Shown piece after piece: positions 1 to 64,000 of a stretch of 64,000 bases of DNA; position 1 is the stretch's first letter, and every line of letters starts with the position of its first letter. This stretch comes from Persicaria tinctoria (lineage: Eukaryota > Streptophyta > Magnoliopsida > Caryophyllales > Polygonaceae). Under the pieces are notes generated by a model. It was given only the letters and a program-made list of their open reading frames with translations, was not told where the DNA came from and searched no databases. A program made the position numbers and the translations under genes. The stretch covers positions 11,760,967 through 11,824,966 of the forward strand of contig JBANSL010000004.1 of NCBI GenBank assembly GCA_037127255.1, written 5' to 3'.

Positions 1-660
1 TGAGAAGCAGTGTGACTCACGCGCTTCCCATACCTTCCAAAATTAAATCACCGTTTTAACAATCCCTTTCCTCACATTCGTCTCTCCGCTCACCACTAGC
101 ATCTCCATCACTTCCAGATATGAACACCACTAGACGACTCCATCGAATTCCCAACGTCGCTTCTCCAATTCGCCTCTACACTGCCATGGCCAATTCAAAC
201 AACTCCCCGCTCGAATTTGTGACGGCGGCGGCGACCATGAAATTCGAGCAGGTAGTCGTCGCGACAATGGAGCAGCAGCGTCCAGTGGAGGCCCCGCACC
301 AGTCGCTGCTTCTCCCGGCCACCGAGTGGTACCGACGGCACCGCCTCCTCTAGTCACTGATTTTCTTGATTCGATTGCTTTCGATCGCGATTGCTCAGAT
401 TACTGGCGGCGGCGGAAGCTAGGGCTTTGGAATTGGGGATGAGGTCGGGAGGTGTAGAGGATGACTGGAGGGCGTTGAGAACGGCGTGTCCTACTCCTCC
501 GATTTCTTCCTGGCTTGACCGGCGCTTAGAATAGGATTATAGGAGGAGGATTGAGGTGGGCGGAAGCTACGTTTAATTGAAGAAGATGAGAAGTTAGGGC
601 TAATTACGAGACTGGCCCAGTGTTCTCACTTTCTGCGTTCAGAGACAACAAGGAACCGAG
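1..660. other. unassigned gene-like segment
   Basis: This moderately GC-rich stretch differs from the AT-rich repeats that follow. An open frame on the plus strand at 120-353 (77 codons) and a GC-rich stretch to about 600 look like the 5' end of a plant gene or a captured fragment. I recognise no domain, and the frame has no convincing splice partner downstream. It may be a broken first exon or TE-captured sequence. Nothing else is supportable here. Confidence 0.25.
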
Positions 661-2240
661 ACAAAGATGTGTTTGGTTGTAATAGCAAGTGGTTCAGGCT
701 TTAATACCAAGTGGTTCAAAGTTTTAATACGAATTAGTTTAGGGTTTTATACCAAGTGGTTTAGGGGTTTTTACCAAATGGTTCAGTGATTTTTATACTA
801 ACTGGTTCAGGGTTTTTATACCAAGTTATTCAGGGTTTTAAACCAAGCGGTTCAGGTCTTTAATACCAAGTGGTTCAAAGTTTTAATACGAATTGGTTCG
901 GGGTTTTATACCAAGTGGTTTAGGGGTTTTTATACCAAATGGTTCAGTGATTTTTATACTAAGTGGTTCATGGTTTTTATACCAACTTATTCAGGGTTTT
1001 AAACCAAGTGGTTCAAGACTTTAATACCAAGTGGTTCAGAGTTTTAATACGAAGTGGTTCAGGGTTTTTATACCAAGTGGTTCATTAAATAAAGAGTAGT
1101 GGTTCATCTAATAAATAGTATTAGTTCCTGAAATAAATAATATTGATTAATGAGCCATTTTATTTAAAAGACAAATAAATAAATATTAAAAAATAAACAT
1201 TAAAATAAAATAAAAGAAGAATGAAAATTTTACAATTATTAAATAGTAGTGGTTTATGAATAAAGAGTAGTGGTTCATTAAATAAATAATATTAGTTCAT
1301 TAAATAAATGATTAAAAATAAACATTAAAAAAATAAAAAAGAATGAAAATTTTACAAATATTAAATCATAGTGGTTCATTAAATAAAAATTAACAAATAT
1401 ACATTAAAAGAAAATAAAAGAAGAATGATAATATTATAATTATTAAATAGTAGTGGTTCATGAAATAAAGAGTAGTGGTTCGTCTAATAAAGAGTAGTGG
1501 TTCACCAAATAAATAGTATTGGTTCATGGACCATTTTATTTTAAAAACAAAATAAATAAAAAAATTACAAAATAAAAATAAAAACAAAATAAAAGAAGAA
1601 TTAAAATTTTTACAATTATTAATTAAAAAGTAGTGGTTCAGGGTTTTTATAACAAGTGGTTCAGGGTTTTAAACCAAGTGGTTCAGGGCTTTAATACCAA
1701 GTGGTTCAGAGTTTTAATACGAATTGGTTCGGGGTTTTATACCAAGTGGTTCAGGGGTTTTTACCAAATGGTTCAGTGATTTTTATACTAAGTGGTTCAG
1801 GGTTTTTATACCAACTTATTCGGGGTTTTAAACAAAGTGGTTCAAGACTTTAATACCGAGTGGTTCAGGATTTTAATACGAAGTGGTTCATCAAATAAAG
1901 AGTAGTGGTTCATCAAATAAATAATATCGGTTCATCAAATAAATAGTATCGGTTCATGAATCATTTTATTTTAAAAGAAAATAAATAAATAATTAAAAAT
2001 AAACCTTAAAAGAAAATAAAAGAAGAATGAAAATTTTATAATTATTAAAATAGTAGTGGTTTATGAAATAAATTCTAGTGGTTCGTGAAATAAAGAGTAG
2101 TGGTTCATCAAATAATTATTATTTGTTCATGAACCATTTTATTTCAAAAGCAAAATAATAATTAATTAAAAAATAAATATTAAAAGAAAATAAAATAAGA
2201 ATGAAAATTTATAATTATTAAAAAATAAACATTAAAAAAT
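660..2240. repeat. GTGGTTCA-motif minisatellite array
   Basis: A degenerate tandem array. From 660 to 1100, and again from 1630 to 1900, units of about 24 bp read AAGTGGTTCAGGGTTTTAAT or close variants. Between and after these blocks, longer AT-rich units carry the same GTGGTTCA core, spaced by AATAAAGAGTA or AATAAATAGTA. The recurring octamer is the only conserved part. No coding capacity is evident. It is probably the interior of a non-autonomous transposable element, but I could not define its ends. Confidence 0.7.
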
Positions 2241-2327
2241 ATAAATTATAAGCGGTAATTTAATTTTTAGGTAAGTAAAACCCTTTAATAAATGAAGTCA
2301 ACTAAAATAATTATGCATAAAAATCAA

Positions 2328-2470
2328 GGAAGAGAAGTTGTTCAGATGGTTGGAGTGTTGTGTGGGTGGAGTAGAGGTCCCGGGTTCAAGTCCCCTTCTC
2401 ACCGTTTTGTGTTATGACCAGTGGAACACAAATTGAATGTTGCGTGAGTGTGGGGCACGCGCGCCTGGTT
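2328..2470 (+). mobile_element. tRNA-derived SINE-like head
   Basis: The sequence around 2345-2358 (CAGATGGTTGGAGTG) resembles an RNA polymerase III box A. The one at 2382-2393 (GGGTTCAAGTCC) is a near-perfect box B, about 35 bp downstream, which is the spacing of a tRNA-derived promoter. A unique body of about 80 bp follows. This matches the layout of plant tRNA-related SINEs. The 3' tail and target-site duplications were not resolved, so the limits are approximate. Confidence 0.45.
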
Positions 2471-2565
2471 GAAAATAAATTTTTGGAATTAATTTAATCT
2501 ACGAAGACCAATCAAATCACTTCTTTCCTTCTCACTTTTGGTGACCTTTTCACCGGAACCCAACC

Positions 2566-2566
2566 C

Positions 2567-2611
<45 letters not shown>

Positions 2612-4296
2612 AGGGAGAGAGAGAGGTTGACTCGTATGTGAGCAAGTCTTATGGTATAAAATGTGAGCAATTTTAGGACTTTAGAGGATGGATAATGAAT
2701 GGACAAGATTAAGTCTAAATTTTAATTATTTAGTAATTATGGATATTGGGGCCCACATTAAAATCAATTCCACTCTCCTCATATGGGTGAATCTCACTTG
2801 CGTTCTCTCTCAAAAGAAAAAAAACTCACTTCCAAGATTTTTTGAAGTGACGTTTTTTTTTTACTAAATTTACAAACAAAAATAAAGAGGATGTTTTAGA
2901 AGATATAAATCAAAAACATGTATGTGGATGTTTTAATTTCTTTATTCAATTTATTCAAAATATTAAGGTTCATCTTACGTCCCACAAATATTTTCAAGTT
3001 ATATATGTGAATAACGTCATTTTATATATGAATAATAACGTGGTATGTATGAATATTTAGCACATGAATAAACGCATAATGTCAAGTTACTTACGAATAT
3101 TGAACACAAATTTCTTCAAATTATTTATGAATATTGTCAAGGTAAAATAGTATAATGACAAGATCCATATTAAATATCATATACAAGTCTCTCATCCATA
3201 TAAAACAAACCATGAATACGAATAATCATTTATTTACATTTGAATAGTATATACATACATACGAATACTAATCCACATCTATATGAATAATAAGCCATAT
3301 ACGTATGAATACTAATTCACATCTATATGAATACTAAGCCATATACATATGAATACTAATTCATATCTATATCTATATGACTACTAAGTCATATACGTAC
3401 GAATACTAATCCACATCCATATGTATACTAAGTCATAAACATATGAATATACACAAACTTATCACACAACAATATAATTAATTGAGAATTACTACCTATA
3501 ACCAAGTCCAACCATCGAACTCATTAGCATCATAGATGTAGCCCTAGGATATGAGGATTGCCTTGCCACCAAATCCGTCTCGTTTCAAGACTTGTCGACA
3601 TCTCCAAGGGTCGTCTTCTTCGTCAAGTTCTTGGGAATTCATGAGATATAAAAATATATAGCCACACATCACAAAATCAAAGCGCAAGAGCACGAATTCA
3701 CAATCAAAAGAACCTTTTTAAAATCAAGAATCAATTAATCAACCGATTTCAAGCTAGATCTAGGTAAAGTAAAAACAATTTGAGGTCTAGGGTTGTAAAA
3801 AACCTAAAATCCCAAAATAAAACGTATCTATATATTAAAAAAAAAAGGCAACATCAAAGATTCATATAAGAGCAAACAACAACAATAATTCAGGCAAACA
3901 ACAATCAAGATTTAAGCAAAACCTTAAGTTAAAAAAAATGGCTGCCGAGAGGAAGGAGAAAGGATTAGCAGGAGGAAGTAGAAAGTGGATAGGGATGCCC
4001 TCGTATCCGAATATCTTCACTTTTTCCTTTATAAAGATTTTCCTATAAGAAAATTGATTTAAAATTAATTAATAATTAATTAATTAAATAATTTGACCCC
4101 GTACCAGTCACGCACAAATTCAAGAGAGTGATCTAATTTTGTGTGTGGGCCCCATTGCCCATAATTAAAAATTACTATACATTTTAATTGAATCTTTTCC
4201 ATCAATTTTCATTCATCCAATGGTCTAAGATTGCTCACATTTTACACCATAAGACTTGCTCACATAGGATCTATACTCTCTCTCTATATATATATA
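2566..4296. mobile_element. TIR element 1 bounded by (TA)n microsatellites
   Basis: The left arm runs (TA)n, (GA)n, then a GTGAGCAAGTCTTATGG block at about 2639-2655 and a further AATGTGAGCAA motif. The right arm (about 4195-4296) is its reverse complement in the same order: TTGCTCACATT, CCATAAGACTTGCTCAC, (CT)n, (TA)n. The inverted homology covers roughly 130 bp per arm. The interior (about 1.5 kb) is AT-rich, with many ATATGAATA-type repeats and a short open frame near 3642-3544 on the minus strand. No transposase is present. The ends inside (TA)n recall microsatellite-targeting elements such as rice Micron, which is an analogy only. Confidence 0.6.
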
Positions 4297-4724
4297 GGGT
4301 TTACTTCAAATGTAAAAAATCCTTAAAGTGTAAAATACGCTTATTGTGTAAAATTTGCTAATGGGCCTAATTTAATTACTAATGGGCCTAATTTTATTAG
4401 TAGAATATCTGCCCCTTGCCCATGCGTGTGCCCCCCTTGCCCCCCCTTCTCGGACCCGGTTTTTTTTTTGTTTTTTTGCCCAGAATTTTTTTTTTCGTGG
4501 TAACACTTTCTGCTGTGCAAGTATAACTTGCTTTTGTGCACATATAACATCTTATTGTGCAAATATAAGTTTATTTTGTGCAGACAAATAATTCATTATG
4601 GGGTAAATTGGTAAATGTGTCTATTTCAATTATAAAAATTTATAATTGAAATATGTTTAATTTATGGGTAAATTGGTAAATATGTCTAATTTTATGGGTA
4701 CATGCACTTTTTCCCGTTTTCGAT

Positions 4725-4960
4725 ACCTTTTGTGCAACTGTGAAGTGCATTTGTGCATCTGTGGAGTGCATTTGTGCAACTGTGGAGTGCATTTGTGCAA
4801 CTGTGAAGTGCATTTGTGCAAGTGTAAAGTGCATTTGTGCAACTTTAATTGTGCAAATTTAAAGTAGGATACAGTTGTGCAAATTTAAACTACAATTGTG
4901 CAAAAGTAAGATACAATTGTGCAGATGAAGAATACAATTGTGCAAATGTAAGATCATAAT
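4725..4960. repeat. 21-bp TTGTGCAACTGTGGAGTGCAT array
   Basis: Five to six head-to-tail copies of a 21-bp unit (TTGTGCAACTGTGAAGTGCAT and variants) lie at 4727-4845. They are followed by looser copies that keep only TTGTGCAAAT. Because 21 is a multiple of three, long open frames appear on both strands. They have no start or codon-bias support and are shadows of the repeat. Confidence 0.8.
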
Positions 4961-5226
4961 GCGCATTAATAAGTCAAAAGATGTGCTTTTGAAATCGATG
5001 TTTTAATTTTGTTTTTTTTTTTTACTTTTGAGAGTTTGGGTTCACCTCTCGGATAATTTAGGTTGATATATGTAAGTTTGAAATCGATTTTTTTACGTAT
5101 AAGCTTTTAAAATTAAAGTGCATAAATAAGATTAAAATGTGCATAATTAAGGTTAAAAAGTGCATAACTTAGATTATAATGTGCATGATTAACAATTTGC
5201 GATTGTTGCGCTCTTGTCTATTATGC

Positions 5227-5296
5227 AACCTATGTGGATTTGAACCCACATCTTTTGTGCAAACGCACATTGCTCTACCAATTGAGCTAATAGGCT
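5227..5296 (-). pseudogene. tRNA-like sequence, copy 1
   Basis: Read on the minus strand, it has an acceptor half AGCCTAT pairing with ATAGGTT, a D arm GCTCAATTGGTAGAGC, and a T arm GTGGGTTCAAATCCAC that lacks one C. The middle is a TGTGC-GTTT-GCACA hairpin with a four-base loop, so no normal seven-base anticodon loop exists. It is therefore tRNA-like rather than a decoding tRNA gene. Two relatives occur at 14956-15230 and 15488-15557. It lies inside TIR element 2. Confidence 0.6.
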
Positions 5297-5344
5297 GAAT
5301 GATGATTTTTATGCTAAAATAGAATAACCTAATCGATCTAAAGC

Positions 5345-5825
5345 ATATTGCAATAAAATTATAAAATTCAATTAGCTCATGATTCACAAACAATTTGACA
5401 ATGCTATAAACATGAAATTAGCTCCAAATCAATCCAACAACACAACCATATCATCAGTTTAAGTCAATTTTGCTTTTGGCAAAAAGCCCTAAATTCTAAA
5501 ACATATCACAATCTAAAATTCTAAAATTCAATTAGCTCATGATCCATAAACAATTTGACAATGATATGAACATGAAATTATCTCAAAATCAACCCAACAA
5601 CACAACCATATCATCAATTTCAATCAATTTGGCTTTTGGCAAAAAGCCCCAAATTCTAAAACATATCGCAACCTAAAATTCTAAAATTCAATTAGCTCAT
5701 GATCCATAAACAATTTGACAATGATATGAACATGAAATTAGCTCAAAATCAACCCAAAAACACAACCATATCATCAATTTCAATCAATTTGGCTTTTATC
5801 AAAAAGCCCCAAATTCCGCTCCTAA
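5345..5825. repeat. 160-bp tandem repeat, three copies
   Basis: The decamer ATTAGCTCAT recurs at 5371, 5531 and 5691, giving an exact 160-bp period. Each unit contains AATTTGACAATG, CACAACCATATCATCA and GGCTTTT..CAAAAAGCC. The copies are highly similar, so the duplication is fairly recent. It sits in the interior of TIR element 2. No coding function is apparent. Confidence 0.85.
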
Positions 5826-5899
5826 ATCAAACCCTAGGTTTTCAATCTCAACCTAAATCATTTAAACAATCCAAATAACTGTAATAAACAAGTTTAGAG

Positions 5900-6340
5900 T
5901 TAGAAATCATACCAAATTCGAGTGGAAACAAGGAGAAAAATCGGGATTTCGAAGGTTTTCCGAGCCAAAAAGAACCGATTAGCGCTGTTGGGGAAGATGG
6001 CTCGGTGTGGGCTCGGCTGGGCACGAACCAAGGGGGTTCCGGGCTCGGGGGTGCGCCTGAGGGAGGGGGTTCGAGCTGGCCGGGGCTGGTGGCCGGAGGT
6101 GGCTCGTGGGTGGCGTGGGAGGCCGACAACCGAAGCCGCTGTTGGCTCGACGGTGCTGCTAGAGACGCTCGCGTCTGGGCGCATCTGGGCTCGAACCAGG
6201 CCGGTCCAGGGCTCGGGGGTTGCGCACCGGGGTGGGCTCGAGGGCGGCTGGTCGCTGGTGGACGGAGGTGGCTCGTGGTGGGTGCGGGTGCGGGAGTCCG
6301 AGGGCTCGGGGTTGCGCGCGTATGTGTTGTGTTGATTTGA
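5900..6340. other. GC-rich block inside TIR element 2
   Basis: This G-rich island stands out sharply from the AT-rich surroundings. It contains two imperfect copies of a stretch with GGGCTCGGGGGT..GCGC and GGAGGTGGCTCGTGG (near 6050-6110 and 6205-6280). Open frames run through it in several phases, as expected from base composition alone. It may be a captured host fragment, but no protein domain is recognisable. Confidence 0.4.
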
Positions 6341-6460
6341 AAATTTTACACGTTAAGCAAATTTTACACGTTAAGGATATTTTACATTTTAAAGCTTCCC
6401 TATATATATATATATATGATAGATCACACTCAAGCTAGACTCTGGTTCCGCTCCAACTAG

Positions 6461-6652
6461 GAACACGAAGTGAAAGTGGATAGGGATGAAGATGGCCTAT
6501 TCTGGTTGACTCAAGGATGGCGCGACTTCACACAAGTAAATCGAGTCAATGTAGGATCGGCCTTAATTTTCACCTACATGGGGGACTCCATCTTTGAAGT
6601 CGACGTTGTCAGCCCTGACAGCGAGGAATATGGAGAGGTAGGACGTCCTTAG
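6461..6652 (+). pseudogene. B3 DNA-binding domain fragment, 3' end
   Basis: The open frame after a TAG at 6458 encodes a segment with GLFWLTQGWRDF, then VNVGSALIFTYMGDS and FEVDVV. This is the order of the C-terminal half of a plant B3 domain of the REM type (GW..F, then G..L.F.Y.G, then F.V.V). The frame ends at 6652, and AATAATAAAAG about 120 bp later could be a polyadenylation signal. It looks like the last exon of a B3 gene left behind at the edge of TIR element 2. No upstream exon was found. Confidence 0.5.
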
Positions 6653-6924
6653 GTTCCTACCCTATCCTTCGCGTCAATATCTCTAAAATGATGTAACGAG
6701 TTTAAAGGGATCCAACCTCTAAGAAATGTTTCTGTACGCTGCTTCGTATTATGAATAATAAAAGATCCCTCTTTCTATTTTATTTCTAAAATCACAAGAA
6801 CACAATAAGGAGAATCATAGATTCCCTTTTTTCTTTATTTTACGAAAACTTAAATAGAAAGATCAGTTTACAAACTCCCAAAGCATGACGCGGAAACAGC
6901 TCAATTAGAACTGCATGATGAAGA

Positions 6925-7095
6925 AACCGAGTTCAAGGTGGCCTCGTGGTCATCCTCAATTTCACGACGCGGACAGACTTGGAAGGAAACATTACCCTTG
7001 TGAAAAAACATCATGACACTTCCTATCCCCAGGTGGTGAAGTATAAGAAACTCATCCCAACCGCTATCAATCTGAAAAAGACCATTCCACTCCAA
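6925..7095 (-). pseudogene. second B3 domain fragment, inverted
   Basis: The minus-strand frame encodes WNGLFQIDSGWDEF, then LGIGSVMMFFHKGNVSFQV. This is the same B3 C-terminal pattern as the plus-strand fragment at 6461-6652, but diverged and in opposite orientation. The coding match is limited to about 55 residues. It is probably a remnant of another REM-like B3 copy rather than a functional gene. Confidence 0.45.
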
Positions 7096-7724
7096 GATAC
7101 AACCACTGGAAAATCTCGAACAAGATATGATGAAAGAAAAGCCCACCGAGGCGGAAGAGGCCCATATTCAGCCTCAAATTGAGGAGGCATAACCTGCACA
7201 CCGATAAAGCTAAAAACTTAATATAGGTAACCCAAGCTATGTTGGAAGGAAAATAAAGAAAACTCAATAGCCGAGAAAGCTGCTCCACACTCTCAATCTT
7301 TTGAAAAAAGGCCCAAGGGTTAAAATTTTCTGATGACATAATGCTTGCAATGGTGCAGTCGATTGACAAAATGTAAGAGGCGGCAAAGGAGATAAAAATC
7401 AAGGCTATAAAAAGGAAAATTCCCCCATAAAGCATAAAGACAGGTGGTAAAAGACTTCATACATTCGGACCGACCCTTTCAACACTTGGAGAGGTCAGAA
7501 CGTAGATATATAGATATTTACTGCAAGCAAAATATACAAGCAATACCAGTGTTTTATCCAAAGAGATCTTTAACCCAAATTCTCAAAACAAGGGGAGTAT
7601 CCCAATGGAACGCAAAAAAAAAGGAAACCAAACATAGGTTCCCAAATCCATAAAAGTTTCATCCCACAAAGAACTAAAAATCAAAGTTTAGGGGGGGGGG
7701 GGGGGGAGGGGGGGTAGCTGCTTT

Positions 7725-10399
7725 TTAAACTTCTTCATCTGTGTCCTCAACGTCTTCATCGTCAGAATAAGAATCTTCCGTGGCCATCTCCTCCTTTGAA
7801 AGCCCCCAGTCGGCACTGCTCATACTAGGCTCAAACTTCTCCAGGGGAGCACCAGGGTTAGTTGCTGAACGTGTAACACTTTGGTTGATCCCTGCAACCC
7901 ATCCCTTCCGAAAATAGCTAAAACACTTATCTTTCAAAATACTAGTGCCCTTCGAAGTCTGGAGACAAGCTTTCGCCACAGAGGACAAGAAGGGGATGTC
8001 AACCTCAGTTTTTATCCACTCAGAAGATAAATAAGTCAAACCTTCAGGACTCTGAAGCCATTGGAGGGCCACATCTTGATCCGGACGCGCCTTGATCGTG
8101 TCAAGTTCTTGCTTAGTAATAGACACTTCTTCGCGAAGAATGGAGAGATCTTCTTCCATCTTATCAATGCTGGCCTGCCGGGTTTGAAAAAGCTCTCGCG
8201 AGGCCCCTTCAGCCGCTTCCAGCTCTTTGACGCGGGAGACATCAGTGCTCAAAGAAACTTTCAAATCATCATGTTTTTTCCGCAAAGCTACCATTGCCTC
8301 TTTCTGGGCTTGCACCTCCTCATGAAGGTCTGCTGACCTCTTTTTGAACTTCTCCACTAAGGCCGGGTCACCCACAATGTTCCCCATGATTCGGAGCTGA
8401 TGAGTCAGTTTTTTAATATCCTCTTCTTTCTTTCTAAGATCCTTCTCTCCACACACCATGCGTCTCTCGACATCCGGTTGAATCACCCTTAGCTGGAATA
8501 AGGGAAAGTGGAGTAGGAAAAATTGAAATTAAACCGCGTCAAGTTATTCCAAAAGGTGAGAAAGGAAAGTTAACCTACCCATTGAATAATATGATCTAGG
8601 TTAGTTGAAAGAGTGACGGGATCTAGTCGACTGATATATCCTTGCTCAGGGAGACAACGCTTCTTAGCCGGGAAAGCAAGACCTCGTAAGTCAATCGGAT
8701 CAAAGCCTGGAATGGGAAACTCGCGAAGAGTTGCTTCACCCTCTAAAAAGAGCCCCCTTTCATCCATGGTCGAGGGCCCAACAACAATAGCGACCTTCCT
8801 CTTTTTTGATTTAGAAGTCTCGGGCGCGGAGGGACAAATACGTTTCTCTCGAGGCACAGGAACCAATGAAGAAGACTCAATGAAAGCTCCGGTCTCATCC
8901 GCGGTGCTCACATCAACAGTCGATACCACTTCCAGGACCAGAGGAGGAGCAGGAGGATCATTGGCTATCGAACTTGTCTTTTTCTTCTTCCCGGATCTGG
9001 CCTTATGCCGTTTCAAAAGTGCATCCAAATCCATTTTATCTAAACACAAAAACATTCCACGATAAGTCATCCATCAAAGAAAGACAAAACATGAAGACAC
9101 AAATTTATATACCAAGAAAAACAATAAAACAAAAGAGTCACCTAGTCGCGGATGAGGCATACTCAAGCCAGCCATCTCAAGACGAAACGCGGATAGCATT
9201 TTATCTCACGGAAATCTAGGAGTATGAGAAAACGATTGCTTGAACTGAGAAAGATTGGAAATTTTTGGCTTCATCAAATAGCAAAAAATCCCCAGAACAG
9301 TTCGACAATTAAAGCCTTGCCCATATCTATCGCGGACCAAAAACCACTTGTACTTCCAATTCAGTTTGCTAGACAACCTTTCCATATACCCACAACTTGA
9401 GTTGCACTGGTAAAACCTTGAATCCTGAGTTCCCTTTTTTAAGGAAAAGATACTGAACATTAACTTCAAAGAAGGAGCAACACCAATCTCCTTACACCTC
9501 ATAATAAAACTGGTAAAAAACATCCAACCATTAGGAACAATCTGAGCAGGACTCAAATTGTACTCATCCAAAAACTTTGAGAAAAAAGGATGTAAGGAAA
9601 GTCGGAAGCCTTGAGATAAGCTAGCTGCATATACAACCAAACAATCTTCATAAGCGTCTAGGCAACCACCCTCTTCCTCAGGAAGACATAATTCTACACT
9701 TGCTGGCCAGGGGAAGACTTGCGAAAGAGCATCAAGATCTTCCAAATTCAACAGAGTAGTGCAACCCCTCAACTTACTCACAGGAGACCTCCACGGATGA
9801 ATCCTATCGGTCACAACTGGTGGACGACTGGATGGAGGCGGAAGAGGTTTAAAATCCCCCAGAAAAAGGCAAGTATCCAGATCCCTTAAATTATACACTG
9901 GGGTGTCTAAATCGGTCAAATTCTCTTTAGAACGGATCTTCTTCGGATTTTCTGCTAAACCAATTGGGGGAAGCTCATAAGGAATCCAAACATCCTCCGC
10001 CTCTTGATCCACAAACTGAGAGATAGATGAAGGCCCCGCATCCACCGAAGAACTAGCACCTGACTCATCCACGTCCCTTGGATTTTCATTTCCCGCGCAT
10101 CCCTTCGAAGAAGAAGAAACTGTGTAAGGAGAAGAATAGTAATCAGGGTCAGAACGCTTCTGGTGCCTTCTCACCTTAATAGGACTACCAGTAGGACCAA
10201 CTCGATCTGGAGTAGACGCGGATGTGGAAGAAGATGACTCCGATGAAGAATCATCAGAGCTAGAAGAAGAACTCCCAAAAGAGGAAGAAAGGGTCTCTGG
10301 GGTCAGACGCGCCTGAGAGGATGAAGCAACACCGCTTCTCCATCCTTCACCTCTCTCAAAATCTTCTAACAAATCACGCTCCTCGCTGAGACTAGCCAT
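7725..10399 (-). CDS. PF04195-type retroelement protein (antisense ORF), three coding blocks
   Basis: Three minus-strand blocks read in order: 10399-9210, about 9039-8573, and about 8490-7725. The first has an acidic, serine-rich N-terminus. It then has a globular part with FRLSLHPFFSKFLDEYNLSP, PNGWMFFTSF and CKEIGVAPSL, typical of the plant 'putative gypsy-type transposase' family (PF04195). The second block is lysine-rich (KSKKRK). The third is a long coiled coil with an acidic C-terminal tail. GT-AG-like junctions occur near 9210/9039 and 8573/8490, but the first junction does not keep frame as I modelled it. Such genes are known as extra, often antisense, ORFs of Tat-lineage Ty3/gypsy elements. 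Start choice (10399) is by the first Met of the conserved frame. Confidence 0.6.
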
Positions 10400-10918
10400 T
10401 TCTAAAGAAACTAGAAGAAAATCGTATGAAGTTTTACTTACACAAAGCAAAATCTCATCCAAAAACACATTCAGAGACAAACTCGCACCCAAGCTTACGA
10501 TCTAACCATCAAAAAGTTAAAAAACTTAACAGAGAAAAATCAAGAACAACTTAGAACAAGAAAAAATACCTTGAAGAGTTGAAGAAAACCACCGGAAACT
10601 TCGAGCAAACAACCGGAAACCTAGAAAACCGCCTCCGGAAAACCAAGAGGTGGGTAAGGATAAAATCTCTGGAAAAACAGAAGAAGACAAGTGTGGAGTA
10701 AAAAGAAAACGGGACGGGGTAACTTATAGGAAATTACTGACGTTTAGACTTCCGAGCATAAATGGGCCTGATAGGCCCAAATTGGGCCAAAACTCGAAAA
10801 GAGAAGGTCCACCGTCTCTAAATCAGAACTATAGCAGTAACGAAACTACAGATGTTTACTTAAAAAATCTTTATCGATCCGCATCAATCCCTGGTTGGAA
10901 TCAACTCGGCCCGAGGAG

Positions 10919-11450
10919 CTGTGACTAAACCAATATTAGAAACATCTGTAAGAATATAAAGATAATAAAGTGAAGAACACCAACCGATTAGCAAAAAAGG
11001 ATAATCACATTATCATAAATACCGTCCGCGGACAAATATCCAAAGGCTAACTGAAACACAGTCATCCGCGGATATAAAAGAGTGGGCACGTGGCGGCCAT
11101 GCCCACACCCCACGAGTAGAACACGTGTTGAGTGGCGAACACCACGTGGCACAACATTCGGGACCGCCCGGGACCTATAAAAGCGAGAAACTTCATTAAA
11201 CAAGGGGACTTTTTCGGGAAAAAGGAGAGAGGAGGAGGAAGAAGGAGCGGATCAAGGTCAAGTGAACTTGAGACAGAAATCTGAAACAAGGAGAATTGGG
11301 AGAGGAAGTCGTACGAGTCGTAAAGGATCTCTTCCGTCGTAAAATCGAAATCGTTCACTGGACTTGCTCCGCGTATATAGACCTTGTTCATCCTTAGTAA
11401 AACTTTCCACTAAAGTTAAAAGTCTGTTGTTATTGGTCCTCAAGATAATC
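10919..11450 (+). mobile_element. possible LTR of the element carrying the antisense gene
   Basis: The segment starts TGTGACTAAACC and ends AAGATAATCA. It has a TATA box (CCTATAAAAG) at about 11171 and a purine-rich stretch after it that resembles a transcribed leader. It lies just upstream of the minus-strand PF04195 gene, where a 3' LTR of a Tat-type element would be expected. No partner LTR or target-site duplication was found, so the limits and identity are tentative. Confidence 0.3.
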
Positions 11451-12619
11451 AACGACGACGGGTAAGCAAGCCAATTTTCCGAAATTTTCCAGAGAAAACT
11501 CGATAAGGGAATAACGTTTCAAACTCATAGATAGATTTCTTCCCGCGGCACAGGTTGGGCTGCGTCGATTATTTCGATGCGGGTCAGGTAAGCCCGTTGG
11601 GAAATACTGATAACCACACCAGGTAGATTCCCGGGTCCCACTAAAAATGGAGGCCTTGATCGATCGAGCATTTTCACAACCAAACACCAACACGCAGACC
11701 ACAAAACAGGACTATCAAGTACGAAGAAAGAAACATGTAATCCACCAGAAATGAATCAACATTCACTTCTAAACAATCAAGAGGAACAATAATCATGAAG
11801 AGCGAAGAAAGATAACATACCTACACTTACTTGTTGAATGGAGTCTAAACGAAGTTGAGTCGTATCTTGGAAAGTAGGACATCGAAACTGACTGCCCAAA
11901 CCCTAGGAGAGTGAATCGGTAGAAAACCCAAGTCTGCAACTCTTCGATTCAACGATCCACCAACTCCAACCCCCTCTCCCTTAATTGGTATGGGGTTTTG
12001 TCCATTCACATCATCAATCTTGCAGCCGGATGAACAATTTAGGGCAGAAAATCTAAGATCGAAATCCACTACGAGGTCAAGCGTTCGGCCTTGAATTCCA
12101 AAAATAGGAACACCACGCGAACCCACTGCTTATGCCCATCGGAAGAGAGGTTGTGGTGGTGGATCGGATAGGTCAAGCTAACACGACCAGATAGCGGGGG
12201 TCCGGAGGATATCGATTGCCATGTGGGCTTTAATGCAACGGAGGACAAGGTCATGCTCGAAGGGGGGAAACGCCGCTCTCTTTCTTTCTTTTCTTTCTTT
12301 ACTTAACTCCGTTATAACGTTTTTTATTAAAAAAACAAGTGAAGGGCATTTCGCGAAATAAATCAAAACCTCCGGGGTATTTGGCAAAATATATCAAACT
12401 TTCGTACACCTCGCGAATTTACCTAAACCCTAAGGGCACTAGGCGAAAAATCCGTTTTTTTTCCTTTTAATGTACAAAGTATCCATATCTTTTTTATTTG
12501 TAATGATTGAGATTTAGATCAAAACAAATAATTAAATTGATTTACCATATTGGTTGTGATGCAATTAAAGATATGTGTAGTTAGTCAAATACTCAATATA
12601 AAATGGGTGATGATATAAA
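11451..12619. other. unassigned repeat-like sequence
   Basis: There is no recognisable gene. A minus-strand open frame at 11845-12126 encodes a short stretch (GSRGVPIFGIQGRTLDLVVD) of unknown identity. The part from 12330 to 12455 (GGGTATTTGGCAAAATAT, CGAATTTACC, GGCACTAGGCGAAAAATCC) has the composition of a transposon terminus, but I could not find its inverted partner. Confidence 0.3.
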
Positions 12620-12745
12620 TTGTGTTAAAGCATGAGACGTCATTTTCACCATCGACTACGAAAGCAATGGGGTAGACCTTGTGGTTAGTGTCCTATGCCG
12701 TTGTAAACAACAACATCCCCTTGAGGAAGTTCCCATCAACAGATA
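12620..12745 (-). pseudogene. MULE transposase remnant
   Basis: The minus strand from about 12740 encodes VDGNFLKGMLLFTTA, a stop, then DTNHKVYPIAFVVDGEND. This matches the first catalytic-aspartate region of MuDR-type transposases (D-G-F-K-G..L..A, then N..YP.A..V). The in-frame stop and short length show that it is dead. Its relation to the MULE-like element at 13955-16967 is unknown. Confidence 0.5.
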
Positions 12746-13945
12746 TTACCTATCATATCAATGGGCTTCGTCAGTTATAATATTAAACATGCCATCCAGA
12801 ACTCAAGCAACGCAACAACACATATAATGCTTGGCATGAGAAACCTCCATTTGCCCCCCTGCAAAAGACGGAGAAGTAGGAGGTTTTATCAATGTCGGAT
12901 TAGGGTATGGAGAGGATAAACATGACATAACAAGAGTTACTTCATCGTCCACACATTTACCCATTTTTAGTTTCGACCACTCATACAATGTTTTTCTACC
13001 ATGGGAATGTCTTTGAACGCCACTGAATTTGTTGTTATTGTCAGGTGGGATGTATTGCCTACCATGGAAAATACACCGAGCCTGACCAAGTCCTCCCCAT
13101 GGATACTCTTTTGGTACCTAACTTATCCTCTTTCCTGTGAATACACTTTTTCCACTTCTTAAAGTAGTCAAATATTATGGCTCCATAATTTTTTGCGCGA
13201 CAAGTGATTTGGCGGGAAGGAGATCATTAATACCTCAATAATACCCCTTATTTGCAAATACCACCTACAACTGTCCCAACAGGTTGCCAAAATACCACCT
13301 ACAACTGTCCCAACAGGTTGCCAAAATATTTGCACAACTATACCACATCCAAGTATATGCATGACATGGTCTTGGTCATTTTTGCCAAGTTGCCCGAAAA
13401 TATTGGTATATTGATGCAAATTAGCCTTTAGAATATCACATTTAAAGATATTTGTAAAATCCAGGTGAGAGGAATGTCGGTGATCCACACTTCCGCAAGT
13501 GACGTCTCTTTCTCTTGGTGGGCTTTTGTTCTCATCTCCCCGGCGTCAAGACTCAAGACACCGTGTTAGTCCATTGGCTCTGTCGTGCTCTCGTCATTCA
13601 CAGTCTTTCCCTGGGTCTCTTTGACTTCCTAGCTGGTTGGGCGGATTGTTATTGTGATTGTTTGTGGCGGGTCTTTTTTTTTTTTTGGCTTGTTGCATCA
13701 TGACAGTTAGTCTGTCTGCCATTTTCGGCCTCTCAGTTCACCAGTTTTGCCTGGTGCGTCGAATTATTTCCGTTTAAAAAAAAGATATTCGTAAAATATT
13801 TTTTCTATCCTATGCCCTTGGGGCATTGAAAATATTTTTTTCATTTTTAATTAGTTTTAACTTTTCTTTTAATTAGATTTATTTTTTTGGTTGAGAATTT
13901 TTTCCAATTTAGGATCTTATTCGATTTACCTTTCTATTTTGACCG
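12746..13945. other. intergenic, with a 36-bp direct duplication
   Basis: No gene is supportable. Two adjacent identical copies of a roughly 36-bp stretch (TACCACCTACAACTGTCCC..) lie at about 13258-13331. A minus-strand frame at 12803-12988 could be more of the decayed MULE transposase, but it lacks a clear motif. The rest is AT-rich and unassigned. Confidence 0.35.
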
Positions 13946-14955
13946 TTCTTAAATTGGATATGGATCCTCTCCTAAGGAAGAGTTCCTAATATGTTCCTAA
14001 TAAGTAGATCCTAACCGTTGAAATATATCAATGGTGAAGATCTATTTTACATTAATTAATCCCAAATTTAATTCCTAATTTCTCCCTTCTATCTGTTCTT
14101 TACAACTTGTCTCGGTCTCTCCCTATCTTCTCTAATTTCATATTCTCATTCAGAGTCTCCGACGCCTCCCCCACTGTTGATGTCCAGTACATCAAAGGCC
14201 TTCCGTTGTTCCTCCCATAGTCCATGGGTGGCCTGTTATTGTCCTTTCTCATTCCACCGGACCCTCGCTGCCACCCCCTGCAATGGAGCACGAAATTCGG
14301 CAATCGGATCAGATATTCAGATTAGGGTTTTTTCAATTTAGGGATGAGTTCGAAATGGATATTGAACTTTTGAGCACAAATATTGTTTTCTTCTTCTTTT
14401 CATCTATTATTAACCATGTTGGTTTGATTTTTTGATTGGGTTTCAGTTCGATTCAAAGCCCCCCTAATTTATCATCGAGAATTTGAATAGAGGTTACCTT
14501 TGTTTTGCATTTGTGGAATTGAGATTGCTTGAATCTGAATTACCTTTGCATTGGATTTTTTGTTTTGAATTACGTCACATGTGGTTGATTTCCGTTGTGG
14601 TGAGGCTTCTTGATCTTGAAAATTCCTAATTGGTTGCCCATTTTCATTTCTACAAGGTTTGATTGCTTGATATTTCTAGAAGGTTTGATGGCGGGCAGTT
14701 TTTATGGAAAATCTAATTCCTACATCTTGCTAAGGATTAACATTCAGTTGGTTGTTTGTTATGTTTCTTCTATATGCTGCTGAATGACTATGACTATTAT
14801 ATTCAAATCTGTGGCAGTGCATCTATATATATGTTGTTGGAGCATTAATATAATGGATCTTTGAAAAGTTACTATAATAATTGGGCGATTTTTGGCTTTA
14901 TGATTGAGATATAATTTGACATTGAACTTGTTTTCCAATTTGTAAGTTGATAAGG

Positions 14956-15230
14956 AGCCTATTAGCTTACTGTTCTAAAAAACCATTCAAGAACCGCCTA
15001 GACCCCCGCCTAAACCCTTGAACTCGCCCCACCGCCAAGGCCGTCAAGGTCGTCAAAACTCGCCTAGACTGCAAAGACCCGCCATGAAATCCGCCTAGAC
15101 CCCGCCTAGACCCTTGACCCTGCCCTACCGCCAAGTACCCGCTAAGCGTTTTTTGGAACATTGTATTAGCTCAATTGGTAGAGCGATGTGTTTACACACA
15201 AAGATGTGGGTTCAAATCCCACATAGGCTA
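14956..15230 (+). pseudogene. tRNA-like sequence, copy 2, split by a MITE
   Basis: The 5' part AGCCTATTAGCT (14956-14967) is separated from the rest (15172-15230) by a 196-bp insertion. Without the insertion, the acceptor AGCCTAT would pair perfectly with ATAGGCT at 15223-15229. The D arm is GCTCAATTGGTAGAGC and the T arm GTGGGTTCAAATCCCAC is perfect. The central region TGTGTTTACACACA again lacks a seven-base anticodon loop. It lies within the MULE-like element, about 260 bp from the inverted copy 3. Confidence 0.6.
14968..15163. mobile_element. hAT-type MITE with CGCCTAG-rich interior
   Basis: The ends are TACTGTTCTAAAAAAC and GTTTTTTGGAACATTG, which are inverted relatives. The 8-bp TATTAGCT flanks it at 14960-14967 and 15164-15171, the duplication length of hAT elements. 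The interior repeats CCGCCTAGACCC. It is inserted in the tRNA-like sequence copy 2. Confidence 0.65.
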
Positions 15231-15487
15231 TGTTTTCTTAAACAAATTGATAAACCATTCTAGTATTTGAAACGCCAATTGAAAAGATTGGTATTGCAAT
15301 TTTCTTGGAAATTTGTATGCCACTATCAATAATTTGAGTGTTCAACAACTTTTTGTTTAGGTTGCCCCTTAATAAGAGTTCTAGACATAGCAAGAAACAT
15401 TGTGGTTGTAGAAAGTTTTTGATCTTGAAGGATTATTTGAGATAAGATGGCTTTGTAGATCAATTAGTTTAGGTGATCGAACATATT

Positions 15488-15557
15488 AGCCTATGTGGGA
15501 GTCGAACCCACATCTTTGTGTACAAACACATTGCTCTAGCAATTGAGCTAATATGCT
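15488..15557 (-). pseudogene. tRNA-like sequence, copy 3
   Basis: On the minus strand, the acceptor AGCATAT pairs with ATAGGCT except at one position. The D arm is GCTCAATTGCTAGAGC and the T arm GTGGGTTCGACTCCCAC is perfect. The middle forms a TGTGT-TTGT-ACACA hairpin. Compared with copy 1 (TGTGC-GTTT-GCACA), the closing C-G pair is replaced by T-A, a compensatory change. It lies in inverted orientation to copy 2. Confidence 0.6.
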
Positions 15558-16976
15558 ACTTGGATAATATATATCAAAATCCGGAATCATTTTTTCTGCC
15601 CACTCACCGTTCAATATTTAGGTGCAAGTTTTTGATTTCCCGGATTTCAACTAATAGGCTAAATGATTTTCAATTGCTCTGCATTTAGTTTTGAGAACAT
15701 GCATGGTACTTTTTTTTTAGAGAGAGAAAGTAACACAAAGAAAACAAAATGTTTGGTTGGACAATTTAAATTGTTAGTCATGGTCATGCAGTGTATTGCT
15801 AAAACATGCTAACAGTGTGCAAAACTTTTTTTTTTAGATAAAGATGTTGCTGGTGGTTACTTATTAGAAAACTAAAATGTATTTTTTTAAATGCTCTATT
15901 ATTTGATTAATTGATTATGAACACTTTTTAAATATCAAGACTCAAAAGAAGAAAGTTTGGAACAAACTATTAGTGTTACACAGTTTGTCTGCTTCTGCTT
16001 TTTTTCACATGGATAATGGCTTTTTTTAGAAACATCACAATAATATTGATACATAACTAATAAACATTCAAAATGGTATTCTAGTCAACTAATTGGATAG
16101 GCTTGAACTAGTACACGGGCCTTTGCAAATTAAGATGCATTTTTGGGAAATCTTGTCTAGCATCTCATGTTTCAAGGCAAAACCGCCTATAATTGTTAAG
16201 CAGAAATCACATAATTAAGAATGCAATATGACCCAGTTACTCCTTACTCCGAATGCATGTATTTATACTCATGGCACATGAAAATGTTACAACCAGGGTC
16301 CTACAAATAAGAGTGCTGCTATAGCACCCAAAATAAAAACAGAGTTCTGCTATGATCGCAATCGATTGATATTAATACAAGGAATAGAAAACCTTGATGT
16401 AGGTTTTTCCCAACATGGAACTTGACCTCACACCAATTGAAGCAATCTACTCTTGGTTTCCCGATATAAACTCAAATGCAAACCAGAATTGCGAGTTATA
16501 ATAGAAAATCCAATAAGCACAATAAGCTAACCCTAATAATCCAGTAAGCACAATTTTAAAACATAATAGATGAAATCAATAGAAAAGGAGAGAGGGAAGG
16601 AACTTGTTCGATCGATTGTGACTTCGACGTCTGATGCCCTTTTCTCCCCGTCTACTATTCCCTCTTCTCCCCCCTTTAAAAACACTTTGAAAATGAAAAT
16701 CGAGAGGAAATGGAGTCGGATAGGGGGGAGGATCATTGGAGAATGTAGGGTGTGATAGGAGGAAGAGAATCGACGGAGAGGAGACCTCTATACACAGACG
16801 ATACAGTCCAAGAGGACGAAAGACTAGTTCAGAAGATATTGATAGATATTAGGTTTATGGGTTAATTAATTTGTGGAATTAATCATAGCCATCGATTTAA
16901 TTGAAGGGCTGAGATCAGGTTATTAGGAGGTTATTAGGTAAATTTAATTAGGAGAGGATCCTATTCCTCTTAAATT

Positions 16977-17785
16977 TACCTTTGATGTACATTTTCTATT
17001 TTGACTTTTTTTAATCGAATTTTCTATTTGGACTTATCACTTATCGTATGGTATAATCGCTATTTAGCGCTTAATTAATTGCAACAATCAAATATACCAT
17101 TGGTCGATCATTAAAACAACATAAAACTACAACCATTAAAACAAATTACAACCATTAAAACAACATAAAACTGATTTGTATACTTTTTTTATTTTATTTT
17201 TCAGTACTTCATCATATTCTTAATTTCAACCACTTAACTTCACCAATTTTTTTTTTCCCCATTTTAATAATAGATGAGAAAAGTCTCTATCAATTCCACC
17301 GTCCAAAACTCTCCACCCTGTATTTTTCAATTGTAATTCTGATTCTAATATATGCACTCGCTATCTCCTCCCCCGCCCTGCCCCTCCTAGGGTTCCTCCC
17401 CTTCCTTCCTCGGCTCCCACCTTCCCACTCCAATTTCTCCTTCCATTGGATCCAAATCCAATCGCCCCAGGCGGGAGCCCTCAATTTCCACCCCCTCGAT
17501 CTTCACCTTTCAATTTCCATCTGTATAAACCCTTACATTTTTTTGCAGTTTCTCGGGGGGTTTGCGGATTTTCTCGGCGTATTATCCGGCTAGGATTTCC
17601 TCATACTCTTAGTTGCTTCCTCCTGTTTAGCTTCTTTGTATTCGTTCTAGAATATCAGGGCTTCGGAAATCTCCTTTGTCTTGTTTACGAGGGTTTTGGA
17701 TTCGTAGCTGTTCGTTTCGTCCCTGGTTTCGTTTCCGGAATTTTCCAGTTTTCGATTTTGTTAGTCGCTGGATTTCGTTTCCATT
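16977..17785 (+). promoter_or_regulatory. upstream region and 5' leader of the PAT1 gene
   Basis: This is the interval between the MULE-like element and the PAT1 start codon. From about 17350 to 17550 the sequence becomes C/T-rich (CTCCCC, CTTCCT), as in many plant 5' leaders. No coding sequence is seen. An exact transcription start cannot be fixed, and no clear TATA box was chosen. Confidence 0.4.
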
Positions 17786-20700
17786 ATGGATGGATTTGCA
17801 GGCGGAAGTGCCCAGGGCGAGAAGATATTGGGTGGGAATTCGACAGGTTTGTTTCCTTTTTCTGATTCATTTATATCTATCTGTGTTTTGCTTAATGTTT
17901 CCTCCCCTGCTTACGGTTTCTTTCTTGGATCTGAATGTCGTCTGTCTTTATGGTTTGAATCTCGCACCTAGTAATTCTTCCGCCGTTTGAATCTGGCGTA
18001 TTCTTCCAGTGCAGATTATTACTCTTCTGATTCTGAGCTTATCGATAAGATTCCTGATGGCATAATTCGTATTTTTTTCTGCGATGCATTCAGTATCTGT
18101 TTCGTTTTGAAGTTTAATCTCTTCCATGATAGCTTTGACTTTCAGATTAGTTTGATCTTGGAAATTAACATGGAATCGGAAATGGGACTTTTGTACTCTT
18201 GTCTACTTGTTGAAGCTAGATTCCTCACAAATGACGGATTAATAAGAAATAGCTTCAGGCTTTCAGGTTCAGGAAACATTTAGAGGTCTTAGTGACCGCT
18301 GGTTTGCCATCTTCTAGTTGGCTATTTGTGGTTGATGGCTGCTTTAGCATGACATTTTTATATATATTTTTTTATTATAAATTACAATCTTAGTTTTTAA
18401 TGAGAAGTTCCCAAGTTACACAGTTAAGCAAAATCTGGTTAAGATGAGTTTTTGGATTTTTTTTTTTTTGTGCCATTTGTGTTATGTGAAGCTGAGGTAC
18501 ATGACTCTTTATTTTCCTTAATACAGACGGTGAGTTATTTGATGCATCACAGTATGCATTCTTCGGTGGGGATGCTGTAGAGGAAGTTGAGTTAGGGGGA
18601 TTGGAGGATGAAGAGGAGTTGCCTGCTCTTGGATTTGATGGCGACCTTTATGAAGGGGACCACGAAGAGGTTGCTGTAACTTTTTGTCCACTATTTCCTT
18701 CTGTCTCTTTCAGTAGATATTTCATCCTATGTACTATGCGTTATTGATGTATAGCGGGAAAGTAATGCTTGTTTGTTTTACTCATGTTTTGAACTTTATT
18801 TTTCTTCATTATTTTGCTCACGTGTATATCATAGATATTCAAATCCGAGGGCAAGTTTGTTATTTTTTTTTAACTACTTTTAAAGAATTTATGTCTAGCA
18901 AATAAATTTTCCAAGTATTGTTTTTGTAATCTCTTGCTGAAGCTGAAATTCTGTTTATCCTATCTTTGTTTTTCTGCTTTCATGGACTCTGAATAATTTT
19001 TATTGTCATCTTTTTACTGTAATGTAAGGTCTCAAGTTGTTGGTAAATCTGCTTGACCTTTGCTTTCATGCCCAATACCCAAAGTTAGATCACTGATCAC
19101 TGGCTTTGGCTACCATTTCGTTGATATGCTGGAACCAGTGATGGGATATTTCCGCTGCTTACTTTGCCTGATTAGTAGTATTTCTTAATTTCTTTTTCAT
19201 TTTTTCTCCGTCTGCACTATTCTGTTTTCCTTCAGAAATGCTCTCACTTGGCCCTCTATTGACCCCTTCAAGCAATTTTTATTAATAAAAATTGCAAATC
19301 TGATTTAGTCGAGTACGCCTTGTTAGATATTATGATTCTTCACTTTGAAGATTGAGAAATAGACATCACGTTTACAGGGTTGTATATTTCTGCAGGATGC
19401 TGGTTTCGGACCTTTGAATGAGATTGATGATCTTGCAAATTCTTTTTCAAAGGTGAACTTTCTAACTAGTTAAAATTTGCCGCTTTTTCTTTTTATAACT
19501 TTCCTGCAAGTATTCTAAAGGTGAAGTTCTTGTTGTGAGATAAATAGCTCCTTTTGGGTTTATCTGGCTTCGCTATTGCAAGAATAATATTTATAGAGCT
19601 AGAATTTCAGGAACATAATGATTCAGTTCAGGGTCCTTTTGCATCCCTACCCATTCAGACCCTTCATAGCTTAATGAGCAATGTAAACTTGTTTGGTTTA
19701 ATGTTTTTCTTATATTTGGATGTTCAACTTTTTGAAAAGCTCTGTAAGCATCTTCACAGGGAGTTGACTCATTTTCTTTCATCCATTTAGTTGGTGATTT
19801 AAGTGGATATTTATGCTTGTTTATATAGGCTATAAATTTGGTAAAATGGTTCTTTGGGTAGCTGAAATTGAGAATAAGGCACTGATATTATGTAGATAGA
19901 GAATTCCCATTTGTGAGAATTTTGTTATCAAGCTTCTAAGACATCCGCTTGCCAATACTTGAACTTGTTAGTGAAGCAACCTTCCACCTGAATCTTATTT
20001 TGTGCTCTCAAACATTAACCGTTTCTGGTAAAACCCCTCTCTTGTACTCTAAAATATCAAGAACTAACTAAGTCTTTTCGAGGAGATTGACTCTTACCAA
20101 AGTGAAGATCATGATATGCCATCCTTGCTCATGATGTACCATGTTCACCTTTCCTTTCGCTCTCAAGCATCAACCATTGCCCACAAAACTACAGTTCAAA
20201 ATTTCGTACTTATATTTTACTATATTTATAGGGAAGGCTTAAGATGCATGACTCTTGCCAAAAAGAAGATGAATATATGCTATCCTTTCTATTAATGTGC
20301 TGTTTACAGAGATCGAATGTTACACATTTGATCATGGTCATGAGGTTGGTTTGTTAATATTCTAATGTATGTATCTTTTGCAGTTGGACAGAGTTGCTAG
20401 CGGCCTACCAACAGTCCCAGGAGTTGTTGATCATAGGTTATCCATAGAAAGTGAGTAACAAAAATGTGTATTTTGATGCTATCATCCCTGTGTTTTTTCA
20501 GGGGATCTCATGTTTCATTCTATTTTTATCAAGGTTCTCATGCTGCTATCGTATGTTAATTAGATCCGTTGGCAGCATATATTTGCTATAAAGTTAAGGA
20601 TTTTAGTGGATATTTGTCTTTTCTTTCATGGTATTAGAACTACAAATTCCAAAAAAGTTTCTATAGCATTTTGACTAGAGGATTAACATAGATTTGGTCA

Positions 20701-23261
20701 AAGTTGGGGGAAATGTAGAGAAGAGTTGATAAAACATGAAATGTTTTTCCTGGTCTGAATGTGGATGAAGGAGAGCAATTTTTTTCCCCATTCTTTATCT
20801 TAATCGTGAAGGGATGATGGATTGGCGGTATAAGTGCTCCCTATAAATATTCTTGTTTTCCTGCCTTCAAATTGCCCTCAAGAGATGGTGAATGTCCAGG
20901 TGATGGGATCTTCTCCTGTCCATCATGTTCTCACTCTTTGAGCCAGCTATTGTTTTTTTTTTTTTTATTACTAAAAAGAAAAATTTATGATGTATCTTCT
21001 ATTTTAGTAATGCTGCTGAACGGGAGAGATGAGTGGTGATGTCATTAATTAAATTGGTGATCATCAGGTTTGGGAGATTAGTGGTGATGTCAGAAACCAT
21101 GGATTATGGTTCCACTGTTTTCCCCCATTTTGCATTTTATTGTATAGCTATATTAATGTTTTAATAATGTGATAGTTGCTCTATGTATGAGATGCTGGGA
21201 TCTCGCTATTCATTTCAGCTTTGTAATCTACTGCTACACCCTCCTAACTGTTGCTTCTCAGGTTCAACTGCTGCTGAATGGCCAAAGGAAGCAGATTATC
21301 CTGCATGGTTTGATCAGCATGGGCAGCTTGCTTCAAATTCATTGTACAGAACGTCGTCACATCCTGATCCCCAGCCGCATCATATTTCCACTCCAATTCC
21401 AGTACCCAAATCTTCCTTCCCTTCACATCCCCCCCATGGAGGAATGCCACAACAGGGATCGCTTAACATCCATTCGCAACATACAAATATTCCATATGCT
21501 GCTGGACAGTCTCAAATGTCTCCTTCCCAAAACATTTCATCCTTTCCGCGTTTTCCATCTGGATCACCGCACAATTCACGTTTTGTTGGAAATTTGTCCC
21601 ATTCGTCTCCTCCTGGTCATTCTGTCAATGGCCAGCCTCCTGGTCAATGGTTAAATCAAGCAGTGTATCATGGAGAGCGACCCAATGCTTTCAACTTGTT
21701 GCAGCAACAATTGCCTCATCAAAATGGAATGATGCCTCAGGTAGTCAATCAACAACCGCAGCAGCAGCAGCAGCGACAACAACACCCTAGACTACTACAT
21801 CCAATTCACCCCAATTTCAGCCACTTACCAGGAATGCATCCACAGTTGTATGGTCCCCAACTATCTGCATCCCCCCCTATAATGAACAATTTTGATGGTA
21901 TGCTAGGACTTCCTGATATGAGGGAGCAAAGACCGAATTCTTCACAGAGAAATAGACAGAACTTTTATCCTCAGCAGGATTATGATTACAGCAGCAGGAG
22001 GTTTGAAGGTGGTTGGCCACAGTTTAGATCCAAATACATGACAGTTTCTGAAATCGAAAATATTATAAGAATGCAGTTAGCTGCTACACACAGCAATGAT
22101 CCGTATGTTGACGACTATTATCATCAAGCTTGCCTTGCCAAAAAATCTGCTGGGGCAAGATTGAAACACCGTTTTTGCCCTAATTTGCTGAGAGAACATC
22201 CTCCGGGTGCTCGTCCTAGTGATGAACCTCACGCCTTCCTCCAAGTTGAGGCATTGGGAAGGATTCCATTCTCTTCTGTTCGCAGGCCTAGGCCGCTTCT
22301 TGAAGTGGAGCCTGCAAGTTCATCTGGTTCTGGTAGTGAACATAAGGCTGTTGAGAAATCACTTGAGCAGGAGCCGTTGCTTGCAGCAAGAGTAGCTATT
22401 GAAGACGGTATTAGTGTCCTCCTTGATGTTGAGGATATAGACCGATTCTTTCAGTTCAACCGATTCCAAGATGGTGGTGTTGAGCTGAAACAGAGGAGGA
22501 AGGCTCTCCTGGAAGAGTTAGCAGCTTCATTTCAGCTTGTTGACCCGCTAAATAATGATGTCCACACAGCTGGGCTAGCTCCCAATGATGATCTTGTGTT
22601 CCTACGGATAATCTCTCTTCCGAAAGGCAGGAAACTTCTATCGAGGTACCTTATAATGCTTAACCCTAGCGATGAGCTCCTTCGCACTGTCTGCATGGCC
22701 ATTTTTCGTCATTTGAGGTTCTTGTTTGGGGTCCCTCTCGCTAATCCAGTTATGGTTGAGACGACAGCTAAGCTTGCAGCAACTGTATCTTCCCGTGTTT
22801 GTGAAATGGATCTTAATGGGTTGAGTGCTTGTCTTGCTGCAGTTGTTTGCTCCTCAGAGCAGCCCCCTCTTCGGCCGATCGGAAGTTCTACAGGGGATGG
22901 TGCTTCTATTATTTTAAAGTGTGTGCTTGAACGTGCTACTGACTTGCGTAGAGATCCTCACATAGCTGCCTCTACCCCAAGTAGGGCATTTTCATTTTGG
23001 CAGGCTTCCTTTGATGCATTTTTCGATCTTCTGACAAAGTATTGTGTCAGTAAGTATGATACCATCATGCAGCCGTTGCTCCAGCAGGTCTCTCTGAACT
23101 CGGTTGCCACCGAATCAGATACTGCCAGAGCTATAAAGAAAGAGATGCCAGTTGAGCTGTTGCTGGCGAGTCTCCCTCACACCAATGACCGTCAGAGAAA
23201 GATCTTAATGGAATTCGCCCAGCGCACCGTTTCATCTAAGGGAGCTACTAGTCACGGTTAA
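17786..23261 (+). CDS. PAT1: PAT1-family topoisomerase II-associated / mRNA decapping protein
   Basis: PAT1 proteins activate mRNA decapping in P-bodies, bridging the LSM1-7 ring and DCP1/DCP2; Arabidopsis PAT1 is also a MAP kinase 4 substrate. Five exons keep frame with GT-AG introns: 17786-17846, 18527-18669, 19396-19452, 20384-20450 and 21262-23261. The product is 775 aa, the usual plant length. The N-terminal motif LFDASQYAFFGGD (about residues 24-36) is the conserved PAT1 signature. An acidic stretch follows, then a long Pro/Gln/Ser-rich linker (about 110-300, with a Q-run). The alpha-helical PAT1 C-domain starts near residue 485 (RVAIEDGISVLLDVEDIDRF) and runs to the end. No damage is seen. 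The start is the only Met in the exon 1 frame. Confidence 0.93.
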
Positions 23262-24495
23262 GGCATTGGTGGTCACAGCGGTTATGCTCGGGACATGCTA
23301 TTTGGATGAAGGCTGAATTGACAAAACTGATGTCGTAACATTGATGGTGATTCACAGGATAAACGAAGGAGGATCCAATGGTAGGAGATATTTGTGTTGA
23401 ATTATATTTTCTGGTGTAAAGTACTGGGAAATTTTGAAGTAAGTTGGTTTAAAGAAGATAAATTTGCTAGGTTATTTTTTGGGTGCCCTTTTGTTATTTT
23501 TTGGGTGCATAAGGAAATCAAGGAATATGATGTATACCGCTCTAGATAGGTTTTAGACGTTGGTTTGAATCTATGTGAGATTCTTCTTTTTGAATTTCAG
23601 AAAATTCTCCCCCTAAATTAATCGAAGATGGTAAATTATCGCTTCTGAAGTTTAACGTGACTGTTATTATTAATGCACATTTTAGGTTAAAAACTTCTGT
23701 ATACTTCAAAATATCATATTTTTTGAGAAAATTTGCCGAAAAGGTACGTTACATGCTCAAATTAGTCACATATCTTATATTTATATTGAGAAAATTTGCG
23801 CCGCATGTGCAAATTTTCGTACATATTAGGAGAATGTTCACGTTTTTAGACAAATTGAAGGAATGTCCATCTTAATTTTTATTTATTTAAAAAAAGCAAA
23901 CTCTAAATCTTATCATATCTCTTTTCTTCCATCCCCTCTCTCGCTCAAGCTTCCTCGATCTCCTCTCTCGCTCAATCAGATCAGATCTCCTTCCTGTCCC
24001 GCCGACCGAAGATTCACCGGATTCCTGCTCCTCCTTCTCCGATCTTTTTCAGACCGGGACGGGAACTACATAAGACACATCCGAACGAAGCACCCTGAGA
24101 TGCTCGGGATGGCCCGAGTCTAGACTCAATTATTTAGATACGTAACTACTTCCTCTCGTCCCACTGATTTATGGAGTTATGATTACGCTAGTTGTAGTGA
24201 TAACTTTGCTGAAATAATAGCTTCCGAAGGTTTAGCTTATGGTTTTTTCACAACATTTAGTTTTTAACGAATTTATGACGGAAAGTGTTCAGCTTGGCTG
24301 ACAATCTATTAGTCGTCAAACGGTTAAGAGGAAAGTGACGAGAAGGTATATATAACATCCGTAAACAAAAATTAATGGAGTATTTGAAAAAAACATAACA
24401 ATTTCCATGTTTCGATTTGTAGTGATATTTGGACCGAACATTTGCAACACCACTCATAAATTGATGTTACATGTCATTGGGTTGATAAAAAGTTT
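23262..24495. other. PAT1 3' region and unassigned intergenic sequence
   Basis: The first 300 bp or so are the likely PAT1 3' untranslated region. Beyond it, an open frame at 23863-24123 ends in RHIRTKHPEML, a weak echo of a C2H2 finger tail and possibly a gene fragment. The rest is AT-rich with no recognisable feature. Confidence 0.4.
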
Positions 24496-24500
24496 GTTTT

Positions 24501-24741
24501 TGTCATGTACATGGGGTATTAGATAGGGTATTAGTATAAATACCCTTATTAGTTGTAATTGAGGGATCATCAATGAATCAAATGCCAAATTACTCTTTCT
24601 CCCTAACCCTAACCTTTACTCTCTCATTTCTCTCTGTATCTCCTTCTTCCCTAAACTTCTTCCTCCTATTCTTAATCTCTTGTTCCTTAATTTATTCCCT
24701 TTTCTTATCAACTTTCCTAATCCATGCTTGGGAACATAACA
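24501..24741 (+). repeat. left LTR-like arm
   Basis: This 241-bp arm begins TG and ends CA. It contains AGTATAAATACCC (a TATA-box-like sequence at about 24532) followed by a pyrimidine-rich tract with CTAACCCTAACC. Orientation is plus, because the primer-binding site lies at its right side. Confidence 0.75.
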
Positions 24742-24743
24742 AT

Positions 24744-24755
24744 TGGTACCAGAGC
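24744..24755 (+). other. primer-binding site (iMet-type)
   Basis: TGGTACCAGAGC, two bases after the left LTR-like arm, is the usual complement of the initiator tRNA-Met 3' end used by plant LTR retrotransposons. No equivalent site is found next to the right arm. Confidence 0.75.
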
Positions 24756-25800
24756 AGTGAATCCTTTGACCTATATCACGAGTTTTTTCTGGAAGATTTC
24801 GATTTCGGCGGCTTAAACCCCGAATTGATTGCCGTGGGTGATCAACCATGGCTGTCGATGACAGGAACCGTCACTTTTACAAGAAAATTAATGATATCAG
24901 AAGGCATTGTGGTATGTCAGTGGTCAATTATCATTGTGATCCAGTCGCGGAGGAAAACCATGGCTGACAGAACGAGAGTGAGTTAAGCTTCGACACAATG
25001 AAGCAAACGATAGAAGCGATGACCAGGTCGCAAAAAGAAGCACAATTGGAGACCGAACGGAACTTCGATGAATCGCAACAAATCGCAGAGGAACGGCAAC
25101 GAATCACAGGGAAACAAAGAGGAATCGTGGATCAAGAATGGAAGTTGCGAATACAATAATATATCGGATCGACGATTCTACAAGAATCTCAACGAAATCA
25201 GAGTTCACTTTGGGATGCCACCGGTCGATTACTTGTGCGATTCAATCGGGGGTGGGAGCACTGCAATCATCGATCATGGCGAGCAAGATGCAGAGGAAAC
25301 CGATGGCGGCAGACTTGTGGAAGTCGAAGCTCCAGTTGTTCAGGATTCGCCGAGAATCGTCAATCATAAATTCAAGGTGCTTTCGGAGAGTGTTTTTGGC
25401 AATTCAAAAGCCAAGCTGGTCGACGATAATGCAGTAGAATCCACACAAACCAAAGAAATTCCAATTACTATTGAAGAGTTGAATCAACAAATTGATATTC
25501 CAATAAATCTTCTGGTCGATGGGTGGAAGGAACCCTCAAACTCAGAGAATGAAGCCAACATTGAAGAACCTCATACCCAACACAACGGTTTCAAGGTAAC
25601 TTCTGAGCCCTTTTAGTTTATCAGCTATTGTCGTGCAATCAAGGAGGTTGTTGAATTGGTTAAACTCTTGATCGAATGGATGGAAATTAGGCTAGCTAAT
25701 TCCAAGGTTAACAGGGTTGAGTTTAGGTTGAATTCAACGGATGGTTTGAGAAACTTTAGTGCAGAAAAGGTGTTCAGGAAAATGCCTTACAGATGGGTTT

Positions 25801-26024
25801 TGTTATGTGATCAATTTGGTTACAACAAAGTTGATAGGGAAAGGGAAAGAATTAAGGAAGAAGAGATTAAGAAAAGGAGGAAGAAGTTTAGGGAAGAAGG
25901 AGATACAAAGATAAAAGAGAGAGTAAGGGTTAGGGAGAAAGAGTAATTTGACATTTGATTCATTGATGATCCATCAATTATAACTAATAAGGGTATTTAT
26001 ATACTAATACCTATGTACATGACA
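25801..26024 (-). repeat. right LTR-like arm, inverted
   Basis: This 224-bp arm is the reverse complement of the left arm over its whole length, with small deletions. An open frame from the interior runs into it and reads a K/E/R-rich tail. That tail is a by-product of the pyrimidine tract being read on the other strand. Confidence 0.75.
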
Positions 26025-26029
26025 GTTTT

Positions 26030-26659
26030 ACACAAACGAGTTTTGACATTTCGCGTTTTTTATGAAGCTCTCACGACATGAAAAATAGTTCGTGTGATTT
26101 TAAACACTTTACAAGAATACACATTGATTCAAATAGTTTTTTCAATCGATTTTGACAACGCATCCGCAAACATCGCCTTTATTCCAGAATTAATCCAATA
26201 TTGTCGATCTCAAATCGGAGGAATTTTTTTTCACATTCGTTGCGCTTCTTTTTGTAAAGACACGTATTTTATAATGATTATTTTATAAATTACAATTTAA
26301 TTTCGATCGGATTTCTACGATTTTGAAAATTTTAAATATTTCCATTCTCAATCAAAATAATTTCATTTGATTCTTTTCGAAAATTCCAGCAAAAAGTTTA
26401 TTTTAAAAACGGATAATTCCATAAGTTTTGCGCGTTTTACAAGTTCAATTATTAAATTATAATAGAAAAATATTAAAATTTATTTTGGGAAGGATTGATG
26501 ATAAAGTTGAGAGAGTGAGTTTTAAGATATTTATTTTTGGGTAAAATTTGACTAAGTTTGGGACCTTTTCCCCCTTTCTCTCGGACTTGCACAAGCTGGG
26601 AAACCAGCCCTTTATTTCTCTTCCCTCCTGATCCTCGGATTTGTTTCCTTCCCCAATTG
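26030..26659. other. AT-rich intergenic sequence
   Basis: No gene or repeat structure is recognised. The composition is AT-rich up to about 26560 and more pyrimidine-rich afterwards. It ends at the target duplication of the next MITE. Confidence 0.5.
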
Positions 26660-26667
26660 ATGCCAAC

Positions 26668-27067
26668 TAGACCTGTCAAACGGGTTATTCGGGTCGGGTT
26701 TGGGTCGGGTCACTTCGGGTTTCGGGTAAAACGGGTCTTGGGTAAAATGGGTTTCGGGTTGACTCGAACTCGGATTTGACTGGGTTTGACCGGGTTTCGG
26801 GTCGATTTCGGGTTTGTTAATTTTTTCTTTTTTAAATTAAACAAATAATGATTTGATAATTTTTTGATAAATTTTAATTATATATAAAAAAAATTAATTA
26901 TATATAATTATAAATCAACCGGGTCAAAATTACCGGGTCAATCGGGTCACCTGGTCGAAACCCAGATTACCCGAAAAATTTCGGGTCAAAATTTCCGGGT
27001 TCGGGTCGGAAATTTTTCGGGTCGGGCAGATCGGGTCATCGGACCGGGTTGTGTTTTGATAGGTGTA
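26668..27067 (+). mobile_element. CGGGT-rich hAT-type MITE, copy 1
   Basis: The 400-bp element starts TAGACCTGTCAAAC and ends TTTTGATAGGTGTA. It is flanked by the 8-bp duplication ATGCCAAC (26660-26667 and 27068-27075), as expected for hAT. The interior is dominated by CGGGTCGGGT and TTTCGGGT motifs at both sides of an AT-rich centre. A diverged relative lies inverted at 43308-43756. Confidence 0.8.
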
Positions 27068-27075
27068 ATGCCAAC

Positions 27076-27592
27076 ACTCACATCTTCACTTCCCATGCTT
27101 CCTTGCTCCCTGTGGCTATTGAGCCCAACAACTCCCACGCCATTTCATTTTAAAACAATCTTCCCCTGACTACACACATCTCCATTTCTCCTTTCTCTGT
27201 CTTCATCCCCATTTCCCTTCTTCTTTGATTTTCGAGAGGGTCTCAAATTCCCAATCCATCCAAAATTGTCACATTAATAACTGGATTGATTCGTCATGAT
27301 TTTCATACATACCTCTTTGTCTTGAAGAACCTTCTACTCCCACTAGTTCGCCAAATACATACTATTTTTAAACGAGTTTTTAGGAATTGAAATATTAGGG
27401 TTCGTTTGGTTCAATGTGAGATTTGAAATTTCCGGGAAGTTACTTCATGAGAATTGAATTCCCGGGAAATCCAATTGACGGGAATTCTAAAAATATGTTT
27501 GGTTGATTTTTTATTCTAGGAGATTAAATGCAGGAAATGGAAATTTCCAAGTTAAAAATGAGGGATGTTGAACTTACCTAGGGAAGACTAGG
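27076..27592. other. intergenic, with a lone Tourist-like terminus
   Basis: At 27405-27428, TTAGGGTTCGTTTGGTTCAA resembles a PIF/Harbinger (Tourist) terminus with a TTA target site. No inverted partner was found in the window. The remainder has no recognisable gene. Confidence 0.35.
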
Positions 27593-27595
27593 TAA

Positions 27596-28518
27596 GAGCA
27601 TGCCCAACAGATTCCCCAAATTTTCTTCAAAATGGGGAATCAAAATTCATCTTCCCTAAAAAAAATTTACATCAATTCCAACAGGTTCTCCAATTTGAAG
27701 AATTATAAATTAATTTTTTTTAATTGTAAATTAATTTTTAAATGAAATCTTCATATAATTCTAACTGCTTGAAGATTGATATAATTCTAACTGCTTGTTA
27801 AAAGATTGGGGTGTTTCCTAATTCTATACCTAGTTTTCTACTCATATGCATAATTTCCAACTCTTTACGGCTAGACATCTAGATCCCTGTCATTTTGATA
27901 TTAAGTGTTGATAATAAGTTTTTCAACTAAACTTGAAAAAAGTTGTGATTTTATATAATAGCCTCGGCAAATGCATTACTTTCACTGCTATATTCTTGTG
28001 TTGCAATTTCCAATCTCCATTTTTTATCATATGATAATAATATCATGACTGCAAAAATACTAGTATAAAACCTGTACTGTTTAACCATATACTCCGTATA
28101 AGATATTATATTGTTTGATAGTAAGCATACATCTTCTACATGTACTGTCACTTGAAAAAGAAATGAACAAGCAGGAGTGTCGAAATTAAATTAAGATGAA
28201 TCAAAACACTTATGGTGATAATAGATGTCAACAATAATCGAATTCAAAAAGAACATACCGTATATCTTCTTTTTTGGTTGAGAAATGAGTGAAACATAGT
28301 TATTCTGAGGCATAATTTGAGAATGGAGGAAGAAAGAACGTGCAAAAGGGCGTTGCAAAAAATTTGGCGTTTGCTGCATATTTGGGGAAGACACCCTAAT
28401 TTTTCTATTGAATCCCTATTTTAGAGAATGGGTTGGGGAATCTGTTGGACAAAAAATAAGTCCAATATTCCCCAAAAACCCAGAATTCTCCAAAATGGAG
28501 AACCTGTTGGGCATGCTC
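27596..28518. mobile_element. Tourist/Harbinger-type non-autonomous element
   Basis: The terminal inverted repeat GAGCATGCCCAACAG (27596) is matched by CTGTTGGGCATGCTC ending at 28518. A second inner inverted block (TTCCCCAAA / TTTGGGGAA type) follows. TAA flanks both sides (27593-27595 and 28519-28521), the PIF/Harbinger target duplication. The 923-bp interior is AT-rich and has no transposase. It lies just before a Harbinger transposase gene, but a mobilising relation is only inferred. Confidence 0.8.
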
Positions 28519-28884
28519 TAAGACAATGTCTATCAGTTACTATTCAAGATACTAAAATTACTACTTTTTTATTCACCACTCTCCGCCACATCAACATAGC
28601 ATCCCTTTCCCACTTTTTCCAGTTTAACAATAGCATCCCAAGCATCCCACAATCCATTTTTTTTTATCAATTCAATTTACGAATATACCCTTCTATAACA
28701 ATTATTTCCAACATGTTTATAATATGATTATAATATTATATTAGTATTTAAATACTAAATTGTAATTATAAAATTTTGATTTAAAATAAAATAGAAAACT
28801 TCATTGATTAAAAAAAAGAAATTACACAAAAGCTAGCTAATACATAAACTAAATTGCAGAAACATAATACGAAATTTGCGAAAT

Positions 28885-30294
28885 CTAATTGCCTCCACGC
28901 GTGGATCCAAATTTTTGCCAAATATGTTCCTTCAAGTCTTCCCTAAGTCGGCGGTGCGTACCATTGTCATGAAGATCATGCCTCTTCTTTATATACTCTT
29001 GCATAGTCGCATGGCGCTCGGTCGAAAATGTCCAAGCATCGTCGTCAACCGGTGCAGCCTCACCGCTTACACCTTCCTCGAATTGTGGAATCTTGTATCC
29101 ATGATGACTATAACCTTCTCGCTCGTCTTCCACGATCATATTGTGCAAAATAATGCATGCTCTCATTATCTTCCCGACCAAAATTGGATCCCAAGATAAT
29201 GCTGGATGACGAACTATTGCGAAACGAGCTTGCAGTACTCCAAATGCTCTTTCCACATCTTTGCGAGCGGAAGCCACATATTGAGCAAATAGCTTCATTT
29301 TGGTTCCTTGAGGAGCCTTTGGTGCTTTGACAAATGTAGCCCATTCAGGGTAGATCCCATCAGTAAGATAGTACCCCATGGAGTACTCGTGTCCCCCGAT
29401 ATTGAAATTAACATTCGGAGTTGTACCTTGTAAAATATCATCAAACACAGGGGATCGATCAAGAACGTTAATATCATTATTTGTACCTGGGACTCCGAAG
29501 AAAGCATGCCATATCCATAGGTCGTAGGATGCAACAGCCTCGAGTATAATTGTTGGATGACCATGATATCCACCCGCGAATTGACCTTTCCATGCAGTTG
29601 GGCAATTCTTCCAAGCCCAATGCATACAATCAATGCTACCCAACATTCCTGGAAAACCACGAGACTCTCCTACGCTCAGCAGACGTTGTATGTCTGCTGC
29701 ATTTGGTCGTCGAAGGTACTCGTCTCCAAAATAGTTGATGATTCCATCTACAAAATGGGACAAGCACAATCTTGCTGTGGCCCCTGATAGACGAAGGTAT
29801 TCATCACTAGCATCAGCAGCAAGGCCATATGCAAGAATGCGAATTGCACTTATGATTTTTTGCAACGCAGAAATGCCCATCCGTCCAGTGCAATCCGGCC
29901 GTTGTTGGAAGTACACCATCTCCGATTCCAAACGTTGAACGATGCGGTTGAAAACTCCCTTACTCATCCTGAACCTGCGTCGGAAGACCTCATCTGGGTA
30001 GGTTGACACCTCCGAGAAGTAGTCGCTTGACAATTGAGCGAAGCCCCTCTCCCTCCCTCTTTCAATGTGGGTACGGCGACGTCTCGTTCTTGAACTTTCA
30101 GGTTGTTGAAAAGTTTCTTGAGCTCGAACAGTAGCAGCTTTCCATGCTTCAAAGCAAGCTTGAAGCTCACCATCTCCGTCAGAGCTACTACTAGAAAGGA
30201 AAGGGTTTGTGTTTGAAGAATCTGAATCGGGGCTAGCCATTTGTTGGTGCTTTTGGGAAGGGATGAGTTTTGGATGTGGTGTGATTTTCTTCAA
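28885..30294 (-). CDS. PIF/Harbinger DDE transposase, intact
   Basis: The single 469-codon frame encodes a DDE_Tnp_4 (PF13359) nuclease. This enzyme cuts Harbinger/Tourist ends and inserts at TWA sites. The catalytic residues are all present: D222 in GSIDCMHW, D274 in NNDINVLD, and E348 in RKDVERAFGVLQ, counted from the first Met. The helix-turn-helix-like N-terminus (about residues 95-180) contains FRMSKGVFNRIVQRL. The N-terminal 70 residues are Ser/Asp-rich. Translation may start at the second Met (MASPDSDSS, residue 19). No stop or frameshift is seen. Its usual partner protein is encoded divergently or in tandem; here the partner lies upstream on the same strand at 31913-30798. Confidence 0.9.
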   Translation of the reverse strand: MKKITPHPKLIPSQKHQQMASPDSDSSNTNPFLSSSSSDGDGELQACFEAWKAATVRAQETFQQPESSRTRRRRTHIERGRERGFAQLSSDYFSEVSTYPDEVFRRRFRMSKGVFNRIVQRLESEMVYFQQRPDCTGRMGISALQKIISAIRILAYGLAADASDEYLRLSGATARLCLSHFVDGIINYFGDEYLRRPNAADIQRLLSVGESRGFPGMLGSIDCMHWAWKNCPTAWKGQFAGGYHGHPTIILEAVASYDLWIWHAFFGVPGTNNDINVLDRSPVFDDILQGTTPNVNFNIGGHEYSMGYYLTDGIYPEWATFVKAPKAPQGTKMKLFAQYVASARKDVERAFGVLQARFAIVRHPALSWDPILVGKIMRACIILHNMIVEDEREGYSHHGYKIPQFEEGVSGEAAPVDDDAWTFSTERHATMQEYIKKRHDLHDNGTHRRLREDLKEHIWQKFGSTRGGN

Positions 30295-30330
30295 AGTATG
30301 TAATGTTCATTTATATAGAAATGTAGAAGT

Positions 30331-30650
30331 CACATGCAATTTCAGAATTTGGAATCTCGAAGACTGACATTGAGTATACAAGGCTCTACCACAAACCGAC
30401 AACTCTCTATCACATGCAATTTCAGAATTTGGAATCTCGAAGACTGACATTGAGTAGACAAGGCTCTACCACAAACCGACAACTCTCTATCACATGCAAT
30501 TTCAGAATTTGGAATCTCGAAGACTGACATTGAGTAGACAAGGCTCTACCACAAACCGACAACTCTCTATCACATGCAATTTCAGAATTTGGAATCTCGA
30601 AGACTGACATTGAGTAGACAAGGCTCTGCCACAAACCGACAACTCTCTAT
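30331..30650. repeat. 80-bp tandem repeat, four copies
   Basis: CACATGCAATTTCAGAATTTGG recurs at 30331, 30411, 30491 and 30571, giving an exact 80-bp period and near identity. It lies between the transposase and its partner gene, where promoter or transposase-binding sites would be expected. A short AT-rich 20-bp repeat (ACATTAAAGAAACATGCATT) follows at about 30685-30770. Confidence 0.9.
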
Positions 30651-30684
30651 CACATGTAGATTCAAAATTTAAAAATGACAACTT

Positions 30685-30772
30685 CCATTACATTAAAGAA
30701 ACATGCATTACATTAAAGAAACATGCATTACATTAAGGAAACATGCATTACATTAAGAAAACATGCATAAAC
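30685..30772. repeat. 20-bp tandem repeat
   Basis: Four copies of CATTACATTAAAGAAACATG or close variants run head to tail just downstream of the partner-gene stop codon on the minus strand. They are part of the Harbinger element interior. Confidence 0.85.
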
Positions 30773-30797
30773 ACAAATGAACTTAAGCTTTGATCTC

Positions 30798-31913
30798 TCA
30801 TGGGAAAGAGTCCTCCGCAAGCTCCTTGAATAACTTCATTTTGAGATTTTCACCTTCCGGTGGAAGATTTGGAGTTGCCATGAGTTGACTAAGCAAGTCA
30901 ATATTCTTCACTCGCGCGTACCCTTGCGCCTTCTCCCTCTTGCGAACCTCCTTCGCCATCTGCAACTCATAAATTTGTTTGAACTTTTCGGCTTCTTGCT
31001 TTGCCTGTTCCATGGCAACCTCTCTCTGTGCAGCTTGATCGGATGACATGACTTCTTTTCCTTTTCTCTTGGATTTCTTGATGCCCATTGGACGCTGAAT
31101 TGGGTTGACGGTAAAGACACTCGTGGGAGTATCTGACCCAGGGGTATCCTCTCAACCAGTTGTCTGGGATCTCTTTGAACTCCCTCTACTTGCATTGCAA
31201 CGGTTGATTTTATCTAAATAATCAACACTCCACTTCGGCTCATCACGCAGTAGTACCCATGCATGCTCCTCTTTGAATTGCTTTCCATCAGTCCTTGAAG
31301 CATAAAGCTCACGTGCCCTCGTAATGACATCCTTGTCCACCTCGCCAGATGCTCTCATTCGACTTGCCTCCTGAAAACAACCAACAAACTTAGCTACAAT
31401 CGAATTGATTTTTTGCCAGTGAGCTTTACATCTCTTTCCATCTCTTTCCACTTGGTGTGGTTTCCTATACTTCTCATAGAAGGCTCCGATTCTATCCCAA
31501 AATGCATTTGCATCTTGATCGGTGTTGATGACCGCGTCGGTGGAGATGTTTATCCAAGCGCTAACGAGAAGATTATCGTCTTCCACACTCCAAGTGGAGC
31601 AAGAAGAACGAATTGCATCAACACCTTCTCCGACTTCACCACGGCCTGAACCACGAGCCCCGGAACGACCTCGCCCACGAGCACTGAGACGACCTCGACC
31701 TCGAGAACTGGAATCGACACCTTGTTGGGTGCTATAAGTTGGGATAGGTTGGGATTGTTGTGAATTTTCACTTCCAGCAGTGTCTGGGGTAAGATTTTGT
31801 GGGTTTGAAGATAGAAGTTGCTCGTAATAGCCTAGCCCATATTCTGAAGAAAGGGACATATTGCTCAAGCCAGAGAAGAAAAAATTATCAGCTTGATTTT
31901 TAGATGGATCCAT
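30798..31913 (-). pseudogene. PIF/Harbinger Myb/NAM-like partner protein, one in-frame stop
   Basis: The frame from 31913 (MDPSKNQ) encodes 371 residues. After a Ser/Gln-rich N-terminus and an RG-rich linker comes a trihelix/Myb-like region (SWSTWSVEDD-type: STWSVEDDNLLVSAW, then DAFWDRIGAFYEKY and RDGKRCKAHWQKIN). The C-terminus matches the NAM-associated domain (RPMGIKKSKRKGKE, then a charged coiled coil). A TGA at about 31152-31154 interrupts it between these two domains. Such proteins bind element ends and help the transposase enter the nucleus. A single stop means very recent decay, or readthrough or a sequencing error. Confidence 0.85.
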
Positions 31914-32515
31914 ATTGAGAAGAAGAGGAAGAAGAGTTGGTGTGTTTTGAAATGGTTGTGATGATAAGTTTTTATAGCCAAAATCAGACTTGTCCACATT
32001 TTTACATCCTTCAAACATTTGATGGGACAACACACTTCATCTATACATATCAATAAATCTGCATTTAACGGGACAACTCAAGAAATCTGCATTTGACGGG
32101 ACAAGACACTTCATCTATACAGATAATTTATACCAATGTCACAAATGACTTGACCACATTTTTAAATCCTCCAAACTTTCAATGAAGTGTTTTACGAACA
32201 AAAAAAAAAATTAACTGGACTCGGTATGAAGTTTTGAAAAATGCCAGAAATTTTCGAACATAGTAAAACCCTAATTTGAGCCCTGAAACGACCCCAAATG
32301 GCTTAAAAAGCCCATAGGTCATGGCATGGCTGTGAGTTTTGTTCGTGACGCGATTTCCTATCCGGAAAGGTATTATAATAAATAGTGTATTTCTCTGTTT
32401 TTTCATCAAATATCAACATTAATATTTTGAGTTATAATTTCTCAAGTGAGAGCTCTAGGATCCAGTGATTCTTTCAGACTTTTCATTCTTGACCACTGTT
32501 GGCACACCTGTTTGC
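31914..32515. other. Harbinger element flank and intergenic sequence
   Basis: This is the upstream region of the partner gene. The repeated phrases ATTTAACGGGACAA and ATTTGACGGGACAA occur near 32060-32105. The outer terminus of the Harbinger element could not be fixed. No other gene is seen. Confidence 0.4.
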
Positions 32516-32577
32516 TTAATTGATAGATTACATAGGTCTTATATTATATAGTGGGCCCAAAGGCCTAATACCTTTGT

Positions 32578-32684
<107 letters not shown>

Positions 32685-33252
32685 TTGTCTAATGAACGAA
32701 ACCCTTGAGGAGGACTTTATATCAATTCTGTCATTCTACATGGTATCACATCTTTTTCTTCCTAACGGAACCCTAAATTGATCCTCCCGTCTCACCGGTC
32801 TTCTTCCTCCGACCTTCCCCCCGCGCCGCCATCCTCGAGCCCAGATCCGAACCTCGCACCCCTCTCTTTGTCCTATTCCCTCGCTCCCGGATCCGGCCAC
32901 CCACTGCGCCGCCAGCCTCTTCCTCCGACCTTCCTCCTCGCCGCCAGCATGCGCCGCCGTCCTCGTCGTCGCTTGTCCTCGCTCAGATCCGGTACACCCA
33001 TGCCCCGGAACTGCCACCCCGAGCACCCCCTCCCCAGATCCGAGCCCCTCCGTCTTTCCCTCGCGCGTCTTCAATCCGGACTCCACGAGCCCTAACACCC
33101 ACACCGAGCCATCTTTGTCGACTCAGGTCTCCGGTTACCGCTTTCCAACGAAGAAGAAAGCTTCGGTTTTTGTTTTGTCTTTTAATCTCTTTTGAAGTAA
33201 TTACAGAAATATCCTTTTATTTTACTATTTTTCGTTTCTGGCCCTGAGTTAA

Positions 33253-36200
33253 TTGTTTATTAACTTAGGTGAAAAAAAAATGCACCGATACTCTGGATAT
33301 CCTACCCCTCGACATGCCGGTTCTCAGGCCTATCTGACATCGCCTGATCCAGTCTATGTTCCGCCAGCTATGCATCACGCCTTCTGCTCTATGCAGCCGA
33401 CATCCCCCGACTCTTCGTGGTATATGGACACTGGTGCCACCTCCCATATGACGAACACCTCAGGTAACCTTTCTTCTATTTCCTTTAAAGGTCTTGCACA
33501 CTCTATTATCGTCGGCAATGGTGGTCGCCTTGCTACTTCGGGGATTGGCCATGCCAAATTACATACCCCAATCCACCCACTACACCTTAACAATGTCCTC
33601 ATTGCCCCACAGATTGTCAAAAACCTTATCTCTGTCCGTCGGTTCACTATTGGCAATAATGTTTCCCTTTCGTTTGATCCCTTTGATTTCTCTGTGAACG
33701 ATCTTACTACGGGGGTTACTCGCATGAGATGTAACAGCACCGGGAAGCTCTACCCTGTCACACCACCTTCTGTGTCCAGTCAGTCGTGCCCGGTCGCCCT
33801 CTCGGCATCATCATCCAGCCTGTGGCATGCACACCTGGGCCATCTCAGTGCTGCCGCTCTAGATGTCCTCCGTTCTCAGAGTCTTGTCACCTGTACTAAA
33901 GACCCACGCTATAGTTTATGCTCTTCCTGTCAGTTAGGCAAACATGCAAGACTGTCGTTCCAACGGTCTTTGAACTCCACCCTTGCTCCCTTTGATATCA
34001 TTTATAGTGACATTTGGACCTCTCCTGTGCCTAGCAAGGAGGGTCACAAGTACTACCTCTTGTTTCTTGATGATGACTACACTCATTTCTTATGGGTCTT
34101 CCCATTGCATTTCAAGTCCCAAGTGTTTCCTACCTTTGCCAAATTCCATGCCTACATTAAAACACAGTTTTACACATCCATCAAATGTTTCCAATGTTTC
34201 CAATGACCGTGAATTTGACAACAAAGACTTTCACTCTTTCTTCGCCATAAATATTGGGATCTCCTATCGCTTGCCTTGCCCCTATACTTCTCAGCAGAAT
34301 GGCAAGGCTGAACGAATCATCAGAAGCATTACCAACATGATGCGTTTTCTCCTCTTCCACGCATCCATTCCCCTTTCCTATTGGTCTCACACCTTATCAA
34401 CCACATCCTATCTCCTCAACATTCTACCTTCTACTACCCTACACCATCGCTCGCCAACTCAGACACTTTATTGCACCTTGTCTAGGTATGATCACCTTCA
34501 TACTTTTGGGTGCTTGTGCTTCCCAAACCAGTCATCCACCGCCCCTCACAAGCTTCACCCACGCTCCAGTCCTTGTGTCTTTCTTGGCTATCCGTCTAAT
34601 CATCGCGATTACCTCTGCCTCGATGTCAAGACCCATAAGCTTATTGTGTCCCGTCATGTCACCTTTGATGAGTCTCGCTTCCCCTTTGCTTCTCATCCCC
34701 TCCCCTCTCCTACACCTCCCGTGTCTCAGTCTGAGTCAGAGTTTACATTCCCTCACTTTCTTCTTCCCCAGAGCTCTCCCGGTGCTCCTGCCTCTCCCCC
34801 TCCACCACCACCACCACCTCCTACCACCAGACCAAACACCCGCAGCGTCTCCGGTGTCTTCCGACCCCGTCAGATAGTCTCCATGACCACCACCCATCGC
34901 CTCGCCTCCCCTTACCCTACATCCTCCCCGTGTCCCATCCCGTCAGTCCTGATGCCGCGGCCGCAACATCTTGCTGCGGCCACAGCCCATCAATTCCCCC
35001 AAACCATCTCCACACCCTCGACACTGGCAGCGGCCGCAGCAGCATGCCGCGGTCGCAACCCATCAACAGGTCGCGGGCATGCTGCAGCCGCAGCCTCCCC
35101 CGCCGTGTCTTCTTCCGTCCTTCCCGACTCTCAATCCCCCCCTGCCTCAAACCCGATTTCCCTTTCCCCCATCCCCACCTCCCACAAAACAGCTCTCCTC
35201 GACCTGAATTAGCAGGCGGCTATGCTCGACGAATACAGGGCCCTTACAAGGAATGATAGTTGGGTTCTGGTTCCTCGCCCTCCTGAGGCGAACGTCATTC
35301 GCTGCATGTGGCTCTTCCGCCACAAGTTCCGCTCCGATGGGTCATTGGAGCGCCACAAAGCTCGTCTTGTGGTCAACGGTCAATCTCAGCAGGCAGGTAT
35401 TGATTGTAATGAGACAATTAGCCCCGTGGTCAAGCCTGCCACTCTCTGAGTGGTGTTGAGCTTAGCTTTGTTGCGACATTGGGCTATCCATCAGCTGGAT
35501 GTCAAGAACGCCTTTCTGCATGGCCACCTGAATGAGACAGTTTACATGTTTCAGCCGCCGGGGTTTGCTGATCCTGATCGCCCCAAGTACGTCTGTCTCC
35601 TGAAGCGCTCTCTATATGGTCTAAAACAGGCCCCGCGGGCTTGGTTCCAGCGCTTTGCTTCTCATCTGATTCGCTTGGGCTTTGTTGGCAGCCGCTCAGA
35701 TACGTCCCTGTTTATCTATAGCAGGGGCACAGACATGGCCTTTCTGTTACTATATGTCGACGACATCATCCTCACCGCCTCTTCTGATGCTCTTCGGACG
35801 TTTATTATTGCCCAGTTGAGTGCCGAGTTCACTATGTCAGATCTGGGTCCGTTGTCTTACATCTTGGGAGTCGCCTTGCAGCGTCATGCGTCTGGGTTGT
35901 TTCTCTCTCAGAGTAAGTATGCTGCCAAAATTGTTGCTCGGGACAAGATGAGCAACTGCAAGCCGGTTGCCACTCCAGTGGATACCTCCAACAAGCTCAG
36001 TGCTCACTCTGGTCCTCTGTTTGATGATCCGATGCTCTATCGGAGTCTCGCCGGTGCATTGCAGTATCTTACGTTTACTCGGCCGGACATCAGTTACGCC
36101 GTTCAGCAGATTTGCCTGTTCATGCATGCGCCCAGGGAGCCGCACTTCCAGACCTTGAAGCGGATCATCCGGTACATCAGGGGAACGCTCGAGCTGGGCA

Positions 36201-36680
36201 CCACAATCAGCCCTTCCTCTCGGCTTGACCTCGCCGCTTACACTGATGCGGATTGGGGTGGCTGTCCTGACACACATCGCTCCACGTCTGGCTACTGTGT
36301 CTTCCTCGACACCCTTGTGTCGTGGTCCGCAAAGCGACAGTCTGTGCCGAGGCAAATTACAAGGGTGTCGCCAACGTTGTCTCCGAGTGCTCTTTGCTGC
36401 GCAATCTCCTTTTGACATCCGTTGCCCTCTTCAGAAGGCCACCCTGGTCTACACCGACAACGTCTCCGCCGTCTATCTGGCCAACAACCCAGCCTAGCAT
36501 CAGTGAACGAAGCACATTGAGCTAGATCTACACTTCGTTCGGGACAAGGTTTCTCTTGGACATGTTCGTGTTCTTCATGTCCCGTCCTCTTATCAGTACG
36601 CTGATATCTTCACTAAGGGCTTACCTCGGCAGTTGTTCATAGATTTTCGGTCCAGTCTCACAGTACGGGACCCTCCACTT
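33253..36680 (+). pseudogene. Copia 1 pol: protease, integrase, RT, RNase H
   Basis: The protease motif WYMDTGATSHM is near 33418-33450. A GAG-pre-integrase segment (SSLWHAHLGHLS) and the integrase core follow. The frame shifts near 34190, where TGTTTCCAA is duplicated. It continues with the integrase signature QNGKAERIIRS and a proline-rich linker. In-frame stops lie at 35210 and about 35447. Reverse transcriptase has QLDVKNAFLHG and the catalytic YVDD (about 35753). RNase H (YTDADWGG) decays through several frameshifts after 36340. The element cannot move by itself. Confidence 0.9.
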
Positions 36681-37048
36681 TCGACTGCGGGGGTTTGATA
36701 GATCACACACACACACATCATTGTCTAATGAACGAAACCCTTGAGGAGGACTTTACATCAATTCGCTCATTCTACATTAATTATATATATATATTAAGCA
36801 TTAATTTCAACCTATTTTGTTTAAACCGTATTTTGGGCTCCTTTAACAAAAGACGAATATTTTGTTTCGATGCACCGGTTTTCTGTTATTTATTGTATGT
36901 TTAGACATTTCCGCTTGCCGACTCATCGCCCTCTTCAAAATCGAGCTTGTCTCGTATCGAATCTTTACTTAATAAAAAAAAATAAAAAACGAATATTAAA
37001 AAGGAGAAACATTGAAACAAATAACATTTTGTAATATCCAAGTAATAA

Positions 37049-38791
37049 TTAAACATGTAATATTGTCTGCTTATTGTTGTAAGGTGACATCTTCAATTCA
37101 AATGATTTCTGGTCTTTGTCTTCCATTTCATCTTCGCTTTCGCCGGGACCGAACCTTTTGTAATATACATACAAACCGAGTTGGACCGCTCCCGATAGTG
37201 CTCCCACCCCATTTGGTATCTGTATTTTCATAAATAATACACTTCCTTATATTAATTTCACATTACAAATTCAAACAAAAAGATAATTTATTATGGTAAT
37301 TGTGTGAAAAAAACTTACGATAAGAAAATAATCGAGGGGGATTAAAGCGTAAATAGTCCAGATAATCCCGTTGGCAAGATTGGCCAAAGACAGATAGAAC
37401 GGCATGTACTTGACGCTCTTCGTCCTAATCACTTTACCCTGCACTCATTTTTAAATTAATTAACCACTTTTCTATTTCAGAAAACCTCATTTTCATTTCA
37501 AGCTACATTGATGTAATTATGCAATTTAATTACCATAGAGTAGTATGGTGCCGTGTTGGATCCATAAATTTTTGGTAGGGGGCTAAAAAAAATTGACATT
37601 TTTTTTACATGTATGAAAAATAATTTTTTTGGGTAAATATATTAGAAAAAAAAACCCTTTAAATTTTTGATTTAAATAGTCATTTTTAGTAGATCTTTTT
37701 CAAATCATCAAAAAAGGAGAATTTTTTTATACTCCTTATGTAAATATTGAAAAAAACCTTTAACTAGTAAACTCAAGATAATAAATACTCTAGCTCCTTC
37801 CTAATTAAGTCAAACTTTCTTTAGGATTACTTACTCCTTATTAACTATTTTATCCTCAAAATTAGTAAAAACTATCAAAAAAAACCATAAAATTTTTCCT
37901 ATATTTTCTTTCGGGCTATAGGGACTTGAACCACTCCGAACCCCCTAGATCTGTCACTGCTATATATCGTGTATTTCATATCACTTGTAATTTTTTGTTG
38001 TAAAGTGAAAGTAGAAAGGAAATTAAAGAGCAAAAAATAAATTAATGAATTGAAATTACCATGATTGTGAGGGGATAGATGTACATAAGGAGACCAAAAA
38101 TAACGCCGAGTATCCCCACAACTTTAGACCTCTTCTCAGTTGTCTTAAACAGCGTGAGGGTGCAGGCTGCTACCGTGCTTAAGAAGACCACCTCCACCGC
38201 TATCCACGCCATCACCTTCATCTACACAATGTACGTTGAAACAGTTGTCATGTCAAAGTCTGGTGTGCCAATAACAAACGAAACACAACCAATTAGCAAT
38301 AAGAGGAGCATGTACCCGCAGTTTGCGGTCAGCGTAGAGTAGGAAGATGGAGATGTAGCCGAGCTCGATAGCAAGGCCGATGGCGTTGGTGGTGACGACG
38401 AGAGTGCTGTTTGGATGAACAAAGGGCAAGCCATAGAACACCCACAGGCTGCAGTTCATTATATTGGCCAAGTAGGGGTCTGCCTTGAATTCCTCCACCG
38501 ATTTCCTCTTGTATATCCTTATAAACGTTGGCCTGCAACCCATCTCAATTTCATCTATTTAGAGCGTAATTAAGTAAACTTTCATTATATATGAAACAAA
38601 AAGTGTGATGCAATAACTTACATGGGAGATGTGAATAGGAAGAAAGAGATGACATTTCCTGCGGGGATGAATCCACAATTACATGAGATTGATAATCGAT
38701 CAACTAGCTATAGGTTGTTGGGTTGGACCGAGTACATACCGAGAATGCCGACGACGTTGCGGATGACGCTTAGGGTTCTGTGGTTGAACAT
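37049..38791 (-). CDS. SWEET: SWEET sugar transporter, clade II-like
   Basis: SWEETs are bidirectional sugar uniporters in plasma or internal membranes. Six exons on the minus strand keep frame: 38791-38740, 38658-38622, 38532-38316, 38221-38060, 37438-37319 and 37219-37049. They encode 252 aa. The exon phases and the 37-bp second exon are typical of the family. Two MtN3/saliva domains are present: residues about 10-95 ([36 protein letters not shown]) and about 130-215 ([32 protein letters not shown]). Seven helices are expected. The proline tetrad positions look intact. The acidic C-terminal tail ([10 protein letters not shown]) and [14 protein letters not shown] resemble the SWEET4-8 group. 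The exact orthologue is unknown. The fourth intron contains unrelated AT-rich repeat sequence. Confidence 0.92.
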
Positions 38792-40014
38792 GGTTGAAGG
38801 ATGTGATGGAGATGATAGGAGGCCGGAGAGAAAGAGAGTAATGGGTGTCCAAACTCCAAAGTGAAGAGAGCAAATTGGTTGGGGGAGCTATAATTAAGTT
38901 AAGATTGGAAGCTTACAAACAAATATATGTACCACGTTGAGATTGAGATGTGTCGACCTAGATGAAATATAAAGGAATGGTTCAACACGTGTATATATAT
39001 GTTGATGTTTTTTTTTTTAATCTTAATTATTGTCAATTGATTTTAAGATAAAGTGATAAACCACTATATATGTGTATCTTGTACTACATATACACAACCC
39101 TCGATCTTTAGTGAGGAAACAATTTACATTCTTATTACAAATATTGTATGTGAGAGCGTTTAGAAAAAAAATGCTGAGTTGATAATAATTATAGAACAAT
39201 AAAAGGGATATGATTACCTCAGGGTCAAATTGAACATTGAAATGAAAGAATAAATTTTGTATGAAAAATGAGAGAATAGATAATGATTAAAAATTTTAAT
39301 CGTAAATCTTGATTTATAAAATGAAATTTGTTTTTATTTTATTATATTAGGTTTATACCAAAATTGCCCTTATTGGGTTTATTGCTTGTAATTAAAATTG
39401 TTCATCCCTTAAAAAAAATTATTAAAAAAAAAGGTATATATATGGACTAGGGATCTATTAATTCGATCTTGTACTAATGTACTATATGAAAGTATAATGT
39501 TGTAACTAATTAAGCTTAATCACAAGAAATAATTGAATTAATGTGGGTTATGTGATAAGAAGTAGCCAACATATATACAAAAACTCACACGCATGTGTAA
39601 TGTGTTGGTTAAAGGCATGAAATATACATGAATGAATATAAAAGAAAAGATATGGTTGGGATGTGGGGGGGGGGGGGGGGGGGGGGGAGTCGAGGATGGC
39701 CGGTTTGTGGTGGAAAACAAGCTTATCTCACACACGGAACCTATTTACATTTAACATTTTATGCTCCCATGTGTATAGTTTCCACTTTCCACAATATATA
39801 TGTACGTGGAACTATATGCCTTAATTTGCACTTTCTCAACTGGTCCACTCATTTTCAAAATTCCAATTGATAACCTTTTTTTTTTTTAATAGAGAAAAGA
39901 TTCGAAAAGTTTTAAGGGCAAGTTACGCCTCCACCTATCACTAAGCTGCGTACTCCTAGGGTTGCTAGACACTTGGGTTCAAAGAGGTTGAGGAAATGGG
40001 AAAAGCGTTCAATC
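38792..40014. other. SWEET upstream region and intergenic sequence
   Basis: Immediately upstream of the SWEET start lies an AT-rich promoter region with several TATATA stretches (38990-39080), none singled out. A run of 23 G residues occurs at 39665-39687. No gene is seen. The part near 39200-39330 resembles a decayed MITE (ATGAAAAATGAGAGAATAG). Confidence 0.45.
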
Positions 40015-40017
40015 TGA

Positions 40018-40305
40018 GGGCTCGTTTGTTTATATACCAAGAGAATGGAAATGTAAGGTATTAAATTTTACACATGATTATTATTTTTTATGAGCTTGGA
40101 GGAGATGATGAGGGGATTTATTAGCCCATCTTAGAGGTATTAGTTACCCTCCTTCAAATTAGGGAATAGAAGAGCAACAAATTTGTATGAAAAATGGAAG
40201 AGGAAAGAGATTGATTAAAATAGTGATATATGAATCTTAACTTAAATATAGACTATATACATAAGGGTAATCATTACCTTTCTCTACCAAAAAACAAACG
40301 GGGGG
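40018..40305. mobile_element. Tourist-like MITE
   Basis: The 288-bp element starts GGGCTCGTTTGTTTAT and ends CAAAAAACAAACGGGGGG, imperfect inverted repeats with the CGTTTGTTT core. TGA flanks both sides (40015-40017 and 40306-40308), a variant of the usual TWA target. The interior is AT-rich and non-coding. Confidence 0.65.
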
Positions 40306-40897
40306 TGAATTTTGATGGGGCAAAATTATCTTGTGGCAAGGCCTTCCTTTGATTTCGTTATACGTGATTCTAGTGTGCAAATTGTGTCAATTGGTGGTGG
40401 CTTTTGTGCTGGTATGCCCACGGTGTATGCGGAGGCTCTGGGTCTTCACAATGGATAGTTGTGACCTAAACATCTTGGTTTGCGAAGTATACTCACCGAG
40501 GGAGATAACATGTCGGTTGTCAACGCCCTTTTGGGGATGAGAAAATTCGGCGCAAATTTTGGGTCAAATTAAAAAACTGTCCACGGTTTTTTTTTTTCAC
40601 GTTAAAAGTCCATCTAAATATCTCTCGGCCCCCCCTCCCCTAAACCCAGTTCTCCGGAGAAAATAATCGTCTCCCATGGTTTCGCTAGGTTTATCCTCCT
40701 TCGCAGTCGGATTTCTCGCCCCAATCGCCGTAAATCTCCGATTCTGCTTGAATTCGACCGGATCCGTGCTTGAATTCGGCGATGTGGATCTTCTGGTGTA
40801 GATCTAAGATCTTCCGTGTGCAGACGGAGGTGGCGGCGGCGGATCTGCTATTGCTGCTGCTGCTGGGGGTGATGTGTCCGTTGTCCGAGCCGCGTCG

Positions 40898-41476
40898 ATG
40901 AGCGACTACGGGGCGATGATGTTCGCCTCGCCCTGCAAGAACACCAGAGGCTTGAAGGCTCTTCTTCGTAACTGCCCTGCCGATCCCAACGACTTCCACG
41001 ACGGTGAGCTTGCTCTCCGAACGGCTCACGAGTCCGGTAATTTTATCAATTTCCCGAATTTAATTCGAATCTGCATTCTACCTGTGATATGAGGTTTTAC
41101 AATCACGTGTCTTCAGATTCAGCACTTTTACAATCATGTTTCAGCAAGTTCTCCCTCATACCTAATCTGATTTGAGTTTTCCATGCTGGCTGATTTGCTG
41201 AAATTGGGGCGCTATTGCTGAAATGGGACCAAAGCATTTCCGTGAGCAAAGGCTTCAAATGAGCATCGATTCCTGCTGTGCAGAGCAGAGCACCCGATTA
41301 GGTATGAAGCTAATTAACTATCTTGGGTTAATACTTTGGTTGCAGGAAACAAGGGGTCATCAGCCAAGATGATTGTAAATATCTGTCCCTGTGACATTAG
41401 GGGCTCTGCTGCTTGCTGCTACAGGCATGTCTTTCCTCCTAACCACCAAGAGACCAGGGAACAAACCCGCTGTTAA
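40898..41476 (+). CDS. uncertain small two-exon gene, unknown product
   Basis: Exon 1 (40898-41036) starts MSDYGAMMFASPCKNTRGL and ends at a GTAATT donor. Exon 2 (41346-41476) follows a TTGCAG acceptor, keeps frame and stops after 43 codons. The GC-rich first exon and its 5' leader look like a real gene start. Near exon 2, another phase encodes a hydrophobic stretch (TLGALLLAATGMSFLL) that resembles a membrane segment more than the in-phase product does, so a frameshift or an alternative acceptor is possible. I recognise no family. It may be a pseudogene. Confidence 0.35.
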
Positions 41477-41599
41477 TACGGATCTTGCTTGTGTGTATAA
41501 TGCCAAAATGTTGTTTCTGTTTCTGTACGTGCTCTGGTTTTTTTTGATAAACACCAACTCCATCCATCCATAATTACAAGTTTGATCGATGGATATATC

Positions 41600-42179
41600 C
41601 ATCAATTCATCTCAGTGTGTGTATAATAAATGCTAGCTACTTATAAAAGTTGTGTCCTATTGATGAATTTGTACATACCCTTTGTTTTGATGCATTTGCC
41701 TTTTCTATACATCCTTTTGTATATTATAACTCCCAATCAATATGTGATCGATTAAGTTCCATACTTTGATCTATAGATGAGTCTCCACTTGTCACCACAT
41801 CCTTTTGAAATCAGTGGTAAAGAAAAGAGAGAATTAATGTTGAACTTGATCTATTTGAAAGTGTGTTAGTATTACTGAAGAATTATAAGCAGAACACGTA
41901 TATTTTCTCTTTATTCTTCCATCTTTTATGAGTTCTGTAGCATTTTTGGTGTTCAATTTTATAATTTCAGCAATTACAATATGGTTAGTTTGCTATGTGA
42001 TTGAGTTTGCTTTGTTAGAGTTTCGATATTGGCAATTTCAACAATTTTTTTTTATGGGATCTGAAATGCTGAAATTAATTTTTATTAGCAAAATTCGTTA
42101 TGCTGAAACGCGAAAGTTAATTCTTATAAATTAATTCACTGTTGGTGTCAAAGTCGGATATCAAATGTTGTTTATGCAA
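41600..42179. other. intergenic sequence
   Basis: AT-rich sequence without a recognisable gene. It could include the 3' end of the preceding gene-like unit. CAGCAATTACAATATGG and TTTCAACAA phrases announce the following GTTTCAGCA array. Confidence 0.4.
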
Positions 42180-42905
42180 TTTCAGCATATTTTTTTCCCC
42201 GTTGAAAACAGGGGTTGCTGAAACCGAATGTGCTGAAACAGGGGTTTCAATAACTCCGTTTCAGCCAGCAACGTGGTAAAAAAAAAAATTGAAACAGGGG
42301 TTGCTGAAATCGTATGTGCTGAAACCCCTGTTTCAGCAATGCGGTAAAATAAAAAAACTGAAATAGGGGTTGCTGAAACTGCATGCGCTGAAACTCCTGT
42401 TTCAGCATCAGCACATGCGGTTTCAGCAGTGCGAAAAAAAAAATTGGAAAAAAAAAACAAAAAAAACTAGAAAAAACAAGGGTTGCTGAAACTGTATGTG
42501 CTGAAACATGAGTTTCAGCAATTCCGTTTCAACAACACGGGGAAAAATCTCTTTCAGCAACGCGGGAGAAAAAAGTTAAAACAAGGGTTGCTGAAACCGA
42601 ATGTGCTGAAACTCCTATTTCCGCAACGCGGAAATATATATATAAAAAAAAACTGGAAAAAAAAACAAAAAAAAAATGAAAAAGGGGTTGCTGAAACTGT
42701 ATGTGGTAAAAAAGAAGTTTCAGCAATTCCGTTTCAGCAACTCTGGAAACACGAAAAAAAAAAATAATGAGCGCGGTAGCGGGGGCACGGGGGGCACGGA
42801 GGGGGGCACATGGGCCAAGGGGGGCGGTGGACATTTTGCTAATTTGGAGGAGGGGGGAGCTTTTTTCCTAATAAGGCCCAAAATTTAGGACATTCTAGTA
42901 ATCAC
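42180..42905. repeat. GTTTCAGCA hairpin array with G-rich module
   Basis: Six diverged copies of a 70-110 bp unit begin at about 42212, 42297, 42367, 42480, 42585 and 42686. Each has GGGGTTGCTGAAAC, then ATGTGCTGAAAC, then GTTTCAGCAA and an A-rich spacer. TTGCTGAAAC and GTTTCAGCA are inverted, so each unit can fold back. A G-rich module follows (42770-42905: GGGGGGCAC, ATGGGCCAAGG, CCTAATAAGGCCCA). It resembles, in inverted form, the C-rich block of TIR element 2 (4380-4460). Open frames here are repeat shadows. Confidence 0.75.
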
Positions 42906-43307
42906 CCCTTTGGGGATTGGAGTTGCCGTTGGAATGTGAAAATTCTAATTACAGATACAAAGTATTTGTTATGTTTCTTTAATTCAGTTTCTATTCTTCA
43001 TATATATTTTCAGGGAAGTGAATACATATACAGATTGGATTGAACATTTGGCTTACTATATTCCTGTCGATGAGGTTATTAAGGAAGATCCAAAACTTAG
43101 GGTTCTCGTCCGAAAAAATGCTTTAGGATTGAACTAGACCGTCGATCCGTGGTCCCCTTTCCTAATTAATTCACTTGTATTAAATAAAAAAAAAGGGGGC
43201 AAGTTAAACGCAAATGAGATAATCTTTACAGATGAGAGGTTTAAGTACAAATGAACAATCCTAGCTAGCTTATCTTGAATGGGGGTCAATATGGATTTGG
43301 TGGTAGG
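42906..43307. other. intergenic sequence
   Basis: No gene or repeat is recognised. The stretch separates the hairpin array from the second CGGGT-rich MITE. Confidence 0.5.
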
Positions 43308-43756
43308 TAGACCTGGCAAAACACAATCCGATCCGGTGACCCGACCCGATCGACCCGAAAAATTTCCGAACCGAACCCGAAAATTTTGATCCGAATTTTT
43401 TTCGACCCGAACCCGAAAAACCCGAAATTTTCCGGGTAATCTGGGTTTCGACCCGTTGACCCGATTGACCCGCTAATTTTGACCCGATTGACCCGGTTGC
43501 TTTATAATTATATATAATTAATTTTTTTATATATAATTAAAATTTATCACAAAATTATCAAATAATGATTTTTTTAATTTAAAAAAGAAAAAATTGACAA
43601 ACCCGAAATCGACCCGAACCCGACCCGAAACCCGATCAAACCCGAGTTCGAGTCAACCCGAAAAACCCGGAACTCGTTTTACCAGAGACCCGTTTTACCC
43701 GAAACCCGAAGTGACCCGACCCGAACCCGACCCAAATGACCCCTTTGACAGGTCTA
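43308..43756 (-). mobile_element. CGGGT-rich hAT-type MITE, copy 2 (inverted)
   Basis: It starts TAGACCTGGCAAAAC and ends TTTGACAGGTCTA. The ACCCG-rich sides and AT-rich centre are the reverse complement of the copy at 26668-27067. No matching 8-bp duplication could be read at its ends, in contrast with copy 1. Confidence 0.7.
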
Positions 43757-43760
43757 GTAT

Positions 43761-44123
43761 AACTACAATCTTTGTCGCTAATAAATTTGGCGGGTTTTAC
43801 ATAATTCCCGCCAAACAAATAACGATAACATTAAAAATTCCTCGATGAAATTATTTTTAGCGATGAAAACATTTCTCGATAAAAGCTCCAAATTCGTCGC
43901 TATTTTTCTTATAATTTCTGCGACCACATTATACTAACAATTAGCGACGAGTCAAAAAAATTGTTGTTGAATGTCACTTTTAACGAGGAATATAGGTTCC
44001 TTGCTAAAGTTCATGTGCCATTTTATGAGGATCAGATATATTCGTCGCCAAAGCCCATATTTATCGAAGAAAAATAATTCATCGCTAAAATTTTGGTCGC
44101 TAAAAGGCTTTTCTGTTGTAGTG
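43761..44123. mobile_element. CACTA-type MITE
   Basis: The right end TTTTCTGTTGTAGTG is the inverted form of CACTACAACAGAAAA, a CACTA (En/Spm) terminus. The left end AACTACAATC is a one-base variant. Subterminal TCGCTAA and TCGTCGC motifs repeat on both sides, as is usual for this superfamily. The element begins four bases after the preceding hAT MITE. The 3-bp duplication is not preserved. Confidence 0.6.
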
Positions 44124-46073
44124 AGTGGTAGGTGTTCAACCTTATCTTTTATCATATTGCCCTCCTAGAAAACATCAGTAAGAAACATTGTCTAAGAAGA
44201 CAACATGTGAAAAATAATACTCCTTATTAACTAAAACTAATTAATGATCATTTTAATCTCGATCCATGATACCTCCAAATACCCTTAAAAGATTATCTTA
44301 CTCAATTTTAATATGATCAAAACCGAATTCCTTTGCAAAAATGATGCTTTTCTGGAGAGTCACAACAATTTCAGTTTTAAGGGTTGTATTTTTCCTACAC
44401 TTTTTCGATCTGATCCAATAAGGGTAGTTTTAGAACCGAATCTAAGCCTAATTGATAATTTCCTACACTTTTTCAGTTTTAAGATTATATCATATAATTT
44501 TTTAAATGAAATATATATATTTTTTTATAATTAATTGTCAATTAAATTCATATAGGTTCGAAATATGAACTGAACCTGAACCGGAACCGAACCTAAGCCT
44601 AAACCGAACCTAACCGGCCTATAACTAATTAATTATATATTGTAGGTGATTTTGGCATGGTCTTCATTCCTTGGTATAATAATATGGTTTAACTTAGATT
44701 TCATCTGCTTCATGCTAATGTTTCTTTTACATGATGAACTTGTTCACACATGCTGATTTTTCTATTGCATGATGAACTTTTACATAATGAACTCATTGAG
44801 GTTGTGTTTTGGTACACAATCGATCCCAAAGCTGGGAAAAAGGAGAGGGGAGACATGTTATGTGATATTTCATATTGTTAGATTTTTAAATATCATCACA
44901 AATGTGTCATTAATAAAAATGTCATCAATGAAGTGTAATCACATTTTATGCTCATACATTATTAATTGTATGAATAAAAATGCCATCAAACATCGTCATC
45001 ACAAATGATCGAGATTAATGAAGTGTAATCACAAATGTCATCAATGAATAAAAGTCATCATTAAAAGATGTCATCAATGAAATTTAATCACTCACATTTT
45101 ATGCATGCTCAATTGTGTCATCAATTATATAAAAATGGAATAAAAATGTCACCACAAATTATTGAATCAATGAAGTGTAATCACAAATGTGTCATTAGTG
45201 GAAAAAAAAAAGTAGAATCAATGACAATATATCGATGTACAATTGATTAATTAAAAAAGTGGCATATCAAACGATTTGATTAAGAAAATGACATCAAATA
45301 GTTACATTAGAACAATGACATCAAAACTCCACTTTGAAAAATTGACATCACATTAAAGAAAAAAAATGGCATTCAAAATTTGACATCAAAACACTAATTT
45401 GAAAAATGGCATCAAACATTACTTTGAAAAAATTGCATCAAAAAAGTGGCATCAGTGTTTTTTTTTTTAAATAAAAAATAAAAAAAATCCAACCGTTGAC
45501 CATTAATCCTCCATTTGGGAAGGGTACACCTAAAAGTAATTTTATTTTGGAGTGTCTTAATTACCTAATTTGATTTTTCAAAAGGGTCAAGTACCAAATT
45601 CACCCTTCAAAAAAAAGTATGTAATGAATTGAAAAAAAATTGATTAAAAATATATTTAGATATGGTAAGGTTACGTGATATATATAGATTAAAATTTTGG
45701 AAAAAAATTACCTAGAATATCTAGGCATAATACGATGACACATGACACTATAACAGTTATATAGTGGCATGGGTTTATATATAATGTCTTTGTTAATTAT
45801 AATCCTTTGTTTAAGGAATGTATCGTTAAAAACATTGGATTTGTATAGGGTTATAACAAGCACGAGCAATAGGTCAGCTTCATATGGATAGCCTTTATAC
45901 GTACATGCCACATTATGAAGTTAGATTCTCGTCAAAGCGTTTAATCTTGAAAGATGAATCAAATATCGTAACAATATAAGCTTAAAATTTTAAAATCAAT
46001 AGATTTATGATGCTATATATGAACCAAATTCTTTAAGAATCAATACGTTGAAAAACACATAAACACAAGCTTT
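44124..46073. other. intergenic, including an ATGTCATCAATGAAG array
   Basis: No gene is seen. From about 44930 to 45460, phrases such as ATGTCATCAATGAA, GAAGTGTAATCACA and TGGCATCAAA recur irregularly, giving a degenerate array in AT-rich sequence. It ends near CCAACCGTTGACC (45490). The rest is unassigned. Confidence 0.5.
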
Positions 46074-46077
46074 CATA

Positions 46078-46315
46078 CTCCCTCTATTCGGCAAAACATG
46101 TTGTTTACTATTTACATACGGTTTTTAGAACGATAAAAACTATATAAAAAATATTTTTTTATATAATTTTCTTAAAAGTTTTGTAGTTACTATTAAATAG
46201 TACTAAAAATTTGTTAAAAAGATTTAAAGAAAAATGAATATATTTTTTTATAGTTTTTATTATCCTAAAAAACGTGCGTCAATATTGAACGAAATATTTT
46301 CCCGAACGGAGGGAG
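46078..46315. mobile_element. Stowaway-type MITE
   Basis: The 238-bp element runs from CTCCCTCTATTCGG to CCGAACGGAGGGAG and is flanked by TA on both sides (46076-46077 and 46316-46317). Inverted homology extends inward (AAAAACTATATAAAAAATATT and its complement). This is the Tc1/mariner-derived Stowaway signature. Confidence 0.85.
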
Positions 46316-47377
46316 TACTACTTTGTTAACCCTAGATCTAAGTCGTGTGAAGTATTAAACCCAAAGATCCAAGCCAAACAATTATATCACCAATGAGAAC
46401 TCAAGAAAAGCAAGCAGTAAAAATGATATGTTTATGGGGTTAAGGCTCGCATTCCTATATCCTCTAGGCCTTAAGATCAAGGCTCTAAATCCACTTTGAA
46501 TACTCGGTAACCAAACCAATATACAACAACACATCTAAGAACAGAATAACACAAGCAAACAAGAGATGTAGAAAACTCTTGATGCATTGTCGATGATTGA
46601 GATGTAGAAAACACATAAGTCGTCAAAGTTCTTCATCGGGCCGACAAAGCAAGATAGCTTCGACCTCCTAAATCTTCATCTCTCCCTTCTCTTTCTCCCT
46701 CTTGGAGAAAGGTTCTTTGAAACCATATATCAAATTAATCCTCTCTCTCTCATCGACTAAGCTTAAGTTAGCATGAACTGGATAAACAACTAGGGTTGAT
46801 CGCGAGCTTATAGAGCAAGCTACTTAACCAAAATGTTGCATTCTATCAAGAAACCTGTTTAATCATAGGTCACAACTTTGCCTCTCGAAATCGCACTAGA
46901 ATCTCGACCCGTTGACACCTTCGCCTCTCACTAGGTTATCACCCTTCATCTCTCACCAAAGAGTTCACTCTTAGCCTCTCACCAAAAATTTGATCATTAA
47001 TTAACCTGGAATCATAGGAATAAAAACATATAAAGTGAAAATATAGCCCCCAAGCATCTTTAATCGATGTGGGATTTTATTTTGATAGAAATAAAAACAT
47101 AAAAAAAATATCCGGATTTGAACAGCTGAAAAGAAGTCAAATTCGAGCAATTTCAAGGCCGATTTAGGTGAAGTTTCCTTCATGGAAGTTGTAGCCACTT
47201 AGAATAGCTTTCCAACACGTGCTCATCAGCTTCAATCAGAATATTATGTAGCCCAAAAGAGCTAAAATACTACGGTGTCGCCACATAGTTTTCTCAAACG
47301 AGAGTTGATGTTTAGCTCCAGCGACAAAACTTTGTAAGATGAAGGAGTTGAGCTCATTAACGATTAGGATCACATCA

Positions 47378-48047
47378 TCCTCCGCCACTTGAAAGGGATT
47401 CATCCTCGAATCCATGATGGAAACAAGCGACTTCTTCTGACATGTTTCTTCTTCCTTGAACGGATCTTAAAACCCCTCTTCTTCTTGAATTGTGACATTT
47501 GTTTTTCCTTCATGGATAGCGCAACCTTAGGAACTTGGGATGATTTTCTCATCTTTCTTAAGCTCAGGGCTGACCTTCGCAATCTCAATCGAAACATCCT
47601 CAGACTTGCCTTGTTTAAGCTCAAGTGTCACACCCATGACAATAGAGGATGTCGTAGTTGAAGAGGGAGGAGGTGGTGTTGTGGGCTTTGATGGCATTGA
47701 CCCAAATGAGATGACGAGTTTTCAAATTGCATGTACTTGTTGCATCGAGTCTTCTGCGAGCTTGAGAATCTCTAGCCAAGGTGGTTCAACCTTCTTCTTA
47801 TGCCGAGCCTCATCCTCTTGAACCCTTCTCTTTCGATATCTCCTCCGAATATCTTGATCAACTACATCATATGTAGCACCATCCGTGTCACTCCAAAAAA
47901 GATAACCATCATCATAGGCTCAAATAGCCCATCGGATGTACTCTTTGGACAAAGGCTTGAAACTTGTTTTCTTGAACATTTTGACTAAGAAGAAACAACT
48001 CAGTCATAGAAAGCTCGATGGACTCGAGTCGATTAGCTTTGATACCA
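47378..48047 (-). pseudogene. remnant interior (gag start joined to pol end)
   Basis: Downstream of the primer-binding site on the minus strand are short frames (LESIELSMTELFLLSQNVQ, then IRRRYRKRRVQEDEARHKKK) that look like a gag N-terminus. They run directly into a lysine-rich tail (KKKRGFKIRSRKKKHVRRS) just before the other LTR. Reverse transcriptase and integrase are missing, so most of the interior has been deleted. Confidence 0.45.
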
Positions 48048-48174
48048 CTTGATAAGACCCTAGAACCGGGATCGACCAATGCACACTCGAGCCTTCGAAA
48101 ACTATTTTTGTGGGGCAAATTTATGTGGTTTATGAAAACTGAAAAGAAGGGATATGTGGAACACGATTAGCGAG

Positions 48175-49435
48175 TGATAATGCATATCTTAGATAGGCAT
48201 TTTTAGGCTAGTTAGGTTGCATTTAGTTCATGATCGATTTGGAGTTAAATTGCATCTTATGATTATTTTGGAAGAATTCGGATTCTGCACGAATTTGTGG
48301 TTATTATGCAGAGATCGATTCGAACACCGTTGAGAGATGCAATGATCTGGGAATTGAGATACAAGGAGCAATAGGAGAAAGACAAGAGACATGGGAGCTG
48401 AGCCGAATGCTAGCAGCGGTATCTTAGAAGGCGCAATAAGTGGATGCAACGGCTGCAACATGCTAGGCAGTGGCCGCCACTAGGAGCTGATGCAGCGAGC
48501 TGGGTTTCACGTGTGCAGCGGCCGCCACATTGGACGTCAGCGAAGCACCCCGTTTTGTTTAATGAAACCCTAGTTTGTTTGGTGTTCCTTTTTTGGCCGA
48601 ATTGAGCTTTAAGGCCGAATTTAACTAGTTTTTCCATCACTTCTATTCTATTCTATTTTCCATCAGACAATTAGAGATTAGAGCGATGTCTTCAATCAGG
48701 AACTAAACTCATTGGTTATGCCTACGATTTGAAGCTTTATTTGGATTGATTGTGAGTTTCTGAATCTCGTTCCTTAATTCCTTTATTGAATGCTTCAACT
48801 TCTTTGCGCTTATTGATTGATTGTTTTGTTCTATCTTATCTGACCAACTTGTTAGATCAATTCAATTGCTAGGGTTTTGTAGATTCCTGATTGCGAATCT
48901 TAACCCAAGTAGCGAACTTGTCCCTTTAGAGATGATTGAACTAATTGGATAGGTAGGAAGTTGGATGTGTTGTTAAATTCCTTTTTGAGAACTGTAAATA
49001 CCTTGGTTAATCTCTGAACTTAAAGATATCAATTGGGTTAAATCTTTTTCCGAGGGACTTCTTCAATTGATAAGGGTTTGTAGGACTGATTGGACTAGTA
49101 ACTATATTAGGTTTGGACAAGGGCATTCATAGGAAACCTAAAAGGACGAGAAGAAGTTACAAGGATCGTTTCAACCAAATAAAGTGGAAAATTGTAGGTA
49201 GAACTATTTATCACCATTGTCTGAAACAAATTCACTTACTTTTGCTTTCATCATCCCGCTTTTATAAAAGGTGGATCTTTTACATTATTCAAAACCCCAT
49301 TTTGGTTACTTGATTAGCATCAAAATCACACTTAAATAGCGAATTTTCCTGTGGATCGACCTCTTGCTTATTGATATACTAGTTATAAGTTTGAGATTTA
49401 TTTTAACAGATCAACGACAGGTTTTCCTCCCGTCA
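48175..49435 (+). mobile_element. solo LTR of a Ty3/gypsy-like family (1.26 kb)
   Basis: It starts TGATAATGCATATC and ends CCTCCCGTCA. It is flanked by GCGAG (48170-48174) and GCGTG (49436-49440), which match at four of five bases. The phrase CTGTGGATCGACCTC near its end is common in LTR tails of large plant Ty3/gypsy elements. There is no internal coding region. It interrupts the second LTR of the minus-strand element. Confidence 0.7.
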
Positions 49436-49570
49436 GCGTGCCTATCAACCTTGAATCCCCTAGACTTGATCTCAATCATCTCAGAATTGCACATTGAGGA
49501 TCTCGACTCTTTGACACCTTTAGCTCTCACTAGAGTGTCACCCTCGGCCTCTCACCAAAGAGTTCACTCT

Positions 49571-52470
49571 TGTAAAGACCGGATTTTCAAATTTCTAAAA
49601 GAGGAAAGCTTTAGGGAAAATCCGTCCTTGAGTGATTTCTAAATTCAGAAAGTCCTTGAAAAATATATATCCCGACATGTTTTGAATTTCAAAATTTGTG
49701 GATTTAAACCTTAGCAATCAGATTTCGATTTTGAGGATTCGAGAATCAGTTTAAATGAATTTGGATTTCGGTCGGAATTTCAAATGTCGAGTCGGGATGG
49801 GATGTCGGGATTTAAAGTCGGAAGAGCGGAATCACCCTCACTCTCACTCCCTCCACACGTCTCTCTCTATCTCCCCTTCTATCTCTCCTCCTTAAGGATT
49901 TCGTCTTGTAGCTCATGAGACCCTAAGGAATCCTTTTGTCCAATCTATATAAAGGAGCATCAATTCCTAAAGGGATCCTCAGGTCCACAAAAATCTGAGC
50001 CAAGAAACCCTAGCCACCCAAAAGGTTCAAGATCAAAACCCTCGTCCAAATCCAAAAACCAAAACCCTCACCTTTCACCATCTTGAATCCAAAATCCTTC
50101 CTTTATCTCCTCTCATTTGTGTTTCTCAACCCATAAACCCCCTCAAATCTCATCCAAGAAGTCATCCTTCCACAAAAGAGCCCGGAAATCGAGATCGGAA
50201 GGCCAAATCCAAGCAAAAACTCGGTTATACTCCAACTCGTGGCCGCGACCAACCCCTTTCACCGCCGCGACGAAGAACCCAGAAACGTAAGTTTATTCTC
50301 GCGGCCACGGTGTTCATCCTCGCCGTCGCGACCCCGAGCCCAGAAACTTCGTAACCTCGGTAAATCAAGTCGTTCTCCCTTGTTTCTCCTCCTTTCTCGA
50401 ATTCGTTTGTTTTCGTGTGTTAATGACTTCCTTATCTACCTTCTAAGGTCAAGAAATCATAGATCCATCGTGGTTTGGTGTGGATTCGAGCCCCTTTTCT
50501 CTTGTTTTTTTCAGTTTGAGAAAAAGTAAACTTTCCTTCACTTGAATATCTCGATTTCAAGGGTAAATATAAGTAAAGGTGCTATTTTAACTCATATCCA
50601 ACCTTCCTAGGACTGTCGTAGAACGAAATCGTTGGATCTAAGCCTCAACGACCTCTCTTCCTCAAGATCTTCAAAGAGCCTCTAAGAGGCTAGGTAATCC
50701 CTCTTCTGCTCTCCCCTCTAGTCCTGATTGTAGTCATTTTTTAGTTATTTGAGTTGTATTTTAAGTAAGAAATGTTTTAAAACAAGTTTGAACGAAAAAG
50801 GATTTAAAAAGAGCAAGATTTGTGTTTGAAAACAAATACAATCCGGAGGTTGAAGATGACCACTCGCAACCGCACTTCTTGTGGCTGCGAGATCCGTGGG
50901 TCATGCCAGCAAGGACACTTTCTCGTGGGGGATCTCTGGGAGTGTGTCGCGACCGCGACCAGCCCTTTCGCGACCGCGACATACCCCCAGTGACTAGGCC
51001 GAGTCATTCCCCCTTGAACTTTCTTGTTGGTTTTTATTCGATCCCTTTGGGATTATTTTGACAACGATGGATTTTATAAATGGAGTTTTTGAAATACGAT
51101 TTTTATATTAAATGATTTTGGGATTTGACGGAACTCGAATTATCGAACTTAGCGCTTTAACGATATTTGAAGGTTTTATTTAATGTCGGGGTTCTCTTAC
51201 TTGGTTTATACGTCTATGATGAGTTGGAAATGAATTTGGAAAAGATGTTGATGAAACTTATCAAATGGCTTTGGTTGGGGTTGATGTACTTGAAGGATTT
51301 TGAAATGGTTTTATTCCGTTGATTTTGGAAATGTTTGGGAACTTGATTTTTGCGTGCATGGATGTTAGTATAGTAGCTTATGGAATCTATGCGATTATAG
51401 GTGTTTATTGCTTTTGGATCTTTGTTTGCGTTATCTTTGATGTTCGACATTTCCATGTAAGTTTCCTACGGGAGTTTACTTAGTAACCTGGACCTCATGC
51501 CTGATATGTCATATAGTATATATGTAGGTATTGCATATGATAAAAGCATACTATGTAGTATCATGCTAGGATTTCACTTGTGAATGAGCATTCGATTACT
51601 TGGTGTATTTGAGAACAGAACGACCATTATCTATTTGTAAGTCTTAGAGTCTTTGCTAGGGTCATAGGATATATAGCCCAGCACCATCGGGTTTGTCCTG
51701 AGTCATGGAGTCATTATATGCGACGAGACTATAGCCCAGCACCATCGGGCATGAGCTTGATTTACGATATGTTATGCTTTGATTATGATGATGACGTGAT
51801 GATTATTTGCACACATATATGAGAAAACATTGGGTACCATACTAGGCAGGTCCACTCATGAAAAAGGAGGTGGAGTTAGGAGAGGGATATTCCACTTGGT
51901 ATTGTTTGTGGCCTTTTACTATCTTTTTGCATTATATTATATCATGATAAAAGCATGCATTGTGTGTTTAAATTATGTACTGCACTAGATCATCCTTTAT
52001 TCTAGGTATATGCGTATTATATATCCTCATCGTGGTTTTTAGAGCCCGCATGCGCCTCTGGGCCTGACTTCGTGGATAGGTTTAGGTACCCTCTCTTTTG
52101 CTTACTCTGTGCTTCTATGGCGGGGGATCCTCCTGGGCAAAAGCGAAGAACCGGACTGACCCGCTAATTTGGCTAAAGTATGATTTGATTTATATTTTAT
52201 TGTTTTGGTTTTAACTCGGCCCTGTCGTGGCAAGTTGTACTTTACTTTCGCTTTTCCTTCTGCTTTCCCTAACGAATTTCCGCGACTTAGACCTTAGGAC
52301 AGGTTAAGAGTACCCAACGGTCCTACGATTGTATTGGGGTTCGAAACCCCCACTTTAAATACTAATCTTTTAGAGGTTTGAAACCTTGACCTGTACCTGA
52401 ATTGCAAGATCCGAACGAAGGTATCCGACCTTTGAAACGTAACTCGGGCATTTATATCCGGGACGTTACA
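49571..52470 (+). mobile_element. 2.9-kb solo LTR, Tekay/Del-like chromovirus
   Basis: It begins TGTAAAGACCGGATTTTC and ends CCGGGACGTTACA, the TGTAA..TTACA ends typical of long chromovirus LTRs. ACTCT (49566-49570) and GCTCT (52471-52475) flank it, matching at four of five bases. The host phrase AGTTCACTCTTAGCCTCTCACC, seen intact at about 46940, is split exactly at this point. No genes lie inside. The repeated phrase TATAGCCCAGCACCATCGGG occurs at about 51670 and 51730. Confidence 0.75.
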
Positions 52471-52935
52471 GCTCTTAGCCTCTCACCAAGAACTTGATTC
52501 TTAACCTGAATTATAGGAAGCTATTGGTGGCTCAACTTTTAACTCAACTCAATTTAACTTTCTTAAAATGATGTTCTTACAAGAAATATATAGAGTGAAA
52601 ATAAAGCCCCCAAGCATCTCTAATTGATGTGGGATTTTATTTTGATAGAAATAAAAGCATGAAAAAATATCTGGATTTGAACTGCTGAAAAGAACATCAA
52701 ATTCAAGCATCTTCGAGGTTGATTTAGGAGAAGTGTCCTTCATGGAAGTTGTCGCGACTTAGAATAGCTTTCCAACAAAAGCTTATCGGCTTCAATCTAA
52801 ATATTATGTAGCCTAAAAGAGCCAAAATACTACGGGGTCGCCACACAGTTTTCTCAAACGAGGGTTGATGTTCAGCTCTAGCGACAAAGCTTTGTATGAT
52901 AAAGAAGTCAAGCTCGTTAAAGTAGGATCACATCA

Positions 52936-53581
52936 CAACCTGACTTGAAAAGGTTGTTCAACATCAACATTTTAATGCTTAAATGTTGATTTTTTTTATT
53001 TTAACACAAGCTTATGATTTTACTTTTAGCACATAATACACCAACTATTCTTGTTAATTATTATCATATTAATAAGAACCAAGTGAAATCAATAGATAAG
53101 ACAAAGAGTCAACCACCATATATCAAGACATCGATACATAATATGAGTCTATGATAAATACTAAAAGCTTATTTGTCGCAACAGCCCAGCAGGAGTTAGT
53201 CGCACCTGCAGCAGCACAGTAGCAGTCGATAGCCTCACGACAGCACAGTAGCAACCAGCAGTACCCGCAGTAGCCCCGCATCACCATCAACCCTACAACA
53301 ACAAGCAACACCCCCACAACAACACAACATAGCAGTAGGAACCTAACGGAGTAATTGCAACGACTTAACAACAACAACAACACAATTGCAGCAACACGAC
53401 AACACAATAGAGCATCATAACAACGGTAACACAACCTGACAACTCGCAAAACACAACAAGTTGTAGCATCACTCTTCCTCCAAAGATTCAACTTCTACTA
53501 AGCAATATGTAATCAAACATCTAAATGTTACAAATACAATAGACATATAAATTTAAATTTTATAATAATATATAAACTAAA
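52936..53581. other. intergenic, with a CAG/CAA-rich tract
   Basis: From 53170 to 53470 the sequence is dominated by AGCAGCACAGTAGCA and CAACAACAACA phrases, an imperfect trinucleotide-rich tract. The minus-strand open frame across it (53123-53491) is a by-product. No gene is recognised. Confidence 0.5.
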
Positions 53582-55990
53582 TTATATAATTAACATCTTA
53601 CCAATATATTCGTTCAACCAATTTTGAATTGCCACTAGTGCTTCCACATTATTTAGTAAAAGAGAGCTCATCCATTTGTACAGAACTCTTCGTCCCATGC
53701 TAAAAGATGACTTTGAAGCAACGAAAGTTATTGGAATAACCAATACATCTCTTGCCATAGCGGAAAGTGTGGGAAAGCGGGAAAAATTCTCTTTCCAATA
53801 ATTTAACACGTCTAGCTTCATTGCAACGAGTAAGATGCTTGCATTAAAATAAATATCAATTTCTCAAGTACTAACTTGATCAAGAGTATCAAATTCCTAT
53901 GTTATAAGAAGACAATTTATTTTAATATAAGTAAGCTTCTACATAAGAGTAGCATATTTTAAATATAAGTAAGCTTATACATACCTCAAGTCCATCAAAA
54001 TCCTCATTCTGAGATGAATTTCCATTTCACATACTAGTTGGAGCACCTCCATAAGCATTATAAAATTCATCAAATTGAAGCTCTACTTCCTTGGTCATTC
54101 TTTTTCCCTCAACACGTCAATGTTGTTTAGTTAAGACAAAGAGCACAAATATCAACTTAAATCTTGAGTCCAAAATAATTGAAAACTTTATAATAGACAC
54201 ATAATCGGACCAATATTTGTCGAACTTTTCTAACATATCAAGAGCTGCTTCACTAATATCACTTTCACCACAAGCTGTCATGCTATGCATATGGTTACGA
54301 ATCTTCCATACTTGAGGAAAAATAGATTTGTAGTTGGATACTCACATCTTGAAAGCATTTTAATAATTGTATTAAATGGCCCCAACAAATTGCATATCTT
54401 CTCAACTCTAGCCCACTCATTGAAGTTAAAAGTGTAATCATAACCACCATTAATTTTAGTGAAATAATAGATCACGACACTACAATATTTGAATGCTTCA
54501 TCCAGGATCATATAAGTAGAATTCCACATATATAGTTGGCACATCCAACGACATCTTACTTGAAATAAGCACATCAAAGTTCTTGACACACTCCGCAAAC
54601 CTCTACATCTGACCTTATGAATTAACCAACTATGTAACAAACACAATCTCTAACTTTAGACACAAGCGGTTTAATGACACACAAACCATCTTTCACTACG
54701 AGATTCAAAATATAAGCAGGACAACAAATGCGAACGTACTTGCCTTCACATGTCCTTGAACACCCCTTGTTTCACGATATATATCATTTTATCATTATTG
54801 GTTACATTATCAAGCGTCAAGGAAAATATCTTCTTCTCAATTCCTCATTCTAAAAGCACATTTCTCATCTCTTGAGCCAATTCAAATCCACCATGTGGAG
54901 GGGGAAAATGGTGAAAGCAAAGTACCTTACTCCGAATCTTCTAGTTTTCGTCCATGTATTGGGCAATGAGACACATATAACCTGATGTGATCTAGGCTCT
55001 TAGATTTTTATTTCATTTTTCTATGAAAAAATGTTCCACGTTGATTTTAGACACTTAGTAGGCTACAATTTTCTCCTATATATATATTTTGTAAGGTTAA
55101 GCATAGCGCTTCCTTCGTTTCGGGTTAAGAAACAAAAACTATCTTGGTGAGATGCCGAATAAACCCTCTTGGTGAGATGCTAAGAGTGATTCCCTATTGA
55201 GAGACGAAGGGTTGGAAACACTCGGAGTGTGAGGCCGAGAGTGTGGAAGATCGAGTGTTGAAGAGAGCTTGGAGTGCGAGGCCGAGAGCGATCTTGCATC
55301 ACATATCCCTTATACCTCATCCTCTACCTTGCCATGATTCTAAGGCCTTCCAAAGCTCCATAATCACCATCAATCACCCTCAAAACGTCACTCCAAAACA
55401 GCCATTCAATCCCTCTCAAACGGGCTCAAATCAAAATTCGTATCTGCTCAGCGACGTCTCATCCGACCTCTGATTGATGAGATCCGCCCTAACACATGAC
55501 TGCAACTTCAAGATCTAAAAAAAAGTATTACTTATCAGGTCTCATAAGCCAATCTCATCGATGGGAAGTGGCATTCTTTTATGACTGCACTTTTGATCCA
55601 GAAACTTCCAACAACTTCCCGACCTCTCGGAACTCTTATCGCCAGTCCTTTTGCTCGAGCCCGGGCCCGACCATGTCATAACCTTTAGTGTTGATTGAAG
55701 TCCATAAATCAGAGGTGCAGCATATCCTTCTAAGGAGATCCTTTAACACCTTCTTCAAGTTAGCCTTCATTTCGTTATGCAACACTAGACAATCATTCAT
55801 ATTTGTATTCCTACATATTGGTTGAACATCCCCATTCAGACATGTATGTAGTTTCCTATTTTCATCATGTTCAATCCAATAGAAGCTATATCCATATTGT
55901 AAAATGGCTTGGGGCAATAACCTCTGGTACTCAAGTTGATCAATGGTCTTGCTTGAACTCGATCTCAGTTTATATGAAGATATCTTAGAA
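53582..55990 (-). pseudogene. hAT transposase pseudogene, split by a solo LTR
   Basis: Reading 55990 downward, the N-terminal part has SFYWIEHDENRKLHTCLNG and CCTSDLWTSINTKGY. After an inserted LTR (54983-55678) it resumes with IAQYMDEN and GIEKKIFSLTLDN. The RCCAH-like DDE region, the central domain (MWNSTYMILDEAFKY, EKFDKYWSDY) and the C-terminal dimerisation motif (RFPTLSAMARDVLVIP, ASKSSFSMGRRVL) follow. Several stops and frameshifts occur. The order and motifs are those of Ac-like hAT transposases with a DUF4413 region. The element's own terminal repeats were not found. Confidence 0.85.
54983..55678 (+). mobile_element. solo LTR inside the hAT pseudogene
   Basis: It starts TGATGTGATCTAGG and ends GACCATGTCA. 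TAACC flanks it exactly on both sides (54978-54982 and 55679-55683), and the hAT reading frame is interrupted at this point. The start and the GGTGAGATGC/GAGGCCGAGAGTG phrases match the LTRs of the minus-strand element at 46324-52935. It is therefore a relative in opposite orientation. Confidence 0.85.
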
Positions 55991-56483
55991 GTAGAATTAA
56001 AGTTTTAGAATGCGATAAAAAAACAATAGTCATATTTCTTTCCAAGGATATGTAATTTCTTAGGACTTTGTGTACTCGATCCTTGCGGTATAAATGCATA
56101 AGCATGGTCACTACTCGTATAACACATTATCATTCACACATAACAATATAATTATCCAGTGTAATTATTCATTTCCACTTTTGTTCATAACAAAGATCAA
56201 CTCCATAAACCTCTAATTAGATGAGATAAAATATGCAAACCCAAACGAATGGGTGGCCTAGCCTTGCATATATAAGACAAGAGAAATGAATCAAACACTC
56301 CAAATGAAATTGAAAATCCTTGTAGAGTCGATGAATCCTTGAGCGAGGATCATTAAGGAAACATACTTGAAAACATATACCATTTTTTAATACAAGAGAA
56401 AAACAAACACCTCGTGGGAATGGGAAAAACTCATCAAAAAAAAGAATGATTTTTGCAACGGACTAGTCTAGCAAGTTGAAAAT

Positions 56484-59111
56484 TATTGAGATAAACTAGG
56501 ATATTTGTTAGATATATATTTACTTATATCTTTATCACATCTTATCTAATTAGGATAGAATATTTCTCCCCTACATGTATCTATTTAATCAAAAAGTTCA
56601 ATCAATGAGAAAAGACAATCTTTTCCCTATTTAACGGGTCTGAGTTCCTTGCTCTTCGTCCCTACCTTACCGATCATGGCATACTCTTTGAGTCTTCCTG
56701 TATCGCCACACCTCAACAGAATGGTCGTGTCGAGCATAAACATCGTCATATCCTCAATGTGGCTCGCGCTCTCATGTTTCAAGCCCACCTTCCTGTTCGG
56801 TTTTGGGGGGAGTGTACACTCACTACTTGCTATCTCATAAACCGCACCCCCTCCTCTGTTCTCAAAGGTAAAACACCCTATGAATGTCTCTTCAATAAAC
56901 CCCCCACTTACACTCATCTTTGGGTTTTTGAATGTCTCTGCTATGCATCCGTCATCCCTCGCTCTACAAACAAATTCTCTCCTCGGAGTCGTAAGTGTCT
57001 GTTCATCGGTTATCCCTTTGGTCAGAAGGGTGGCGCCTCTATGATCTCACTACGCATCAGATTTTTGTCTCTCGGGATGTTTCGTTTCATGAGGATATAT
57101 TCCCCTACGAGCAAATTGAGTCACCTGATCCTACGCCGCCCATTCATCCATCTCCTGCTACCCATGACGAGGTTCTGCCACCTCCAGACCCTCAACCGGT
57201 AGACCCTCAGCCACCCCCTCCTCGTCCCTCTACTCGCCACCATAACCCCTCCGTGCTGCTGCGAGATTATATCTGTCATACTCTTCGCAAGGTGGATCCT
57301 ATTTCGGCCTCATCTACTTCCGTCGCGTCGTCAGGTACTCCTTATCCCTTAGCTAATTATGTCAATACACATTCTATTACTCCTCAGCACATCCACTTCT
57401 TAGCCACCATTGCCGCCACTCCAGAGCCACCATCCTTCCAGGAGGCATTCCGTCATTAGCATTGGCGGGATGCTATGCGTTCTGAAATTGATGCTCTTCA
57501 TCGCAATGGAACCTGGGAGGTCACTGACTTACCTCCTCGCAAGAAGGCTATCGGCTGTAAGTGGGTCTTTCGGGTGAAGTACAATTCAGACGGAAGTATT
57601 GAGCGGCACAAAGCTCGCCTTGTGGTTCTTGGAAACAAACAGATTGAGGGCACTGATTTCTCTGAGACATTCGCTCATGTTGCTAAATTGCTGTCTGTCA
57701 AAGTTGTTCTTGCAGTAGCTTCTATTCAGAACTGGGAGCTCCATCAAATGGACGTTCACAATGCATTTCTTCATGGTGATCTTCATGAAGAGGTATACAT
57801 GTCCTTGCCTCCCGGATTCTCTAAAGTCGGCTCCTCCAAAGTGTGTAGACTCCGAAAATCGCTCTATGGCCTTCGGCAAGCACCTCGGAACTGGTTCGCT
57901 AAGCTGGCCTCCGCTCTTCGCCAGGTCAGTTTCTCTCAGTCTTATGCTGACTACTCTCTATTCTCCTATGCTCGGTCTAGTGTTATTCTACATGTGCTCA
58001 TCTATGTTGATGACTTGATCATTACAGGCAAGTACTCTGCCTCTATCAATCGGTTCAAGAGCTATCTTCACTCCTGCTTTCGTATGAAAGATCTTGGTCA
58101 TCTCAAGTACTTCCTCGGCATAGAGGTCTCTCGAACCTCTTCTGGCATCGTTCTGTCTCAGCGCAAATATACTCTAGACATCTTGGGTGAGGTCGGCCTT
58201 CTTGGATCCAAACCGGCCACCCTTCATATGGAACAGAACCACACGCTCGCTCTAGACACCAGTCCTCTTCTTTAGAAGCCGAATCAGTATCGCCGGGTTA
58301 TTGGTCGTCTCATCTACCTCACGATCACTAGACCCGATTTGTCTTAATTCGTCCACATTCTGACTCAATTCATGCAGCAACCTCACCAGGCTCATTGGAC
58401 AGCTGCCCTGCGTGTCCTCCGGTATCTCAAGGGTCGGCCGGATCAGGGACTCTTCCTCTCTCGACACAACGATCTTCACTTGATTGCCTATTGCGACTCT
58501 GACTATGCCACGTGTCCGTTGACTCGTCGATCACTCACTGGCTACATCGTTAAGATCGGTGAGTCCTCGGTATCCTGGAAAACCAAGAAACAAACTACAG
58601 TCTCTCGCTCTTCTGCTGAAGCCGAGTACAGAGCCATGTCGACCACTACTTGTGAGTTGATTTGGCTCAAAGCTCTTCTTCGCTCTCTCGGCTTTGCCCA
58701 TCGGACTCATATGCGCTTATGGTGTGACAATCAGTCGGCACTCCACATCGCCTCCAATCCAGTATTTCATGAGCGCACGAAGCATATTGAAGTGGACTGT
58801 CACATTGTCCAGGATTAGGTTCAATCAGGCAACATCGCCCTATCTCATATTCACTCTTCCAATCAGCTGGCAGACATCTTCACCAAGGCACTGGGAGAGC
58901 ATCAGTTTCATCTTCTCTTGTCCAAGTTGGGCATTCATCTTCACCATGCTCCAACTTGAGGGGGAATATTGAGATAAATTAGGATATTTGTTAGATATAT
59001 ATTTCCTTATGTCTATATCACATCTTATCTAATTAGGATAAAATATTTCTCCCCTACATGTATCTATTTAATCAAGTTCAATCAATGAGAAAAGACAATC
59101 TTTTCCCTATC
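56484..59111 (+). mobile_element. Ty1/Copia LTR retrotransposon 2, 5' internal deletion
   Basis: The 5' LTR (56484-56630) and 3' LTR (58967-59111) are about 146 bp and nearly identical, both starting TATTGAGATAAA. The 5-bp duplication AAAAT flanks it (56479-56483 and 59112-59116). The purine tract TTGAGGGGGAA precedes the 3' LTR. The 5' LTR is joined directly to the middle of integrase, so the primer-binding site, gag and protease are lost. It is inserted in the LINE remnant. Confidence 0.9.
56631..58960 (+). pseudogene. Copia 2 integrase (part), RT and RNase H
   Basis: The frame opens in the integrase core (ATPQQNGRVEHKHRHI) and shifts once near 57010. It then continues through the linker to reverse transcriptase (GCKWVFRVKYNSDGS, HQMDVHNAFLHGDL, YVDDLIITG) and RNase H (YCDSDYATCPLTRRS, SRSSAEAEYRAM). 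In-frame stops occur at 57457-57459, 58273-58275, about 58345 and 58816-58818. The catalytic YVDD is intact at about 58003. It cannot encode a full polyprotein. Confidence 0.88.
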
Positions 59112-59219
59112 AAAATTGTTCAAAAATGGAAAAATAATTAAATTTTGAACTAACAGATGGGTTGAAAATAAACCGCTACTAGAAAAAACAATTACCGGTG
59201 CTAAATATCATGGGAAATA

Positions 59220-60141
59220 CTCCCTCCGTTCCAAAATACATGGGCTTTTGGTTTTTGGCACGTTTTTTAAGGAGCGAAAAACTCTATAAAATATTATTTT
59301 TTAGTTAATTTTTTTTATAAAATTTGATACTTATTAGTATTACTAAGGGAAATTTACAGAAAACCACCCCTTAAATGTAGGTCTTTTCACTTAACCACCC
59401 CTTAAATTTGAAATTACAGTAAACCACCCCTTAAATGCTTTTCATTAACAAATCACCACCCTTAGTCTATTTTTGTTAAGTCATCCTTAGATATATTATA
59501 TTTCAATATTTTTAAACTCAAAATTTATGTGTAAATATATTTAAAATTTGAACTAAAGGGGTTGGATTGTTATAGATATCATTTTAAAAAAAAACTTACA
59601 AATATAACTTACAAATATCTTCCGGTTTATGTCTTAAAATAATTTTGTAAACATTAGTTAAATTATTTTTTAAGTATAATATGATTATAAATAATAATTT
59701 CCATTTATATAGTTAAAAATAATATTAAAATTATTTATTTATATTTTAAAAATTGTATTTCAATAATTAACCTTTGGAGAAAAATTAAAAAAACCTTTAA
59801 AAATAGGTTATTACTCACAATTGAAATAATTAAACGCATATTTTAAGTTAAAAAATGTTAAAAATATAATTTATTAAACAAAAACATAATGTAAATTGGT
59901 GATGGGTGGTGATTTGTTAGTGGAAAGCATTTAAGGGGTGGTTTACTGTAATTTCAAATTTAAGGGGTGGTTAAGTGAAAAGACCTACATTTAAGGGGTG
60001 GTTTTCCGTAAATTTCCCTATTACTAATAAGTATCAAATTATATAAAAAATTTAATTAAAAAAATAATATTTCATAGAGTTTTCCGCTCCTTAAAAAACG
60101 TGTCAAAAAGAAAAAACCCATGTATTTTGGAACGGAGGTAG
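59220..60141. mobile_element. Stowaway-type MITE carrying a nested MITE
   Basis: It starts CTCCCTCCGTTCCAAAATAC and ends GTATTTTGGAACGGAGGTAG, with TA on both sides (59218-59219 and 60142-60143). Inverted homology covers about 120 bp per side (ACATGGGCTTTT, GGAGCGAAAAACTCTATA). Without the inner insertion it would be about 240 bp, the normal Stowaway size. Confidence 0.85.
59347..60018. mobile_element. MULE-type MITE with 114-bp TIRs
   Basis: The ends GGGAAATTTAC and GTAAATTTCCC are perfect inverted repeats. The inverted arms extend at least 110 bp and each contains three AACCACCCCTTAAAT repeats. The 9-bp duplication TATTACTAA flanks it at 59338-59346 and 60019-60027, which identifies a Mutator-like insertion. 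The 440-bp centre is AT-rich and non-coding. It sits in the centre of the Stowaway MITE. Confidence 0.88.
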
Positions 60142-60560
60142 TAAAGAAGACATAATTGAAGACTTTTTGGACCAAAATAAAGAATGGAACATAGACCCCT
60201 TAAACGAGTCCTCCCAATAGAATTGGTGAACAAAATAATAGACATATGTCTTGAAGTAAACAACATTAAGAAAGAACTCTACTGGAAAACGAGCAAAGGC
60301 GAGTGGTTCTCCACAACTAGTGCATTGAAATTCATTTCTCAAACAAATTGCGAGAATCGTTGTGATTTCCCATGAATATGGAACATTGACACATTCGAAA
60401 ATTAAGAATTTTATATGAAAACTCACACTAGACAGACGACCAACAACATTCAGACTTGCCTGTTAAGGAGTCGATGTTCCCCTCAATTACATAATGTGTA
60501 ACCATCCTCCAAAAGATTGGATTCACCTTTTCATAAAGTGCATCTATACGCTCTACCTCA

Positions 60561-61956
60561 TTAAAATAATTAACACAAGAATAGAGATCATAACTGAAAT
60601 CCTAATCTCAAGTACAGTAAAATCCTAAAGTAAAACCTAGCTTAATTAAGGGACATCAATCATAAGTTATTTTATTGATTACTATTTAATACAATCACAA
60701 GTATGTATGATCAATTTGTAAGACAAAATTGACGGAATACATATATTCGACCTACCTTGTTTTATCCTACCGTCTGAATTTGCCGTCGTGTCGAATCGTA
60801 TGAGGCCCTTTCTTTCTTTACCCTTTCACCTGTTTTCTCTCCCTCTCTAGTCCACTGTGGTCTTCCCCCCCGACACACCCGGATAGAGAGAGGAGGGCGA
60901 ACTTCCGATGCATCCAGGTTCTACGCTGTCACTTCGTTGATCCCATTTCCGTTTCCACAGATCACATCCTTTCTGGTACTCTCCATCTCTCTTTCTCCCG
61001 ATTCTCTAATGTTATAGTTTTTGGATTGTTTGTCAACTTGCAAGATCCGATTCGCTTTTTCTCCATTTCATCTTCCTTCCATGGCCTTTGAGTTCCTGAT
61101 TTGCTAGGTTTCTGTTTTTTCGATGCTTCACTGCTGATCGGTTAACGGCGAACCGCCTAAAGATGTCAGCGTTGTCGAAATCGCTAGCAACATTGGCTAT
61201 ATCGGCTGGTTTTATGTCGGTCTAAGCACTACAATACCTCGAATTTGAATGCCTTTTGTTTTTCGTTTTGGTTGTATTTTGTAACCTCCGATCTCTTAGT
61301 GCTATACTTAGCAAGTAGATCGTTTGTGTTGCTTCTCTGTCCTAAGCAAGTAGGAGTTGAAGTGATAAATGAATGAGGGGAGAAATTGGTAATATGTGCT
61401 TGAACTTGCATCAATTGTTTCTGCCTAAGAGCTGTTAATTAGGCAGGTGGTTGTTTTCATTAACACTTCTAACCATTAGGTCAGATGTTAGTAATAGCCA
61501 ATGTGATGCTAACCATGATTGTGTATGAACTAGGTTCATTACCATTGCCAAGTTAAGTGTTGGATATTGGCACTTCAGATCTGTAGAAAAACATGGGGAA
61601 AACTTAACAAAATTTGGATTGTTTTGTTCGTTAGTATTCTTAGTTTAGTTCCTTACGAAGCTCCGACCTTTATTCATTGATGAACTACTACTTGCTTTTT
61701 AGTGCTTCCATGATACATACTGAAAATCTGGAGTATGAAATCACACAGTATTTTTTTACTTTAGTATGGTGCTTTTTATGGCAGTGCTCACTACTTGCTT
61801 TTTACAGTATGCTTCATGTACCTGCCCTTTTAGTTTACTTTTTGTGTAATTTATTGTTCTGATCTGTTGATATTCATTGAATGGTGTTCTAGGTTGATTT
61901 CTCTAATTGATTCAGAGAAGTGTTTTATAGATTTCGACAGTATACTTACATCTTCC
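60561..61956 (+). promoter_or_regulatory. upstream region and 5' leader of the TOG-domain gene
   Basis: A C/T-rich stretch at 60800-60990 looks like a transcribed 5' leader. It is followed by intron-like AT-rich sequence up to the acceptor TTGATTCAG at 61915. A short upstream frame begins at ATG 61163 (MSALSKSLATLAISAG) but cannot be joined in phase to the main coding exon with a standard donor. It may be an upstream ORF or an unresolved first exon. Confidence 0.4.
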
Positions 61957-63756
61957 ATGAAGGACGACAATGAATGTGAGGCTTGCCTCACTGGACCTGG
62001 AAGTGAGAATGGGAACAATAAACTTCAAGAGAAGCAGGATATTACAGTCAATACTACCTCTGCTGTTGATATGAATCCTGTTAGTAACACAGGAGTAGAA
62101 GCAGGGGTGCCAGAAGTAGAATATATTGAATCTGAGAACTTAAATGACATTGAAGATCTGGACTTAGCTCGCCAGGTATAGTTTCTTGTAAAATTAATAC
62201 CGTATATATGGAAAATGCTTGTTGTTTGACTTAACATGTGGCCCATAATGTTCTTAGATAAATATATTTGTATTACTTGCATCCTGAGTAGTGCGAATGC
62301 ATTTGGTAAAGCCGTTAAAGACAACTTTTCGTGTTTTAATGTAGAATCTGCTAAGTGCACTGGATTCAAAAGATTGGGTCGCAGTCTGTGAAGCCCTCAA
62401 TAATGTACGCCGATTTTCAGTTTTTCACAGAGAAATCTTGCTTGAGATGTTGTAAGTCCTAGTTCTTCCTATGTGATATAACTCTTATGACAATGATGAA
62501 CATCATTGTTTATTTTCTTTTCGTAGTGCTTTCTATCAACCCTTCATGCTCAATCTTCTTCTTCTTCTGTTGTAACTCAGAGAGAATGTCATTCCGCCAA
62601 TAGTGAAGTCTTTGAAAAATCCTAGAAGTGCTCTATGCAAAACTGCAATCATGACATCATCGGACATTTTCAGTGCATTTGGTGATCATATAATAGATTC
62701 CTTGGATCCTCTGGTAACATACGCATTAAAAATTGAATTCTCATTCTTGCATTCATGGTTATTGTTCAGGTTTGTACTTAATACCTCCCTTTATCTTTGG
62801 TTCAGCTTTTACAACTTCTCCTCAAGGCATCTCAGGACAAGCGATTCGTATGTGAAGCTGCTGAAAGGGCTTTGCTAGCCATGACTACTTCTGTTTCTGC
62901 GACATTGTTATTACCAAAGTTGCATCCATATCTCAAGAATAGAAATCCTCGGATTCGTGCCAAGGCATCCATATGGTTCTGCAAAAGTGTGCCACGATTG
63001 GTATGGTTTTTGGACATCTTGATTCTACTTGTAGTTTCTATATATTTGTATATTTCGAAGAATCTACTTCTGTCTTTAAGTATTTGTTTCTTCTCTGATT
63101 CCTCTTGTATCAAAAACAAATCATAACCTTTATCTCAGTCCAAAAAGCCTCACACAACAGAAAAGTTTTGGTGGTATCTTGAACACTTCTGGAATTTCGG
63201 TGATATAATCTGACAAAGATAAACTACAATCTTAGCACTTTTGAAAGGTCGTCCCTTGACATAAACACTGACACCAGTTATACCTTTGTATATATATATA
63301 TCTTCTACGGACTCAAATGAGAAATCCCCTTTCGTGTGTTAGCTGATAATGGTTTGCTGAACTTCAACTGATGAGAGGTCCAGATCTTAAATCATGTATG
63401 ATTATTTCTCTAGTAGAATGAGCACTCAACCTTGAACTTTGGTTGTTGTTTTTTTTTGGGCTGTGAATATGCAGGGAGTTGAAGGTATAAAGGAATATGG
63501 CATTGATAAATTAGTTCAAGTGGCTGCATCCCAGCTCAGTGACAAACTTCCAGAGTCAAGAGAATCAGCAAGGTCTCTTCTTGTAGAACTCCGAAGTGTG
63601 TATGAAAAATCGAGTGTTATATCAAGCTCAGACAATGAGCAATCAGAAATTGGCTCCTGGGAGAGCTTTTGTCAGGCCAAGCTCCCCCCACTTACTGCAC
63701 AAGCAGTCCTTCGCACAACCAATGCCACTCGGGAAGAACTTGTTACACCTTCCTAG
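61957..63756 (+). CDS. TOG/HEAT-repeat (CLASP_N-like) protein
   Basis: TOG-like HEAT arrays bind tubulin or act as scaffolds. Plant single-TOG proteins of this size are described as ARM-repeat superfamily members and mostly lack a defined role. Five exons keep frame with GT-AG introns: 61957-62175, 62345-62451, 62581-62713, 62806-63000 and 63475-63756. They encode 311 aa. Residues 1-73 are acidic and probably disordered. Helical repeats follow: SALDSKDWVAVCEALNNVRR, ENVIPPIVKSLKNPRS, SDIFSAFGDHIIDSL, LLQLLLKASQDKRFVCEAA and LPKLHPYLKNRNPRIRAKAS. Together they match the TOG/CLASP N-terminal fold. The open frame continues upstream of the chosen Met into the exon beginning at 61916, so a longer N-terminus is possible. 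Confidence 0.88.
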
Positions 63757-64000
63757 TGCAGGGCCTATACGAAAAACAAGATATTGGTTGAGCTCTACAT
63801 ATACTTCTCCATATTTGCTTATTTTATTTTCATCGCGATGACGGTGATGAGTTGCTGTGTAAATTCTGTGAAGAGGTTTGGTTGCGCATTGTGTTGCGTG
63901 GTGGTGAGGAAAATTTGACAGTGTTGCACTTGACTTATTGTTTGCAAGTAGGAATTATTACTGTCAAAGTTTGTGCATTGATGAAAGTTGTATCTTAGAC
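63757..64000 (+). other. 3' untranslated region of the TOG-domain gene
   Basis: Non-coding sequence after the stop codon, with T-rich and AT-rich stretches as in plant 3' UTRs. No unambiguous polyadenylation signal was chosen. The window ends here. Confidence 0.5.

What the first reader, a model, noticed from the sequence alone, without database searches (positions are those of the whole stretch)
24496..26029. Element with inverted LTRs but a normal 5-bp target duplication
The left arm has all the marks of a 5' LTR (TG..CA ends, TATA-like box, adjacent iMet primer-binding site). The right arm is the same sequence reverse-complemented. Both outer ends are therefore TGTCATGTAC, and GTTTT flanks the unit. 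An integrase-type insertion of a unit with two U3 outer ends is not the standard retrotransposon cycle. It could arise by template switching, by auto-integration followed by re-insertion, or as a lineage that uses LTR-derived terminal inverted repeats. The interior also has a 182-codon frame with no family I recognise.
Basis: partly seen in the sequence, partly recalled or inferred. Interest (0 to 1): 0.75.

Follow-up and report, generated by a model that had tools for sequence, protein, structure and literature searches.

The report
Small retrotransposon with back-to-front LTRs
A small decayed plant retrotransposon has its two end repeats pointing in opposite directions but still shows a normal-looking insertion scar, most likely one faulty insertion or two overlapping old ones; copies elsewhere in the genome, which would decide, could not be searched.

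Summary
The observation largely holds. In a plant window (PAT1 gene 71% identical to a Rumex protein), 24501-24741 is an LTR followed by a primer-binding-like site. 25801-26024 is a second, complete LTR of the same family in reverse. GTTTT flanks the pair. Three details were missed. (1) The arms are not one sequence: 183 of 198 ungapped columns match outside the last 26, but an 18-base block near the U5 end matches at only 5, so the arms probably come from two sister LTRs. (2) The right arm stops at the LTR's U5 terminus and has no primer site. (3) Its inner edge reads GGGTTTT|GTTATG, so the right arm alone could be a solo LTR with its own imperfect GTTTT duplication. Favoured: one insertion of a chimeric cDNA with two U3 ends (exact outer duplication; composition break at the right arm's outer edge). 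Close rival: a solo LTR nested in a 3'-truncated element. A mobile family with LTR-derived inverted repeats is not excluded but lacks positive evidence. The interior is a decayed coding remnant without detected relatives. The deciding search, for other copies in the host genome, did not complete in 18 attempts.

The parts
24496..24500 (.). GTTTT, left copy of the putative 5-bp target-site duplication
   Evidence: GTTTT is 0.0027 of the window's pentamers
24501..24741 (+). left arm: complete LTR (TG..CA, 241 bp; TATAAATA near 24535; CT-rich downstream part)
   Evidence: tRNA assignment recalled
24756..25800 (+). interior without recognised gag-pol domains: decayed coding remnant
24848..24961 (+). 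first copy of a repeated peptide module, starting at an ATG 92 bases after the primer-binding-like site
25149..25262 (+). second copy of the module, in another frame
   Evidence: 14 of 38 columns identical; tblastn E 9e-7 against the window
25068..25616 (+).
   Evidence: no Pfam match; single-sequence fold unusable, mean pLDDT 31
25797..25801 (.). GTTTT at the inner edge of the right arm, overlapping its first base: possible imperfect duplication belonging to the right arm alone
25801..26024 (-). right arm: complete LTR of the same family in reverse (224 bp), with no primer site or polypurine tract seen beside it
26025..26029 (.). GTTTT, right copy of the putative target-site duplication

Best explanation
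One aberrant insertion of a small non-autonomous LTR retrotransposon. Inferred steps: (1) the processed U5 end of an LTR from a sister element was joined to the interior of a second element's cDNA, by half-site integrase attack on the minus strand or by an end-to-end template jump. This lost the second element's 3' part and gave a linear molecule with a U3 end at each side. (2) Integrase inserted that molecule with a staggered 5-bp cut and duplicated GTTTT. (3) If the sister was full length, its own two direct LTRs later recombined to leave one. Shown here: the anatomy, the outer GTTTT pair, the LTR ends, the divergence of the arms. Inferred: the joining step and the use of two U3 ends.
For: Exact 5 of 5 outer pair at the very ends of the arms' likeness (GTTTT frequency 0.0027). 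The right flank fits a host-flank model better than an element-interior model: +14.3 log units for 26030-26229 (GC 0.33) and +42.4 for 26030-26429 (GC 0.28), against GC 0.39 in the last 200 interior bases. The right arm ends at the U5 terminus with no primer site, as an integrase-type joint would. Unrelated blocks near the U5 ends imply two parents. Passages name inverted 2-LTR circles as an outcome of Ty self-integration, citing earlier work (PMC4751563), and inversion circles for HIV-1 (PMC2644782).
Against: The inner GTTTT (25797-25801) must be coincidence: of 3965 TG sites in the window a fraction 0.039 is preceded by GTTTT within one mismatch, and 46 by G plus three to five T. No second copy in the window, and none could be sought in the genome. 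The study behind PMC4751563 saw no inverted circle in its own reads. No report with this anatomy turned up in the searches. Integrase use of two U3 ends is not established here (one search listed one paper, not opened). The composition argument is weak if the element's own 3' part was AT-rich, and the interior control is part of its training set.
Confidence: 0.45

Rival explanations
1. Two independent insertions. The left arm plus interior is a 3'-truncated element. The right arm is a solo LTR of a sister element that inserted in reverse into it, with its own GTTTT duplication whose inner copy has lost or changed one base; LTR-LTR recombination left the solo LTR. The GTTTT before the left arm is coincidence.
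For: Right arm complete at both termini, with neither primer site nor polypurine tract seen beside it; GGGTTTT|GTTATG at its inner edge; the arms differ as two sister LTRs would (183 of 198 columns, then a block matching at 5 of 18); only common processes are needed.
Against: Needs the exact GTTTT before the left arm by chance (0.0027) while its own duplication is imperfect. The sequence right of 26029 differs from the interior in composition. No same-family LTR in direct orientation was found in the 38 kb to the right (only short matches, the best 24 columns at E 0.043), so the truncation would have to coincide with the solo LTR's position.
Confidence: 0.3
2. A mobile family: a unit bounded by LTR-derived terminal inverted repeats, inserted repeatedly by a copia-type integrase supplied in trans, and copied as DNA or by a non-standard reverse transcription.
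For: Integrase-type outer ends and GTTTT pair; a + strand frame runs from 25068 through the right arm to 25946 with a single TAG, as a settled structure might.
Against: No second copy in the window. Without a direct 3' R the standard first strand transfer cannot work (established retroelement biology, recalled). The open run in the right arm is expected from its purine-rich strand, and arm differences fall on 4, 3 and 2 of 40 sites at codon positions 1, 2 and 3, so there is no sign of coding constraint.
Confidence: 0.08
3. Assembly or haplotype join error near 25.8 kb that set an unrelated reverse LTR against the left element.
For: Repeats of one family are places where assemblies misjoin (general knowledge); no reads or second assembly were available.
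Against: The joint sits at an LTR terminus, and the outer GTTTT pair would be coincidence.
Confidence: 0.07

Closest known systems
TRIM / LARD-type non-autonomous plant LTR retrotransposons (TRIM paper PMC4717578 seen as search listing and abstract start only; LARD recalled)
   Same: short LTRs with TG..CA ends, primer-binding-like site, short duplication, no gag-pol found
   Different: they have direct LTRs; here the second LTR is reversed and no polypurine tract precedes a 3' LTR
Self-integration products of LTR elements: inverted 2-LTR circles (PMC4751563 and PMC2644782, passages)
   Same: an LTR end joined to element interior, giving LTRs in opposite orientation
   Different: those are circles, called nonproductive in PMC2644782, and PMC4751563 saw none in its own reads; here a linear unit sits in a chromosome with an outer GTTTT pair, the arms are sister LTRs, and the repeated pentamer is direct
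DIRS-type retrotransposons with inverted LTRs (PMC5633606, passages)
   Same: inverted terminal repeats around an interior
   Different: they use a tyrosine recombinase and a circular intermediate; no such domain was found here, and there is a 5-bp pair at the ends
Solo LTR nested in another element (general knowledge)
   Same: the right arm's anatomy fits a solo LTR
   Different: its inner duplication is imperfect, and the outer element does not visibly continue on the right

Membership tests
LTR retrotransposon (integrase type) | LTRs with TG..CA termini | tested here: met
   both arms
LTR retrotransposon (integrase type) | two LTRs in direct orientation | tested here: not met
   arms inverted; no direct copy beyond short matches in the window
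LTR retrotransposon (integrase type) | primer-binding site behind the 5' LTR | tested here: met
   TGGTACCAGAGC at 24744-24755; assignment to tRNA-iMet recalled, one base off
LTR retrotransposon (integrase type) | polypurine tract before the 3' LTR | tested here: not met
   three purine runs of 9 on the + strand of 24743-25800 and none on the other, none next to an arm; outer sides read by eye
LTR retrotransposon (integrase type) | 4-6 bp target-site duplication | tested here: met
   outer GTTTT pair; whether it belongs to the whole unit or to the right arm alone is the open question
LTR retrotransposon (integrase type) | gag-pol domains (autonomous members) | tested here: not met
   no Pfam match above cut-off; two sub-threshold matches, E 0.066 and 0.28: at best non-autonomous
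Solo LTR (right arm alone) | complete LTR flanked by its own short duplication | tested here: inconclusive
   GGTTT (or GTTTT minus one base) against GTTTT
DIRS-type element | tyrosine recombinase gene | tested here: not met
   no such Pfam match in the interior frames; a non-autonomous member would also lack it
DIRS-type element | no target-site duplication (recalled, not in the passages) | tested here: not met
   outer GTTTT pair present
Mobile family with LTR-derived terminal inverted repeats | several copies with the same arrangement and different duplications | not tested
   host-genome search requested 18 times, never answered

The most novel reading that the evidence does not exclude
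A plant lineage in which LTRs have become the terminal inverted repeats of a small unit that a copia-type integrase inserts with normal 5-bp duplications: a retrotransposon turned into a DNA-like, integrase-borne element.
Probability: 0.08. Interest if true: 0.75.

Novelty: new variant of a known kind. Interest (0 to 1): 0.33.

Why it matters
If the single-insertion reading holds, this is a chromosomal fossil showing that a retroelement integrase accepted two U3 ends on a chimeric cDNA in nature, where self-integration products are otherwise described as nonproductive circles (PMC2644782, passages). If copies exist, it would be a route from retrotransposon to inverted-repeat element. If it is two nested insertions, it is ordinary.

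Tried and rejected
Host-genome search for other copies: the same request, 18 attempts, never answered. Protein relatives: none at E <= 1 from 703 candidates for the interior frame and none at E <= 10 from 5 candidates for residues 184-260, in a database that does hold plant proteins. Viral contigs: none confirmed (5 pattern stretches). Genome contigs: none (176 pattern stretches, none confirmed). These two collections are viral and prokaryotic, so silence there means little.

Rejected: that the open frame through the right arm shows a settled gene (purine-rich strand; differences on 4, 3 and 2 of 40 sites at codon positions 1, 2, 3). That a hairpin across the rejoined flanks supports one insertion (6-bp stem; 6.4% of 3000 random junctions do as well). 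That the shared ACATAACA end is chance. DNA-transposon terminal repeats (TG..CA ends, primer-like site, 5-bp pair; inference). Plain intramolecular self-integration (orientation of the pentamer in my derivation; unrelated blocks). Structure of the 182-residue frame: mean pLDDT 31, not searched further.

Papers: nine searches. Passages seen of PMC2151762 (the matching phrase is a figure legend on LTR primers, not relevant), PMC5633606, PMC4751563, PMC2644782. The other listed papers were seen as listings and abstract starts only.

Full report
Setting. The window is plant DNA. The frame at 21183-23261 is a PAT1 protein, 71% identical over 96% to one from Rumex salicifolius, the best of 1010 matches of which 120 were listed (Polygonaceae). 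The next named hits are other Caryophyllales and other eudicots, so the host is probably in or near Polygonaceae; the genus is not settled. Copia reverse-transcriptase fragments and a Plant_tran/DDE_Tnp_4 transposase lie nearby (the label PIF/Harbinger is recalled). The element begins about 1.2 kb beyond the PAT1 stop.

Anatomy. The left arm is 24501-24741, TGTCATGTACAT...ACATAACA, followed by AT and TGGTACCAGAGC. The right arm is 25801-26024, the same LTR family in reverse. blastn finds 89.5% identity over 191 columns, E 4e-69. In a global alignment 183 of 198 ungapped columns match outside the last 26, with gaps of 1, 10 and 6 bases. Then come 18 columns of which 5 match, and then the shared end ACATAACA at the same offset, where the likeness stops. 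The reverse complement of that end, TGTTATGT, occurs at 7e-5 per position in the window, so the shared end is very probably homology and the right arm a whole LTR. Point mutation of two identical LTRs does not explain the unrelated block, so the arms most likely descend from two sister LTRs (inference).

Flanks. GTTTT stands at 24496-24500 and 26025-26029. It makes up 0.0027 of the window's pentamers. But the right arm's inner edge reads CAGATGGGTTTT|GTTATG, i.e. GTTTT at 25797-25801, overlapping the arm's first base. Read as a duplication of the right arm alone, it is GGTTT against GTTTT, or GTTTT with one T lost. Of 3965 TG sites in the window, a fraction 0.039 is preceded by GTTTT within one mismatch, and 46 are preceded by G plus three to five T. 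The exact outer pair is therefore the less likely coincidence, four- to fifteen-fold on my own arithmetic; the inner one is not negligible.

Where does element DNA end? A second-order Markov model trained on 23261-24500 fits 26030-26429 better than one trained on 24848-25800, by 42.4 log units (14.3 for the first 200 bases). The last 200 interior bases go the other way by 10.2, but they are in the training set. This favours the right arm's outer edge as the border, as one insertion requires. It is composition only. No copy of the LTR or of the interior was found elsewhere in the window beyond short weak matches (best: 23 columns at E 0.007 near 11.5 kb; 26 columns at E 0.49 in the right flank).

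Interior. No Pfam family reaches its cut-off (two sub-threshold matches, E 0.066 and 0.28). A peptide module occurs twice, at 24848-24961 and 25149-25262, in different frames, with 14 of 38 columns identical (tblastn against the window E 9e-7). The interior therefore looks formerly coding, now broken by stops and at least one change of frame. From the ATG at 24848, frame 1 meets a TGA after 39 codons and a TAA at 25157; frame 2 is open from 25068 to a TAG at 25614, and then on through the right arm to 25946. That last run is not evidence for a gene: the strand is purine-rich, and the arms differ on 4, 3 and 2 of 40 sites at codon positions 1, 2 and 3. No relatives were found in a protein collection that does include plants.

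Mechanism. Standard reverse transcription yields two direct, identical LTRs, so something else happened. Self-integration is described for Ty elements as giving inverted 2-LTR circles (PMC4751563, passages, citing earlier work; that study's own reads showed none) and for HIV-1 as giving nonproductive deletion or inversion circles (PMC2644782, passages). In my derivation the circle would put AAAAC before the left LTR, which is not seen. A half-site attack of a sister LTR's processed U5 end on the minus strand of the left element's cDNA, or an end-to-end template jump, gives exactly left LTR - primer site - interior - reversed LTR, with a U3 end at each side. Ordinary integrase action would then add the GTTTT pair. 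If the sister was full length, later recombination between its own direct LTRs leaves one. These steps are inferred. The rival, a solo LTR nested in a truncated element, uses only common processes and explains the LTR ends and the inner GTTTT, but needs the outer GTTTT and the position of the truncation to be coincidences.

Limits. The test that would settle most of this, other copies in the host genome, was requested 18 times and never answered. Paper searches listed no report of this anatomy by title or abstract; the library lacks most subscription journals, so that is weak.

Verdict. A real and odd structure, most likely a rearranged insertion of a known kind of element; not shown to be a family.

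Noticed in passing
window 24848-24961 and 25149-25262: A 38-residue peptide module repeated in two frames of the element's interior, with no Pfam match.
   Followed up: partly
window 59218-60143: Long inverted repeat (arm pieces of 158 and 125 bases, 88% complementary), MITE-like.
   Followed up: no
window 26666-27067 and 43308-43758: Two copies in opposite orientation of a CGGGTC-rich repeat, 85-94% complementary in four pieces.
   Followed up: no
window 47024-47377 and 52584-52935; 56484-56630 and 58967-59110; 32681-32741 and 36717-36777: Direct repeat pairs at 87%, 94.6% and 95% identity; the last two flank copia fragments. Possible LTR pairs; their ends are not settled.
   Followed up: partly
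window 28885-30294 (-): Open 469-codon Plant_tran/DDE_Tnp_4 transposase frame (E 3e-105), possibly an uninterrupted PIF/Harbinger-type gene.
   Followed up: no
window 30330-30670 and 675-2223: Tandem arrays (80-base unit with 97% matches; several arrays at the left end, among them 22-23-base units).
   Followed up: no
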